Positions 1 through 64,000 of a DNA stretch of 64,000 nucleotides are shown here, piece after piece. A model generated the notes under the pieces. That model saw only the letters and a list, made by a program, of their open reading frames with translations, did not search any database and was not told the origin of the DNA. This DNA comes from Aureobasidium sp. EXF-3400 (Eukaryota; Ascomycota; Dothideomycetes; Dothideales; Saccotheciaceae). The position numbers and the translations under genes are program-made. The number at the start of each line of letters is the position of its first letter. Positions within the stretch are counted from its first letter, which is position 1. The DNA lies in NCBI GenBank assembly GCA_024195585.1, contig SWBL01000246.1, positions 1 through 64,000 on the forward strand, given 5' to 3'.

Positions 1-540
1 ACTGACTTCACCGTTCTCTGCGCCGAAGCTGCCAAAGTTGGGGGCATTGCTCTGGCCGGGGAGGTTGGCCGGAGGCTTGCCACCGCTGGCGGCGGGCTGA
101 GGGATGGGCGAAGGTGAGTGTGAGGGAGAGATGATGTTTGGGTTGGCGGCGGCGAGGTTGGGGGTGGTCTGTTGGACAGGAACGCTGCTCGCGATGGCGG
201 GAGAGCCGGCGGGGCCATTCATAGAGCCAAAGTTGATGTTTGGTCTCGAGGACTGCGTCTGAGGGCCGCCGTTGGGGATTTGTCCAGTGGTGCCAGAAGC
301 ACTAATAATCACAGAGGGCTTTCTGCCATGGTCGCCATTCTGCATGTTGGATGGCTTTGACGATGACTGCGGGGCGGTGGTCTTCAGTTTGCTCGCATTC
401 TGCGACTGCTGGGCTGCCGATGTCTTGTTGGCGATACTGGCGTAGGAAAGCTGCGCCTGCACAGCTTTTTGCTGTGTGTTCTGAGCTGCGGGAGCGGCCT
501 GGGGCTGATTTTGCGCAGCGCTTGGAGTTTCGCTGGTCAT
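1..540 (-). CDS. Eukaryotic translation initiation factor 4G, N-terminal part (runs off the window)
   Basis: Open frame of 180 codons read leftwards from an ATG at 540 to the window edge with no stop. It starts MTSETPSAAQNQPQ and is Gln/Ala/Ser/Pro rich. It contains the segments SYASIANKTS, GRKPSVIISASGTTGQIPNGG and RPNINFGSMNGPAG, which I recognise as the arrangement at the start of filamentous-fungal eIF4G (a SYASAA-like start, then RKSSVTISANGPSG-like and KPNIQFG-like boxes). The family is the scaffold that joins cap-binding eIF4E, eIF4A and poly(A)-binding protein in the cytoplasm. The MIF4G HEAT domain that would settle the call lies outside the window. The ATG is the first in frame after an upstream run without conserved coding. 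Confidence rests on the low-complexity N-terminus only. Confidence 0.68.
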   Translation of the reverse strand, partial: MTSETPSAAQNQPQAAPAAQNTQQKAVQAQLSYASIANKTSAAQQSQNASKLKTTAPQSSSKPSNMQNGDHGRKPSVIISASGTTGQIPNGGPQTQSSRPNINFGSMNGPAGSPAIASSVPVQQTTPNLAAANPNIISPSHSPSPIPQPAASGGKPPANLPGQSNAPNFGSFGAENGEVS

Positions 541-3500
541 TAGACTGGCGGGTTTGACTGTACAGTCGAGGGTGATGAAGGTCGACAGCGAAGGTGGTTG
601 GAGATTTTGCCTGGCTCCCGTAAATTTGGGGACGCACGGACCGAATTCGTTCAAAAAAGACGCGCGCACTAGGTAAACTTGTCCACCAACTGCTTGCGAT
701 GCTGTGAACTGCGCCGATGCAATACACGCTATGCTGGTCAAGGATGATTGAAACTCCTGGTCGAGGGGAATCTGTGACTGACAGACAGCTATAAAGACAG
801 AAAATTCTCTCTGTCGCGACGGCTGCGTTTGTCTGTTCGGGTTGGGGAAAGCCGCACTGGGTTTTCGCACACGACACTACTTATCGAAAAGCTGTCGTTT
901 GATGCTGATGACCACAACAAGATGACAGTGATGCGTCTTCTTCTAGGGGTCCAGTGTCGAGTACTGTGTCAAGTATTGTCTTGAGTGAGGATGAGACTGT
1001 GCAGACAAAGGAATGCTCTGAATATCTATCTGGTTGGCTCCTTCTCCCGACAGCAGCTGAAGATTGACTCCGCGAAGTCACTCGAGCTCACTCTTGTTTC
1101 CCTTTCGACCACTCATTGTGAGCCTTGGCTCTCTATGAGTCTTCACTCCCATTTCGGACTTATCGAAGCCAGTATCACTCAGACATAGTCCTTTCCCATT
1201 GGCTGGTCCTGCTGGTATTCACTCATCCGGATCTGTGGAAGGAAAAATACGTCTTTGGCTGCTGCACATTGCCGTCATTGACGGCATCTTTTTTCCAGAT
1301 GTTCTGATCAGCCGTTGGTCATGGCGAATCAACTTCGAGCATGGAACTCTTGCGATTGTTGAGAACGGTGTGTCGAACGTGGCAACCGGAAATCGTCTCT
1401 GGGAAGAACTTGATATGGTTCATAGGTCCCATGGTCTTATCCTCTACAAACTTGATATTTCCGTTCAATCTTGCCTTATAGCTCAAGCGAGAGTCTTTCA
1501 ATCAATCTCTCACCACTGTTCGGTCAAATTGTCACCATTAGCTTTCGTGCAGAATTTCTCCATGTTGATTCTGACCGTTGATTTTCATGTGATCGGGCAA
1601 CAAAGCTTCGCTCAAAATGTTCTTCCGACCTCTGATTCGCTGGCGAGCATCGAGTTCACCGTGACTCTTTTACAGCACAGCATGGCTAAAAGGTGATTTG
1701 AATTGGTGAGCCTTGCTCGTGTTGACGTGGTACTCCTGAGGATGAACAACCGCAGTCTGATTTGGCCCGTCGTTTGTTGCGTTTGGTCATTTTCTTTCGA
1801 TGCAAGCATGTCCACGGAAGCTTGCGTGTCAAACAGCTCTTGATCGAACGGTCGTTTGGTGTGACCCTGGCGCCGCAAGCGCATTCAACAATGTTGCACC
1901 CTCTCGATTGTCTGCACATACTGTTGATATTGACGGCAAGAAAGACGCCCAATCTTCGGGAGATGTCTCGATCAAGGAACTGATGCGAACACTCATATGC
2001 CTGCTGTTCGAGAATGAGCCACAAGTTTGACACACCGACTGCGACAAGTTGAATTGCATGCTTCAGAAAAGCCAGCATCGCAGAGTCTGAACTGTCATAG
2101 TCGGAATATCCAAGCTGCTGCAAGATGAAGAACACAGTCACAAAACAGGACCAAAGAGACCAGACCTATACAAAGAGGTCTACATACTTGGGCCACAGAG
2201 GTATTTCGAGACCAAAACGATCGCTGGAACAAGAGGAACGTGCAATCATTTCCGTCTCCCGCCCTAACATCAATGCTCTGGACATTATTGAAACCTCGCA
2301 GCCGCTTGCCGAATAATGTCATCAAAAGACTGCAATTTCGGAAAGGGCAAACAGCCAAAAGACGAATGCGGCGCTGCAACCAATTTCGCCCACAGACCGT
2401 CTGTTCAGGCCAGCGCGCGATAGCCAAACACACAACGGGTCGTACAACGCACAGATATCAGGCCTGCCTACAATTTTAGGAGATCGCAATCCACGGATGC
2501 TCGAGCTTTTTGGCTTGAGGTGTCGCCTCGTTGAGATCGCACTGTCAACATCGCTTGGAAATGTTAACGACGAGTCAGTGGAACGCCTGGAGCAGCTCTT
2601 GAATCCGGTGCAACTTGGTCCCGCCGCCGTTGTTGCTGTCTGAGCGTATTCCGACGACAACTCGTTCTTCGGTGACACCGCAAACAACTCATCTCATCCT
2701 CTGTTCGCTATGAGCTGTTTCTATCGTCAGGCCACTTACCACGAAAAACAGCTACAGACCAGTAATCCGGCTTTCAGCTAAGAAGTTTTGGCTGGCCAGC
2801 AAAATTCTTGCCCTCACTTGCCGCCTGGCGAGTCACGCAAGTAACAAGACATGGTAACTTTGCTGTTCAGTCTGCCACCTTGATCTCCCACTATATCACA
2901 AGAGTATACTTGCACGCTTGGATTAGGTATCTCCGTCGGTCATTCTCCAGAGAGCTCGTGTGTCGCCTCATATCCATCTTCCAGACCTGTGTCCGACCAA
3001 ATCTACCAGAGTTCAAGTTGGCAGCAGCACAGGCTTGCCAAGGTAGGTCAGTATGATGTGACCAACCCTCGCCCTGTGGTTAGCTATGACAGTAGATCTT
3101 TGTCTAGACAACAATCCGGGATTTGGTACATTTGTAGAACGTGGTCGGGGTCTGAGAGAAGAGAAAGGGATCAAAGAGGCATGAATCGTGGATTCGCTTA
3201 CAAAAAATCACTGCTTGATTGTTTGAACATCGCTTCGAATGCTCGAGCACGTGTTTGCTGCCTTCATCCCAATGTCAAGAGTGGACTACATGCACCGGCT
3301 GTGATTACTGTTCAAGCAAATCACGCTGTGCTTTGACTGCTGCCTCAGGCCCCCTACGCCCCCAGCCGTCCCGATGACTCCGTCTGCCCTGACCGGTCTC
3401 GCACGAGTAAGTTCATCCGCGCATCCTGCAAACCCTTGGTTTCTATCACGCACAAGTAACAGTCGCAACTTGCAAAAGACGGGTGTAACTGTTCCAGCAT

Positions 3501-5560
3501 CGTAGGCGTCCATAGAGATCCTCACCTAAGCATTTCCCAATCTCGCATCTTCCTTATTGCTGTCCTCGGCTATCACATCTACATCGCCGTCGGCCTGAAG
3601 AGGGCGGGCGTGTGCGTGTACCACCCGCGAGCCAAGAGAAGTAAAGCAAAGCAAAAAAAGCACTCGGCAGGTGCCAGCGTGCCCACATCCCGAACCAAGT
3701 ATCAGTAAGCAGATCCATCAAGAACACGCGTGCGGCGAGCCAGCCAACAGAGCTCCACCGGGGCACACCGGACGAGTCGGTTCATCCCTTCAACCCAAGA
3801 CTTTGCTCTCTCTCTGTGTTCCCCGTCGCGCGGACCTTCCACTTTCACCGGATTCCAACCCCCCTGCCTCACCCTTGTCCAGAAATGTCTCAAACCTCTC
3901 GCCTCCGGGAGACTGGTCACAGCATCATCGAGAAGAGGATCCATGTCGGTGCATGTCTTGGTTTTCTTGCCCTTGACCCAAAGCCCAACAAGGAAAGAAA
4001 AGCCTGTAGGCTTAAGCCAGAACCAGATACACGTTCTTGACAAACACCCCTGCTTCTTTATTTATTTTTGTTTCGTCTTCGGCAAATATTTATTGTGAGC
4101 GACAAGATCTCTTTTCAGTCGTCCATGCACGAAAGAGCAAAAGACATGAGTAATGCACACACGTGCTGGGCTGTCAAAACGCGGCAGAGCAAAATATCTC
4201 GACACCTGTCAGTTTTGCATCTAGTCTCCTACGTAGCGGGTATGTACCCAAACCGTTCAAGTTTGTTGCTACTGCCCGACTACTGCAAAAAAGTCTCTGC
4301 AATGCAACTCACAGACCCACACTGCTTGTTTTGGGGTTTTGTGTGTCTCCAAGTCTCTCCTGACCCCCCTTTAGTATCACCCATCCAATTGGGGCCATTC
4401 GTTTCAGAAAATTGTTGCATCATGAACCAACCAAAACAGCCAGAAATACTTCAACATTGAAAGGAATATACAATATGCAGCTTCGCTTAAGCATACATGT
4501 GTTAGAGTAAAACAACAATGTAGATCCAATAGACTGGCTCTCAGAGCATGCATTTTTGTATTTTTTTTTTTTTTGAACAATAACCTTGCAATCTGAGCTT
4601 CCGAGAAATGGTTAACGGGTAAGACGCTGCACCAATGCCCCCTTTGATTGCAGTTAAACCAAAACCCAATGACCAGAAAATGTCGTTGCATTGGGGTTGT
4701 GTGCTTGGATAGTGGTTGAGTAAGGGTCACGAGGACCCGGCACTTGAAAGCACAGGGTTTGGTATGCTGCATGTCCTTCGAGTAGGAGCATCTCGTGGGA
4801 GTCAGAAGACAACTTTTTTGATAACAGTGGCCGGGTGTTGTGACATTGCTTTTTCTTCTGTCCAAGACGATAAAGTACTCAAAGGCGTGCGGAATAGCAG
4901 GGGATGAGAGCCTTTGTCATAAAAGACGAAAGGAAAGATCGAGCTACAGATGCACATGCTCAAGGACAAACATTTGAGCATCTTTTGGGAGATGGAGCTG
5001 CAACATTGCAGGATGCACAGTTTTGTGATCTGCTTGAACGGATGTGCGATCAATGAAGGTACATTAGAGGAGAATTGTCTATCTCGTGAGGAAAGAGCAT
5101 ACAATATACAGCAATCTGCCCTGCATCAACCCCCCAGCAGCTCTCCCGTTACGCCATATTGATGCTTGTCACCCGTAAAAAGAGCCCTATATTGACACTT
5201 ACTATACACATATAGAAGAAGAATTGCGACAAACCAAGCACGATGGTGTGACAATAGTAGACATTTAGGATCTGCGGCCTCTCCTCTACCCGCTCTACGG
5301 TGTAGAAAAAAAAGAGAGCTGCAAATAAATGAACATACAAAAAAAGGCCGTCTCCTTCCTTCCTTCCACCCACCTAGCTAGAAATAAAAGGCGTTCGAAA
5401 AAGAGGTTTCAGAAGAATCGAAAGAAAAATGATTTTCGCGCACACAACAACGCGTATTGGGAGTATCCGCTAAAAAGAAACAAGAGGAAAAATTCGACGA
5501 AGGAAAGATGATGGTGTGGCGAATAGGTGTCGACTTCAGACAAATGTTGGCAGTGGTGTC
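541..5560. other. Five-kilobase intergenic stretch without a convincing gene
   Basis: It holds the eIF4G promoter and 5' leader (roughly 541-1000) and, at the far end, the 3' UTR of the homeobox gene. Between them all frames are broken every 60-160 codons and none gives a conserved motif. A pyrimidine-rich tract near 3795-3880 precedes a 51-codon ATG frame (3884-4040), which looks like a possible promoter and short transcript but has no further support. A 13-base T run lies at about 4560. No tRNA or snRNA was recognised. Confidence 0.5.
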
Positions 5561-7470
5561 CTAATAGGAAGCGCCGATGGCAACACCGCTATCGCTGTGG
5601 TCGGCTTCAGATTCGTTGCTGCGATGTCCAGGGTATGAGGATCGCTGAGCCACATTAGCAGCAGCGGATTGTTGTGCTTGCTGAGGCTGTGTCTGTTGCT
5701 GCTCCGAACGCTGCATGTAGGGACCCGAGTATGAAGAAGGGGGAGCAAATTGGTTGCCAAAATTGGCGTAGTGAGGCATTTGGGGTGTGGAGTAAGGGGT
5801 CGGGTTGTGGTATTGTTGGTACTCGGGGAATGAGGAAGGGTGCTGGCTGAGCAATTGTTGGCTGTCCCTGTTATAAGAATTGACCATGTCAATGCTCGGA
5901 GGGCCACTAGTCGGTGCCTGGGCTGGGCGAATGCTGGATTGGTAGCTTGGGAAGCCATCTGGTATCGAGGTTAGTAGAATTACAGGACGTTCAAAGGCAA
6001 GCAATACTGACAAGGTGGAAGGCCCAAGCCATATGGTCCGCTTGGAGGAGGCATGTTCCTCTGCGCATCCTGTTGAGAGATATATCCCTGGCCTTCAGAC
6101 GATTGCAGTCCTGGGGTTCTCGCCTCCGAAGGATGTTGCGAACTTTCGCCACTCAGGCTACCATAAGACATGCTAGATCTTAGGGGAGACGAAGTGGCAG
6201 TCTCTCCACTTGCACGTCTGAATTGATCGTGTACAGGAAGTCGTGGAGGTTGAGAGTACTGGCTGGTGTATGATGGAGGGGGTCCTGGGAACATGGCTCT
6301 TTGAGGGCTATCCAGAGTTGAACGAGGAGTGTACCCATAAGCAGGACCTTCAGGCGGTCTGGATACAGGAGACATGGTGTCTGTTGCTGAGTGTGGTGGG
6401 GTGTATGCCATTGTTGTCATTCCCGGAGGAATCCCAGTGGGGCTGATGTAGGTAGGTCCCATCTCCCCTCGTCGGAGGGTGTCGAGGGTCAAGGGGCGGA
6501 TGTGTCCAGGTTGGTGGATGACTGTGCCGTAACTAGCAGGGGATGCGCCAGGTGTAATACCACCAGGAGCTGAGCCATAGGTGCTGTGGAGACTAGGTGT
6601 CATGTCAAAATTGTCCGGCAAAGCTCTTGACTTCATCATCCTTTCGCGGTCCTCAGCTGTCAGACGCTTCAGCTTCGCACGTCTGTTCTGCAGTCAGTAC
6701 ATATTCCAAGTCAGTCGGCTATTTGCAAGTACCTGTTCTGGAACCAAACTTGGACTTGTCTCGGACTCAAGCCAGGAATCTCCCTCGAAAGTCTCTCGCG
6801 ATGCGCAGCATCAGGATGAGCTTGGCGGCTGAACTCGCTCATCAGGAATCTCGTCTGGTTGTGGGTAAGTCTGGTACTGGTTAGTGTTGCATCTTATCAT
6901 CGTGCCGTCGACAACCACATACCTGAACCGCTTCATCTTGCGCTTTTGATTTCTCAGCTCAGCTGCCGTCATTGGAGGTTTGTTCTCGCCGTCTTCGGCT
7001 TCTCCGCTTGCATCTTGGTCTTCCTCATCCGCGATCTCATCGTCGGGCTCAATTCCTTGAGAGTGCGGACTGATGTGGGACGACGGGCTGCCAGGTAACG
7101 ACTCGCCTAATGGCTGCTGTCCAGATCCAACATTGGTTTGAGGCGTCGAGTGAGGCTTCGAGTCCGACGACGGGTGTTGTGAATATGAACTCGGGGCGGT
7201 ACTACCCGCCGAGTATTGGGCATTGAGTGGGTATGGCGAAGTCTTGTACGATCTCAGCGAGGCACCTTGAGGCACGCTCAACACATGGCCGCTCGGTACA
7301 GGCTCTTGTGGAGCCTGGTACTGGCCTGCTGCATGAGAGTACCCCTGTCCAAAAGACGACTGGTGGTCTTGATGCGTTTGCCAACCAGGTAGTGCTGGCT
7401 TATAGTCTTGACCAGACATGCGAGGAGAGCTCGGTGGTGACAAGGGCTCAATGATCTTTCCTGGAAGCAT
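5561..7470 (-). CDS. Homeodomain transcription factor, Htf1/Hox2-like (4 exons, 584 aa)
   Basis: Spliced from complement(5561..5958, 6012..6682, 6733..6870, 6923..7470). Introns are 50-53 nt with good GT/AG ends and all phases agree. The homeodomain spans about residues 177-235. It starts with KRFRLTHNQTRFLMSEF and ends with the recognition helix QVQVWFQNRRAKLKRL, including the invariant W-F-x-N-R. It is followed by TAEDRERMMKSRALPD, a box I recall from the conidiation homeobox proteins of filamentous fungi (Htf1/MoHox2). An acidic stretch (DDEIADEEDQDASGEAEDGE) precedes the homeodomain, and the rest is Ser/Pro/Gln/Tyr rich, as in activators. The first ATG of the frame (7470) is used; the longer frame begins with a non-ATG codon. 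Expected to be a nuclear DNA-binding regulator of asexual development, which is family inference. Unusually long non-coding flanks (5 kb and 3 kb) suggest complex regulation. Confidence 0.9.
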
Positions 7471-10400
7471 TTGATTACAGGTCTCTGTATAAGGCAATCA
7501 GGTTGCGACGCCTTTGTTGATGTCGCGTAAATTGGTCAATAAGACTCGTGATGACGGGCCGGGAAGCTGCCGTGATTCGCAGAGCTTGCTAGAAATGCTG
7601 GAGGGATATTGGAATTCCGAAAGATACCAGAAGTAATCAGATCCTTGAAAAGTTGACAAATTAATTTAGTCGTAGAGCTCTGGGAAGCAGAGTGAGGAGG
7701 CGCAAGGTTGATGGAGCAATAGTGGTACTGCGGGTATGGCCCACTGCAAGCTTGAAGCTGCCACGAAGTAGGTTGTGGGGATGACAAGAGTCGACAGAAA
7801 GGGTCGATCGCTCAATATCAGAGCAATATCAAGCAAATGCGCGAGCTTTGTCAGGGCTGCGCGCAAGAATGGTTCGCAAGTCTTGGGTAAAGAGTGTTGT
7901 ATAAAGTGCAGCAATACACTGGCCAGCCAACGACTTTGAAAGAGGTACTGTACTGTAGGACAGAGAAAGTTGCGGCAAGACCGAGAAGATCAAGGCAGTG
8001 GGCCGGTTGGTCTGGTCGACAGTTCGGCGGAGCTTTGCTCACCGTAGGGGAAGGTGTCAAGAAGGTTTAAACGAAGGGAGATGAGGCTAATAGATTAGCA
8101 GTTGCGCAAGCACAAGACTTGACTCGTGCAAGAATGGTGAGAATCTTGACAGGACGAGACAATCAGATGATGGGCGACTTCAATGCTCTGAATGTGGGGT
8201 GTCAGCAGGTGTTGCAAGACCAATTTGGTAGTGGATGGTGCAAAAGAAGGTGGTATCCGGCCTCTTGATCCTCGGGAATTCCAACTACCATAAGGGTGGC
8301 TGCAGGGTAGGAGAGATGGCCGAGTCAGGACGAGAAGTTCAGACGGTAACTTCATCAAAAGATCGCATGGGGGCGAAGGCAGCGATGGCCATGTCAACAT
8401 CGACATGTCAAGGATTCAAGCTCACCTGCTTGCTTCTGCACGGTGCTTCTCGGCAGCCAATGCTCGCCTTAGTGCCTGTGGGTTCGACTAAGGGTCCACC
8501 CAGCCAATGATAGGAATACGGATAGGCGTGTTGTTACCTCGGATGGAAACCTCAGGTGGGAATATCCAGCATGTAAATAGTTAGCCCTGCGAATGAAGAG
8601 GCGTGCGGAGATTTATTCCACCTGTTGCATTTGGCCAAAAGCTCAGGACGTGCACTAGCAAGATGCCCGGGAAACTTTATGCGCTGTGCAGAGCGGTTTC
8701 CGAGATGGCTGGAACACATATGGCAACTGCCGATGGGTGTGATTCGAGGTTATGGTAGTGGAACCGGACCCTGTCAGGATGATTCCCACGTTCACCGCTA
8801 ATGGTTGGCTGCATTACCACTTGCGGATGAGGCGCTTGATGGTGCATGGTTGCGGGGGTGGTGGGACTAGTCGTCAAGTGACATGCGTGCTTGTCCTGCC
8901 GCCAAAAGACGCACGGAGTGTGGACGTCGCATGCCCTCTGTCCTTTCGATAGTTTCCTGCAGCCACGATGGTTCGCAGAAGTCATTTGGACGATTGTGAA
9001 TCTTCTTGCTAGACACCTACAAAAAACCACTCTCTCGACTGCGATGCAGCCCAAAACACTCGGTTAGGGTAGAAGCCTAAACGCGCGTGTCCCTTCAGGG
9101 ACATTGCTTCTGCTTGACACCCACCTTTTTGATAGCTTTCATCTCGTCTAATGGCACTCCCCCCGCCGTGGTCTGACGCTGTCTGAAGCTTGGACTTGGC
9201 TTCTTCGGCTCTTCCCTGAACTGTGCATAAAGGCCGATTTTGTCCTGGCTCGACCAATCCGACGCGGTGATTATGAAGCATTTCCAGAAGATCGATCACC
9301 GTTTTTCATTCGACTTCTTCTTGCGGGCCGCTCCGGGCGTGGCAGGTTGGCACTTCTCGTTTGTCGCAGCTGTCAAGCAGGGATTCTAAGACACGCTTGT
9401 CAAGTCCTGCGATCTGTTTCCTTCTTGGCCCGTGATATCTTTTTGCTGGCCTTTCTTTCTTTTTACTAAGAACGTGCAACTCCGCGCTTCTCCGCTGTTG
9501 CTTTTCTTAGTTAGTTTAACCGAAGAGGCAGGAGAAGCCACGGCCATATCATATGAAAGCAGGCGCTTTCTTGCGGGTACCACGAGAGCACATCCTTAAT
9601 GATCAGCAGCCAGGGGCCGCAATGGATACTGAGCCGGTTTGAGAAGAGGGTTGTCAGGATTGCAGGAGTCAGACCCGAGCCGAGTATGTTGTTGTTCCTC
9701 ACCGGTGAACACGGTTCGTCCATGAGCGCTCCGGCTACTCACACAACCGGCCCCACGTGCAGACGATTCACCATTGCAATCGTCAGGCAATCCTGCAAAT
9801 AGAGTTGTCGCCAAGCAAGGCTCTAGGACATGTTTTGTGTTTCGCATCGCACGGCATCACCCTCGCGAGCGGCGGTACCGTCGGAACAGAGGGCGGCTGG
9901 AGATTTGCTGCTCGAGCTCGTGGACCTGTTTTCCGAGTTGCTCGTGCTGGAAGCTTTCGCGACCCAAGGAGTAGGACCTGTTGCTGCGGCGTGCCTGCGG
10001 AAGTTGGTCTGCTCGGGCCCGATACGTGTAGGTAGAGACGGCGGTTTGATCTGCGCAGGGTGCGCTTTAAGCGAGCCGCCATGCGGATCGAGCGCGTTCA
10101 CCGTTCGCCAAGCCATCAAAAGTTCCCCCCTCGTTCACGAGTGGCTCTTGCGCGATGGCTAATCTCGTGGACGAGGGCTGAGAGGCTCTGTGCGATCGGG
10201 CGGCCAAGTCTGTCAAATTGGACCAAAACAACCACCACTTTCAGGCAATCACTGACTGAGTCGCAGTTGCCAAACAGTAGCAGTGCCAGCACGACGTGAA
10301 GTCGGGTATCTCGTACAATAGGATCAAGGTTGTGCGGTGCGGGTCAAAACCGTTTGAATAGGCGCACAGGGCAAGGTTGCAACGGCCGTCTCGGAACATT

Positions 10401-10557
10401 ACAACCAAACAACCGCCTCCATCTCCGACCAACCCTAGGTGCATGCAGATCGAAGGAGCGTGATCATCTTGCATACCAACAACGTGTCTGCAGTGTTTGT
10501 GGCACTCGAGATAACTCAATAATAGACACCGAGAAGGCTTGTTGCATTGGTATATAG
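7471..10557. other. Three-kilobase upstream region of the homeobox gene, no gene seen
   Basis: A likely long promoter or leader region of the homeobox gene on one side and the 3' flank of the THO1 gene on the other. A good 3' splice signal (TTATACAG) just upstream of the homeobox ATG suggests a 5'-UTR intron. At 9780-10160 three overlapping frames are open because of higher GC. None shows a motif or consistent codon bias, so no gene is called. Confidence 0.5.
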
Positions 10558-12662
10558 CTATCCAGTGACCACCTGCTCTTCTGCCTTGCCATCCATAGCC
10601 ACGGTTACCTCTCCACTGTCATTCTCGGTTGCAGATGTTGGGTCGTCAGCGGCAGCCTCTCCCTGGTTCTCCTCCTGCTTATACAAGGCAGGTAAGCGTG
10701 TGGAGGGATCCACCTTGTCTAACAGCGCCAGTGATGTTCTGGATGCAGCCCGCAGCGCGCGCCAGGTCTTGCTCTGCTTGGCGGCCTCCAACGAATTCTT
10801 CTCCTCGTCTGTCATGGCCATTTCCAGATCAAGTTCGTCGTTTTCAATTCCCTTGACGAGCTTTTCGGGTGACGGAGCCGTGAACCTGTTGCAACAATGA
10901 TCAGCATCTATCTTTGGAAATGTCAATTCCGTGTCTGCACATACCTTGATGCGTCTTTTAGAGCCTCGAGTCCCTTCGCATTGTCCACTTCGGCGAGGAA
11001 GGTCACATCGATAGCCCCCATTGGTTTCGCCTTGAGGCGCCTATTGACGGTTGCTTGCCGAGCACCAGACTTCGCTTCTGCGTTCTCTTCTGGAGTCACA
11101 GCATCTTTGACGATTGGCGGACAGCTCTCCAATTTCCATCTCACCCAATTCTTGTCGCGGGAGAGTACAGTGTCGACCATACGGTAGTAAAACTTTCCTT
11201 CTGGTCCTTCCTGCAGATAACCGGCAATCTTGGAACGTGTTGAGGTTACCCATTTCTCCTGCTGTGTGTCAGTACGTACGCCTCCAACATCGCTTGCTGC
11301 TTGCACATACGTTTTCTTCACTCAGTGTGAAACTGTAAAGGAGACCCTTGTTGGCTGACTTGGGATTGGCTTTCTCGACATCCGTCAACTTCTTCTTTGC
11401 TTTTTCGGTGAGGGAGAGCAGGAAGTCGATGAGAATCAGTCCTTGAACCAAGATGTGACGTTGGAATGCCAGATCGCTCAGCTGTTCTTTGTTAGACTTG
11501 ATCTTCAATGTACCGTCCAGATACACTAGAACATACCTCGAGTTCGAACAGCTCGCGACTAGTCAAATACTTTGGGTTGTAGTTACTTGCGTATTGGTCA
11601 CCCGTCTCATCACCAAGCTTGCGTTTGATACCGCGTTGAGCATCTCCAGCACTCTTGGTCCGCGCCACCACTGGGGTCTTCTTGAACTTCATCAATGTCT
11701 TCTCGATGCCGTCCCTGAATGGGCTGAAGTTCTCATCTTCAAATAGTCGCGTCGGGTTTGAGAAATCGTGTTGTAGCCTCCAGAAAATGGGATAGAACTC
11801 CGAATTCTCGCCTTTGACCTCGTCACTTTTCTTTTGCGTCTGAGCCTTTGATTGGTCCTTGTTTGAGGGAGTGCTTGTGCCGTCAGCGTCGTTAGGTTGT
11901 GACTCGGCTCCGGCGTCTCCTTCCATAATAACATCCATGGGTTCCGACGCCTCGACATCGGTTGGAGGGTCCTTTTCAAAGACAGTAACATTCTCTGTAT
12001 GATATTCTCCGCGCAGATTGACAGAGCTTTTGTCGCCAAGGGGGAATGTTTGAAAGAGGAAAAAGAAGACTCGTCCACAGAAGACAGCATCTTCGGCTCT
12101 GGAAAGTCGACGTAGCAGTTCATTGCAAGAGCGAAGGAGAGCAAGGTGAGTCTTGTGAAAGTCTTTTTGAATGAGCCTTTCACGTCTGGACTCTAGGTAG
12201 TCAAAGACTATCCTACAACCTTCAGTGGTCTGACTGTCAAGAAGCTCTTCGACAAGCCAGAAAGCAAGGATAGGTTCGCATTGTCCAAGTTCGCCGCAGA
12301 GTAACAGAAGATCCAGGAAGTCCCACATACGGACAAATCCAGGAATTCTGATATCAGTGGATTGCTGTTGAGATATTAGTTTGAGAGGGTCCGGATGAGG
12401 CGACAAGCGCGGAGGTTCGTACAATGGTTTCGTAGAAAATCTTCCTCGCGGCCGTCTCGACGACAGAGAACTTGTGCACATCGGGTTGCGATTCGAAAAC
12501 GTCCTGTCCGAGCGAAGAGACTCCCTGTGCTAAGTCTGACACGGGTAAAGGAGGATCGATGGTTTCGACTGATTTGATTTCTCTGGCGCGTTGCAACAAT
12601 TCTCGTAGTCGCTCTGAGATGATGCCGACTGACGGCGGGTCAGTCAATGCGTCTGCAGCCAT
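10558..12662 (-). CDS. THO complex subunit 1 (Hpr1/THOC1 family), 5 exons, 626 aa
   Basis: Spliced from complement(10558..10885, 10945..11258, 11311..11481, 11537..12364, 12423..12662). All introns are 52-59 nt with GTATGT or GTACGA donors. The core contains FWLVEELLDSQTTEGC, FDYLESRRERL, RSCNELLRRLSRAED, FCGRVFFFLFQTFPLGDKS and LRGEYHTENVT. This is the strongly conserved block of the Thoc1 domain, which in this family lies in the N-terminal half. A variable acidic insert (about residues 220-280) and an Asp/Glu-rich tail follow. THO couples transcription elongation to mRNP assembly and export in the nucleus and limits R-loops. Length fits the family (about 600-680 aa). It is divergent from the Csm3 gene, with only about 440 bp between start codons, so a shared promoter is likely. 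Confidence 0.93.
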
Positions 12663-13104
12663 GATGGCGCTATGAAAGTGAATCCGCTAATGGCAGTTGC
12701 TGAGGCCGTTCTGATAGTAATTGATGGCTGGTGGAAATAATTGATGGCAACTGAGTATGATGCTGAACGGAGCTGGATATTGGTCGCAAAGATGATGTCG
12801 CAAGGCGCACTGTCTCGGACTCGAGCGCTCTTCCAAGGCGAGACCAGAAATGTGAACAATCCTATCCTAGTACTATTGTTGAGAAGAGTATTGCTATTGT
12901 CGCAACAATCAATAGATGTGTGAGCAGCGGAAGTTTGCTGGCGCATCATCGGTCACGACTTTTGGCCGCACCGTGTCCTCGTCAGTCGAAGCCAATTTAG
13001 CGCGAAACGCGCTCAGTCGCGTCTCCCAGACTTTTGGTGGAGTCGTCCTGATATCGAATATCCTCATCCAGATCCGGTCGAAACAAGACTGAGAGATTCC
13101 AGAC

Positions 13105-14067
13105 ATGCCAGCTGCAGTACCATCAGGTGTTCGTCCCACCGTCGAGCGCGATGATCTGGACGACATCTTCAACTACGATGCCGGCATCAACGCGACTTTC
13201 GATCAGCACCAAGAGGACGCCAACAACAACAATACCGTCCAGGATCAACATGATGTGCCAGTGAATATTGATGAGGAGGTCAAGGTCACCAAGAAGCGCA
13301 AGCCGGTTGCCAAACTTGACGAAGATCGGTACGTACCCATAGCTCAACACATTCACATCCAACTCTGACTCTTCCACAGCCTTCTTTCTCAACAGGGCAT
13401 TCCAAAACTCCGAAAAATCGCCAAAGACCGCATCCAGATCAAGGGCAAAGGCCACGAATTCTCTGACATGGCACGTCTACTAAATACATACCAATTATGG
13501 CTGGACGATCTCTTTCCTAAAGCAAAATTCATGGATGGTGTGTCCATGATTGAGAAGCTCGGCCACAAGAAGCGCATGCAGATGATGCGCAGAGAATGGA
13601 TTCAAGAGGGCAAGCCCAAACCACCGCGCGACGACGACGAAGAGGACTTTGTCATTCCAGATGAGAATGCAGCACCGGAGAACAACATTGCTCGCAACAG
13701 CGAGGAGCAGCCGAATAACGTTGAATCAAGGCCGGAAGCACAGTCAAATGAAGGAACACAGGGAAGGAATAATCACAATCCATTTGGCGAGGAAGAGCCT
13801 GACGAAGACGAACTGGATGCGCTGTTGGCGGAGAGCGAGTCTTTACCAGTATCAACTACGAAACAGAACGACACACAACCTACAGAAGACCAAGAGCCGG
13901 ACGAAGACGAATTGGACGCTCTCATGGCCGAGGACGCAATGAACGACAGTGTGCCCAAAAGTCTTTTCGGTGGGCCTGTCTCATCTACCACTACTACCAA
14001 TGCCGCTTCACGACCACGGGATGAATTTGACGATGACGAAGAGGCGATGGCTGGTATGGATTGGTAG
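13105..14067 (+). CDS. Replication fork protection protein Csm3/Swi3 (TIPIN family), 2 exons, 303 aa
   Basis: Joined 13105..13328 and 13380..14067 across a 51-nt intron (donor GTACGT, acceptor CCACAG) that keeps phase. The Swi3 domain is visible from about residue 65. It begins KRKPVAKLDEDRLLSQQGIP, then KLRKIAKDRIQIKGKGHEFS, a LLNTYQLWLDDLFPKA block and FMDGVSMIEKLGHKKRMQMM. These are the signature blocks of Swi3/Csm3/TIPIN, which pairs with Tof1/Swi1/Timeless at replication forks. The C-terminal third is disordered and acidic, with two near-identical EPDEDELDALLAE / EPDEDELDALMAE motifs about 40 residues apart and an acidic last segment (DDDEEAMAGMDW). It starts 443 bp from the divergent THO1 gene. 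Confidence 0.93.
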
Positions 14068-14681
14068 TCTGATAATAACATCCTTTATAATCGCATCTTC
14101 CGCAATGTTCCTGTCTTCTTGTCTCGTACCTGTCATTGTTCTCTCGCTTTGGAACCACCAACAGTGGATAAATGCGTCGGCAACTCCTATTTCCATCTCT
14201 GGTCGTAAACCTAGCAGCTCTTGCTAAGACAGGGTGATGGGCGTGACAATCACTTCAAGCCAATATCTTTAGATATCCTGTCCAACATTCAAGTTTTTGT
14301 GGATCTTCGATATACAGATATGTGTCTTGGTACCGTTCTATATGTCGATGGGTGTTGCTTGACATTTGGCACCGTTTCGGTCGAGATATAGTGATATTGA
14401 TATTCAACAACGCCTTTGGTCAATATTCACGTTCGGAAGAGCATCAGTGATAGGACCATTTGACTGCGAAATCAGATGTATGCACGAGTGATGTCCAGCG
14501 CTTGTCGCTCCACATGAGAATGTCAGGAAGACCTTTCGTCAGGTTGGCAAGCTTAGTGATTTGATTGAAATGATACAGCATGCTCGCGAACTAGGCAATG
14601 TAAGTGTTGTTTGTCCAAAATTGGAATAGATACATAAATATAAAAAGCGGATGCCTCAACATCACGTGAATTCGTGTGTCA
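14068..14681. other. Intergenic, 3' flank of the Csm3 gene
   Basis: AT-rich 3' flank and tRNA upstream region. No gene seen. A CACGTG hexamer lies just upstream of the tRNA at about 14663. Confidence 0.5.
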
Positions 14682-14752
14682 GTCGCAGTGGTTTAGTGGT
14701 AAAATTCGTGCTTGCCATGCACGAGCCCCGTGTTCGATTCACGGCTGCGACA
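14682..14752 (+). tRNA. tRNA-Gly (anticodon GCC)
   Basis: A complete cloverleaf can be drawn. Acceptor GTCGCAG (14682-14688) pairs with CTGCGAC (14745-14751). The A box is TGGTTTAGTGG. The anticodon stem CGTGC/GCACG holds the loop TTGCCAT with anticodon GCC. The T arm contains the B box GTTCGATTC. No intron. A short T run (ATTTTTG) directly downstream fits a Pol III terminator. Confidence 0.95.
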
Positions 14753-14838
14753 ATTTTTGCGATCTTTGATCGCATCATTGTTTGCTTCACACTGAGCTGG
14801 ATTGTGTACTTTGTTGTACCAATATTATATACCAAGAT

Positions 14839-15912
14839 TTATGAGTCCGAAGCCGACGCTGCTTGGCCCCACCTCTGCAACGCCCCTTCGACGTGGTTCA
14901 CAAGAGTGGCAGCACGACTGATGCCATCTTCTTTGAAGTCCAGAGCATCAGTTCTCCACCAAAGCCAGCTTTGTGCTAGAGAGCCCTCGTCTGCATCAAG
15001 CAACCCTACAGCCACATTTGCAATGCCGTGTCTCTCATCTCTGATGTAGAAGACGGTCGCACCACACTGCCCACAAAAATATCTCGATGCTTCGTCAGAC
15101 GAGCGGTAGTTTTTGAGCGTACCGAAGTCACAGGTGAAAGGCACACTTCCATCAGCGGCCAAAGAGATGTCCGTGGTTGGGACGTAGGTCCATGGAACAA
15201 AATCACAGCCACTCGAAAGACGGCAGGAGTTGCACTGGCACACTTCGGCGAAGAATTTGGTTCGATTCTCGCATAGCCACCATGGGTTTTCAGTTTCGTA
15301 TTCTCCACGGTCAGGATTGTGTTGCTGGACGTCAGATTTGGGGTTGTTTGGGTTAGCTGAAGATGCTAGTGGACGAGAGATCCAGAAGTTGATACCGTTG
15401 CACAGGCAGTGCGCGTGCAGTCGGTCTGAGGTTCTGTCGACTTGATGCTCGCTCGATTGAGGCCAGTCAGTCGGCAGCTCGTCGTTCATAGTAGCATGTG
15501 TCTTGAGTGGCAAGTCTCTGAGCCAATGACTGAAGCCACCATCTTGAGTATCCTTGACGAATATTTGACGCTCGAAATGTACTGTATCCTCAAGCTGATC
15601 GAGAGCTCCTGTATGGATACAAAGTTGGCCATCTAGTTTTTCGATGATGGTAGCGCCGCAAGTGGGACAAAGGTATGTTGTCCTGCGATTTGACCATTGA
15701 CTGGCCTTCAGCCTAGAAAGCGATTCCTGTACGGTCTGGACGCAAGTCTCGGGCACGAATGCTCCGCCTATACACAGCGTTCCTGAGCCGTGACGACAAC
15801 TATCGCAATGGCATATCGAAGCTGTCAGAGGAAGCTGGTCTTGAGGGACTGCAATCGAGAGCTGGTAGTTGCCGCAGAGGCACCTGGCCTGTATCTCGTG
15901 AGAGATGCCCAT
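14839..15912 (-). CDS. Double GFA/CENP-V-domain zinc protein (357 aa)
   Basis: Single-exon frame starting at the ATG at 15912; the longer frame starts with GTG. Two GFA (glutathione-dependent formaldehyde-activating enzyme-like, Mss4 fold) modules stand in tandem. Module one has ARCLCGNYQL, CHCDSCRHGSG and YLCPTCGATI. Module two has AHCLCNGINFWI, CQCNSCRLSSG and YFCGQCGATVF. Each supplies the CxC, CxxC and CxxC cysteine sets that bind two zinc ions in the family. Fungal members are common and mostly of unknown substrate, with a formaldehyde/glutathione link proposed for the founding enzyme. It starts about 515 bp from the divergent poly(A) polymerase gene and ends near a tRNA. Confidence 0.88.
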   Translation of the reverse strand: MGISHEIQARCLCGNYQLSIAVPQDQLPLTASICHCDSCRHGSGTLCIGGAFVPETCVQTVQESLSRLKASQWSNRRTTYLCPTCGATIIEKLDGQLCIHTGALDQLEDTVHFERQIFVKDTQDGGFSHWLRDLPLKTHATMNDELPTDWPQSSEHQVDRTSDRLHAHCLCNGINFWISRPLASSANPNNPKSDVQQHNPDRGEYETENPWWLCENRTKFFAEVCQCNSCRLSSGCDFVPWTYVPTTDISLAADGSVPFTCDFGTLKNYRSSDEASRYFCGQCGATVFYIRDERHGIANVAVGLLDADEGSLAQSWLWWRTDALDFKEDGISRAATLVNHVEGALQRWGQAASASDS

Positions 15913-16427
15913 ATTGACGGGAGAAGACAATTGTACTGTGGGGTCAAATACCACTTGGATTCGAATGTGATTGTGTTTTGTATCAACAAATAGTCAGATG
16001 GAGTCGAATGAAGAGTGCGGAGAAGTTGGCAGGCAGCAATGCTGACTGCATCAAGACGCGAAACGAGCCTGGTACGTGACTGTTGCAGTTACTCAGAAAG
16101 ACTAGAGCTAGACAGACCCGTGGGACGCAACAGCGATTGATCCGCTCGCAAGGTTATATTTTTCGATATACAGCACAAGTGTCAAGAACATCACTCGGAC
16201 CAAGAAGAGTGGTAGACGACTGGTGTGAGCATTGGTGAAAGGGGGGTTTCCATATCACTCGGGGTCTCGGCAAACCGCCCAATGACGTTCGCCGCATGAT
16301 TCGAGGAAAGAGCGCCCCTCGAATTCGCGCAAACTCCGAAAGAAAGACGCAACAACTTTGACAAAATCCCACCTTTGCGCACACCTCATCGACGCTTCAG
16401 ACAGACATCGCTGTCAGGCGCGCAAGG
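15913..16427. other. Divergent promoter region between the GFA-domain gene and the Trf4-like gene
   Basis: About 515 bp between two start codons on opposite strands. No conserved frame. It presumably contains both promoters. Confidence 0.5.
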
Positions 16428-19400
16428 ATGGATCACTACGAACCACCATCAAGAAACCAACGGACGCATCCTCAACGCGATCGTCCACCTCCTCCGTCCT
16501 ATCACGACGCGCCTCCTCCACCTTCGGGTCCTCGCGACATGTTCCAGTTTCGCGGCGCCGCTGCCCGTCCTCCTGCCGACAACTACAGACCTGGTCCTAG
16601 AAGAGATGGCTTCAACTTCTCAGCTGGTAATAACGCGCCGTCCTTCGCGCCTTCAAACAATTACCCAGGTGCTAGAAGAGCCCCTCCCCAGGACGCACGT
16701 CGTAATGGTCAGCGCCGCGGACGTGGCCGTGGTGCGCCCCGTAGATTTGGGCCCAAGCCTGCTCACGAACGCGATCTGATGCGACACCAGCGCGAACCCA
16801 CTCCAGATCAATTGGAAGGCATGAACGAAAGCAGGGAGTCCCGCTTCAAGGTGCTCGACGATCTTTCTGATAGTGACAGCGAGGATGGCGATGGCGATGG
16901 CGCTATGGACATCGAGACCGAGGCTCACCATCCCACTGACGCTTCCGTCCAGCCTTCATCTGTCCACCGTGACAGCCACTCTGATGACTCCGAGGACGAG
17001 CATCCCAGAGCCAAACGTGCTCGAGTCAAGAGTAAGAGCCCCGAGTCCGAACAGGCCAAACCTAAATGGTCAAATCCTGACCCTTACACTGTGCTGCCTC
17101 CGCCTGGCGAGTCTGAAACGAAGAAGAAAGACGTCGTCAAGCTCATCCGCAAAGCCAAGGTCGAGGCCGCAAAGCCTGCCGCTCCTGCTGCTGAGAGTGC
17201 GGACTTTATCTCGCTCAACTTCGATGATGACTTTGCCCAAGATGATAGCGAAGACGAAGGTGGTATTTCACTTTCTGCATCTGTCGGAGACGAGCCATCT
17301 CTTCCACAAAGGTCTTCATTCAGTCATCTAGATCACCTCCATCCCGATCGCAACATCGCTCCGCCCGCTCGTGTCGAAGAGTCTAAGGGTGTGAATATGT
17401 CAGCGCCTGTACCTCTACCCCGCCTTGATGTTTGGCCTCCACCTGCGGATGTACATGGTGACCCTTCAGGCCGCAGCCAATATCATACCGGGCTTCAGAG
17501 ACAGGAAGCCAAGGACGCGGTAGCGCCAGTCAGAAAAGAGAACAACAAGAAGCGCAAGCGCCGTGACGATGTAACACTCGGCGACACCATTGAGGAATGG
17601 AAGGCTCCTGAAGGCACTGATCCTGCTCCCTGGTTTGCCAACAAGCTTCAAGGTCATCGTGCTGAACAATGGCTTCACAACGAGATTCTTGACTTCTATG
17701 ACTACGTCAAGCCTCGCGACTTCGAAAACCAGGTTCGTGAGGATCTGGTCAAGCGCATTGAGAGCGCGGTCAGAAAGTCATTCCCTGATTTGAACGTTCG
17801 TGCATTCGGATCCTTCGCTTCAGGCCTTTACCTCCCCACCGCTGACATGGACCTCGTTGCCTGCTCAACCCGATTCCTGAATGGCGGCTATGCAAACCCA
17901 CAACCAACAAAGAGTTGGATGTACAAATTTGCCAATTGCCTTAAGAGAGCTGGGATTGCCATTGAGTCATCAGTCACTGTTATCGCCAGCTCCAGAGTGC
18001 CTTTGGTCAAGTTTGTCGAGAAAGTGACTGGCCTGAGGGTTGATGTTTCGTTTGAGAATGATAGTGGACTTCTCGCCAACAACACCTTCCAAGTTTGGAA
18101 AGAGCGTTTCCCCGCCATGCCCATCATTGTATCCCTGATCAAGCAGTTTCTCGTCATGAGAGATTTCTCCGAGGTCTTCAGTGGTGGCCTTGGTGGTTAT
18201 TCGGTTATCTGCCTGACCATCACTATACTCCGCGTCCTTGAGGATCGCAATGGCGTCGATTGGGACCCTATGCAAAGCCTGGACACTGTTCTGATGACTT
18301 TCTTTGTATACTACGGTAGAGATTTTGATGTTCACAATCATGGTATTCAGATGGAGCCATGGAACATCGTCACAAAGGTAAGCACTTATGCGGTTGCATC
18401 GCGCAAGGGGAAGGGTTTCGTTTGCTTGGGCATATCTGCTTGAAGCAGCATTCTCTCCTAATGATCCTTGCTACCGATCAAGTTTCTTGTATTCGGGCCT
18501 CGCAATACGTGATGTGGTTACGAGAACCCAAGCTAATTTTCACAGAAATCGTGGAGAAACGCTAAAGGCCAACCTTCCAAGCATGACAGACTCCTCATTA
18601 TCGATCCTAACAACTACAACAACGACATCTCCGGAGGCTCGAGCTCAGTCATGAAAATCTTCGAAAGATTTGCAAACGCTTTCAGAGAGCTCAACATCTG
18701 TATGTCTGATGCCGAGGACTCACACAAGGACAACGGTGATGTCATCAGTATTCTCGAACGCGTTTGGGGTGGCAACTATGCACTCTTTGAAGCTCAGCGT
18801 TCCCGTCTGAGAGCTGTATGGCAGCAGAATATGGCAAGGTATGCTGCTATGCACTCAAGAACCAGAACATATCAGTAACGGTAACGTCAGCGGCAGTAAC
18901 TTCCCGCGTGGCAACAACAACAACAACCAAGGTGGAAACGGTCACGGCGGTAGCCATCAAGGTAAACCAGGAAATAACCCTTCTGGAAACCAAGGAAACC
19001 AGAATAATCAGCCAAAACAGGGCAAAAGGCCCGCAGATGGTGATTCCAAGCCGAACAAGAAACAGAAGATGAACAACGATAACGAGAAGAAGTGGGCATA
19101 GTCAATGCACGAGACTCACGACGGTGGCTGACTGATTACAGGCGCGCACCCTTGCACACAGAGTATGATGACCCTACAGGTGAAGCGACGGCAGAAGTAT
19201 CGGGCCCCGCAGGCGCCGCCGGCAAGAGAAAGAAGTCGTCTGATGCGACAGTTGGCGCTCCCCAGTCAAATCAATCCTTACCCAACAACCAAGGAGCAAT
19301 ATCCGGAGCATCAAAGAGGGCAAAAACCGAGACGGGTGACGAGAAGGACGAAAAGCAGAGAATTCACGAGGAAAAAGACCGCGCAAAGACTTTCAAGAAG

Positions 19401-19520
19401 AACCATCCTGGAGTGACCGGCATACCCGACAGAATGGACAAGGCTATGTTTAAGCAACTTACCAAGAAACATGGCAAAGACACCAAGCCGAAGCCGAAAT
19501 CCAAGAAGAAGCACAACTAG
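16428..19520 (+). CDS. Non-canonical poly(A) polymerase, Trf4/Cid14 (PAPD5/7) family, 4 exons, 940 aa
   Basis: Joined 16428..18377, 18546..18838, 18891..19091, 19142..19520. The 168-nt first intron and the last intron (50 nt, branch GCTGAC) are well supported. The third exon could instead start at 18876, which leaves the same frame but gives a 37-nt intron. Residues 1-370 are disordered, with RGRGRG and acidic Ser tracts. The catalytic region follows: GSFASGLYLPTADMDLV (nucleotidyltransferase GS motif plus DxD), RVDVSFEN (third Asp), then the central and PAP-associated domains with LIKQFLVMRDFSEVFSGGLG and DPNNYNNDISGGSS. The tail is Asn/Gly/Gln rich and ends with a Lys-rich PKPKSKKKHN. In yeasts this enzyme is the catalytic subunit of the nuclear TRAMP complex, which tags RNAs for exosome decay; a nuclear role is inferred here. 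Confidence 0.92.
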
Positions 19521-20424
19521 CTGTCGATCGATCAACAAGACATTCGGGCATGGTTACTTTCTGGAACGACCTTCTGATCGGTATGATTGCTGTGTCATTC
19601 TACCCTTGACGATACAGGTTTTTCCGTTGCTGGCAACAATTCACGTATACATTACTTTCTGCAGGGTTTTACATATGGAGTGGCGTACCGTCGGAATTGC
19701 TGATACCCCATCACACATGGCCTTGTAACGATAGCTTTTCATTTTACACTTTCACAGCGACAGTCGTTGAGCCTTTCCCTTGTACTCTACTTGTTTTCGG
19801 TGCCTGGTGGACTAACCTCGAAACAGAGTTGCCAGAATGGCTTTTGAGTACGCTGACAGGATTGCAGGATTCTACAGTGGGCGCGTGGGTTTGAATGGAT
19901 GTTTCTTTGCGAAACACGGGCAAGAATCCAACAACGCTATTGAATTGAATGTCTACGGACTGTGATTCAATTAGCAGGATTCTTGATCCTCCCCTTCTGT
20001 GCTGCGCAAGCGGTGCAGAGGGTCTTTTCTCATTGGACGACCTGCTTTACGCAAGTGTCTAAAGAGGACAGAAACGAGAACGTGCAACAACACGAATTAG
20101 AGGCAGGTGGTAGAGCCGCAAACCAAGTAAGAAGAACACAACATGAACGGGTCACAGGCGGTCTGTACGAGTTGAGCGAGAGTCATGTCATTTTGGTTCA
20201 AGCAAGAGCTCGTCTCGTGCTCAGACAGTGATTGGAGGGGCAGCCCCGCCCTCCGTCACCGCCCGCCTTCTTGGCGTTCAACATCAACAATCTATTCCAG
20301 GAGACAGGGCCATGTTGGACTCAAACCATTCGATAATTTCCATCTGCAAAATCTCCACGACCCACGCGCAAAGCACTCCCGACTCCTCCAAAACTTCTCT
20401 GTACACATCTTCACAACCGAAACA
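19521..20424. other. Intergenic between the Trf4-like gene and profilin
   Basis: 3' UTR of the poly(A) polymerase gene and the profilin promoter. The last 120 bases before the profilin ATG are CT-rich, typical of a fungal transcription start region. No gene seen. Confidence 0.5.
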
Positions 20425-21107
20425 ATGTCGTGGCAAGGTAAGCTCTTTCCGCTCTCACCGCATCCTCATGGCGAGCTTGTCGGCTGACTTTCAAACCAAC
20501 AGCATACGTCGACCAGAGGTATACACCGCCATCGCCACCACCTACAGACATATCGCTGACACTCGAACTTCCAGCCTGATCGGCACTGGCAACATTGACA
20601 AGGCCGCCATCTTCAACAGCGAAGGCAACAGCGTCTGGGCCACTTCCGCTGGCTTCACTGTGCGTCCTCCATATCCCACTGCCGAGCATGATCTGAGAAA
20701 GAGTTGGATTTCGGATGACCGCGGATGAGATTTGTTCAAGAAAGAGCATGGGCTGATAGCGTGATTCTCCAGGTTTCTCCTCAAGAAATGGCCGAGGTCG
20801 TCTCTGCATTCAAGGACACCTCCGATGTCAAGAAGGTCCAGAGCACTGGTCTCCACGTTGCTGGCGAGAAGTTCATCGTCCTCAAGGCTGATGACAGAAG
20901 CTTGTACGGCAAGAAGGTGCGGCTTCATATGCAATCCTACTTTCAAATATCAGTGAGCTGACAATCAATCAGGGCAAGGAGGGTATCGTCATCGTCAAGA
21001 CCAAGCAGGCTCTTCTCGTTACCCACTACCCCGAGCACGTCCAACCGGGTGTTGCCGCAAACACCGTTGAGCAACTCGCCGACTACCTCATAAGCGTCAA
21101 CTACTAG
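20425..21107 (+). CDS. Profilin (5 exons, 130 aa)
   Basis: Joined 20425..20437, 20503..20518, 20575..20659, 20773..20916, 20973..21107. The two first coding exons are only 13 and 16 nt and were found by matching the profilin N-terminus MSWQAYVDQSLIGTG. The rest reads NIDKAAIFNSEGNSVWATS, VSPQEMAEVVSAF, GLHVAGEKFIVLKADDRSLY and ends TVEQLADYLISVNY. This is the complete profilin fold at normal length, including the aromatic N- and C-terminal helices that bind poly-proline. Profilin binds actin monomers and PIP2 and feeds formin-driven actin assembly in the cytoplasm. All splice phases agree. The 113-nt third intron is the longest. No other reading is reasonable. Confidence 0.96.
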
Positions 21108-22204
21108 AGAAGATGGCAGATGCGCATCTTTTCTGTTGTCCACATCTTCCTGTCGAATCTCCTTGACGTTGAGATTTGAGGCTTGACTCCCTTTTCGTTT
21201 CCTTGATTGTGCAGGGTGCAGAGGACAACACCGGGGTTTCAATCCAACCAAAAACATCAACAGCAATAACTGTTACATCAATCCAAGACTTGTGCATAGC
21301 GAAAATATTATCCTTTTATTTACCTCTCCGTTTGCCCCTCTAGATATTTGGTCTGCTGTATGGATGGAACATAATCTTTGGTGGTCGCAATTCGTTCTCT
21401 GTGCACCTAGCGCACACTAATAGACTCGGTGCAAGGGCTGTTCTCCGTCAAGATACCGCAGCTAAGCCTTTAAGCTTCTGACACCAGGTCAACAGCGTGT
21501 ACTCTATATAGATAGGACGAGAGTGGAATCATGCCCGAATACGAGTTCTGCCGAAAATGGTGCCGTTCACCGCCTTCGGGCAGCAGCTGTTTCCACACAA
21601 CGTGCCTTCCCGCATGAGCACCTGCACGTATCAACTCAATCACATTTGTAGAAACAGGTAGAAATCAAAAACCTTGTATCCAACTTCCCAGGATAGGATA
21701 ATTCTCAGGTATAACAATGTGGTTACAGCAATGCCTCACCACTACAGTCGATGCTTGGATCAAGGACACAACTGGTCCACCACCGATATACTGATGCAAA
21801 CGAGTAAACTGGGTTGCTGGTTCCAACATGGCTGAGACCTGCAGGAAAATCAAGTACCATGGTACTTGGAAGTGTCCAAGTCATCCCCGGTAACACACTA
21901 CTGGCTCTGGAAAACACTGTGATAGTTGACAGCCCAAAGATAAGCGTCTCAGAAGCAAGGAGTGCTCTTGTGAAAAGAGTTGGTTGGCGGAAAGCTGCAG
22001 AAGCTGGCGCATGTATGTATTTCACTCTGCATCGTTCGGAAACACGCAGCTGTTTCTCACAACACTTGGGTTGTCTTTGTCGGGGTTTCTTCTTCGTCTT
22101 GTTTGCGCTTTCGACTCAACTTCCTTCACACCTCTTTCTCATCATCGTCTTCATACCATTATCTCATCAGTTCATTCATACACCTAACATCTTGAAGCGC
22201 CGCC
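21108..22204. other. Intergenic between profilin and the ZNFX1-like helicase
   Basis: Profilin 3' UTR and helicase promoter. A CT-rich stretch (about 22060-22190) precedes the helicase ATG. Short frames here have no motif. Confidence 0.5.
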
Positions 22205-25200
22205 ATGCGACGCCGTGGACCAGGTATATGCTATGCCTTCCAACGAGGCGAATGCCATCGTGGGTCAAGATGCCAGTATTCGCACGATCCCGCGGCACGC
22301 AACACGCGTCAAGGTCCCAAGAGAGATAAGCATACCACTTCGCCTGAGCTTGACAACTGGAAAGACATGACCTTCCAAAAATCTCCCCTCGGATTTGGCC
22401 TCGGCAAGTTCTTCACTCAGGCACTGCGTTTGGTCCAGCTCGACGATGCTTGTCGTCAAGAAGTCATCAAGAGTCTCGCAACCGACAAAGGCTTGAACAA
22501 GGTTCTTGAACTTGTGGGCCAGAAGTTCGAAGGCATGTCAGAGAAAGCCCTTGTGCATACTTTCGTCTCTCAGATCAGTCCTTTCTTTCGTGTTCTCTCA
22601 GAAGAGCATGTCATGTCTTCACCTCTTCTTGAACGTCATCTCGGCGATATCTGCCAGTTTCTCTATGGTGTGGGAGGTAGTAGAGGCGAGAAACTTTTTG
22701 CCGCTGTCATCCAAGCCCTCAGCGCACTCTTGCAGAAGTCCGACATCGAGTTTTTCACCTCGCTCGAAGCTTCTCTTGCCGTTCTCATGAGACTCGTGGA
22801 GTTCAACAGCACAGCAAAAGTCACGCCTTGTTTCACAACATATGCAACTGCTTTGGCCGCAATGTTGACACCCCAATCTGACCCAGCTGCAGACAATTTG
22901 CGCTATCAAGCGACAAAGCATCTGGACAATATCAACAAACGCCTAGGAATTGGCACATCAATTCGCAATATCGGTTCAGTCAACGGCCAAGATACCAACA
23001 CAGCCTCAAAGCCCACATTCTCTCTACAACGCAGTCTTCCAGGAAGACTTCCCAATGGAAGGCCTCGACACAATAACGACTTTGACTCGATCGAAAAGAT
23101 CCAGATAATGCCAACATCAGAAGAGATTCAGAGCACCCATGCAGAATACCTTCCATTGCAAGATCCCTCTACCTGGCATAGGACAGGTGTTACGGGTCTT
23201 ATTGATCGCCATTTCAGGTTGTTGCGCGAGGACACCATCGGCCAGCTGCGTGATAGTGCTCGTGTCGAGCTCGAAGCTCTTCAGGGAATGGAACCCCAGC
23301 GCGGCAAGTCAACACTTCGAAGACATACGTACAGGAATGTCCTCGTTGAATTGCCAAAGTTCGACTCTCTTAGAGGTTTGGAGTTTGTCATCAGCTTCGA
23401 TCAGCCACCAGAGCTCAGATCGAAATCAAAGAAGCAACGCCAGGACTGGTGGACTCATTCAAAACGATTGGAAGGTGACGCTCTCATCTGTCTCATCAGC
23501 TCAACCAGGGCCTTTGTCTTCTGTAGTGTCTGCTTTCCACACGACCAGTCAAAGCGATCTACGAAGGATATGGAGAAACTTCCCGACCCACACCGAAACA
23601 TTGTCTCGCACTCCGACAACCGCGTTCGTGTGATTGCACGACCTAGTGAAATGAACGCAGAGAGTATTGCTCACATTCTTGGTAAGCCTCTGAATCTTGT
23701 AATGATTCTGGACAGAGATACTAACCGAGTCTGTCAATCCAGGCATTTTCTCTCAGAAGGACTTCCAAGGCGGTCGTTCGTTGGTCGAGTTTCCCGGAGT
23801 GCTTCTCCCTGCGTTTTTGCCCACCCTCACTGCGTTGAAGGCTATCTCTAGAAGTGGAAACCTGCCCTTCTCCGAATTCCTCGCTCCTTCCCAAGGCAGC
23901 GGAGAAAGTACCGTGGTCGTCCCACCACCTGCTTATGCTCAAAGAGCCGGCTCCAAATTCGAACTTGACTCTATCGTTCAAGACGGGACTTCAGCTTTTG
24001 ATCCCACAAAACCCAAGCAAGCAGACATTGATTCTCTCCAGAAGGCATCAACCTTGGACAACACTCAAGCTTCTGCGCTGTTGAGCTCACTTTCTCGGTC
24101 GTTTGCGCTCATCCAAGGCCCTCCTGGAACTGGCAAAAGCTACACTGGTGTTGCTTTGATGAAAACCTTGGTGAGCAACAAAAAGGCAGCTGCACTTGGC
24201 CCTATTCTGGTTGTCACCTTTACAAATCATGCTCTGGACCAGTCACTCGAACATCTACTCGACCACGGTATCACCCAAATTATCAGACTGGGCTCGAACT
24301 CGAGATCTGAGCGTATGGCTGATATCAACCTCAGAAAAGTCGCTGCGACTGTTGAGCGGACGAAAGCTGAGAACTCTGAATACGGAAAGACAAGAGGTCA
24401 GATGGATGATGAGACCGTGGCCATCACACACCATCTGCACAGTCTCAGTCGTACCACGCAGAATCTTAGAGAATATCTGGCTCAGAACCACCCAAACTAC
24501 TACGCTCAGATCTACGGAGCTGGTCGTGATGCAGACGGATGGGAGGAGGAACGATACGGAAGTGCAAGCCAGCGCTTCAAGAAGTGGCTACACGGAGGCA
24601 AACATGTTCAGAGCAACCGTACTCTCCAAATCATCACTAGGGTTGCCAATGTGAACGAGCTTTCGAACAATGAACGCCGCTTGTTGCACAACTACTGGCT
24701 CGGCATGGCACAGAAGCGAATCCTAGATGCCATCAACAACCGTGCCAAAACATTCAACACCCTCAAACTGAGATTAGACGCCATCAAGAACGAAACAGAC
24801 CTTCGCGTGCTGAACCAAGCAAACGTTATTGGAGTCACCACCTCAGGCCTCGCGCGACACTTGGAACTTCTGCGCAAGCTGCCATCAAAGATCTTGCTAT
24901 GTGAAGAAGCTGGCGAAGTACTCGAGTCTCATCTTCTGACTGCTTTGCTACCATCGGTTGAACACGCAATTCTCATCGGCGATCACTTGCAGCTGCGTCC
25001 ACACGTTCAATGCTACAACCTGTCACAAGAGAGTGCTAGAGGCCAGCAGCACGCTCTGGACACTTCTCTCTTCGAAAGACTGGTCACCGCCACTGATGGT
25101 GGTGCTCGTTTACCCTTCAGTCGATTAGACACTCAGAGACGTATGCATCCCGACATCGCTGAGCTAGTACGCACCACGCTGTACCCTACACTTTCTGACG

Positions 25201-28089
25201 CGCCATCGACCTTGGAGCATGCTCAAGTTGTCGGTCTGAAGAAGCGACTGTTCTGGCTCGACCATCAGCAACCCGAAACACACAGTGATCTGCAGTCCAC
25301 GTCACATACAAATGACTATGAAGTCGAGATGACAACTGCCTTGGTATCCCACTTGATCAAGCAAGGAGTACACAAACCTGGGGCAATCGCTGTCCTCACA
25401 CCGTATGTTGGGCAGCTCAAGAAGCTGCAGCTTCGTATGCAGAGCGCTTTCGAGGTTGTGCTCGACGATCGCGACATCAAGGTCTTGGAAGATGCAGGCC
25501 TGGAAGATTCAGGTCTGGACGATGCTGCACAGTCACGAGCTCCACCCGCACCTGGTGTCCAGAAAGGCTCAATGGCTTCAGCTGTTCGTATCGCCACAGT
25601 CGACAACTTCCAGGGCGAGGAAGCTGATGTCGTTGTGATCTCACTTGTGAGAAGCAATGACCAGCAGAAGTGTGGGTTCTTGCGTACTTCCAACCGAATC
25701 AATGTTCTCCTTTCACGTGCCAAAAATGGCATGTACATCATTGGCAACTCAAATACCACGCAGCATATCCCCATGTGGACAGAAATTCTCCAACTTCTTC
25801 AGATGAACGGCAACATCGGCGAAGTCCTTGAGCTGTCGTGTGCAAGACATCCAGACGACATCATGGAAGTTAGCATGCCCGATGACTTTGTTCGACTGGC
25901 ACCTGATGGCGGCTGCAACCTTCCATGTAGCCAACGTCTACTATGTGGCCATGCTTGCGACAGCTCTTGTCACTCTCAAGTCCTTCATGATGCTGTCAAA
26001 TGTCTCGCTCCATGTCCCAGACAGCCAGGTAACAACTCTTGCTCGCATGCATGTCCCCTAAAGTGCGGCGAGATATGCCCGTCGAAGTGTATGGCAATCG
26101 TCGAAGACATCATTATTGAGCTTCCTTGTGGCCATATCAAGACTTCGCTCCCATGCTGGCTGTACCACGAGCAAGACAAGATCGTTTGCCACGAAGTGGT
26201 TACGCGCACGGTTCCTGGATGTGGACATGAAGTCCAAGTCAAGTGTTGTACGGACGTGAACAGCGACAAGTACTTGTGCCGAGAAGAATGCAGCGATCCA
26301 TTGACGTGTGGTCATGTTTGCAAGAAGCCATGCCACAACTGCAAGAAGCGGATCGATTGTCATATCGAGAAGGCCGATCATGGCCCCTGCCGCCAACCTT
26401 GTGGCCGTGACTTCCTCAACTGCTCTCACAGTTGCAAAAAGTCTTGCCACGATGGTACCGACTGTGGTCTTTGTGACCAGCCGTGTGAAGTCAAGTGTGA
26501 GCACTCTCACTGCGGCCGGTTGTGCTCTGAGCCATGCGCTCCGTGTGCAGTCGAGAAGTGCTCCTCTTGTTGCCCTCACAGTGAGTGCAGCATGCCTTGT
26601 GGAGCCCCTTGTGATTGGATCCCTTGCTCCCAGCGCTGTACGAGCACACTCAACTGCGGCCACCAGTGTCCGAGTATTTGCGGTGCCCCTTGTCCTGGTG
26701 CTCGTTTCTGCCAAGAATGTGCCAATGAGGACATCAAGTCTCGTGTAGTGGATCTGATAATGATGAGCTCGTACGGTGAGATTGATCTGGATGAGGATCC
26801 CTGCGTCTTCCCGGCTTGTGGGCATTTCTACACTATCGCGACCATGGATGGTCATCTCAGTCTTGGCGAGCATTACCTTCTAGATGCAAATGGACTACCG
26901 GCTGCCTTGAAGGCCCCTGACGACGGGCTCGATGTTGACAAGACTCGCATCGTCTGTCCGGATTGCCGTCGTTCCCTGCGTGGCGTCCCTAGATATGGTA
27001 GAGTCGTTCGACGCGCCCTCCTTATTCAGAGCACGCTGAAGTTCATCACTTGGTCTAACAACTACTACATCGAGTACTACGGATCTTTCTCCAAGGCACA
27101 GAAGGACTTGCAGAAGAGCCTTGAGGATGCAAGACCCGCACAAACGAGCCTCCACTTGTATGGATCTCGAGACCAGCAGATTCATACCATCAGGACTACT
27201 ATGTCTCGATCTAGATATAAAGAGATTGTCGAGCTGAGATGGAAGATCTACGAGTTTAGAGGCCTTGTTAACAAGAACGAACAGCCGTTCAAGCGTGTTC
27301 AAGCACTGGTCCGCCACGCCCGTCTAAACAAGCGTACTGAAGAAGACTTCACTTTCGACGAGAGCGTGATCTTACAGACTCGATCGTATTCTCTTGCAAC
27401 ATCTTTGCTGCTCCGTTGCGATCTGGTCATCTTGTCGGACGTGCTTGCTGTACGATCGTCTGTCGCTCTTCCCGTCAATGTGGCCACGACGCTGGACCTC
27501 AACAAGAATCGCAAAGACTGTGAGACTCTGTTCCAGCTTGCCGATGAGGGAAAGCACTACCTCCAACAAGCTGAGGCTCTCATCTTCTGGGCACATTTTG
27601 CTGCTCTGGAAGTCTCCTGGCGCTCGTCACACGAGGAGAAAAGGTATGTCAAGAGATTTAGCCCAGCCATGGTAGAAAATACTGACAACCACAGTGATGA
27701 AAACAACGTAATCACCACGCTCCGCACCCAAGCAAGACAGCGCCTTGAGCAGGCTCGCGGCTTCTGCGCAGAGCACTCAATCCCGCACCGTGGCCTCAGA
27801 AATCGAAGAGATCGAGAAGATGTTGCGCGAAAGCACTTTCTACCAGCTCGTAACCACTGATGAAATGCAAAAGGTGGTGGCTGCCATGACGCGTGAGTTC
27901 AGAGGAACAGGACACTGGTACCGTTGTCGCAACGGCCACCCTTTTACTGTTGGCGAATGTGGCATGCCGATGCAGACTGCTAGGTGCCCTCAATGCGGTG
28001 AAGTTGTTGGAGGACAGAGTCATCGCGCTGCTGAAGGAGTCACCCATGCTGGCGACATTGAGAGGCAATTTGGTAACATGAGACTGTAG
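22205..28089 (+). CDS. ZNFX1-like SF1 RNA helicase with CCCH, NFX1-type and RZ-type zinc fingers (about 1,920 aa, apparent frame break near the end)
   Basis: Joined 22205..23681, 23743..27643, 27695..28089. An N-terminal CCCH finger is visible (CYAFQRGECHRGSRCQYSH, residues 8-26). The UPF1-like helicase core starts near residue 615: motif I GPPGTGKSY, motif II CEEAGEV, motif III LIGDHLQLRP, QRRMHPDIAE, motif V DNFQGEEADVV and motif VI TSNRINVLLSRAK. A run of Cys/His NFX1-type fingers follows (25,900-26,720). The extreme C-terminus encodes an RZ-type finger (GTGHWYRCRNGHPF, GECGMPMQ, RCPQCG). In animals and worms ZNFX1 acts in RNA surveillance and antiviral or small-RNA pathways; the fungal role is less known. 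After the last canonical intron (51 nt, branch ACTGAC) the frame that matches family residues ends at 27860, while the RZ finger lies in the +1 frame. See findings. Confidence 0.88.
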
Positions 28090-28653
28090 ATGTCTTGAGG
28101 TTGGTTTTTGGTGGAGAGAGAGGAGATGTGTGCAAGATTGTGGTCTAATCTTCCGGCTAAACAGAGCTGTAGCGCGAAGCATGCATCTACTGCTAGTCTG
28201 ATACCTCTCCCATAACTTATAGTCGTATTTTATTTCATCGAGGCAAGTGACAACATGCAACAGTACTTGGTTATGGGTATTGATAGAGTGAGTGTTCTGT
28301 TTATACGAGGTGAATATAAATCGAGCTGAACCTGGTGGCCATGACATGGACAGCCAGGCAGGGGCACCATCCTGAAATCCACCTAGATCGACGACTGATG
28401 CAATAAACATAAACTGAGGCAAGCTGTCTCGGTTGACTCGTCAAAAGAGCCGCACATCTCGCACTTGTTTTCATTTCGTCTCAAGATTACGCGGCTGAGT
28501 TTTTATTATATGTATTTTGAAAGAGCATCTGACTTATCGTTTCGATCTGTACGTCATGCTCCTGCCTCTTCTGCGTCACTGCTCATCATGAATTCCACCA
28601 TGAGTTGTTGTGGTGAGCTGTCCATACATAAAACACTCCTTTGGTCGAAGAAG
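28090..28653. other. Intergenic between convergent genes
   Basis: 3' flanks of the helicase and of the minus-strand hypothetical gene. AT-rich, no gene seen. Confidence 0.5.
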
Positions 28654-29244
28654 TCAAGGCGTGGCAGCCCAACACCAAGGTCGCTCCAACATCTTCAACC
28701 GCCATTGCTCAAAGTCATCCCATCTCATCAACATCTCCAGCCATGGACCCATACCAATAGTCTCTTCATGTTGGGGACAAATAGACAACCTCTGCTCAGT
28801 AGCTGAAGTGGTGGGGGATGTAGGACTGGTAGTTTGTGGAAAAGTGCGACGGAAGAAGTTCCAAGCCGCCATGACCGAGTATTCCTGAGAAGATGCTGCG
28901 GGCGTTGATGCTGCAAAAGGTACAGTATTCGTTGAAGAGGAATCTGTTGACTGTTTTGCGGACTCCATCTCTGAGGTTTTACGTGAAGGCATTGACACCG
29001 ACGCCACTCTGTTGACCTTGGGATCTGGTTCGTTTCGAAAGCGTGACCCTCGACGGATTGTTGGATCGAACCTTTCCGAGTTTTCAAGCTCCCAATTTGG
29101 ATTTGCGGCATACTCTTTGCCCCAATGTGTATTCGTGAAGGCCAGAGGGATCTCTCTTCGTCGGAGTTCGGACGATTTGGTGGACTTGGAATCATGATCG
29201 GTTGATTGCGATGGGTTTATGTTGGTGTTTGCGTGATGGTACAT
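28654..29244 (-). CDS. Hypothetical protein of unknown function (196 aa)
   Basis: Single open frame, not recognised. The start at 29244 gives MYHHANTNINPSQS. An upstream in-frame ATG at 29325 would add a 27-residue hydrophobic extension (CPAFSFSLFRHSLLLLAA), so the start is uncertain. The middle is charged and Ser/Thr rich (RREIPLAFTNTHWGKEYAAN, then low complexity). The C-terminus is compact and Trp-rich (GPWLEMLMRWDDFEQWRLKM), which looks like a conserved folded end. No signal peptide with the short start and no membrane helix. It lies tail-to-tail with the helicase gene and 325 bp downstream of the cyclin gene on the same strand. Called as coding because of clear amino-acid structure rather than homology. 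Confidence 0.5.
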   Translation of the reverse strand: MYHHANTNINPSQSTDHDSKSTKSSELRRREIPLAFTNTHWGKEYAANPNWELENSERFDPTIRRGSRFRNEPDPKVNRVASVSMPSRKTSEMESAKQSTDSSSTNTVPFAASTPAASSQEYSVMAAWNFFRRTFPQTTSPTSPTTSATEQRLSICPQHEETIGMGPWLEMLMRWDDFEQWRLKMLERPWCWAATP

Positions 29245-29567
29245 TGTTTCGTCGTTTCGTGTTGCAGCCAGCAGGAGCAGAGAGTGTCGAAAAAGAGAGA
29301 AAGAAAAAGCCGGACAATTTTGCATGATATTGACAGCGAACAATGAGATTCGTGTCTCGGACAAGGAGTTATTTTTGATTTGATTTGAATGAAGTTTCCA
29401 TTGTTGTTCGCATCAACTCCTTGACAGTCTTGGAATGTCTAAGACAAGATGCAAAGGAGGTTTTGCAAAACATGGTCTTGTTGTAATGGCATTTCGACTG
29501 ATGGATGAGTTGATTGTCATATGGTGAAAAGCGATGCAAATTCAGAGGCTGAACTTTTGCAAAGACT

Positions 29568-30728
29568 TCAGATCCGTGCCTCTTTGTCGATCCAAGCTTG
29601 GGTGTCTTCAAGAGTCAGCGGGACCTTGCTCTTGTCCCATTTCTGTACCTCTTCTGCGATAAAACCTTCCATAGAGATCAATGCTACAACCAAAAAGCCA
29701 AGCTCCTCCCTGTCGACATCAAAGACCTCCCACCACTCCTCACCAGGAAGCTTGACTCCTGTTTCCTTGGCGGCAAGGTAAATAGCTGCCGTAGCGAGGG
29801 ATGGAGGCTGATGTGTCAGGTAGAGTAGTTGTGGACTGAACAGAGCCGAGTTGAGATGTGCAAATGCTCTCTTCGCTAAAGCTTGTCCATTCTCGGATGT
29901 CGTAAACACATCCAGCGCTTGCAAGTAGTTGATGCAGATCGCGTACGGGAGGGATACATGGGTTTGATAGCCTAGAATCCGAAGCATTTGCGCTTCCGTG
30001 TGGATAAGTGCTAGTCGCCCATCTTGATAGGTGCCTTCTGATAGGTAGCAATCCTCAGGAGTAATTTGACTGGCTGACTCGAGATCGAGTGACGGCCGAA
30101 CTTTGTTCAGATATGCCAGAACGCTCAATAGTCGTCTAGGGCTTACTGGGTGCGCGGAAGGCTTAGTGACCAAATATAGCGAGGCGGCAATGACATCCTG
30201 AGTAATAGAGTCAGCAAACGGCAAGTTAATGAAGCTCCAGAAGGCGTCCAAGACGTGACCCAAGCTTTAATCCACAGGCTCTTTGTTCGATGGCATAAGG
30301 GAAGGTCAGTCATCACATTTCGATTGTCCCATAGAAGCGCGAAGCGACATTTTCCAGGTCAAAGCCTTCAGCCAGAAGGACACGGACTCAAGTTGGACTG
30401 CTGGTTCAAAGCTATGTCATTGCTGCCGGCAAATCTGAGCCACGTCCGGACCGCCATCCTACAACTTGCATACCTTGGCAGCGTATTCAGCTAAGCTTCC
30501 ACCTTCAGGGCCTAGCCAGAATCTGGAAAAGACGATGATGGCTTCTGCAATAAGTTCTTGAGGAAGATAGAACAGAATGCCAGCGGCTTGGATCAGCCTT
30601 GAACCTTCGAATTTTATCGAGAGTTCCAAATCAGCGGGAATTCTGTCGAGCTGAGAGGCTGTTGTCTGTAGTTGATCTGGTGTTGCAAGCGGATTCGTGA
30701 TGTGTGATAATCCGATCACTGGAGCCAT
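29568..30728 (-). CDS. Cyclin, cyclin Q/FAM58-like (2 exons, 294 aa)
   Basis: Joined complement(29568..30197, 30474..30728) around a 276-nt intron (donor GTATGC, branch GCTGAC, acceptor TTACTCAG); phases match. The first exon holds FEGSRLIQAAGILFYLPQEL and IIVFSRFWLG, the first half of an N-terminal cyclin box. The second exon resumes with DVIAASLYLVTKPSAHPVSP. The second cyclin fold ends in WWEVFDVDREELGFLVVAL, which resembles the WWQVF motif of cyclin Q, the activator of CDK10-type kinases. Cyclins L/K/T are the nearest alternatives. Start at the first ATG of the frame (30728). Role as a nuclear transcription or splicing-linked kinase partner is inferred from the family. The intron is unusually long for this window. 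Confidence 0.82.
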
Positions 30729-31580
30729 GGTGTAGCGAGTCACCTGTTGTTGACGTCGAGATTTCCTGAGGTGTGGATTTCGGCACGAGAACGATGCGTG
30801 TCAAAAACAGGAGAAGCAATCTCGGTATACTAGAAATCCGTGAATGCACAGTCGTTGGAGGCAGTCACAATCGTATTCTAGCGACGCGCTGAACTTGGTT
30901 GACGAGATGAAGTTGGAGCGCGAAGTGGATCTTCCGATGATGGTGCAGAATCCGCCTTGTGTTTGCTTGGCATCGACTCCACCAGATTTTAAGGTGGAAC
31001 AAGTGGAATGCCTCCTTACCGCACGAACCTGCCCCAGAACGTCCTCTTCTTACAACTACGTTTCGAAAATATGGCGTTATGTGAACGCTGCTCGGTTAAA
31101 TCGCTGGCAAGCGTCGGGAACGCTTGTTGGCGCTGATGTCGAACACGCGAGATGAGCCAGGAGTTGCGGCGCATGTGCAAGAGCCGCATCTTGTCATCTA
31201 TCTACAACAATCCTACAGAAGCGAGCTGGACTCTACCAGCATCGATGCTTGCTGTCTGCACGATCGGTCCGGGTTGATAGCATCGCGTATGGCTCTCGTT
31301 GTTGCATGAAACAGTGGATACCACAATAAACTTACCCTAAACCTGACCTCCTGGCACTGCCTGGTGAGAGCGCCTCGAGTATATGTAGGTTTCTGCTTGC
31401 TCTCTGTGCTTCTTTGCTCAGAATCAATCGCAACTTTCGCACCTGTCCATTCTTTTGCTCACGGTCTGTGACCACCGACACTCATTCGTTCTTTCGACAT
31501 TTAGCACTGGGTGCTTTGCTTTCAGCCGATCCATTCTCTAACCACAAGTTCCTCGACTTTCGACTTTTCGAGCACTCAAA
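30729..31580. other. Intergenic, promoter of the LPMO gene
   Basis: Divergent promoter region of the cyclin and the LPMO gene. CT-rich near 31430-31560 just before the LPMO start. No gene seen. Confidence 0.5.
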
Positions 31581-32813
31581 ATGAAGTACTCTACCGCTGC
31601 TCTTGCTCTCGCCGGTATGGCCACCACCGTCCGCGGTCACGGTTTCATCACTTCTCCCAAGGCTCGTATGCCTGGTGATGCCTTCGAGGCTGCCTGTGGT
31701 CAGCAAGTCTACTACAACCAGGCTGGTGACAACTACGGCAACATCCAGGGCGAACTCCAGGTTGCCAAGACTCAGACCGACTACAACGCTGATAAGTGTC
31801 AAATCTGGCTCTGCAAGGGTTACAAGTACGAAGATAACAAGGATCTTGTCGAGACTTACACCCCCGGACAGAAGGTTCCTATCAAGTTCGATGTTCGCGC
31901 CCCCCACGATGGTACTGCCAACGTCTCTGTTGTTGACACCGCCACCAACACTGTCATTGGCACCCCTCTGATCTCATGGGACGTCTACGCCTCCAGCGCT
32001 TCGGCTATCCCTGCCGACCAGACCTCTTTCACAGTCACCATCCCTGAGGATCTTGGCAGCAAGTGCTCTACCCCCGGTGCTTGTGTGCTCCAACACTTCT
32101 GGGATGCCAGATCGGTTGATCAGACCTACGAATCCTGCATTGACTTCACCGTCAGTGGGTCAGGCTCCGGTGCCGCACCTGCTAGCTCCAAGGCTGCCTC
32201 ATCCAGCGCCGCTCCCGTCTCTTCCCAGGTTTCTGCTTCCTCTTCGAGTGCTCCTGCTAAGGCTCCTATCACCTCTACCCAAGCCGCCTCATCTGCTGCT
32301 CAGCCTACCACCATGGCCACTAGTGTCAAGTCCAGCGCTGCTTCCGTTTCCTCCAGCTCAGCTAGTGGTTCTGTCGCTGCCTGGGGTCAGTGTGGTGGAA
32401 AGGGCTTCACTGGTGCTACTGCCTGTGTTTCGGGTCACACCTGCAAGGTTCAGAACGACTACTACTCGCAGTGCGTTCCTGGCGAGAACAAGGTAACTGA
32501 TGCTTCGTCCCCTGCTGCTTCCAGTTCGTCCTGCACAACCACCATCACTCTCACCAAGAGCTCTTCCGCCGCTGCGAACACAATGGTGAGCTCTACCATC
32601 GCTACAAGCACAAGCGCTGACAATGCTCCGACAGGCCTAGACCTGACCAGCGCCGTCAAAGCTCTCAGCACCGCCGTTCCCACATCAGTTCTGACTGCTA
32701 CCGCAACTGGAGCTGCCCCTAGCGGTACTGCCAAGCCTATCCCTGAGGGCTTCACTCTTGAGGATTGCCTGGACTGGATCGACTACATTGTCAGCAACGC
32801 TGGTAAACAATAA
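31581..32813 (+). CDS. Secreted lytic polysaccharide monooxygenase, AA16-like, with CBM1 (410 aa)
   Basis: Intronless. A signal peptide ([19 protein letters not shown]) is followed directly by a His, giving the mature N-terminal His-Gly needed for the copper histidine brace. The catalytic domain (about 20-200) contains [49 protein letters not shown], the second-His box [14 protein letters not shown] and [12 protein letters not shown] recognise this pattern from family AA16. A Ser/Ala linker leads to a fungal CBM1 (about 266-301, [15 protein letters not shown] and [11 protein letters not shown]), which binds crystalline cellulose. A second Ser/Thr linker then leads to a short acidic tail, [20 protein letters not shown]. 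It acts extracellularly on plant cell-wall glucan with a copper cofactor. AA11 and AA13 are less likely alternatives. Codon use is strongly biased to C-ending codons, suggesting high expression. Confidence 0.88.
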
Positions 32814-33215
32814 GGGACGAGCATGGTTTTGCGTGTCGGTTGTACTTTAGCGTTTGTTTGCGGCTTTGAATTGGTTGAGAGAGAGAAACCATGATCATTT
32901 CTTCTGGTCGTGGTGGTTAGATTTTACTTCTTGCACACTTATATTATATCTTCTTCTTTCCATCAACATGCCGTCTGTATAAACTTATGAAGCCTCTCTA
33001 CTTCATTGATAAATTCTCTTCGTAGAGTACCTTCCATGTCAAGTGCTTTCCATGTGGTCAAGCGAGCGCAAGTGCGGGGTGGGCAAATCTCCCCCAAAGC
33101 GACACGCGACTTGCGATCAGGCTTCTCTCACCAATCGTCGATTGCATCGCGAATTATCAAACCAGCGAATGTAGTCTCTGAATTGACGCGACTTTTGATA
33201 TCTTCTGTCGTGTAG
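32814..33215. other. Intergenic between the LPMO and DUF2235 genes
   Basis: LPMO 3' UTR and promoter of the next gene. No gene seen. Confidence 0.5.
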
Positions 33216-35046
33216 ATGCAAGACCATGAACGTGTCGATGGATCCAGAGCCAGAGAAACTCGGCTGATCCGACGACCGGGATATGCATCTATTAAACGAC
33301 TCATAATATGCTCCGACGGTAAGAACATCTCAAGCCAAATACCATCGCACAGAAACATTCGGAAATGAGAAGCGCAAAAAGCGCGATGCTAATGGAGTAA
33401 TGATAGGCACATGGCTCAATTCCGACAGTGGCAGTCTGAAAGGTGGCGACGATCTTGCGAGTAACGTTACCAGGATATCCCGAGCGATCAAACCAGCCAG
33501 CTCAGACTCGATTCCACAAATTGTGTACTACCACTATGGCGTTGGTATGACCCAGCTATGCCGATTCTGCAGAGACATTCTTACACAGACTAGGAAGTCA
33601 AGGTGGTATCGTTGATAGAGTCTACGGAGGGGCTACAGGTCAAGGTACGTCTCCTATCATGTCGAAGAACTTCAGCTTCACAGCCCTCATTGCAGCAATA
33701 CTGATATCTCTAAAAAGGCTTGTCCGAAGCAGTACGCGAAGGATACAGCTACCTTGCGACAAATTGGGAGGTTGGCGACGAGATCTTCTTGTTTGGATTC
33801 AGTCGTGGAGCGTAAGAGAAATGACCTTGTAGTCCTTAAAAAGGGCTCTGCGTTGACTTTGAGCAGCTTTACTGCACGCGCTATTGGTGGCCTCATCGAT
33901 AATATCGGCATGCTGACCAAGGACGGTCTGCCATATCTAGCAGAGATATTCCGAGACGTGCAACATCGACATGATCCGGATTACAAGCCGAAAAACCCCA
34001 ACAAGCCATTCAAGAACAAGCCCAGTGTCATGGATCCAAGATATCGCCTAGAGCTCGAGAGAAGAGGTATGACGAGACTTCGTGTTCCTATAAAGGTTAT
34101 TGGCGTTTGGGACACTGTCGGTAAGTAAGAGACCTTAAGACGTAGACCTTATCTTATGACTCTCTACAGGTTCGTTGGGCACACCAAGAATCGGCTGGCT
34201 GGAGAAGATAGGTGTTCAGAGCTCAGCCAGTAAACGCATGTCCTTCTACGATACAAGGTTGCCTGATTGTGTCGAATACGCATTCCAAGCTCTAGCTTTA
34301 GATGAGCGCAGATCTGCCTTTGCACCAGCTCTGTGGGAGAAGCGACCCGGGAACACGACTGTACTTCGGCAGGTATGGTTCCCAGGAGTTCACTCAAACA
34401 TTGGTGGAGGACTGCCTGATCAGGAATTAGCCAACATCACCTTGGCCTGGATGATGTCGCAGGTTACGCCATTCTTGATATGGATCTGGACTATGCGTTG
34501 GACCAGCAAGATGACACCGAGCTGTATTACAAAGAGACGAAGCAAAAGCCACGTCCCTGGTCGTTCGGGAAGATCGTTAACTCAATGACTGGCATATATG
34601 CTCTAGGTGGCGCAACAACGCGAACACCAGGGCGATACTATGTCGTTGACCCCACCGATGGCCGCAAGACCGATGTCCCTCTACAGGCAACACATGAATA
34701 CATGCATCCATCAGTGCGAACCCGCTTCCGACTCAAAGGACCCGGTGTAGATGACGAAGGGTCCTACGACCCTAAAGCTTTGCATGATTGGAAGTTGTTC
34801 GTAGACTATGATGGAGAAAAAGGCCGAGGTGGTCGACCGGATGTCTTCTGGAGATTGCGTACAGCTGAGCGGAACGTTACTACTCGAATGATACCGGAAG
34901 CACCACTGTTGCCGTTGGAGCGGGAGTTGCTGGAAATGGACCCCGAGATGGAAGAATTCGTTTTCAGGCCTGCGCCTACCGCGAGGAACAGTGTTCGACG
35001 TGCGCGTGCGACCAGTCGAAGTCGGAGTCAGAGTCGTAGACGATGA
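33216..35046 (+). CDS. DUF2235 alpha/beta-hydrolase-like protein (6 exons, apparent 1-base frame break)
   Basis: Joined 33216..33318, 33407..33544, 33594..33644, 33718..33811, 33867..34120, 34170..35046. The ATG at 33216 follows an in-frame TAG. The product begins with the DUF2235 opening RLIICSDGTWLNSDSG, then YYHYGVGSQGGIVDRVYGGA and the nucleophile elbow LFGFSRGAFTARAIGG (catalytic Ser). KVIGVWDTVGSLG (Asp), VWFPGVHSNIGGG (His) and the C-terminal blocks KPRPWSFGKI and HPSVRTRFRLKGPG follow. Fungal members are uncharacterised hydrolases related to bacterial T6SS lipase effectors. Five introns agree in phase. In the last exon the frame must move by one base at about 34477 to continue from SQVTPFL into DMDLDYALDQQ. 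A 44-nt intron (34463..34506) could avoid this but would delete that conserved segment. The C-terminus is Arg/Ser rich. Confidence 0.82.
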
Positions 35047-35341
35047 TGGAAAAGTGGTAGCTGCCATGATTTTGATCAACACGCAACAAGCGCGGAAGAG
35101 CATCATTGCCCAGGTGGACTTAGACCAGGGAGAAGTGGTTTTTGGATTGAGTGCTGCAGACAGACCTCTTGTTGTGAAAGACACGTGGAGTGTGAATCCA
35201 GTCGCGTCCATGGGCGGGAGCGAGTCACAAGCTACGTGATTGGAGCCCCTGAAAGAAGGACACCAACTCCACCAACACATCTACGCCATCTTTCACGCGA
35301 AGACATATAATGCTCAAAAGATGGTGCAAATATTGACCAGC

Positions 35342-35441
35342 GGTTAGGTGGTGTAGTTGGTAGTAGTTTCAGTGTTCCTCGAATCGGTTACTGCTACCAA
35401 CTGCACCCACAGGTCATTGGTTCGATTCCAACGCTGAGCCA
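35342..35441 (+). ncRNA. tRNA-like Pol III unit, identity unresolved (possible tRNA with intron or tRNA relic)
   Basis: A good A box (TGGTGTAGTTGG, 35349-35360) and a perfect B box (GGTTCGATTCC, 35419-35429) are spaced as in a tRNA with an intron or a long variable arm. A T run (CCTTTTTTCTTTTT) follows. The ends GGTTAGG and CTGAGCC pair except for one mismatch. The T stem has a mismatch, and I cannot form a normal anticodon stem, so no anticodon is assigned. CAGT/ACTG (about 35370 and 35390) could be an anticodon stem around a short intron. A decayed tRNA or tRNA-derived element is equally possible. Confidence 0.35.
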
Positions 35442-36453
35442 CACCTTTTTTCTTTTTGCACAAAGTCGTCTCATACTCCAGTTCCACAACGAAAGACCTT
35501 GCCACGCACAGAATCCAAACGATGTTCAACACCTCGATATTCGCACTATGTGAATTCAGCAAAGGCAATGTGGAGGTGTGAAGGATATCCACAAATGGAC
35601 ATACTGAGTTGAAGGCCCAGATTCCATAACGAGGCGCTCCTTCCCCCAGCAAGATGTCCAAGCTAGACAAAAGATCCGAGCTAGTCCAGTATATAACAGA
35701 AAGAATTCCAAAGCTCACTCCAGCAGATCTGCACTAGCATCTCGGATGCTTCTTCAATGACTTCGGCTAGATGAAGCCACGAAGAGGAGAACACAAGTTG
35801 TGTGTCATCTACTTCTCGATCTATCTTCACGGAGCAGAAAGACCTTCATAGAACAGACAAGGAAACTGTGATGGACAGGCTCAGATGTTCACCCGGCCCT
35901 TAATCTTAGCAATGTCAAAGTTGCAATGCTCGGAACATAACAAAGAGAACAGTCATTGAACGCAAAAAGAAAAGCAAGATCCTTCTTATATCATTTCATT
36001 ACAGCGTGGCGCAGTTCACGTTGCTATGACTTCAATCAACACATAACACACTTTGAGACCTTCGCCCTGTGCCGGTTGCTGTCATGCAAAAGTATCAGTA
36101 TTGCAATTGTCGTACAGTCAACACTGTGCAAGAAGATGAAAGGTCATTTGACACAAGCTGGCGTTTGATGACTCAAGCAATACATGATAGGATTTGACTA
36201 ATGAGCGTTTTCTGGTATCAAGGACCTCGAATCTACGCGACTTCCAACCCTGATCTTTCTTTCTCACAGATTCATCCTTGAACCTCCTTCTTGAGCGAAT
36301 GTAACCACACGACTTTGCAATCCACTTCTTGCTATGTGACCGTTCTGAGCCCAAACCCGATCTCTTCGTCGCTGCCGTCTTAGCTGCGCCCTCGAATACA
36401 CAGCCTGCAGGAGCGAAAAAACAATATATAAGTACTGATCAGGGTCATCAAGA
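35442..36453. other. Intergenic, no gene seen
   Basis: About 1 kb of AT-rich DNA with only short interrupted frames. No RNA gene recognised. Confidence 0.5.
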
Positions 36454-36852
36454 TTAATTGCCGAAAGCGGGCTCCAGACGACCCTTGTGAGGACCAGTAG
36501 GCACCAGACGACAAAGTCCAGGCGGGATCATGCACAGATAATCCGGAATGCCAAAGTCGATGACCACAATGGCCTTGTTGCGTTCAAGATCAGGAAGAGG
36601 GTTGAGCTCGATCTCAGGCATGGAGTGTTGGGTGCTGCCTCTACCGTCGAAGATCCACATGCCGATGGGAGAAGGTGTGAGGTTGGCGGGTATGTTGTTG
36701 GCATCGAAGGGGAGAGTGTCGTCGGCGAGGAAGCGATCGCGTTGAGCGTTCGACCAGCGGAAGTCTTGATACATGCGAGCATGGCCGTAAGGGTCGGGCA
36801 GTGGGATGAGGAGTGTAAGACCCTCCTTCTTCTTGGCTTCTTGAGTGTTCAT
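36454..36852 (-). CDS. Hypothetical protein, 5' end uncertain (at least 132 aa)
   Basis: Open frame from the ATG at 36852, not recognised. Readable blocks are LTLLIPLPDPYGHARMYQDF, RWSNAQRDRFLADDTLPFD, PSPIGMWIFDGRGSTQHSMP and VVIDFGIPDYLCMIPPGLC. No signal peptide, membrane segment or repeat. The frame stays open 150 bases further upstream (TTDTPPVIPEYRKEVVKTM), which also looks coding. A likely true start is the ATG at 36991 in another frame (MSSTNNTNAAAS), joined through a short intron ending at TTGTCCAG. No convincing donor was found, so the conservative start is given. Small, lineage-specific cytosolic protein by appearance. Confidence 0.5.
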   Translation of the reverse strand: MNTQEAKKKEGLTLLIPLPDPYGHARMYQDFRWSNAQRDRFLADDTLPFDANNIPANLTPSPIGMWIFDGRGSTQHSMPEIELNPLPDLERNKAIVVIDFGIPDYLCMIPPGLCRLVPTGPHKGRLEPAFGN

Positions 36853-37005
36853 GGTCTTGACAACCTCCTTGCGGTACTCGGGGATGACAGGTGGAGTGTC
36901 GGTAGTCTGGACAAGGTAAGTAACTTGACGGAAAAGCTTAGACGACCAGAAAATGACTTGCGGCTGCGTTGGTGTTGTTTGTGGAAGACATAGTGAGCTA
37001 TTCAA

Positions 37006-38204
37006 GTTGATTGAGGTATTGCTGAGGATTGAAAAGCTTCCGAGAGAATTTTGAGGCAGAAGAGCCTGAAATACGTGGGTAACCTCATAATCTATTTCGA
37101 ATTGGCTGAGAAGCGGTGTGTTGCTGCAATTCGTTCAGCCATCACGCAGAAACACGTCTTGTTTCTGCATCTATCCGCTCTGCTGCCTAGAGAATGATGA
37201 CGATATATGCGTCGGCGATTGCTCAGGCATGCTTGCAGCTGAGCTTCAAGCATGCATGTAGCCAATCTATGAGAATTGTTCGGAGTCCAATGTCAGTATC
37301 TCGCCATACCGTCATGCAGAGCTGAAATCAGCTGGGCAGAATGGACCTTCTGTTTCTTTTCCGAATTAGCATTTCGGCAGGTCTATGAGAGGTAGAGGAT
37401 GGGAGTTTGAATATGATAAGCTCAGCATATGCAGCATGCCGCAGTGATATGCGCTTGTGTTACAGGTTCATATAAACCAACGCCGCAATATTGATATATC
37501 AACAAATCATCAGCTCGAAGAGCAGAAACCCAAACAGGTTTCAATATGCAGAGTGGGGGGAAATAGTTGTGTATTGATGCTACTGTAATAGGACAGGAAA
37601 ATATGGCTGCAGCAAACCTCGAGCGCTACAATCCGGACGTCTTGGCCGAGTTTCGCACGCCATTGGACGTCTTGTCGCAAGGCCGGCAAACAGACTAGTC
37701 TCGGATACCACGGCAGAAGAGGTTGACTATCGATTGAGAAAGATGAGGGGTCTCGTGGTAAGTGATTCCTTTCTGACAGCCTTAGGAGCGTCGACCCTGT
37801 GGTTTTGGTGTGATAGCGCGCGAACTTGTGAAGCGTGTATCTTCTTCGAGAACAACAAGACGTCCACTGAGAGCTGTAGTTTGCCCACTTCTGTGGGCAT
37901 ATATCCTTCGCTAGAAAGTGGTCGCGCATCTTCACTGGCCCTCTGCCACTGTGTGTGAATCTGGCAGTCGTCGAATCTTTGAGCATAAATCGATGAAGCT
38001 CTGAAACACCCATCAACATATCGAGGCCTAGCATCTACGGACACTCCTGGTCCCGAGAACTCCGAGGAAACAGCAGAGATGATCACACTGCTTAGCGTCA
38101 GACACTCGAGAGAACCATGACAAGCTTCGCGCTCAGCAAAATAGTAACCTTTCCGAGTCGAGCGTTGGCCTTGGAAGAGAAAATGCTTGCATCCTGGTTG
38201 AGTG
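37006..38204. other. Intergenic, no gene seen
   Basis: AT-rich. A 227-codon minus-strand frame at 37727-38410 lies partly antiphase to the next gene and has no motif, so it is treated as chance. Confidence 0.45.
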
Positions 38205-38844
38205 TCATGTTTTGCTTGCATTCTCTGCGTGATCATCTTTGCTGTTCCCACCCTCTTGCGTGATTCCAAAGGCCTGCTCGATGAAAGACTCGTAACTCTG
38301 GGCAGGGCCATCGACAGCCAGCAGATACTTCTTGCTATGTCGATACAAACAAGTCTTGCTGACATCCTTCGCAGTGGGTTTGCATCCATATATGGCTCTG
38401 AATCGCTCAATCCGTTCCGCGTAGTCGCATTCTATTTCGACGTGATCCTGTTCAGCCTGGGAAAGGTTTCGACGAGCATCCTCGAGAATGTTGTTACGCG
38501 CCTCTAGTTGGGAGTCGCTGAGAAGATGGTCTCCCGTGGATTCACCGTCCGGATAGAAGAGTTGCTGGTATAAGTTGAGGGCCTGTTCGGCATGCCAGCT
38601 GTTTCGCTCGTTAGTCCGGACGCGGTCTAGATCTGGGACTGACGTACAGGAAGTCTTTGTCGCCGAGTGAGAGCATACGATGACATCCTGCCTTGTGGAA
38701 TGTGCTGAGGTCAGTATAGGTCAGAAGCAAACGACATAGACGCTCGCTTTCTTCGTAGTCTTCCGTATCAAAGCTGTCACTAGCCCTCTTGAACAAGCTT
38801 CTGAATACATACTCGCGAGCGCTCGTCTCATAACCAGCTAACAT
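38205..38844 (-). CDS. Hypothetical helical protein (2 exons, 196 aa)
   Basis: Joined complement(38205..38598, 38648..38844) across a 49-nt intron (donor GTACGT, acceptor AAACAG) that keeps phase. The second exon has no start codon of its own and is only visible after splicing. The sequence is charged and helical: MLAGYETSAREYVFRSLFKR, YEESERLCRLLLTYTDLSTF, WHAEQALNLYQQLFYPDG, LEARNNILEDARRNLSQAEQ and VEIECDYAERIERFRAIYG. It has a TPR-like look in the first half (A-x-x-Y-x-x-S-x-x-L spacing), but no domain is assigned. No signal peptide. Function unknown. The open frame continues upstream of the ATG without a stop for a further 30 codons, so an additional 5' exon is possible. Confidence 0.6.
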
Positions 38845-39203
38845 TGTCGCAGGGCCTTTGCGAAAACGAGCCTTTCGAAACAGCGTAAGGATATGGAAAC
38901 ACGACGTGTGGCGGGCTTGAAGTTCGAGGTAAACAACTCAGCCTCCGCAGTCCAATGACGGAGCTTGACATATCTGAGGAGATGCCCTTTTGCAGTAAAC
39001 TCGAAGAAGGGAACAAGGAACCGTTTTAGGTAGGAGATCGCAGGCTTTGCAACCACATAAAAGACACGACTTCCGACCAGTCCTTAGACTTACGGCCCTA
39101 CCTCGTGCTGCAATTCATACGTATCGCGAGCTCAGATCTCTTGTAGAGTGACACTGTCTTTTCGCTTCGAGGACATTGAGACTTTTGTGATCCTGCGCGA
39201 CAG

Positions 39204-39569
39204 CCCAACGACGTTCGAGTCATCTCACACACTGTATACAGTATCGAGCCGCAACAGTCTGGCAATCATCAGATCGCGTTTGAAGCTGGATGTGTTGAGC
39301 GGCCACGCGTTCTACGCTTCTTTAGAGGCTTGCAAGACTATTCTCGTTGTGTTGAGGAGATTGCAACGATTTGTGACACGGAGCTCCTGCAACGGTGGCT
39401 TTCCAGACAACAACCCGACGCGAGTAACAGCCAAGTCGGCCGAATTTACCCGGCGTACATTTCCAAGACGGCAAGCCCGTCCTTGCAGCAATACATCAAT
39501 ATACTTGAGCAAGTTTCGCGTTCTAGAGTCTATAAGCGATGCGAAATGATCGCCGCCGAGGATACCTGA
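39204..39569 (+). CDS. Possible terminal exon of an unidentified gene (start not found)
   Basis: A frame open from 39180 to the TGA at 39567 gives a natural-looking protein (HQIAFEAGCVERPRVLRFFR, LQDYSRCVEEIATICDTELL, SPSLQQYINILEQVSRSRVY) but contains no suitable ATG. A 3' splice site (GCGCGACAG) stands at 39203, so it may be the last exon of a plus-strand gene whose upstream exons I could not place. It could also be a decayed fragment. No family recognised. Confidence 0.3.
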   Translation, partial: PNDVRVISHTVYSIEPQQSGNHQIAFEAGCVERPRVLRFFRGLQDYSRCVEEIATICDTELLQRWLSRQQPDASNSQVGRIYPAYISKTASPSLQQYINILEQVSRSRVYKRCEMIAAEDT

Positions 39570-40059
39570 GATATCGTACTGAGGATGTGATCTCCTCGGG
39601 TTTTCTGTGCGGACTCGCGAGATTTGTGCGATTCGTGTCCACTCCGTAGGGTTCCGAGAGATTTGTGCCTGTGAAGAGATAGGCTTTCCGCGAGACTTGT
39701 GCTGGCGAGACTGTTGTAGTTTCTCGTGAGCCTATAGGTCAGAGTATATGGTGTCGGTCAGGACAACACAACAGACTCAAGCTCTGGACCTCAGGAAGAG
39801 TGTCATTCGCTAGGTCTCGCTGGCTCCTGTCAGCTTCAGCACAATTGACGCAGGGTCCTTCCTCCCAAGCTTTACTGGCTCTCTGTCACAAGCCAGAAGG
39901 CTGCCCCACCCACGCACAAGTCTCTCATTGGTATATATATCACTTCGTCTACCACCTCTGCTTCTCTTCGTCTCCAACAATCATAACACTATACGAACTT
40001 CTCATCCATCCACCAACACTTTCTTCCAACACCAACTCAACATCTCAACATCAACAAAA
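39570..40059. other. Metallothionein promoter region
   Basis: It contains repeated GAGACTTGTG/GAGATTTGTG-like elements (about 39610-39720) and then a long CT/CA-rich leader (39920-40055) ending TCAACAAAA at the metallothionein ATG, as in highly expressed fungal genes. Confidence 0.5.
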
Positions 40060-40208
40060 ATGGGTGGCTGCGGTAACTCCTCTTGCTCTTGCGCCAGCTG
40101 CGGCTGTGCCCCCGGAAGCTGCACTTGCAACGTAAGTACTCCCTTTTGGAATACATGTTTGGCCATTCTCTTGGTTCACAACAGAGCTAATCATCATTGC
40201 AGAAATAA
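40060..40208 (+). CDS. Metallothionein, 7-Cys fungal type (2 exons, 25 aa)
   Basis: Joined 40060..40131 and 40203..40208 across a 71-nt intron (donor GTAAGT, branch GCTAATC, acceptor TTGCAG). The last exon is only six bases (AAA TAA). Product begins MGGCGNSSCSCASCGCAPGS and ends CTCNK. It has seven cysteines in CxC spacing, the same number and size as the Neurospora copper metallothionein (25-26 aa). It binds Cu(I) or other soft metals in the cytoplasm through thiolate clusters. A strong CT-rich promoter suits an abundant inducible transcript. Too short for ordinary gene finding. The splice and the length match make the call firm. Confidence 0.88.
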
Positions 40209-40783
40209 GCTACTCGACTTGGAACACCAAAATTTCGGCATGATGGATCATCCTCTCATCACTACAGGACCTCGCTAGTCTGTATGAGCCTGCCAACTCG
40301 ACTATCATCATGAACTCGACACCATGGTTGAAGCCAATCGAAACACCCTCGAAAGAAAAACAACAGAAAACTATTGGACGTATTTGGTCGAAGCTCAGCA
40401 GGCTTGAGGCACATTTTTGGATGAAAACAAGAGATAGCACAATGTGACCTTACAAGGGAGCGCAAATCATTTGGAGAAAATACATAATCAAATCGAGGTT
40501 ATTGGCGCATGTCTCTTTCACTACCATTGGAATGCAACGTTTGAATCTCTTGATCAATATGAATGCACACTTGCATGACAGAGAATCATGAGTCCACCTT
40601 ATCGTTGTATGTGTGGAAGGCAACTTCTTGTTGAGGTTTTATATGCTGAGCTCAGGCTGTCTAACTGCAGAAGCTCCACATGAGAGGAAAAGGGTGCTAT
40701 CGTTCACTTTGTTCGCATCCAAAAGATTGTTTGCAACACACAAAACAATATTTAGTAGAATCATTTGCCACTCATCAGAAAAA
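40209..40783. other. Intergenic, metallothionein 3' flank
   Basis: AT-rich 3' UTR and tRNA upstream region. No gene seen. Confidence 0.5.
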
Positions 40784-40863
40784 GTTCGTATGGTCTAGTG
40801 GTATGACATCTCTCTCACAACGCTGCGCAGAGAAGATCCTGGGTTCGATCCCCAGTGTGAACA
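40784..40863 (+). tRNA. tRNA-Val (anticodon CAC) with an 8-nt intron
   Basis: Acceptor GTTCGTA pairs with TGTGAAC (two G-U pairs). A box TGGTCTAGTGG, D stem paired. Anticodon stem TCTCT (40809-40813) pairs with AGAGA (40829-40833). The loop reads CTCACA, then 8 extra bases (40820-40827) and C, giving anticodon CAC at 40816-40818. T arm CTGGG/CCCAG with B box GGTTCGATCCC. A T run (ATATTTTTG) follows as Pol III terminator. The extra 8 bases sit one base 3' of the anticodon, the canonical tRNA intron site. Confidence 0.88.
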
Positions 40864-41278
40864 TATTTTTGCTTTGCGATCTCCTCAATCGGCGCCGCAT
40901 TTCGGTTTCGAATCAAACTTTTTTTTTTGTTTGTTTATCTAACGAACCGTGATGTGATGTGTTTTGCAGACTTCGGGAACAAGACAGCTTTGCAGCCAAC
41001 ACGTTGCATGCATGTGCCTCGGACAATGGTCACAGTTTGCTTGGCGTTCACATGCAATGACGGCAAGGGTCAGCCATGGTTCGGGTCTCGTGCGGCATGT
41101 TGGAGTTGAGCGAAACGAATTCTCCTTTTGCAACTTACAAGACTCTGAGGCGGTATGCCCTCATCTGGTGGCAGTAGACCAATGAATAGAGCCATTCTAT
41201 GGCAGCCCTTGGTGCGTGCAATTCCCGGAGCAAGTTCCTTTGATTTTTGTGTTTTGGCTTCCCCGCAGAGGTGCAGAG
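40864..41278. other. Promoter region of the peroxin gene
   Basis: No frame of interest. A good acceptor CCCCGCAG lies 10 bases before the peroxin ATG, so a 5'-UTR intron is possible. Confidence 0.45.
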
Positions 41279-43105
41279 ATGACATCTTCAGCATGGCACA
41301 TGCGTTCTGGGCAGCAACCGAACAAACAAGCAGAAACATGCTCTGACACGGCTCGAGAAACAACAGACACACCTTGGATGACCTCCATGTCGGATACTTC
41401 GTCCACGTCCGCGAATGCTGGACACTCGGCGTCTGAGAGGAGAGAGTCCAACACAACCACAACAAAACCTCCGACGGTAGCCGCCTTCTCTCCCACCTCG
41501 CACTCGTTCTCTTCGGCTCGACAACGCTCGACTATTCTCGTACACCAAAAGTCACCACTCTTGCTGGCAACCCCGCCGCAAGTGACAAGAGCTTTGGCAT
41601 ATTCACATTCATTCATCGTTCCCTTGAACAAGCTTGTTGGGCTTTTATCATGGACGACTGGCGATCCCTGGGAGAGCTTCCTGTTTGTGGCTGCCTTCTG
41701 GTTCACCGTCCTGTATGGCGGTTACGTGCTACGATACATGGGTCCTCTGATCCTGGTCACGTTCCTCATAGTGGGTATGTACCTACGAAGGTACTCTCCA
41801 CTATCGTCAACAGGTTGGACTGGTGAAAAAAAGAAGGGACACAGGAGGGACAACTCGGACGGCATAAAGCATCGCAAGTCTCTAGACGAGATTCTATCAA
41901 CACTACAAACCTTCACGACAAGATGCAATATCCTGCTCGATCCACTGCTTCGCTTGACAGACTTCCTGTCCACACAACAGACAGCAACTTCAGCCACGAC
42001 GCAACCCGCCCTTACCACTCTATTCATCCGAATCATGCTCACCTCGCCTCTGTGGTGGGCTCTGACCCTTCCTCCCCTTCGCATCATTACCACAAAACGA
42101 ATCGTCCTTGTCGCCGGCACAATCTTCTTATCCTGGCATTCGCGTCCTGCACGTATCAGTCGAACCATCCTCTGGCGCTCGAAGACCGTACGCGAAATCT
42201 GCACCATAATCACCGGCCTCGATCTTGGTGATCCATCTGCATCAGGACCACCACTACCCCCACGACCAGGAACAAAAGGTGTCGTCAATGTGAACGCGAA
42301 ACCGAATACCGAGTCTGGCGAAGGTATTCGCTTCACATTTACATTGTACGAGAACCAACGAAGATGGCTGGGTATAGGCTGGACAGCAAGCATGCTCGCC
42401 TATGAACGCAATTCATGGACTGATGAGCACCTTAATCCGACATCTGATCCCACGCACTTCGAACTGCCTGAGGTGGAAGGTGGTATGGCAAGATGGCGAT
42501 GGGTTGAAGACAGTGAATGGCATGTCGAATTGCCTTCATCCAAGAAGAGTAAGAGCAAGGATGCCGCCGTTGATGATGACGACGCATGGATATACTACGA
42601 CAACAAATGGCGGGATGGAAGAAGAGGACAAGACGGTTGGGGCCGCTATACCCGCCGCAGAAAATGGCTGCGCGATGCCGAACTCATCGATGTGGTCCCA
42701 GAAGAAGAGAAACCCACACCCACACCAGCTCCTCAAACGACCGAGAAGCCGAAACCGCCACCTACACCTCCGCGTCCAACCCCCTCTCGCAATCAGAGCA
42801 GCAATCTTACACAAGCACTCAAGAATACACCACAACACGCCCACACGCCATCTATGACTACCTCCTCCACAATCACTACGAGTAGCGATATCGCTAGCCC
42901 GTCCAGTAGCTACAAGCGCAAATCCTGGTTGCCTGGTTCTGCGGGAAGTAGACCCAGAGCCACTAGTAGTGCGTCTGGAAGTACAGAAGGAAGAAAGAGT
43001 AGAGCAGCCATGGAGAATGACGATGTAGTGCCTCCAGTCACAAGGCTAAAGAACGATGAGGCGGATTGGGGATTAGGTGATGATGTTAGTATGGGACTAG
43101 GTTGA
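41279..43105 (+). CDS. Integral peroxisomal membrane peroxin with dysferlin (DysF) domain, Pex30/Pex24-like (608 aa)
   Basis: Single exon. Start is the first ATG of the frame (41279); the longer frame begins with GTG. After a Ser/Thr-rich N-terminus, hydrophobic segments at about residues 120-180 (WESFLFVAAFWFTVLYGGYV, MGPLILVTFLIVGMYL) and 250-290 (MLTSPLWWALTLPPLRII, IVLVAGTIFLSW) anchor it in the membrane. The C-terminal half holds the dysferlin motifs, DysFN RFTFTLYENQRRWLGIGWTA and DysFC WRWVEDSEWHVE plus WIYYDNKWRDG. A disordered Pro/Ser/Thr tail follows. This is the layout of the Pex23/Pex30 family, which shapes the ER subdomains where peroxisomes form and controls their size and number. 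Exact paralogue not assigned. Confidence 0.9.
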   Translation: MTSSAWHMRSGQQPNKQAETCSDTARETTDTPWMTSMSDTSSTSANAGHSASERRESNTTTTKPPTVAAFSPTSHSFSSARQRSTILVHQKSPLLLATPPQVTRALAYSHSFIVPLNKLVGLLSWTTGDPWESFLFVAAFWFTVLYGGYVLRYMGPLILVTFLIVGMYLRRYSPLSSTGWTGEKKKGHRRDNSDGIKHRKSLDEILSTLQTFTTRCNILLDPLLRLTDFLSTQQTATSATTQPALTTLFIRIMLTSPLWWALTLPPLRIITTKRIVLVAGTIFLSWHSRPARISRTILWRSKTVREICTIITGLDLGDPSASGPPLPPRPGTKGVVNVNAKPNTESGEGIRFTFTLYENQRRWLGIGWTASMLAYERNSWTDEHLNPTSDPTHFELPEVEGGMARWRWVEDSEWHVELPSSKKSKSKDAAVDDDDAWIYYDNKWRDGRRGQDGWGRYTRRRKWLRDAELIDVVPEEEKPTPTPAPQTTEKPKPPPTPPRPTPSRNQSSNLTQALKNTPQHAHTPSMTTSSTITTSSDIASPSSSYKRKSWLPGSAGSRPRATSSASGSTEGRKSRAAMENDDVVPPVTRLKNDEADWGLGDDVSMGLG

Positions 43106-43899
43106 GATCATAAAGATCAAGACCAACGGTCTCCGGAGAATGGCGGATAATACAGAGGGAGGCATGATATCGAACGAACTGATTATCGAAGATACGAAAT
43201 GCGATCTGTTCATGACAAGTTCCTTGCTCCCTTCCCCGTGTTCAAAAGTATATAACGCGTATGAGCTGTAGAAATGCATGATACTACCAGCAAACTGGAC
43301 AGTTCCCACTGAGAAAGCGACAAAACATGGACTCTCTATGGATAGCATTTGTTTCCGAATGAGACTGTGCCTTTTCTTAGCGTGTGGCTTACTCTTATGT
43401 TGTGGTTCGGAGTCTGATGCAAGTTACATACCTTTTGAACACGGGGAGGTCGTACAGTGCTTGACACAGGTTTTATCTCTGTGTGAATGATTTACTTGAC
43501 GCGGTATCGAAACTACCATCAAGGCTACTGGGTCAGAACCACAAGTCTAATAGACATCTTATACTCCAAAGACTGTATGTTCGTCGCCAATTCAGTGATG
43601 TTGTGGAGGGTACGTCACAAAGTCTCAATAGCTTCTCCGGGCGAGCCACCAGATAATCCACCACCAACCCAAGCTATTCTCACTACCAGCCTAATTCCTC
43701 TGCATTTCACGATAGCTCAAAAGTGAAGTCAAGGTGTACAAGCAGCATCGAACTGGGCTTCGGGCTGGATCAAGTCTGGGAATCAAAGATTCGTCGAACT
43801 TATCTACCACCATAAATGATTCTGCTTCTACCACGACTACTCTTCCAATCGAGAAGAGAAACAGCTGTTCCTAGATGGATTATCTACTTCATTTGTCAA
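43106..43899. other. Intergenic, no gene seen
   Basis: 3' flank of the peroxin gene. Short frames only. Confidence 0.45.
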
Positions 43900-43931
43900 A
43901 AAAATTTGTAAGTCATCTTGTTTGCATGTGT

Positions 43932-43985
43932 CTGTGAAAGTGGTTAGTTGAAAGTAATTTTGATGATGCAGAGGTTCGAACTCAC
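43932..43985 (-). other. Spliceosomal-type intron 2 of the U6 snRNA gene
   Basis: Donor GTGAGT, branch CAACTAAC 12-18 bases before acceptor TTTCACAG. Removing it joins GGATG to ACACATGCAAA, the normal U6 3' side. Confidence 0.82.
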
Positions 43986-44036
43986 CATCCTTAGTGCAGG
44001 GGCCATGCTAATCTTCTCTGTATAGTTATAAATTGA

Positions 44037-44091
44037 CTAGCGTGGTGTTAGTTTTCGGTATCGAAGATAGATTACAGCCAAGCCAACGTAC
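44037..44091 (-). other. Spliceosomal-type intron 1 of the U6 snRNA gene
   Basis: Donor GTACGT, branch AAAACTAAC, acceptor CACGCTAG. Removing it joins the 5' stem-loop GGGCATTAG to TCAATTTATAAC, matching the CATTTGGTCAATTTG-like U6 consensus. Confidence 0.78.
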
Positions 44092-44130
44092 CTAATGCCC
44101 AAAGGGCAACAAAATCCAGTTTTTTGGGAA

Positions 44131-44137
44131 ATATATA
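44131..44137 (-). promoter_or_regulatory. TATA box of the U6 gene
   Basis: TATATAT on the minus strand, about 21-27 bases upstream of the inferred U6 5' end, as in Pol III U6 promoters. Confidence 0.6.
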
Positions 44138-44650
44138 GGGTATCACAAGTGAAGTCGTTCTTCGAGGACGAACCCTCTGTGGACTCAGCAGTTGACAGAG
44201 GTTTCTGTGATAGCGGGACAAGTCGCTAAAATAGCAAAGTTGGCAGCTGCGACTTGTGGCGTTGGACGCCGGGCGACGCGTGTTAAACTTATGCTTTCAC
44301 ATGCCACTGCCTGAGGATGACCACGGACGATCAAAAAATTGAGTGGGATAATTTTGAGCAGAGGTGGGATTTGTGCCTCGATTCTGATGGGCTTACTAAG
44401 CAGAACATTGACCACGACATCACAACTCCGAGGACGACACATTTGGTTGCAACCAAGAACGAACAAAAGACATGATGGAAGTGCGAATAAAGCTTTCTGC
44501 ATCCGCAAGCTACGGAGACGGCATTTCATCGTGTAGAAGCAGTTGATCTTGCATGCTACGTTTGTTGCATTCCATAAGCAACCTGGCCACTTGCTTTCTC
44601 CTTGACCTTTATTTCCGTAATACATCTGGCTCATGCGTTCTCTGTTGGAC
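44138..44650. other. Intergenic, no gene seen
   Basis: Upstream of U6 and 3' flank of the broken secreted-protein gene. A 163-codon minus-strand frame has no motif. Confidence 0.45.
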
Positions 44651-45937
44651 TCAAGTCTTTCTCTTGCTGATGGCAAGCGTGGAAGCCCAGATCTGCCACA
44701 TGACGCAGCCGTTCTCGCTCTCGTGCTCGATCAGAGAACCTCCGAGCTTCTGAGTAGTCGTGTCGGTCTCACCTGTTGACTGTCAGTCCGTATCTCGGAA
44801 CCCAGTCAGCTGGCACCTACAGTTATTGACAGCCTCTTGAAGGACCTGGCTGCATCTTCCGCCGTGATCAACAACATCAAAATCAATGTCCGGTCCGCAA
44901 CCTTCTCCTGCATCGATGCCCAAGGTGTCGGTAAAAGCAGCCATGATGGTGATGATCGTACCGTCGTAGGCGTATGATCGCTGCGGGTATGTGGACACAT
45001 CGACAAGCGGATCCTGGACGAATGGCTCAGGTTGCATTGGCATTGTGACCTGAGCCAGAGTATCCGAGCAGAACTGATTGATGGCGTCTGTAGCCTGGTC
45101 GACTGTGAAGGGGTATTGCTCGCGTGGTAGCCAGTCAGCGGCACAGATCGTCTCATCAGTGTTTGGCTGGCTGATGCGGTAGCTGTAACTGCGACAGCCT
45201 GCACCAAGAGAACCCTCTGATGCCATGCAATTCTGTTCGTCGCCGGCCATGCCGCCTGTTTCAGCGTCAATACGGCTTCTCTATCTATTCAAGAAGGAGA
45301 CTCACATGATTGTGTCAACGTATAGATCGTGTCGGTACAGGTCCTTCTGCACACCGCAATACCATCAGCTCCAACCTCTTCCGCGGTAGCCTCGAAGTGG
45401 AAGAACCAAAGATTGCCCCATCTAGGCGGATACATCGAGCCACCAGGTGGGAGTGTTCTCAATCGGCCGCGAGTGGCATTGTTGAAGTCCTGAGAAGTGT
45501 AGTCCTTCATGACTGCCGCACCACCACTGGCATCGACTTCAGCACAGAACATCTCAGCGATATCGTACCAGAGAGAGCTGATGATGCCACTTGAGTCGAT
45601 CACGTCACAAGCTCTAGAGATGGCGTCCGCAGGCATAGGGTTCCAGAAGGGACTTCCGTTACCAGCCCTGGATGAGTCGCCGATGGTTTAGACAACGTAA
45701 GTGGCTACTGTAGAGCAGTCGTTGAACTCAAGCTCGTGATAGCGCTTGTGATAGAATCTGTAGAAGTCAGTGGTGTCTTCTAGGTTGGTCTTTGACGATC
45801 AGACCTGAAAGTGCATCTTGGTCAATGAAAACGAATCGATCAGGAGCACTTTCCCGCTGGACGTCCTTCTGTTCAAACACCCTGGCTGCAGGAGCTGGCC
45901 ATGTTTTCGGGCTGGCAATCTGGGCATTCGATGTGTA
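44651..45937 (-). pseudogene. Cysteine-containing secreted-protein-like gene, disrupted (in-frame TAA and a frame break)
   Basis: The 3' part is well structured. Exons 44651..44772, 44821..45255 and 45306.. upwards join with correct phase through 48- and 50-nt introns (donors GTAGGT, GTGAGT). They encode ADAISRACDVIDSSGI, WGNLWFFHFEATAEEV, CRRTCTDTIYTLTQSC, a middle with regularly spaced Cys, VLQEAVNNCETDTTTQKLGG and a final GCVMWQIWAS. Upstream the same frame continues (DTTDFYRFYHKRYHELEFND, CSTVATYVV) but meets TAA at 45688-45690. Near 45790 the frame must move by one base to join FEQKDVQRESAPDRFVFIDQ. No start codon or signal peptide was found, so the 5' end may be lost. I do not recognise the family; the pattern resembles Cys-rich C-terminal regions of extracellular fungal proteins. 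Confidence 0.6.
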
Positions 45938-46377
45938 TCAGATGACCCCCTTGCAAACTAGCCTTAGATGACAGTCTCTAGCGCCAAAACGCTTTCACGC
46001 TTGTTCTTGCGATTGTATTGGATCTATTTGCTCTGATAGTGATTTTGGATTCGGTCGTATAGATAATGCCGCGAGCATGCATATTTGCATCTGATTTTCC
46101 AACTCCAGTCCCGTGTTGATCGCGAAGTGAGTATCTCAACAGTTGTTCCCAACTCTCAAACATGGTAAAATACTTCGTGTCGCAATTCTCCATATAAGAT
46201 GTTGAATAGAAGTTATTAATTTTCACATAACGCCAAGCCTATTTGTGCAGCCAGGCTTCGCGCATAGAAAAGGGTCCACAAACCTTGGAACCAAAATTTT
46301 CGAAAAAAGACTCTTCTCGACCCATCTCACCACCCTCTTTTCTACCTGATCACATACCACACAAGCAAAAGAAATGT

Positions 46378-46385
46378 TGACGAGA

Positions 46386-46417
<32 letters not shown>

Positions 46418-46468
46418 CGTATTGGAAGAACCTTAAGCTGGCGCCTTAGACCGCTCGGCCATCTCGCC
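46378..46468 (-). tRNA. tRNA-Leu (anticodon TAA) with a 13-nt intron
   Basis: Read leftwards: acceptor GGCGAGA (from 46468) pairs with TCTCGTC. A box TGGCCGAGCGG. Anticodon stem GCCAG/CTGGT encloses CTTAAG, 13 extra bases and G, giving anticodon TAA. The long class II variable arm (CCGAAAGGG) and T arm GTGGG/CCCAC with GTTCAAATC complete it. The intron sits next to the anticodon 3' side as is normal for tRNA. Confidence 0.9.
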
Positions 46469-46947
46469 CTTCCGGGAACCCGATACATCTTGCGATTGCC
46501 GAGTTCTGGATGTGGTTGTGGTCGTGTTTGTGGCATATGTAGCTCATATGTCCGCATGCGACCACTCAGGATAGTCACACATGTTGTTAGTTGAGTACTG
46601 ATCCAATAAGTCAAGCTGCTGACCGGATGTCATAGCCGGTGGGAAATGGTTGCTCTCTCACGTGCCTCGGTGATGCTGTGCGTAGGACTGCCGTTTGTTT
46701 TGTCGAGCATATTCTGTAGGGCAGAGGCTGTTCCAGAAGGATATACAGTATCAACAGGCATCTTGTCATTGTTTTCTTCCGAAGGGTGCGAGAGTGAGCT
46801 GAACAGAATACCAATGAGAGGATGGTTTGATCCAGTATTCCAGCACTGCCAACGACCTGAAACGATGTGAGCAATGTCTGGCATAGTTTCGTTTAGGCCG
46901 TGGCAAGTATGGCTCGTAAGAGAGCCAGAGCTGCGTCTTGATCCGGC

Positions 46948-48215
46948 TCAAAGAATTCGGTCCCGCTCTGTTTGTGGTTCCTCTTCCTCTGTCGCAGTAG
47001 CAGAACCTTCTGGTCCAGACTCGAGGGCATCTTGACCATCAGTAGATTCGTTGTTGGAATCACCAGGGTCGTCAGCAAGGTCCTCATAATCGCTTGAGTT
47101 GAAACTCGGACTTGTTAGATCCGGCAGGTTCTCAAAAGGAAAGTAGTTATCGTCCCAATCATGGCCAAGTCTGCAAGGTCCGCGGTCATTTTCCCAGTTG
47201 ATGCAGTAGCAGTCTTTCCATTTGTAGCATTCTGATTCGATCTACGAACAAATCAGCTTGGGCAGATGTGGAATCAGTAATGAGAACATACGCCTTTGCA
47301 ATGATAATCATTGCGTCCAGTCTCCCAGGTCTGTTCTGGTCCACCACAATCCTCACAATCGAGCGTATCATGACTGGTTGGACATTCTTCATCATCTGGT
47401 GCATTGGTGGCGTCGTTGAGTCGCTGTTCGATAGAGGTCTCCTCCAGATTCTCGGTCTCATTAGCAGAATCCCGAAGCTCTTCTTCCTGAGCCGACCGAT
47501 CGTTAGGGGTATCGTCCAAATCAGAATCAAAGGTGCAGGGTCCACATTCATCAGTAAAGTCCATGCAATAGCAGTCCTTCCATCTGTAGCCTTCTGCTTC
47601 GATCTAAGGGACAAGGTCAGCTCTGTATAATAAGCCTTCGGTCATGCTACATACGCCTCTGCAGTGGAAGATGTGTGAATTGTCTCCCCAAGGTCGTTCT
47701 GGTCCACCACACTCCTCGCAATCAAGCGTGTCAATTCCGCTCGGGCATTCTTCCTCGTCTGATGTATTGTTTACATTGTTCTGCTGACTTTGAATGAAAC
47801 TCTCTGCTGAGTTGTTCACTTCCTTGTTAAGGTCCAGATCTTCGATCCATGAAGTCAAGCCGTCGTTGTGGCCCCCTCTTTGACTGAAGACTTGACTAGT
47901 ACCTCTGCTCCGCAAGCCGTCAGAACGGTGTGCAAGCTGTGTAGAGTTTGTGGGTGTTGGATCTTGGGTCAAAGCTCTAGTGTCGGTGTGTAACATGGGA
48001 GACGTGTATACGGCTCCGACCAATAATCTGGATGATGCCGATTCGGTGGCGGTCTGAAGCGACATTTGCTGTTGGCGGTTTCGGTGTCCGTGGATGCGCA
48101 ACTGAACTGGACGCTGGCGCGCATACAGTAGGCCATTGTGGTCGGACAAGGCGGCCGAGGCGAGAAGCACGTATAGCGCAAGCAGATAGAACGGAATAAC
48201 AAAAGGGACGAGCAT
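46948..48215 (-). CDS. Secreted protein with duplicated Cys-rich DCEDCGGPE/WKDCYC module (3 exons, 388 aa)
   Basis: Joined complement(46948..47241, 47292..47603, 47655..48215). ATG at 48215 starts a signal peptide (MLVPFVIPFYLLALYVLLAS). After a disordered basic and Ser/Thr region there are two copies of a module. Copy one is EECPSGIDTLDCEECGGPE, FHCRG, then IEAEGYRWKDCYCMDF and ECGPC. Copy two is EECPTSHDTLDCEDCGGPE, YHCKG, then IESECYKWKDCYCINW and RGPC. In both copies an intron of 50-51 nt in phase 0 falls between the HC(R/K)G and IE halves, so the duplication includes the intron. The tail is acidic (TEEEEPQTERDRIL). Family not recognised. Extracellular, disulphide-rich modules are expected; an effector or cell-wall role is only a guess. 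Confidence 0.8.
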
Positions 48216-48578
48216 TTTGATGGTGGGTTCTAGTGATCGATGTGGATGGGAAGTTGGGAAAGAGCGATGGTCGCGTGTTGCAGATTATGTGAAAGTGAGC
48301 TGTCACATGCTCTTGACGACTCGCTACGCTTTGACGGGAGCTTGTGAAACTGAAAACAGGAAACAAGGCAGATTCGACATTCAAGACGAGACTTTCTCAA
48401 CGCTTCTGAGCAGATAGCACTTACAAGTGTGAAGAGGAACGGAATGCTAATCATGATGCTTTGTAAGAGTCACTACTGAAAAGGTTCCACAGCGAGTAGC
48501 TCCTTGCGATGCAATGATCTCTGAAGAATTGCCGTGAGCATATCCACCATCATTATTGCGAGCTCCTTCTTTGCACGA
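48216..48578. other. Intergenic, no gene seen
   Basis: Promoter of the secreted repeat protein and 3' flank of the F-box-like remnant. Confidence 0.45.
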
Positions 48579-49307
48579 TTAGCCGATCATCGAAGTGCTC
48601 GAATCAAGAGCACATTGGCAACCCTTGATACCACCATAAGTCTGTGCGATCTGGAGCAGATCTCCATCGAGCTCACCCACGAAATTGCATCCATCGATGT
48701 CAGCCACGGTGGACAACCACACGACCTCGATGTGGCTAGGGACTTGAGCTAAAATTCCGCAAACAAGACCAACTAAAAGAGGTGCGTTGCGCCATGTGGA
48801 GTCACGTTGGTGAACCCATCTTGGAGCGCGAACCCCAACATCGCCTAGAACCAGGAACAGTTCGAGAGTGCGAAGTGACTTCAGCTTAGTCAGGTCACCC
48901 ATCGCGATTGACCTGATAAGATCGTACGGCGTCTTTAAGGTGATCTCGATGTTCAGGCTTAGACGTTGAATCTTTTCAGCAGTGGCGGGAGGGATACAGG
49001 CCAAACGCGGTGCGCAGCTGACAGTGAGCCTGTCGGGAGTTGTAGGAGCATAGCCCATTGCTCATTGGCGGTTGTCGTATGCAAAGGGAACTGCCTCATT
49101 GTAGATCTGCTTGCAGACACGCAGAAGATTGACGCCCAGAGGAGACTTGATGGCAGGTTCGTCATAGGTGATCTCCGGAAGCAAATCGTCGGCTTTGTAG
49201 CCAACTTCGCCTTCATTCGAGAGATGCAGACGATAGATAGAGTGACGCAACTCAAGTGGCAGGCCCAAGAAGTTGAAGATGCCTGAACGAGTGGACAGTG
49301 TCGTCAT
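48579..49307 (-). pseudogene. LPxELR (F-box-like/2EXR-type) protein gene with an in-frame TGA
   Basis: The frame from the ATG at 49307 reads MTTLSTRSGIFNFLGLPLEL, RHSIYRLHL, LLRVCKQIYNEAVPFAYDNR. This is the usual opening of the large fungal family that starts LPxELRxxIY and continues LLRVCxQIYxEA. It meets TGA at 49062-49064 and continues in the same frame for another 159 codons (RLACIPPATAEKIQRLSLNI, SLRTLELFL, VPSHIEVVWLS), ending at 48579. This second part is plainly the rest of the same protein. The stop replaces a residue that would be Trp (TGG to TGA). No splice sites allow it to be skipped. A genuine pseudogene, an unusual short isoform or a sequence error are the options. Confidence 0.62.
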
Positions 49308-50636
49308 TTCGAGTGAGGTCGAGCGTGAATATAAAGCTGACGAACTTCACAATCGAAGGCGCTGGGTTGGAAAACGGGGTTGAGAGTGACCAAGAAAGAC
49401 GGATTGTTTGTTGCGCTGTGCAATTGGAGAAGGGGGAAGCTGAAGCGTTGTTTCTCGAACTCTGGACGCGTGCCTGCGACTTCCTTTTCTACGAATGAAT
49501 GCCAGTTTTTTGACAACAATGCTTGGCTCTTGCAGACTTGATACCCCATCGACATAACCAGATTGGTTTCTTCAACTTCTCAGATCAAATCCAAGACGGT
49601 CGCAACACCATACTCAGTCCTCTGATGTGCTGAACCAGGGTGCGAAGGCATATCCATGCCGTCGTGCTTGGGTCCTAGGCGGCCAGATCCTGCAACTACA
49701 CGACTGATCAAGCCTTGATGTCGACCATCATTGCTGCCAACGAGGTCTCGGGACTCCAGACTTGTGAGTGATTAGTACTATGACTCGCAGTCGTGATGCG
49801 GCTTATGTCTTAACCGTCTATCAGCTCGTCTAGCGACGTATACTTGTCCTACAAGCACAATAGCTCTTGCGTCAGTTTTCGGGACGTTCATTGCTAGGTA
49901 TTCAAGAGCTGAAGTCAGATCTGGCGGATCACATTGCCGAGCGCTGCGGACTGCGCGTCTTATCAACGCACGTCGCACGCCCTCAACTGCATGAGCTCGA
50001 TCCTTTTTGCCGTCATTGTGCTATCTCTGGCATGCATGTGATTCTCGTCATCTCTCTCAAGATTTATCCGGACCAAAGGCCAGACGAGACTGTTCGTACG
50101 CTGCTTTCATGCACAGGAGAAGACGTTGAAGCAAAGTTGACCAGTGACCAACCCCATGCTGTCACAACGCGCTGTGATTGGCCGACCCCATCTCTACTCA
50201 GCATGCCTCTCCATGACTTCTCCACGACACATGCCTCGAGTCCTTGCCATCGATAGGTCCATGACGCCAAACGTTCTTTCACGCCGCCGTGTCAGGTACT
50301 GAACTTCAACTTCCACTGGACCCTTGATCTTCATGCTGCAGGTGCAGCATGTTCTCGGCATGTGCCTGGATCTATAGGCTGACAATGCGTCTCCTTCTGT
50401 TTTCAAAATGAGATACGCCCGAGGTCAGGAGGGGTAGCGGGGTGAAGGGCCGCATGCGGAGGACGAGATTTGCGACAATGTGCCATGAGTCTGTTGAAAA
50501 ATGTTGTAGCTTACGTTGAGCACGAGGGGCATCCTCAAATGCTTTATGATGGTAGGTCGGTCCTGACCCTTGCTTCTACATCTCTTTTTGTTTATCTGCA
50601 TACTCTTGTATCTTTGTTCTACTTGCATTCGTAACA
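49308..50636. other. Upstream region of the betaine lipid synthase gene
   Basis: 1.3 kb without a supported gene. It contains a near-perfect inverted repeat at 50332-50351 (CATGCTGCA-GG-TGCAGCATG). No CACGTG phosphate-response box was seen. Confidence 0.45.
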
Positions 50637-53275
50637 ATGGCTGTTCAAGGAGTGCTTCAAGCGCTCACTGAGCCCTTGAATCAAATCAGCATTGCTACCG
50701 TCTTGTTGGTGCTTCTCCTCGTCATCTACTTTACCCTGTCATTCACCGAACTCGAGACTGTGGGCAAGCTGTTCAATGCTGCCGTTACCTCCGCAAAATT
50801 CGCATACTCCTGCTTTTTGAAGCCTCACACTGGCGACACAACCGGCAGCCAGCAGGATGCTCTCGAAAGTTTCTACAAGACTCAAGCCGGCATCTACGAT
50901 GTTACACGCTCAAGACTGCTTCGTGGAAGAGAAGATATGCTGGCTATGGCTGCTGCTCAACTTCGCTTCCAACTTGAGCAGGGTCAATATCCCCGCAAGC
51001 CAATCTGGGTGGTAAGATATATTCGTGGTGGACATTCGCCTTCAAAGAGCTGTGCTAAAATTATTTTTACTTGAAGGATGTTGGTGGTGGCACCGGCTGG
51101 AACATTGAGCAAATGGAGAAATATCTGCCCGTCTCTAGCTTCTTCCACGCCGTCTACCTCGTCGATTTCTCGCCCTCTCTATGCCAAGTTGCCAGAGCCA
51201 GATTCGCTCGCCTCGGCTGGAAGAACGTCAAGGTCGTCTGTCAGGATGCTCGTACTTTCAAGCTCAGTGACTACGAAGAAGGCCTCAACGATGAAAGCGC
51301 AGTCTTCAGCATTGGCAAGAGCGCACTCGACGAAGGCAGTGCAGTCGACAATGTTGGTGCAGACCTCTTGACTATGAGCTACAGTCTTTCCATGATCCCT
51401 GAGTTCCACCCCGTCATCGACTCGCTCGCCAACTTGCTTGCACCGAACGGTATCATGGGTGTTGTCGATTTCTACGTCCAGAACCAGATTCAGTTCCAGT
51501 CTCGCAACTATGTTGGTGGTGTCATCAACCGTCACTGCATGTGGATCTCTCGTGTCTTCTGGGCTGCATGGTTCGAAATGGACAGAGTGTTCCTGGACTC
51601 TTCTCGTCGTGTAGGTGCTTGCCGCTGTAACTCGAGCTCAGTGACTGACTCTAGCAGGATTATCTCGAGTACAAGTTCGGAACCGTTCTCAGCGCCAACG
51701 CTCGTAACCACTTCTTCGGTTTCAGAATCCCATACTACATCTGGATTGGCTGTGCTAAGCAGACCAAGTCGTCCATGAACAAACTCGCCGCTCTCGATGC
51801 CGCCGTTACAGAATCACCCTTCATCAGCGCCCTCGACCTCCAACGCAAGACGGTCGGAGGTGTTCGTCGCGCTTCCTCATCCGAGCGTCGTTCAAAGGCA
51901 TACGAGTCGGCCATCGTCAACCTGTCAGCAAGCCTGCCTCTGCCCGCAGCATGGTACCAACAACATCACTGGCGCATCTACTACGACGAGCAATTGCAAA
52001 AGCACAGACAGTTTGGTGATGAGTACATCTACGCCTTCACCTGGGAGGACGCCAGAGTAGACGCTCGTCTGCTCAAAATTACATCCGAAGATGTCATCCT
52101 TGCCATCACCAGTGCAGGCGACAATATCCTCGCGTATGCTCTCGAACAACCCAAACGCATCCACGCCGTCGATCTCAACCCTAACCAGAACCACCTTCTC
52201 GAACTCAAGGTCGCTGCTTTCACCGCCCTCGGCTACACTGATGTGTGGAAGCTGTTTGGTCAAGGCAAGCACGATGACTTCCGCTCCCTTCTTCTCAACC
52301 ATTTGAGTCCTCATCTCTCATCGCAAGCCTTCGACTACTGGCTCCACAAGGGTGATGCCACATTCGGCACCAACAGCCGTGGTCTATACTACACCGGTGG
52401 CTCTCGCCATGCACTGCAACTAGTCCAATGGCTGGGCCGCCTCCTCGGCATCCGCGGCGACCTCGAAAACATGTGCAAAGCCGCCACCCTCAACGAGCAA
52501 CGCGAGATTTGGAGCAAGCGCGTGCGCAGAGTGCTGCTATCCCAATTTCTCAACTACACCGTCATTGGCACTGAAAAGTTCCTGTGGAAGGCTTTGGGTG
52601 TACCTGCCAACCAACGCGCAATGATCGACAACGACTACCTCAGACAGACTGAGCGTGCAGATGCAAAGAAAGTCACTGGCGTGAAGTCTGGCCAAGCTAT
52701 TTGGGAGTATGCGGTTAACACTTTGGATCCTGTCGTCAACAACACCTTGGTGTCTGAAGAGAACCCTTACTACTTGATCTGTATGCAAGGTCAATACACC
52801 CAACGCTGCCATCCTGACTACCTAGCCCCCAGAGCCCACGTCAAACTCTCCAAGCCCAACGCCTTTGACGGCTTGCGCATCCACACCGATGAGTTGTGTG
52901 AGGTGATGGCACGTATGGCGCCCGAAACCCTCACCATCGCAGTTCTCATGGACTCGATGGATTGGTTCGATCCCGAAGGTCCTGAAGCAGACCACCAAGT
53001 CAAGATTGTCAACCGCGCGCTCAAGTTTAACGGTAGAGTATTGTTGCGCTCTGCTGGGTTGAGACCTTGGTACATTGATACTTTTGAGAGCCGTGGATTT
53101 ACGGCTAAGAGAGTTGGTGCTCGTATTCCTCCGGGCTCTTGCATTGACAGGTATGTTTGCTTGCCGTCTTTTTGATTTGTTTGAATCTTTGCTAACAAGC
53201 TATCGCAGAGTCAACATGTATGCTTCTACCTGGATCTTGACCAAGGTTGATGCTGTTGTCAGTGATGAGAAATGA
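50637..53275 (+). CDS. Betaine lipid (DGTS) synthase, Bta1 type (4 exons, 822 aa)
   Basis: Joined 50637..51011, 51077..51610, 51658..53150, 53209..53275; all phases agree. An N-terminal membrane helix (TVLLVLLLVIYFTLSF) is followed by a SAM methyltransferase domain: motif I WVDVGGGTGWN, motif II YLVDFSPSLC, then VKVVCQDAR and DLLTMSYSLSMIPEFHP. This corresponds to BtaB. The C-terminal half is a DUF3419/BtaA domain (YIYAFTWEDARVDARLLKI, ITSAGDNILAYALEQPKRIH, VDLNPNQNHLLELKVAA, YLICMQGQY, VLMDSMDWFDP) that transfers the aminocarboxypropyl group of SAM to diacylglycerol. The fused two-domain form is the fungal/algal Bta1. It makes phosphorus-free betaine lipid in the ER and in other fungi is induced by phosphate starvation (established for the family; no direct evidence here). 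Confidence 0.95.
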
Positions 53276-53668
53276 GCGGGTTAAGATCCTCTGCGCAATT
53301 TAATGATGCATGAAAAGAAACTTTTTTTGTATAATCGAAAACATGTCGATATGATGAAATAGCATGAACGAAACTTGGTAGAATATAGCATGGCAAAGTC
53401 AGTAGAAAAACAGCATGATAAAAGTCAGTAGACACACAGAAATTATGAAAAGTCAGTAGACACACAGAAATTATGAAAAGTCAGTAGACGCAAAAGCATG
53501 TCGAACAGAACTTGATGTGCACTCTGGTCAGAAGAATGGTGGAAAAGGTATATCATTTACCGGATTGTATGCGCCTAAGAGAAAACAGGGAATATCTGCA
53601 ACAAGAAGAAGAAAAGGACATGTGAAGGGGGAGCAGTTCGTGGGATATCAATGATTTTGTTTTCCTCT
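53276..53668. other. Intergenic between convergent Bta1 and nuo-20.9 genes
   Basis: AT-rich 3' flanks. Contains a short minisatellite (listed separately). Confidence 0.5.
53394..53490. repeat. 28-bp minisatellite in the Bta1 3' flank
   Basis: The element AAAGTCAGTAGACACACAG plus AAATTATGA repeats with period 28 (AAAGTCAGTAG at about 53421, 53449 and 53477). A diverged fourth copy stands 26 bases upstream at about 53395. Confidence 0.85.
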
Positions 53669-54465
53669 TCATGCCTTCTCGGCCTCGAGTTCCCGCTCGG
53701 CCTGCTGGTAGTACTTTGCCGTGTCGACACCGTGCTGGTTGTGGTTGACAAAGTTGAACCAGGGCATCATGTGGATCCAGATACCAGAGTAGCGGGATTG
53801 ACGCGAGGCAACACCTTGCATGTACTCGGTCAACTGGCTCTTGCCGTAGAGCTCCTCGCCGCGCTTGACCTTGTCGACCATCTCGCGCATGTCCATGTCG
53901 ATTTCACGGCGGTTCTCGGTGAAGCCGTAGAAACGGTCTGTTTTAGTGACTGTGTTAGCCAATCTTTCTCATCGATATGGTCCCGTAGTCTGTCTGATAT
54001 TCCAAGCTCTTTCATGTCGGGAAGGAGAAATCTGGTCGGGTAAACGCACTGATGGATCTCGAGTAGCAGAGGTAGAAACCGGCAAAGAGACCAATGCCAC
54101 CGGAAAGACGCATGACACTGGCGAAGACGCTGCGGGAGACACCGGTGGGAGAAACGCGCTCCATGAGGGTCATGGTAGCGGGGATAGAGGCGCCGAAAGC
54201 AACGCCGTACATGTAGTCGCCGGGACGGGCATAGCCGAGAACGCGCTTGAAGTGACTGAGAAGACAATACGTTAGACCAGAGAGGACTCGAGATTGGCGA
54301 GGAGCTGGCGGAGCTTACGGGTCACTGTCAATGAGCTGCGAGACTTGTCAGTGATGTTGGTTCGGCGAGCGATTGCGAGGTGTGTCGTACAGGGTAGGGG
54401 GTGTTCAGGGCCTTTGCAGGAACCTGCTGCCTCTCTCTCATTGGCACATCAGTAATGCTCGGCAT
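53669..54465 (-). CDS. NADH:ubiquinone oxidoreductase 20.9-kDa subunit (complex I, NUXM type), 4 exons, 188 aa
   Basis: Joined complement(53669..53937, 54050..54255, 54318..54334, 54391..54465). The second exon is only 17 nt. The product begins MPSITDVPMRERQQVP and then has the conserved LIDSDPHFKRVLGYARPGDY. A glycine-rich hydrophobic region follows with two likely membrane helices (YGVAFGASIPATMTLMERV and MRLSGGIGLFAGFYLCYSRS). It continues RFYGFTENRREIDMDMREM, MPWFNFVNHNQHGVDTAKY. This matches the Neurospora 20.9-kDa subunit pattern (PLIDSDPHxxRV, WGWTENKREQDMD, HGVDTSKY). It is an accessory membrane-arm subunit of mitochondrial complex I. Length is normal. Confidence 0.93.
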
Positions 54466-55096
54466 GGCGGCGGTATGTGTGATTGTATGGTCGAGAACAA
54501 GGTCGTCGATGGTTGCTTGAATGTCGCATCCGCTGCCCGTCGACTGCTCTTGGCGCTGGTTGCGCTTGGGCCTCATCCTCCCCACCTCTTGACCTCTGAC
54601 GACTTTCTCATTCGTCCTGAACATGACTTCCTCCCCATCTCTCCTCAGTTCTCAAAGCAGATTCCTACTGTAAATAATCGTTGTGTTACATGGCGGTTGA
54701 GAAGGGGGGTGAATCATCTCGGAATGTTCTTGCCCTTCCTTCAAAGGCAGCATGAGTCGGATGTCCGATTTGTCCATTCTGGACTCGAATGCTTACAAAT
54801 GATAGTACCACAGAACACTCTTGATTATTATATTGAGCATCTGGAGGATGGTCTGTGATACAGCTCAAATCATTATTCGCAAGGTTGCTTCGCAGACATT
54901 CTGCCCTGGCCGCATTGACTTTGACAATATCTTCAATTTTGCTATAACTTGCTCGCAAGAACTTGGCAGCACCGCTTGACTGCGAGACAGATTCGATGAC
55001 TCATTTGTTACAGATATACCAAACTTAAGGAACTGTCAGATCCTGTTGCACTTCGTCACCTACTATAACATCTATTACAGCGCTCAGGAGAAAGAC
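54466..55096. other. Divergent promoter region, no gene seen
   Basis: Between the nuo-20.9 start and the LPPELR gene. Short frames only. Confidence 0.45.
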
Positions 55097-55822
55097 ATGG
55101 CACCCCAGGGCAACACCGATCACGGCCTAGTGCCAGCACGCTCTAGCTCATCTAAACTGCAATTGCACAAGATGTTAAAAGGAGCAACCAGCAACGAGAA
55201 GATACCATTTCGCTTTCTTGATCTGCCTCCGGAGCTGCGCAACAAAGTCTACGAGTTTCTAGCCAGAGAAAATGGCACCATAGGTACTACATACCTCGTG
55301 TATCTCAAAACAGCGTCAATCGACCGCAATTTTCTGCGTTGCTGCAGGCAGATCTATGCGGAAGCTGCTTCATATGTCAACCACAGTCCTCGATCACTTG
55401 TCATAACGTCACCAAGGAAGCTGCACGACAAATATTCGAAGAAGGCTTACAAGCTCGTATTCTACAAAAACATCCAAAGCAGTCATGTACTCGCAAACGT
55501 CGTCCACCTCACGCTCGAAATTCAGGTATGTTCTTCAAACACATCTCGACCGTCGAGGGCCCCGGACATGAAGCTCCGCGATATGAAAAGTCTCAGGCGT
55601 GTGGATGCATATTTCCATCTCCGTGGATGTTCTAAGAACCCTTATAAAGGATCGCCGCTTTGGGCTTGTCTCAACCGATGGTTTCTATACTCGACTGGCG
55701 AAGGGCATAATAAGCCTTTGTTCATAAACGGTTATCTACGCCATCAGCATGATGTGCCAGGCTTGTCGAGCTCTTGTCTACTTGGTGTGTCTGAGGATGA
55801 GATGTACCCGTGGATAGAGTAG
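55097..55822 (+). CDS. LPxELR (F-box-like/2EXR-type) protein (241 aa)
   Basis: Single frame from the ATG at 55097 (the longer frame begins with TTG). About residue 35 it has PFRFLDLPPELRNKVYEFLA, the family opening, then FLRCCRQIYAEAASYVNHS. A variable C-terminal half follows (VLANVVHLTLEIQ, DMKSLRRVDAYFHLRGCSK). Fungal genomes carry dozens of such proteins. Those with a true F-box recruit SCF ubiquitin ligase, but the function of this class is mostly unknown. It is an intact relative of the broken copy at 48.6-49.3 kb, though the two are not close in sequence. A GTATGT after EIQ could be an alternative splice donor. Confidence 0.7.
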   Translation: MAPQGNTDHGLVPARSSSSKLQLHKMLKGATSNEKIPFRFLDLPPELRNKVYEFLARENGTIGTTYLVYLKTASIDRNFLRCCRQIYAEAASYVNHSPRSLVITSPRKLHDKYSKKAYKLVFYKNIQSSHVLANVVHLTLEIQVCSSNTSRPSRAPDMKLRDMKSLRRVDAYFHLRGCSKNPYKGSPLWACLNRWFLYSTGEGHNKPLFINGYLRHQHDVPGLSSSCLLGVSEDEMYPWIE

Positions 55823-56183
55823 TGGGGGATTCATCAGTGTTTTGGATTCTATTCTGTGTAGAGCAACTTTTTTTTTAAAAAAAAAGAATGCAGAGGCCGT
55901 CCTTCGCTGATCTACCCTTCTACATTATTTGAGTCTTTGCAAAGTGAATTGATGACTGGACACTTGCACAATAGATCTGTGAAGAAGCAAGCAGATGAAC
56001 ATGGACAGGGTGATGCTTTGTGTGAGATGGATGCCCATGATGTCTTGGCATCGACCTCCGCCTTTCATTTGGATGCGCATTCATCTTGTCGCAAAGCATA
56101 CACTATCTCATCACTTTAACCAGACTCGATCCACCAACCTCAATCTCAGTCTCAGATCACAAGGCTCACCTCTCATACCCATC
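55823..56183. other. Intergenic, TAF9 promoter
   Basis: Contains a T9/A10 tract at about 55870-55888 that could form a hairpin, then a CA/CT-rich stretch before the TAF9 ATG. Confidence 0.5.
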
Positions 56184-56936
56184 ATGGCCTCACCAGCGAC
56201 CGAAACCGCACAAAAAAGCGCCTCAAACCCTCCACAACCAGCACCATCAACCACACCCGCGCCAACCACTCAAACAACCCAACCAACCAACGACCAACAA
56301 CCCACCAGCACACAAGATGACGGTCTATCCCGACGTCCACGCGATGCACGCTTGATCCACCTCATCCTCTCCGCCCAAGGCGTCCACAGTTACCAAGAAC
56401 GCGTTCCCCTCCAACTCCTCGATTTCGCATACCGCTACACTTCCTCCGTTCTCGCCGACGCCTTCAGACTATCTTCAGAAGGCTATGCTTCCGCCCCCGG
56501 CGCACCTACAAATTCTAAGCGATCAGAGGCGACCGATGGTAGTAACATTACTGTAAATGCTCTGCGGCAAGCCATTGCATCACGCCAGGATTACCAATTC
56601 CAAGGCGCGTTGCCAAAGGAGTTTATGATGGAGCAAGCAGTGGAAAGAAATCGTGTTGCGCTGCCCAAGATTCAAAAGAGTTGGGGTGTGCAGTTGCCGC
56701 CGGAGAAGTACTGTCTCACAGGTACGGGATGGAGTTTACGGGATTTGTGGGAGGAGGATGAGGTTGTGGAGGAGGAAAGCAAAAGAGAGGGCAATGGAGA
56801 TGTGAGGATGGAAGGCGCGGGTGATGTCAAGACTGATGGTGCTGAGGAAAAGGATGCGATGGACAGTTTTGAGGATGTGTTTGGAGGTGGTGCTCAAGGG
56901 GATGATGATGGCGATCAAGAGATGGCTGAGGCTTGA
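56184..56936 (+). CDS. Transcription initiation factor TFIID/SAGA subunit TAF9 (250 aa)
   Basis: Single exon. A Pro/Thr/Gln-rich N-terminus (1-50) leads to a histone-fold: SRRPRDARLIHLILSAQGVH, SYQERVPLQLLDFAYRYTSS, VLADAFRLSSEGYA, then NITVNALRQAIASRQDYQF. This order and the VPLQLLDFAYRYTSSVL helix are diagnostic of TAF9. LPPEKYCLTGTGWSL is the conserved segment after the fold. The tail is acidic with an EDVFGG motif. TAF9 pairs with TAF6 in both TFIID and SAGA in the nucleus. The start is chosen where the Pro-rich family-type N-terminus begins; the open frame extends further upstream without homology. Confidence 0.93.
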   Translation: MASPATETAQKSASNPPQPAPSTTPAPTTQTTQPTNDQQPTSTQDDGLSRRPRDARLIHLILSAQGVHSYQERVPLQLLDFAYRYTSSVLADAFRLSSEGYASAPGAPTNSKRSEATDGSNITVNALRQAIASRQDYQFQGALPKEFMMEQAVERNRVALPKIQKSWGVQLPPEKYCLTGTGWSLRDLWEEDEVVEEESKREGNGDVRMEGAGDVKTDGAEEKDAMDSFEDVFGGGAQGDDDGDQEMAEA

Positions 56937-57144
56937 GAACAACGATCAAGATGAACAACACACGCAACAATGCACAGAGAACGAATCATGCATCTTCAGA
57001 AAAAGGCGTTCTGGGATTATGGGACTGGCACTTGGTCACAAGAAAGATATTATACCCTGCACAAGTTTACATGCAAAATCACTTTTTCTGCAAGACGACG
57101 AGACTACATTGAAGACTGAAAGTAGACTAAGAGAGTCAAGGCCG
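56937..57144. other. Short intergenic region
   Basis: 3' flanks of convergent TAF9 and the repeat-protein gene. Nothing else seen. Confidence 0.5.
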
Positions 57145-57975
57145 TCAGGGACCAGTATCTGACTTTTTCGAGTTGTCTTGAGAATCTGACTTGTTCTGGG
57201 ACTCCTGTTGAGCAGTGGGAAGCCCAAACTTCATCCGCCAGTACCTTTCTCTAGCACGTTGAATTTGAGTCTCCCGAAATTCAGGATCGTTTGCATACCT
57301 CTCCTTGAGACGTTGCTTCGTAGCCTCCCGAAACTCAGGATTGTTTGCATACCGCTCCCGATGGCGCCGGACGTCGGCTTCTCGATAGTCGGGGTCGTTA
57401 GCGCAGCGTTCCTTGTGACGCAGGTAACGTGCTTGTCGATAATCAGCGTCGTTAGCCCAGCGTTCCTTGTGACGCTGGAGTGTGGCTTGCCGATAGTCAG
57501 TGTCATTAGCCTAGCGCTCCCTTTGACGCAGCTTATGAGCTTGTCGATACTCGGCATCGTTGGCGTATCGTTGGTTATTTCTCTGGAGTGAGGCTTCGAT
57601 CATCTTCTGATACCACTCTGGGTCGGTATCGCTTCGTTTCTTGAAATACTCTATAGAAGACTTCTTCTTTCTTTGACGATACTCGGTATTTGTGGCATAT
57701 TTCCATCGGTTGTATGCGTTGTATTCATCTCTGGACCAGGACCTGATGGGTCCAGGAGGACGAATAAAGTCGGGGATAGAAGAAGAAGATCTGACCCAGA
57801 CATTTTGGAACACCTGGAAGGTCGAAAAGATGGGACGAGCAAGCAGTGTAAACGAAGCCATTATCCGAAGCAGGTTGATATGATTAGAGTAGAGTCTAGA
57901 AGGAGCAGCGATCAGTGGCCAGATCGGTACCAACCTTTGTAGAGAGCAATAGAAAATGCTTCTGATATCACACAT
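57145..57975 (-). pseudogene. 18-residue tandem-repeat protein gene interrupted by an in-frame TAG
   Basis: Read leftwards from the ATG at 57975 (a second ATG at 57861 begins MASFTLLARPIFSTFQVF, which looks like a mitochondrial presequence). After SRDEYNAYNRWKYATNTEYR the protein enters six 18-residue repeats of the form R-Y-A-N-D-P-E-F-R-E-A-x5-K-E, for example RYANDAEYRQAHKLRQRE and RYANNPEFREATKQRLKE. The frame is open to the final TGA at 57145 except for a TAG at 57511-57513. This falls exactly where other copies have Tyr, Trp or Cys (RY/RW/RC-AND). Either the gene is a pseudogene, or it makes a protein with one full repeat, or the base is wrong. Strongly basic, helical, function unknown. 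Confidence 0.6.
57250..57574 (-). repeat. 54-bp coding minisatellite, six units
   Basis: Six consecutive 54-bp units each encode an 18-residue R-x-A-N-D/N-x-x-Y/F-R-Q/E-A motif. Units differ mostly at synonymous or conservative positions. Confidence 0.85.
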
Positions 57976-58232
57976 GTATAGAAGTATGTTCGCTTACATT
58001 TCAGAGAGACATTTGGAAGCTCAATTACAGACAATCATGAATTGTGATGGTGAAAACAGATTCAAGTTGCGGTCGGCTATGGTGCTGGCCAAGACTTGCG
58101 ACAACGACTTTTGGCCGCCGCTTCTCCGGGCAAGCTCGCAGTGTGACGGCTTCGCGATTGGGCGCTCGCTGGTATACTGAGCTGAGTACACCACGCCTTG
58201 TCCAACTCTCCACTCACAACCTCACCGTCGCC
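57976..58232. other. Divergent promoter between the repeat-protein gene and COX4
   Basis: About 257 bp; no further feature seen. Confidence 0.5.
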
Positions 58233-59099
58233 ATGTTTGTCCGTCGCGTAGCATCCGGCCTCGCCAAGCGTGCCGCCTTCCGCCCTGTTGCCGCCCGCCC
58301 CTTCTCGTCCTCGTTCGCCCGCTGTAAGCCGCTCTCCAAAGCGCATACCATTGACATGACCATCCAAACTCACCCATTGATTCACCAGTCGACGCCCACA
58401 GCGACCCCAAGCCCGGCCAACACTCCAACAAAGTCAAGCCCTTCGAGGGTGCGTCCTCCGACTCCCGCATTGTCTTCTCTCGTCCAATTGACTGACGCTG
58501 TCCTGTTGCGCAAAATTAGAGATCCAGAACGAGCATGACCTTATGCCCGCTGGTGCCGAGCCCGGTACCGTCCCCACCGACATTGACCAGGCCACCGGTC
58601 TCGAGCGTCTCGAAATCCTCGGAAAGATGCAGGGCATCGACGTCTTCGACATGAAGCCCCTCGACGCAAGCAGAAAGGGTGCGTAACACCTCTTGAGCCA
58701 TATCACACCACCCGCCAAGACATTGACTTTCTCTTCTGTAAAGGCACCATGAACGAGCCCATTGTCGTCCGCTCCTTCGGTGACGAGCAGTACGTTGGTT
58801 GCACCGGCTGCCCCGCCGACTCGCACGTCGTCACCTGGTTGACCATGTCGCGCGACCGCCCTATCGAGCGCTGCCCCGAGTGCGGCTCCGTCTACAAGAT
58901 GGACTACGTCGGTCCCCAAGAGAGCCACGACGCTCACGGCCACCACGGTGAGCACGTCGGCCGTACGAATACCTTCTTTATCTCCCGATACTCGCCATTC
59001 CACTAACATATCACTCCAGACGCTGACACCGACGGTTCGCACAACTTCGACGGCGAGCCCAAGACCCTCGCCGACTTTGTCCGCCCCGAGTACAGATAG
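58233..59099 (+). CDS. Cytochrome c oxidase subunit IV/Vb (COX4), 5 exons, 197 aa
   Basis: Joined 58233..58323, 58389..58448, 58520..58678, 58744..58947, 59020..59099; all phases agree. A mitochondrial presequence (MFVRRVASGLAKRAAFRPVA) leads to the mature protein: ATGLERLEILGKMQGIDVFD, RSFGDEQYVGCTGCPADSHV and ERCPECGSVYKMDYVG. The Cys pairs GCTGCP and CPECG are the zinc-binding site of the COX4/Vb family. A short C-terminal extension (DGSHNFDGEPKTLADFVRPEY) matches the filamentous-fungal form. It is a peripheral matrix-side subunit of complex IV. Together with nuo-20.9 four kilobases away it is one of two respiratory-chain genes here. Confidence 0.95.
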
Positions 59100-60171
59100 A
59101 CTCTTGCTTTTCCTACGAATGCTTGGAAGACCGGGAGGGATTGCGATAAAACTTGTATCATAGCATGCAATCTCATCCTGGCTTTTGGCTCTGTTCTTTT
59201 CTTCCTTCCTACAAAAAGAAATAATCTGACATTGTAAAACTTATAAAGATGCGAGATTTGAACTTGGTGATACTAATTGAGCAGTAAACCCTCCTGAAGC
59301 AGGCATGACATTAGCAAGAGAGATGTTTAGCCGGAGATTATTACCACCAAACCCCCTTTCTCTAGCTGAACAGGATTACACGGAGCTTGATGAATCTGGC
59401 CTTTCTTATATCGGCGCTTTGATCTGAAGGATCACTCTCATCGCATGCAAATCTCCTTGAGATTAAGGACCAAAGTGCGAGCCCTCTTAGCGCCTTCGCT
59501 CTCGCGCACCTGTCAGTCTTTGGGCCATTGTAGGACTCTGAGCTACTACTTCAGCTGCCATTCTAGTCATGCATGTCTGCCTGCGAGATCCAACGCTCTC
59601 GTGAGCAGGTGAGTTGCAAATCTAAAAGTCTAGGAATGAACCTGTTGTTTGGCGATAGAAGTGACTTTTGTTCTCGTAGCTGGGCGAAGTATAGATCACT
59701 CCAGGAAGGCTTGAGAGTTGGGAACAAGAAGAGTTTATTTGATGAACCTGGAGTAAAGCAGCAAAAAAGGCTTAAGAACATGAGTAAAGAAATACAGATG
59801 AAGCGGCTCACAAGTGGATTTACCATTACAGAGGAAAGCAATCCTGAGAAACACATACCACATCACGAAACACACACGAAAAACAGGGGACCAAAGTAAA
59901 AGTGTTCATCAAAGGGGAAAAAAATAAGCAATTATTGCATTTTCGTTATAAGCATCGATTCTCCCACCCATCAAGAGCAGAAAAGAAAAGAGAAGAAGAA
60001 AAGAAGCACTATTTCGCTCGCTCGCGCTTCCTTTAAAACTCCCGACATTTCCGAGCAAGGTAAACAACAAAAGAAAAAGCAATCATCATCATCATCTCAT
60101 CATTGCAAGCATGCAAAAAAGCAGAAGAAGAAGAAGAAGCAAACCCCTGCCATTCCTCTTCCTTTTCCTCT
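59100..60171. other. Intergenic, COX4 3' flank
   Basis: AT-rich with a (CAT)n tract near 60085 and an (AAG)n tract near 60120-60140. No gene seen. Confidence 0.5.
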
Positions 60172-61554
60172 TCAAGCAACAAAACGTCTACCAATCAACC
60201 CAGCATTCCCAGCCTGATCAGGCACAGCAACAACAGAAGGCAACGAACCCTGAGCAGCAGTAGCAACAAGCACAGTGCTAGCCGAAGCAGTAACATAGCT
60301 CGTCACAAACTCAGTGGTTGTTTGAGTGGGAGCGCTGCCCTGAGCTTTGTTGGCAACACCTGACATGGTGATGTAGTCGGTGACGGTGACGAAACTGGGC
60401 AACTGAGCAGAGGGAGGGCTGTAGAAGGGGAATGAAGGATTGCCAGAGGGGTTGTAGGTGGGTCCTGGAGTTGGAGAGGAGGTGTTAGCGAATGGGAAGG
60501 GAGGAAGAGAGATCGTGGGGAGGGAGAGGGACTCACTGCTTGGAGCTGTTGAGGGATTGGAAGGAACAGCGGATGAAGAGATTGATGAGCCAGATGAAGA
60601 AGTGGTTGTGGCTGAAGAGGCAGCAGCAGCACCAGTTGATGTAGCAGAACCAGAAGCACCAGCAAGAGTGTAGAGAGGGCTGCTGGTGAGAACAGTTCTA
60701 GACTTGAAACTGCTGACAGCAGTAGTCTGAGGGTCCTGCTGTTGAAGAGTGTGGACAGGAGAAGCATTGCTGACCGAGTCAACAATGTCAATCTCGGCGC
60801 AAGAGGTGTAGTACTCATCTTTGCCAGTGGGGTAGGTAGAGTCAACACCAGCCTCAGTAGGCCATTGCCAAACCCAGTAGACAGTAATAGTCTCACCAGT
60901 CTTGTAGTTCGAAGGAATATGAACATCAGTCTCACACCACTGCTCAACATTGGAGTCAGGTTGGTCGACGACACGATCAGGGAAAGACTTTTGGCGTTGC
61001 ATAGAGATGGTTCCAGAGTTGATTTGATGACAGCGTCCATCATCAAAGTTCTGAGCAGCAATCTGAGTACCACGCGAGTCGCCACCATTACCAGCAGTGT
61101 TCCACTTGAGGACATCAACGATTTTCTCAGTGTCAGAAGGGTTGGTAGTGGCATAGACAAAGACAGTGCCAGCAGCTTCGGGCTTGCCAGGCTGGTTCTG
61201 TGGAAGTGTGACGTGACCATTCTCAAGGTACTTCATGGCGATGTAAGAACCAGGGGCAGCTTGAAGACGAGGGTACTTGGTGTTGGTGTAGTTCGAGGTG
61301 CGTTGATCAGGGTGGCATAGAAGATCAGTACCATCAATGCGAGTGCGACCAGAGCTCAGAGCTGGCAAGAGATAGTCGACAGAATCACCGTTGAAGCCAG
61401 GATCAGTGCGAGCAACATAGCCACGAGTGTAGCCATAGTCGCCAGTGTAATTGCCAGTAGTCGAGTCAATCACCTGCATCTCCTCAACCCAAGAGTGAGC
61501 CGAGGCCTGACCAAGAACGGCAGCAATAACGGCAGCAGAAATGTAGAACTTCAT
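60172..61554 (-). CDS. Secreted His-first DUF7492 protein (LPMO-like), 460 aa
   Basis: Single exon. ATG at 61554 starts a signal peptide (MKFYISAAVIAAVLGQASA) followed directly by HSWVEEMQVID, so the mature protein begins with His as in copper monooxygenases. The globular part (20-270) has GYTRGYVARTDPGFNGDSVD, GTDLLCHPDQRTSNY, IAMKYLENGHVTLPQNQPGK, GTVFVYATTNPSDTEK, FDDGRCHQINSGTIS, WCETDVHIPS and YWVWQWPTEAGVD. These are the blocks of fungal DUF7492, a family with an LPMO-like beta-sandwich and possible HxxxH copper ligands. Activity is unproven. A long Ser/Thr/Pro-rich tail follows, ending without a GPI signal. The same frame stays open 205 codons upstream of the chosen ATG, but that stretch looks like a CT-rich promoter/leader and would bury the signal peptide. 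Confidence 0.85.
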   Translation of the reverse strand: MKFYISAAVIAAVLGQASAHSWVEEMQVIDSTTGNYTGDYGYTRGYVARTDPGFNGDSVDYLLPALSSGRTRIDGTDLLCHPDQRTSNYTNTKYPRLQAAPGSYIAMKYLENGHVTLPQNQPGKPEAAGTVFVYATTNPSDTEKIVDVLKWNTAGNGGDSRGTQIAAQNFDDGRCHQINSGTISMQRQKSFPDRVVDQPDSNVEQWCETDVHIPSNYKTGETITVYWVWQWPTEAGVDSTYPTGKDEYYTSCAEIDIVDSVSNASPVHTLQQQDPQTTAVSSFKSRTVLTSSPLYTLAGASGSATSTGAAAASSATTTSSSGSSISSSAVPSNPSTAPSSESLSLPTISLPPFPFANTSSPTPGPTYNPSGNPSFPFYSPPSAQLPSFVTVTDYITMSGVANKAQGSAPTQTTTEFVTSYVTASASTVLVATAAQGSLPSVVAVPDQAGNAGLIGRRFVA

Positions 61555-63665
61555 GTTGACAGACGAAATTTTCTGAAGTGTGTTGAGAGATGTGTTGTTG
61601 GAAAACAGACGTGTTGTAGGGGGAAAGAGATTAGTGACAAAAGATCCTCGAACCTGCGAAGGAATATCTTTGTTTTTTGGTGAGAGAGTAGATTGTCGAC
61701 TCTTTTCTTCGAGAACTTGATGTCTTTGACGAGAGGTTGGGTTGTCTTGGGATTGTGGTCCGTCGAGAAGCGTCAAGTTCTTTCTGTTTTGTTGTGTCTG
61801 AGATGGATTTTCGAGAACCTTCAAGGCTTGGTCGAGGGAGTGCTTAAGTAGGAAGATGATGCCAGAAGAGACACAGAAACCTGAAAGAAGACAACAAGGG
61901 CGTCCGGCGCAGGAAGAATGAACAAGACTAATGCTTGCACAAAGAGAGTCGAATGTGGCACAATGGCAACAATGAGCTTGACAATGCAGAAAGGCGGAAA
62001 ACGATTGTGGGCTGTTAAGCGAGCGGCAACAACCAGTACTCTTGAATGAATGAACGAGGGTGATGAACAATTGAACAATGACCCTTGACGTTGAGGGAAA
62101 AAACTGGTGGTGAGTGCGGAAGTGAGGGTCATTGACGTGTGATGTTGTTGTTTGCGCTCTGGTGACCACGACGCGCTAGATCCGGCTAGCGATACAAACG
62201 AGCAATAAAGTGACGACTACCAGCGACGGAAATGGTTCTGGAGAGGAAGCACGGAAGTGGTTGCTCGTAGACACCTCAACACCACCAAAGCAAGAAATGG
62301 TCACAGAAGGATTAAACTGCCTGCAGCTGTGTGACCGGGGAACAAGAAGAGGGAAGAACTTAAAGGACAACGGCAGCCAGGCAACCTCTAACCGGGAATG
62401 TGGAATCTTGTATGTGATACTCAAGGGAGCCGCTTGTGTGTATAGTGTAGGCTCATGAGATCCAGTGAAGCCATCGTTCGGGCGGGTCGATACTTCAAAG
62501 CAAACAATTCATGTGTTTCATCGACCACCAAGCCTGAGCGGCAGTTTTGCCATGTCGCGCGCGTGTCCAGTAGCTCAGAAACCTGGGTTCTGTTCTGGAC
62601 TGTCTGAGACACGTGCAGCCGCCACGTGAATACCAATATTCTCAGCAGGTGCTATACCTAACTTTTCTTGAGAGGCGCTGAGCCATGTGAATGTCGTAAG
62701 CCCGTAGAGCCTGCCATTGAGCCTCACACGTCACCCATAGCTATCCAACAAAGGATTTGAGAACTTCGTTCTTTGTCTTGCCATATAACCTCGTATGCAC
62801 GACCTCAACGAGTCAACAACACCTCGAGGTTCCATGCAAGACATTTCGTCTTCGAAACTTCTAGAGACGGTCTTTTTTGCACCACAGTTTGACAAAGCGC
62901 TGTGTGCGACTCGGCCAGTCTATCACTTTTCGGGATGGAGGAGCAAGGAGAGGGAAAGGACGAGGTGAGGTTTCACACACGTCGAAGCCGCGCTTGCGAC
63001 GCTGTGCTGATTGGTCACCTTCAACATCAACTTCTCTGAATTTCGCGCCCGAGTCCAGTTCTCTTTCTCAACAACAAAGAAATTCTTGTAGACGCGCGTC
63101 GAGGACGGAGAGGACTTGGTTCGAGATGTGATGCATGATGCGTGGATGTATGGTATGCAGTGGAGTTTGCGAACATCGAGTTGCGAACACACGCACTGCA
63201 AAGTGGGATAGGGACAAAGACCCCTCTTTTGATTGCTCTATCTTGCGTCTGTCATCAGTTACAGCGGATACCTGCATACATGCAATCTCGTAACCAGACA
63301 GCTCTGGGGATGCCAGATGATGGTGAGATTGATGACAGTACTCCCACCGGAAGTATCTCTCTGCTGTCACATGACAGGCGGGGTTTAGGACTAGCTCCCG
63401 TTCTGTCAACAAGAAGAAACTCTGGGCTGTTCCTTTCCTGATAAAGAGAATGCAGTGTTTATTAAGAAGAAACAACACAACATGCATACATCCTGCATCA
63501 AGCTTACTCACTAAGCTAAAGAAAATGCATACAGTAACGATCGGCTTCAGACAGCGAGCCGAAGTCTAAGCTTGCGAGAGAACAAAGAAAGCAAGATAGA
63601 GGCATTAAGGTGCTAAGCGGCATGGGAATTGTGATTACTCTCTTACATATACGGCCTTTCAACCT
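61555..63665. other. Intergenic between the DUF7492 gene and photolyase
   Basis: 2.1 kb with no supported gene. The minus strand is CT-rich up to about 62100 (promoter of the DUF7492 gene). Two CACGTG hexamers lie 13 bp apart at 62610-62615 and 62623-62628. Confidence 0.5.
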
Positions 63666-64000
63666 TCAAGCAGTATTTCTGCCCAAACCTTCCTTATATC
63701 GCGCAAGACATCGGTCCCTGCAGACTTTGTGGTCGACCATTGGTCTAGGATATCCCGCTTTCTTGGCCTCCTTTGCTGCTCCTCTGCCATAAGGGTCGTG
63801 GATTGCTTTTCCCTTGATGTCTTTCAACTCCGGCAACCACTTCCTGATATACTCGCCTTGCTCATCGAACTTCTCACTCTGCAGCAGTGGATTGAAGACG
63901 CGGAAATAAGGTTGTGGATCTACACCTGTAGATGCAGCAAATCCCCACCCACCGTTGTTGCTCGCGAAATCTCCGTCAATCAAGTGTTCCATGAAGTACC
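63666..64000 (-). CDS. DNA photolyase (class I CPD photolyase), C-terminal end (partial, runs off the window)
   Basis: Frame enters from the right edge and ends at 63666, giving 110 residues. It contains MEHLIDGDFASNNGGWGFAA, STGVDPQPYFRVFNP, KFDEQGEYIRKWLPELKDIK and AIHDPYGRG, then a basic tail VCRDRCLARYKEGLG. The NNGGWGFAASTGVDPQPYFR block is part of the FAD-binding domain of the photolyase/cryptochrome family. The DPQPYFRVFNP plus IHDPYGRG combination is that of fungal Phr1-type cyclobutane dimer photolyases. It repairs UV lesions using blue light, in nucleus and possibly mitochondria. The N-terminal antenna domain is outside the window. Confidence 0.95.
   Translation of the reverse strand, partial: YFMEHLIDGDFASNNGGWGFAASTGVDPQPYFRVFNPLLQSEKFDEQGEYIRKWLPELKDIKGKAIHDPYGRGAAKEAKKAGYPRPMVDHKVCRDRCLARYKEGLGRNTA

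Follow-up and report, generated by a model that had tools for sequence, protein, structure and literature searches.

The window, a stretch of 64,000 nt on contig C246 of an Aureobasidium assembly (53.4 Mb in 717 contigs), carries on its minus strand a U6 snRNA gene (44110-43898) in which the U6 blocks follow each other in order and are interrupted twice by introns of the mRNA type. Judging from its sequence, this is probably a working Pol III gene, whose RNA would be spliced twice and whose second intron would double as a part of the promoter.

Anatomy of the window U6 gene

Exon 1 (19 nt, 44092..44110) carries the 5' hairpin TGCCC-TTT-GGGCA and is separated by intron 1 (55 nt, 44037..44091; GTACGT...AACTAAC...CTAG) from exon 2 (51 nt, 43986..44036), which contains ACAGAGA, AGCATGGCCCCTGC, and AAGGATG. 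Intron 2 (54 nt, 43932..43985; GTGAGT...CAACTAAC...CACAG, with CTAAC within the middle element) is followed by exon 3 (34 nt, 43898..43931), where CATGC completes the internal stem-loop and a T7 terminator ends the gene. A TATA box (TATATAT, 44131..44137) on the same minus strand begins 27 bp ahead of exon 1; this box and the T-run terminator are sequence elements of the Pol III type. The joined exons make 104 nt and the unspliced precursor 213 nt. The Rfam model RF00026 assigns the unspliced gene to U6 (43952-44051, 48.8 bits against a cut-off of 44), the match running into intron sequence at either end, and the processed RNA has the ACAGAGA/AGC invariant core and an internal stem-loop whose stem is predicted.

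The sequence-only reading had proposed that the locus is a U6 gene interrupted by two introns of the mRNA type, in which the 5' hairpin, ACAGAGA, AAGGATG, ACAC, and T7 stand in order on the minus strand once two segments of 54-55 nt are removed. The order of the blocks, the textbook splice signals of both segments, the TATA box at about 27 bases, and the terminator all bear this out. It had also placed one intron 15 bases from ACAGAGA, which indeed starts 15 nt after the start of exon 2, and the other beside the bulge of the internal stem-loop; intron 2 lies one base from the unpaired U of that stem-loop. Its span of 43900..44110 has to be extended by two bases, the transcript ending at 43898. 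It included neither a second U6 gene nor a promoter role of intron 2, both of which are taken up below.

A second U6 gene with one of the two introns

A second U6 gene, copy B, lies on contig C230 (57238-57400). Its intron 2 (GGATG^GTGAGT...CCAG^ACAC, 56 nt) sits at exactly the same position as that of the window gene, and it is without intron 1: CATTAGTC is contiguous exactly at the site of intron 1 of the window gene, and its CATTAG^TC is the junction predicted for the spliced window RNA. The exon 2 core is identical in both genes. The TATA box of copy B is the same heptamer and starts 28 bp upstream of the start, compared with 27 bp in the window gene. Its 5' hairpin (TGGG-CCTAAAAA-CCCA) is at the same place, with changes on both sides of two pairs of the stem, two C-G pairs of the window gene being G-C in copy B. 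The likeness is confined to the gene (147 bp at 83%, C230:50000-59900 against the window), and the two genes were rejected as syntenic duplicates, since their flanks are not shared.

The assembly was searched with RF00026 (47 of 3,461 first-look candidates were scored) and with three patterns allowing up to three mismatches in the core and the 3' exon, and these two genes were the only U6 genes to turn up. An intronless U6 elsewhere had been named as the main finding that would speak against two introns in the window gene; none was found among the scored candidates nor by the three patterns across the assembly, and both genes have intron 2. An intronless U6 may be unassembled or lie outside the scored candidates. 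Three more RF00026 matches at E values up to 10 (15.5-19.1 bits) are far below the cut-off of 44 and were discarded; at this level, 10 of 14 control genomes also give matches. Two of the patterns gave 7 and 5 extra sites with three mismatches, which we take as chance (reversed-pattern controls gave 0 and 3), and the third gave none. Matches above the cut-off numbered five for U4 and seven for U2, so U6, with two, is comparatively scarce. Two of the five U4 genes begin ATCCAAGTGCACGGG, two begin ATCCCAGTGCAAGGG, and one is without that 5' end.

Outside the assembly, the only relative found was intronless and stood in a bacterial MAG record; there was none in viral contigs (searched with the exact 18-base core), plasmids, or phages. 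The contig concerned (L036), filed as Verrucomicrobiaceae, has a standard intronless U6 at 2255-2359 (RF00026, 104.9 bits), and the record probably carries eukaryotic contamination.

Splice signals and folding

All three introns of the two genes have a GTRNGT 5' site, a CTRAY branch site, and a YAG 3' site, in agreement with the U2 type. Among the 383,664 segments of 54-56 nt in the window, 5 carry the three signals at their exact ends, the two introns of the window gene included, and the signals arose 2, 0, and 0 times per 200,000 single-base shuffles of window intron 1, window intron 2, and copy B intron 2, respectively. Homology alone places the ends of intron 2 with a margin of 2 nt: its excision in copy B ranks second, tied, among 4,998 single excisions, the first having the same start and being 2 nt longer. 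The ends of intron 1 are not fixed by homology (rank 16 of 3,570 pairs against the outside U6 and 11 of 3,570 against copy B), and this intron was called from its splice signals, the distance to the TATA box, the 5' hairpin, and an exon junction, CATTAG^TC, that copy B has uninterrupted. We infer that the U6 RNAs of both genes would be freed of their introns by splicing.

The modeled spliced RNAs (104 nt for the window gene and 107 nt for copy B) form both the 5' hairpin and the internal stem-loop. The basal internal stem pairs exon 2 with exon 3, and its pair probability is 0.99-1.00 in both spliced RNAs versus 0.00 (window gene) and 0.09 (copy B) in the unspliced ones. The alignment score to the intronless outside U6 is likewise higher after splicing (104.5 versus 58.0 for the window gene and 99.5 versus 74.0 for copy B). 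Energies of pairing with U4, predicted with four of the five U4 genes found, do not separate spliced from unspliced U6. With all four, the gain was larger for the spliced RNA in the window gene and smaller for the spliced RNA in copy B; the two being opposite in direction, this energy was dropped as an uninformative test of splicing. The predicted duplexes place the GCCCCTGCACTAAGGAT region of U6 against the 5' end of U4 in the two of the four U4 genes for which they were inspected.

Candidate promoter boxes in and around the introns

In both genes, intron 2 begins GTGAGTTCGA, so that its 5' splice site lies partly within a candidate B box of the tRNA type and has intron bases 4-6 in common with it. 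The box of copy B (AGTTCGATCCC) is identical to the B box of a tRNA-Gln(CTG) of the same genome and scores 14.9 bits, within the range of 21 distinct nuclear tRNAs (12.1-18.2 bits); 4 of 127,980 window positions score as much or more. That of the window gene (AGTTCGAACCT, 43972..43982, minus strand) scores 7.7 bits, which is below all 21 tRNAs and is equaled or exceeded at 44 of the 127,980 positions. Its site is near-palindromic and scores 10.1 bits on the opposite strand. The string GTRAGTTCGA occurs once in the window, at this intron. The scoring matrix comes from the 21 distinct tRNAs, drawn from 28 of the 30 fetched loci and the window (the assembly has at least 63 tRNA matches); two loci of a tRNA cluster on contig C432, taken as mitochondrial, were left out. 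The matrix boxes were chosen by a pattern presuming GTTYRA, which was present in all 21.

The A-box consensus is TRGYNNANNNG. Copy B has TAGTCTATTTG, which agrees with it at all six fixed positions, and the window gene has TAGTCAATTTA (44029..44039, minus strand), which agrees at five. In each gene, the A box stands 57 bp upstream of its B box, a distance within that of tRNAs of the assembly (42-63 bp). In the window gene, intron 1 splits the A box, and its three terminal bases, TAG, restore it in the DNA together with the start of exon 2.

From these elements, we propose that TFIIIB bound to the TATA box would start Pol III at around 44110, with the help of TFIIIC bound to the A and B boxes. 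In intron 2, the opening 14 bases would serve both as 5' splice site and as B box for TFIIIC, and intron 1, specific to the window gene, would have its disruption of the A box repaired in the DNA by its own TAG end. The cell's own spliceosomes would then excise the two U2-type introns of the precursor, leaving about 104 nt of mature U6. Both of the U6 genes found would need splicing, so that making U6 would require pre-existing U6 and be autocatalytic, as in S. pombe. Intron 2 may be kept as a promoter element, with a weak B box in the window gene, and such a constraint may be an additional explanation for its persistence, beside an origin by reverse splicing. A wider statement, that Aureobasidium U6 introns are promoter parts, that U6 splices U6, and that the intron persists for transcription and not for splicing, is one we would put forward tentatively, as a serious possibility that falls a little short of probable. 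Were it so, loss of intron 2 would cost the promoter, and intron 1 could have inserted into the A box only because its 3' end rebuilds it.

The B-box match of intron 2 could also be a coincidence, the genes using the TATA box alone or a downstream B box and intron 2 being an old insertion. The B box of budding yeast U6 is downstream, weak sites lie past the terminator in both genes (8.1 bits at 43513, 385 bp downstream, in the window gene; 7.4 bits at C230:57620 in copy B), and the score of the window gene is modest. We regard a coincidence as rather unlikely, because the match stands at the same place in both genes, at a tRNA-like distance from the A box, and in copy B equals a tRNA box exactly; moreover, the title of Frendewey 1990, as cited in PMC10484740, states a B-box match for the U6 introns of Schizosaccharomyces.

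With intron 1 in place, 71 bp separate the A box from the start set by the TATA box, compared with 19 bp in copy B; this distance is odd for TFIIIC and leaves room for a competing start inside intron 1. If TFIIIC set the start near 44059, the segment called intron 1 would not be an intron, the 5' end of the U6 would lie elsewhere, and splicing would remove intron 2 alone. The start-to-A-box distance of copy B, counted back from the A box of the window gene, falls inside intron 1, and the RF00026 match to the unspliced gene begins at 44051, both of which speak for this alternative. It is nevertheless improbable, given the TATA spacing to 44110, close to that of copy B, the perfect 5-bp hairpin at the 44110 start, and the GT...CTAAC...AG signals of intron 1.

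Two sets of contigs and the standing of the window gene

Genes neighboring the two U6 genes occur a second time, on other contigs, with 79-91% identity in the long blocks. The genome apparently consists of two diverged subgenomes, and either an interspecific hybrid or a mixed culture is possible. Contigs were assigned to a set by one gene each. C246, the contig of the window, belongs to an A. melanogenum-type set (Pex24 98% identical to A. melanogenum), as does C327 (tryptophan synthase, up to 100%). The other set, diverged from this one, comprises C230, with copy B (tryptophan synthase 97.9% identical to A. namibiae and about 96% to A. melanogenum), and C156 (Pex24 90% to A. melanogenum). For an NFX1-type helicase of the window, the closest match was 98% identical; the best named matches, to A. 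melanogenum, were 91% identical over 84% of the query and 92% over 75% of it, and other matches labeled A. melanogenum were 73-79%. Stable diploid hybrids are reported for A. melanogenum in PMC9535773, where they are called intraspecific. Two window open reading frames (31542-32813 and 60172-62175) look by eye like secreted proteins of the lytic polysaccharide monooxygenase type.

The two U6 genes may be in separate nuclei. On another reading, the window gene is silent or decaying, with the one-intron copy B supplying the U6 of the cell. The weaker B box of the window gene, its more distant A box, and the extra intron kept in it would fit such silence. We find it hard to reconcile with an exon 2 core identical to that of copy B, an intact T7, a TATA box at nearly the same spacing, complete splice signals in both introns, and a 5' hairpin preserved by paired changes; silence of the window gene therefore seems to us quite unlikely. 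Moreover, as the two genes are in different sets (by one neighboring gene per contig), the window gene would be the sole U6 found for its parent. Decay as the main reading of the locus was rejected, the blocks being intact and an intronless U6 not having been found.

Relation to known U6 introns

Fungal U6 introns and the intronic B box of Schizosaccharomyces are already known, and the two genes are of that known kind. What is added here is the contrast between two related U6 genes that have one intron in common and differ in the other, and perhaps also the overlap of splice donor and B box and the rebuilt A box. U6 intron insertion is said to have happened multiple times in fungi, to go by the title of Canzler, Stadler and Hertel 2016 (RNA Biol 13:119). 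Tani and Ohshima in 1991 reportedly described basidiomycete yeast U6 with multiple mRNA-type introns in one gene; this is like the window gene, in another phylum. An excerpt of PMC7827515 cites Canzler 2016 for fungal U6 that "often has multiple introns." A "U6 snRNA promoter with 1st intron" is mentioned for Trichoderma reesei in a table of PMC9518982, whose wording suggests more than one intron in the U6 of another filamentous ascomycete. In an open-licence collection of papers, we found no report on Aureobasidium U6 introns and, by title, no paper on an Aureobasidium U6 promoter.

The U6 of S. pombe resembles both genes in having an mRNA-type intron near the catalytic part and an intronic B-box match (weak in the window gene), as excerpts of PMC10484740 describe it, and its intron is thought there to stem from reverse splicing. 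Unlike this single-intron U6, the window gene (one of the two copies) has a second intron. A possible further difference is that in both of our genes the B-box match shares bases with the splice donor. The Lsm2-8 of S. pombe binds both mature and intron-containing U6, according to the same excerpts, and both forms were probed on Northern blots in those of PMC8917221.

Why introns are kept in an RNA at the spliceosome's own active site is an old puzzle. Intron 2 is common to two U6 genes, with a B-box match that is strong in copy B and weak in the window gene, and these two natural alleles turn the question of a reverse-splicing accident or a selected element into a testable contrast. U6-driven guide-RNA vectors in black yeasts may, by our inference, go without a B box where the promoter is cut just upstream of U6.

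Surroundings of the two genes

In the stretches of C156 and C327 compared, no U6 was found at the corresponding position of the other subgenome. On C156, the blocks that match the flanks of window 43110-48871 are about 0.6 kb apart, with only 69% similarity in the far one, and the similarity of C327 to C230 stops after C230:56525. Both U6 genes adjoin synteny breaks between the subgenomes, with about 0.6 kb in C156:73500-80500 facing 5.8 kb in the window.

Copy B has upstream of it a truncated U6 exon 3 with its 3' flank, in inverted orientation (C230:56987-57092 against 57368-57474, 90% over 82 bp), whose similarity starts one base inside exon 3, at the border of intron 2 and exon 3. One of the three U6 pattern searches did not pick up this piece. 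It was rejected as a full old U6, the part before exon 3 being no closer to exon 1 and intron 2 than shuffles were. About 450 bp downstream of the window gene, at around 43235-43450, is a MITE-like dispersed element, about 215 bp long and bounded by terminal inverted repeats (CCCCGTGTTCAAAAG... and ...CTTTTGAACACGGGG); eight of its further copies were aligned, and there are others.
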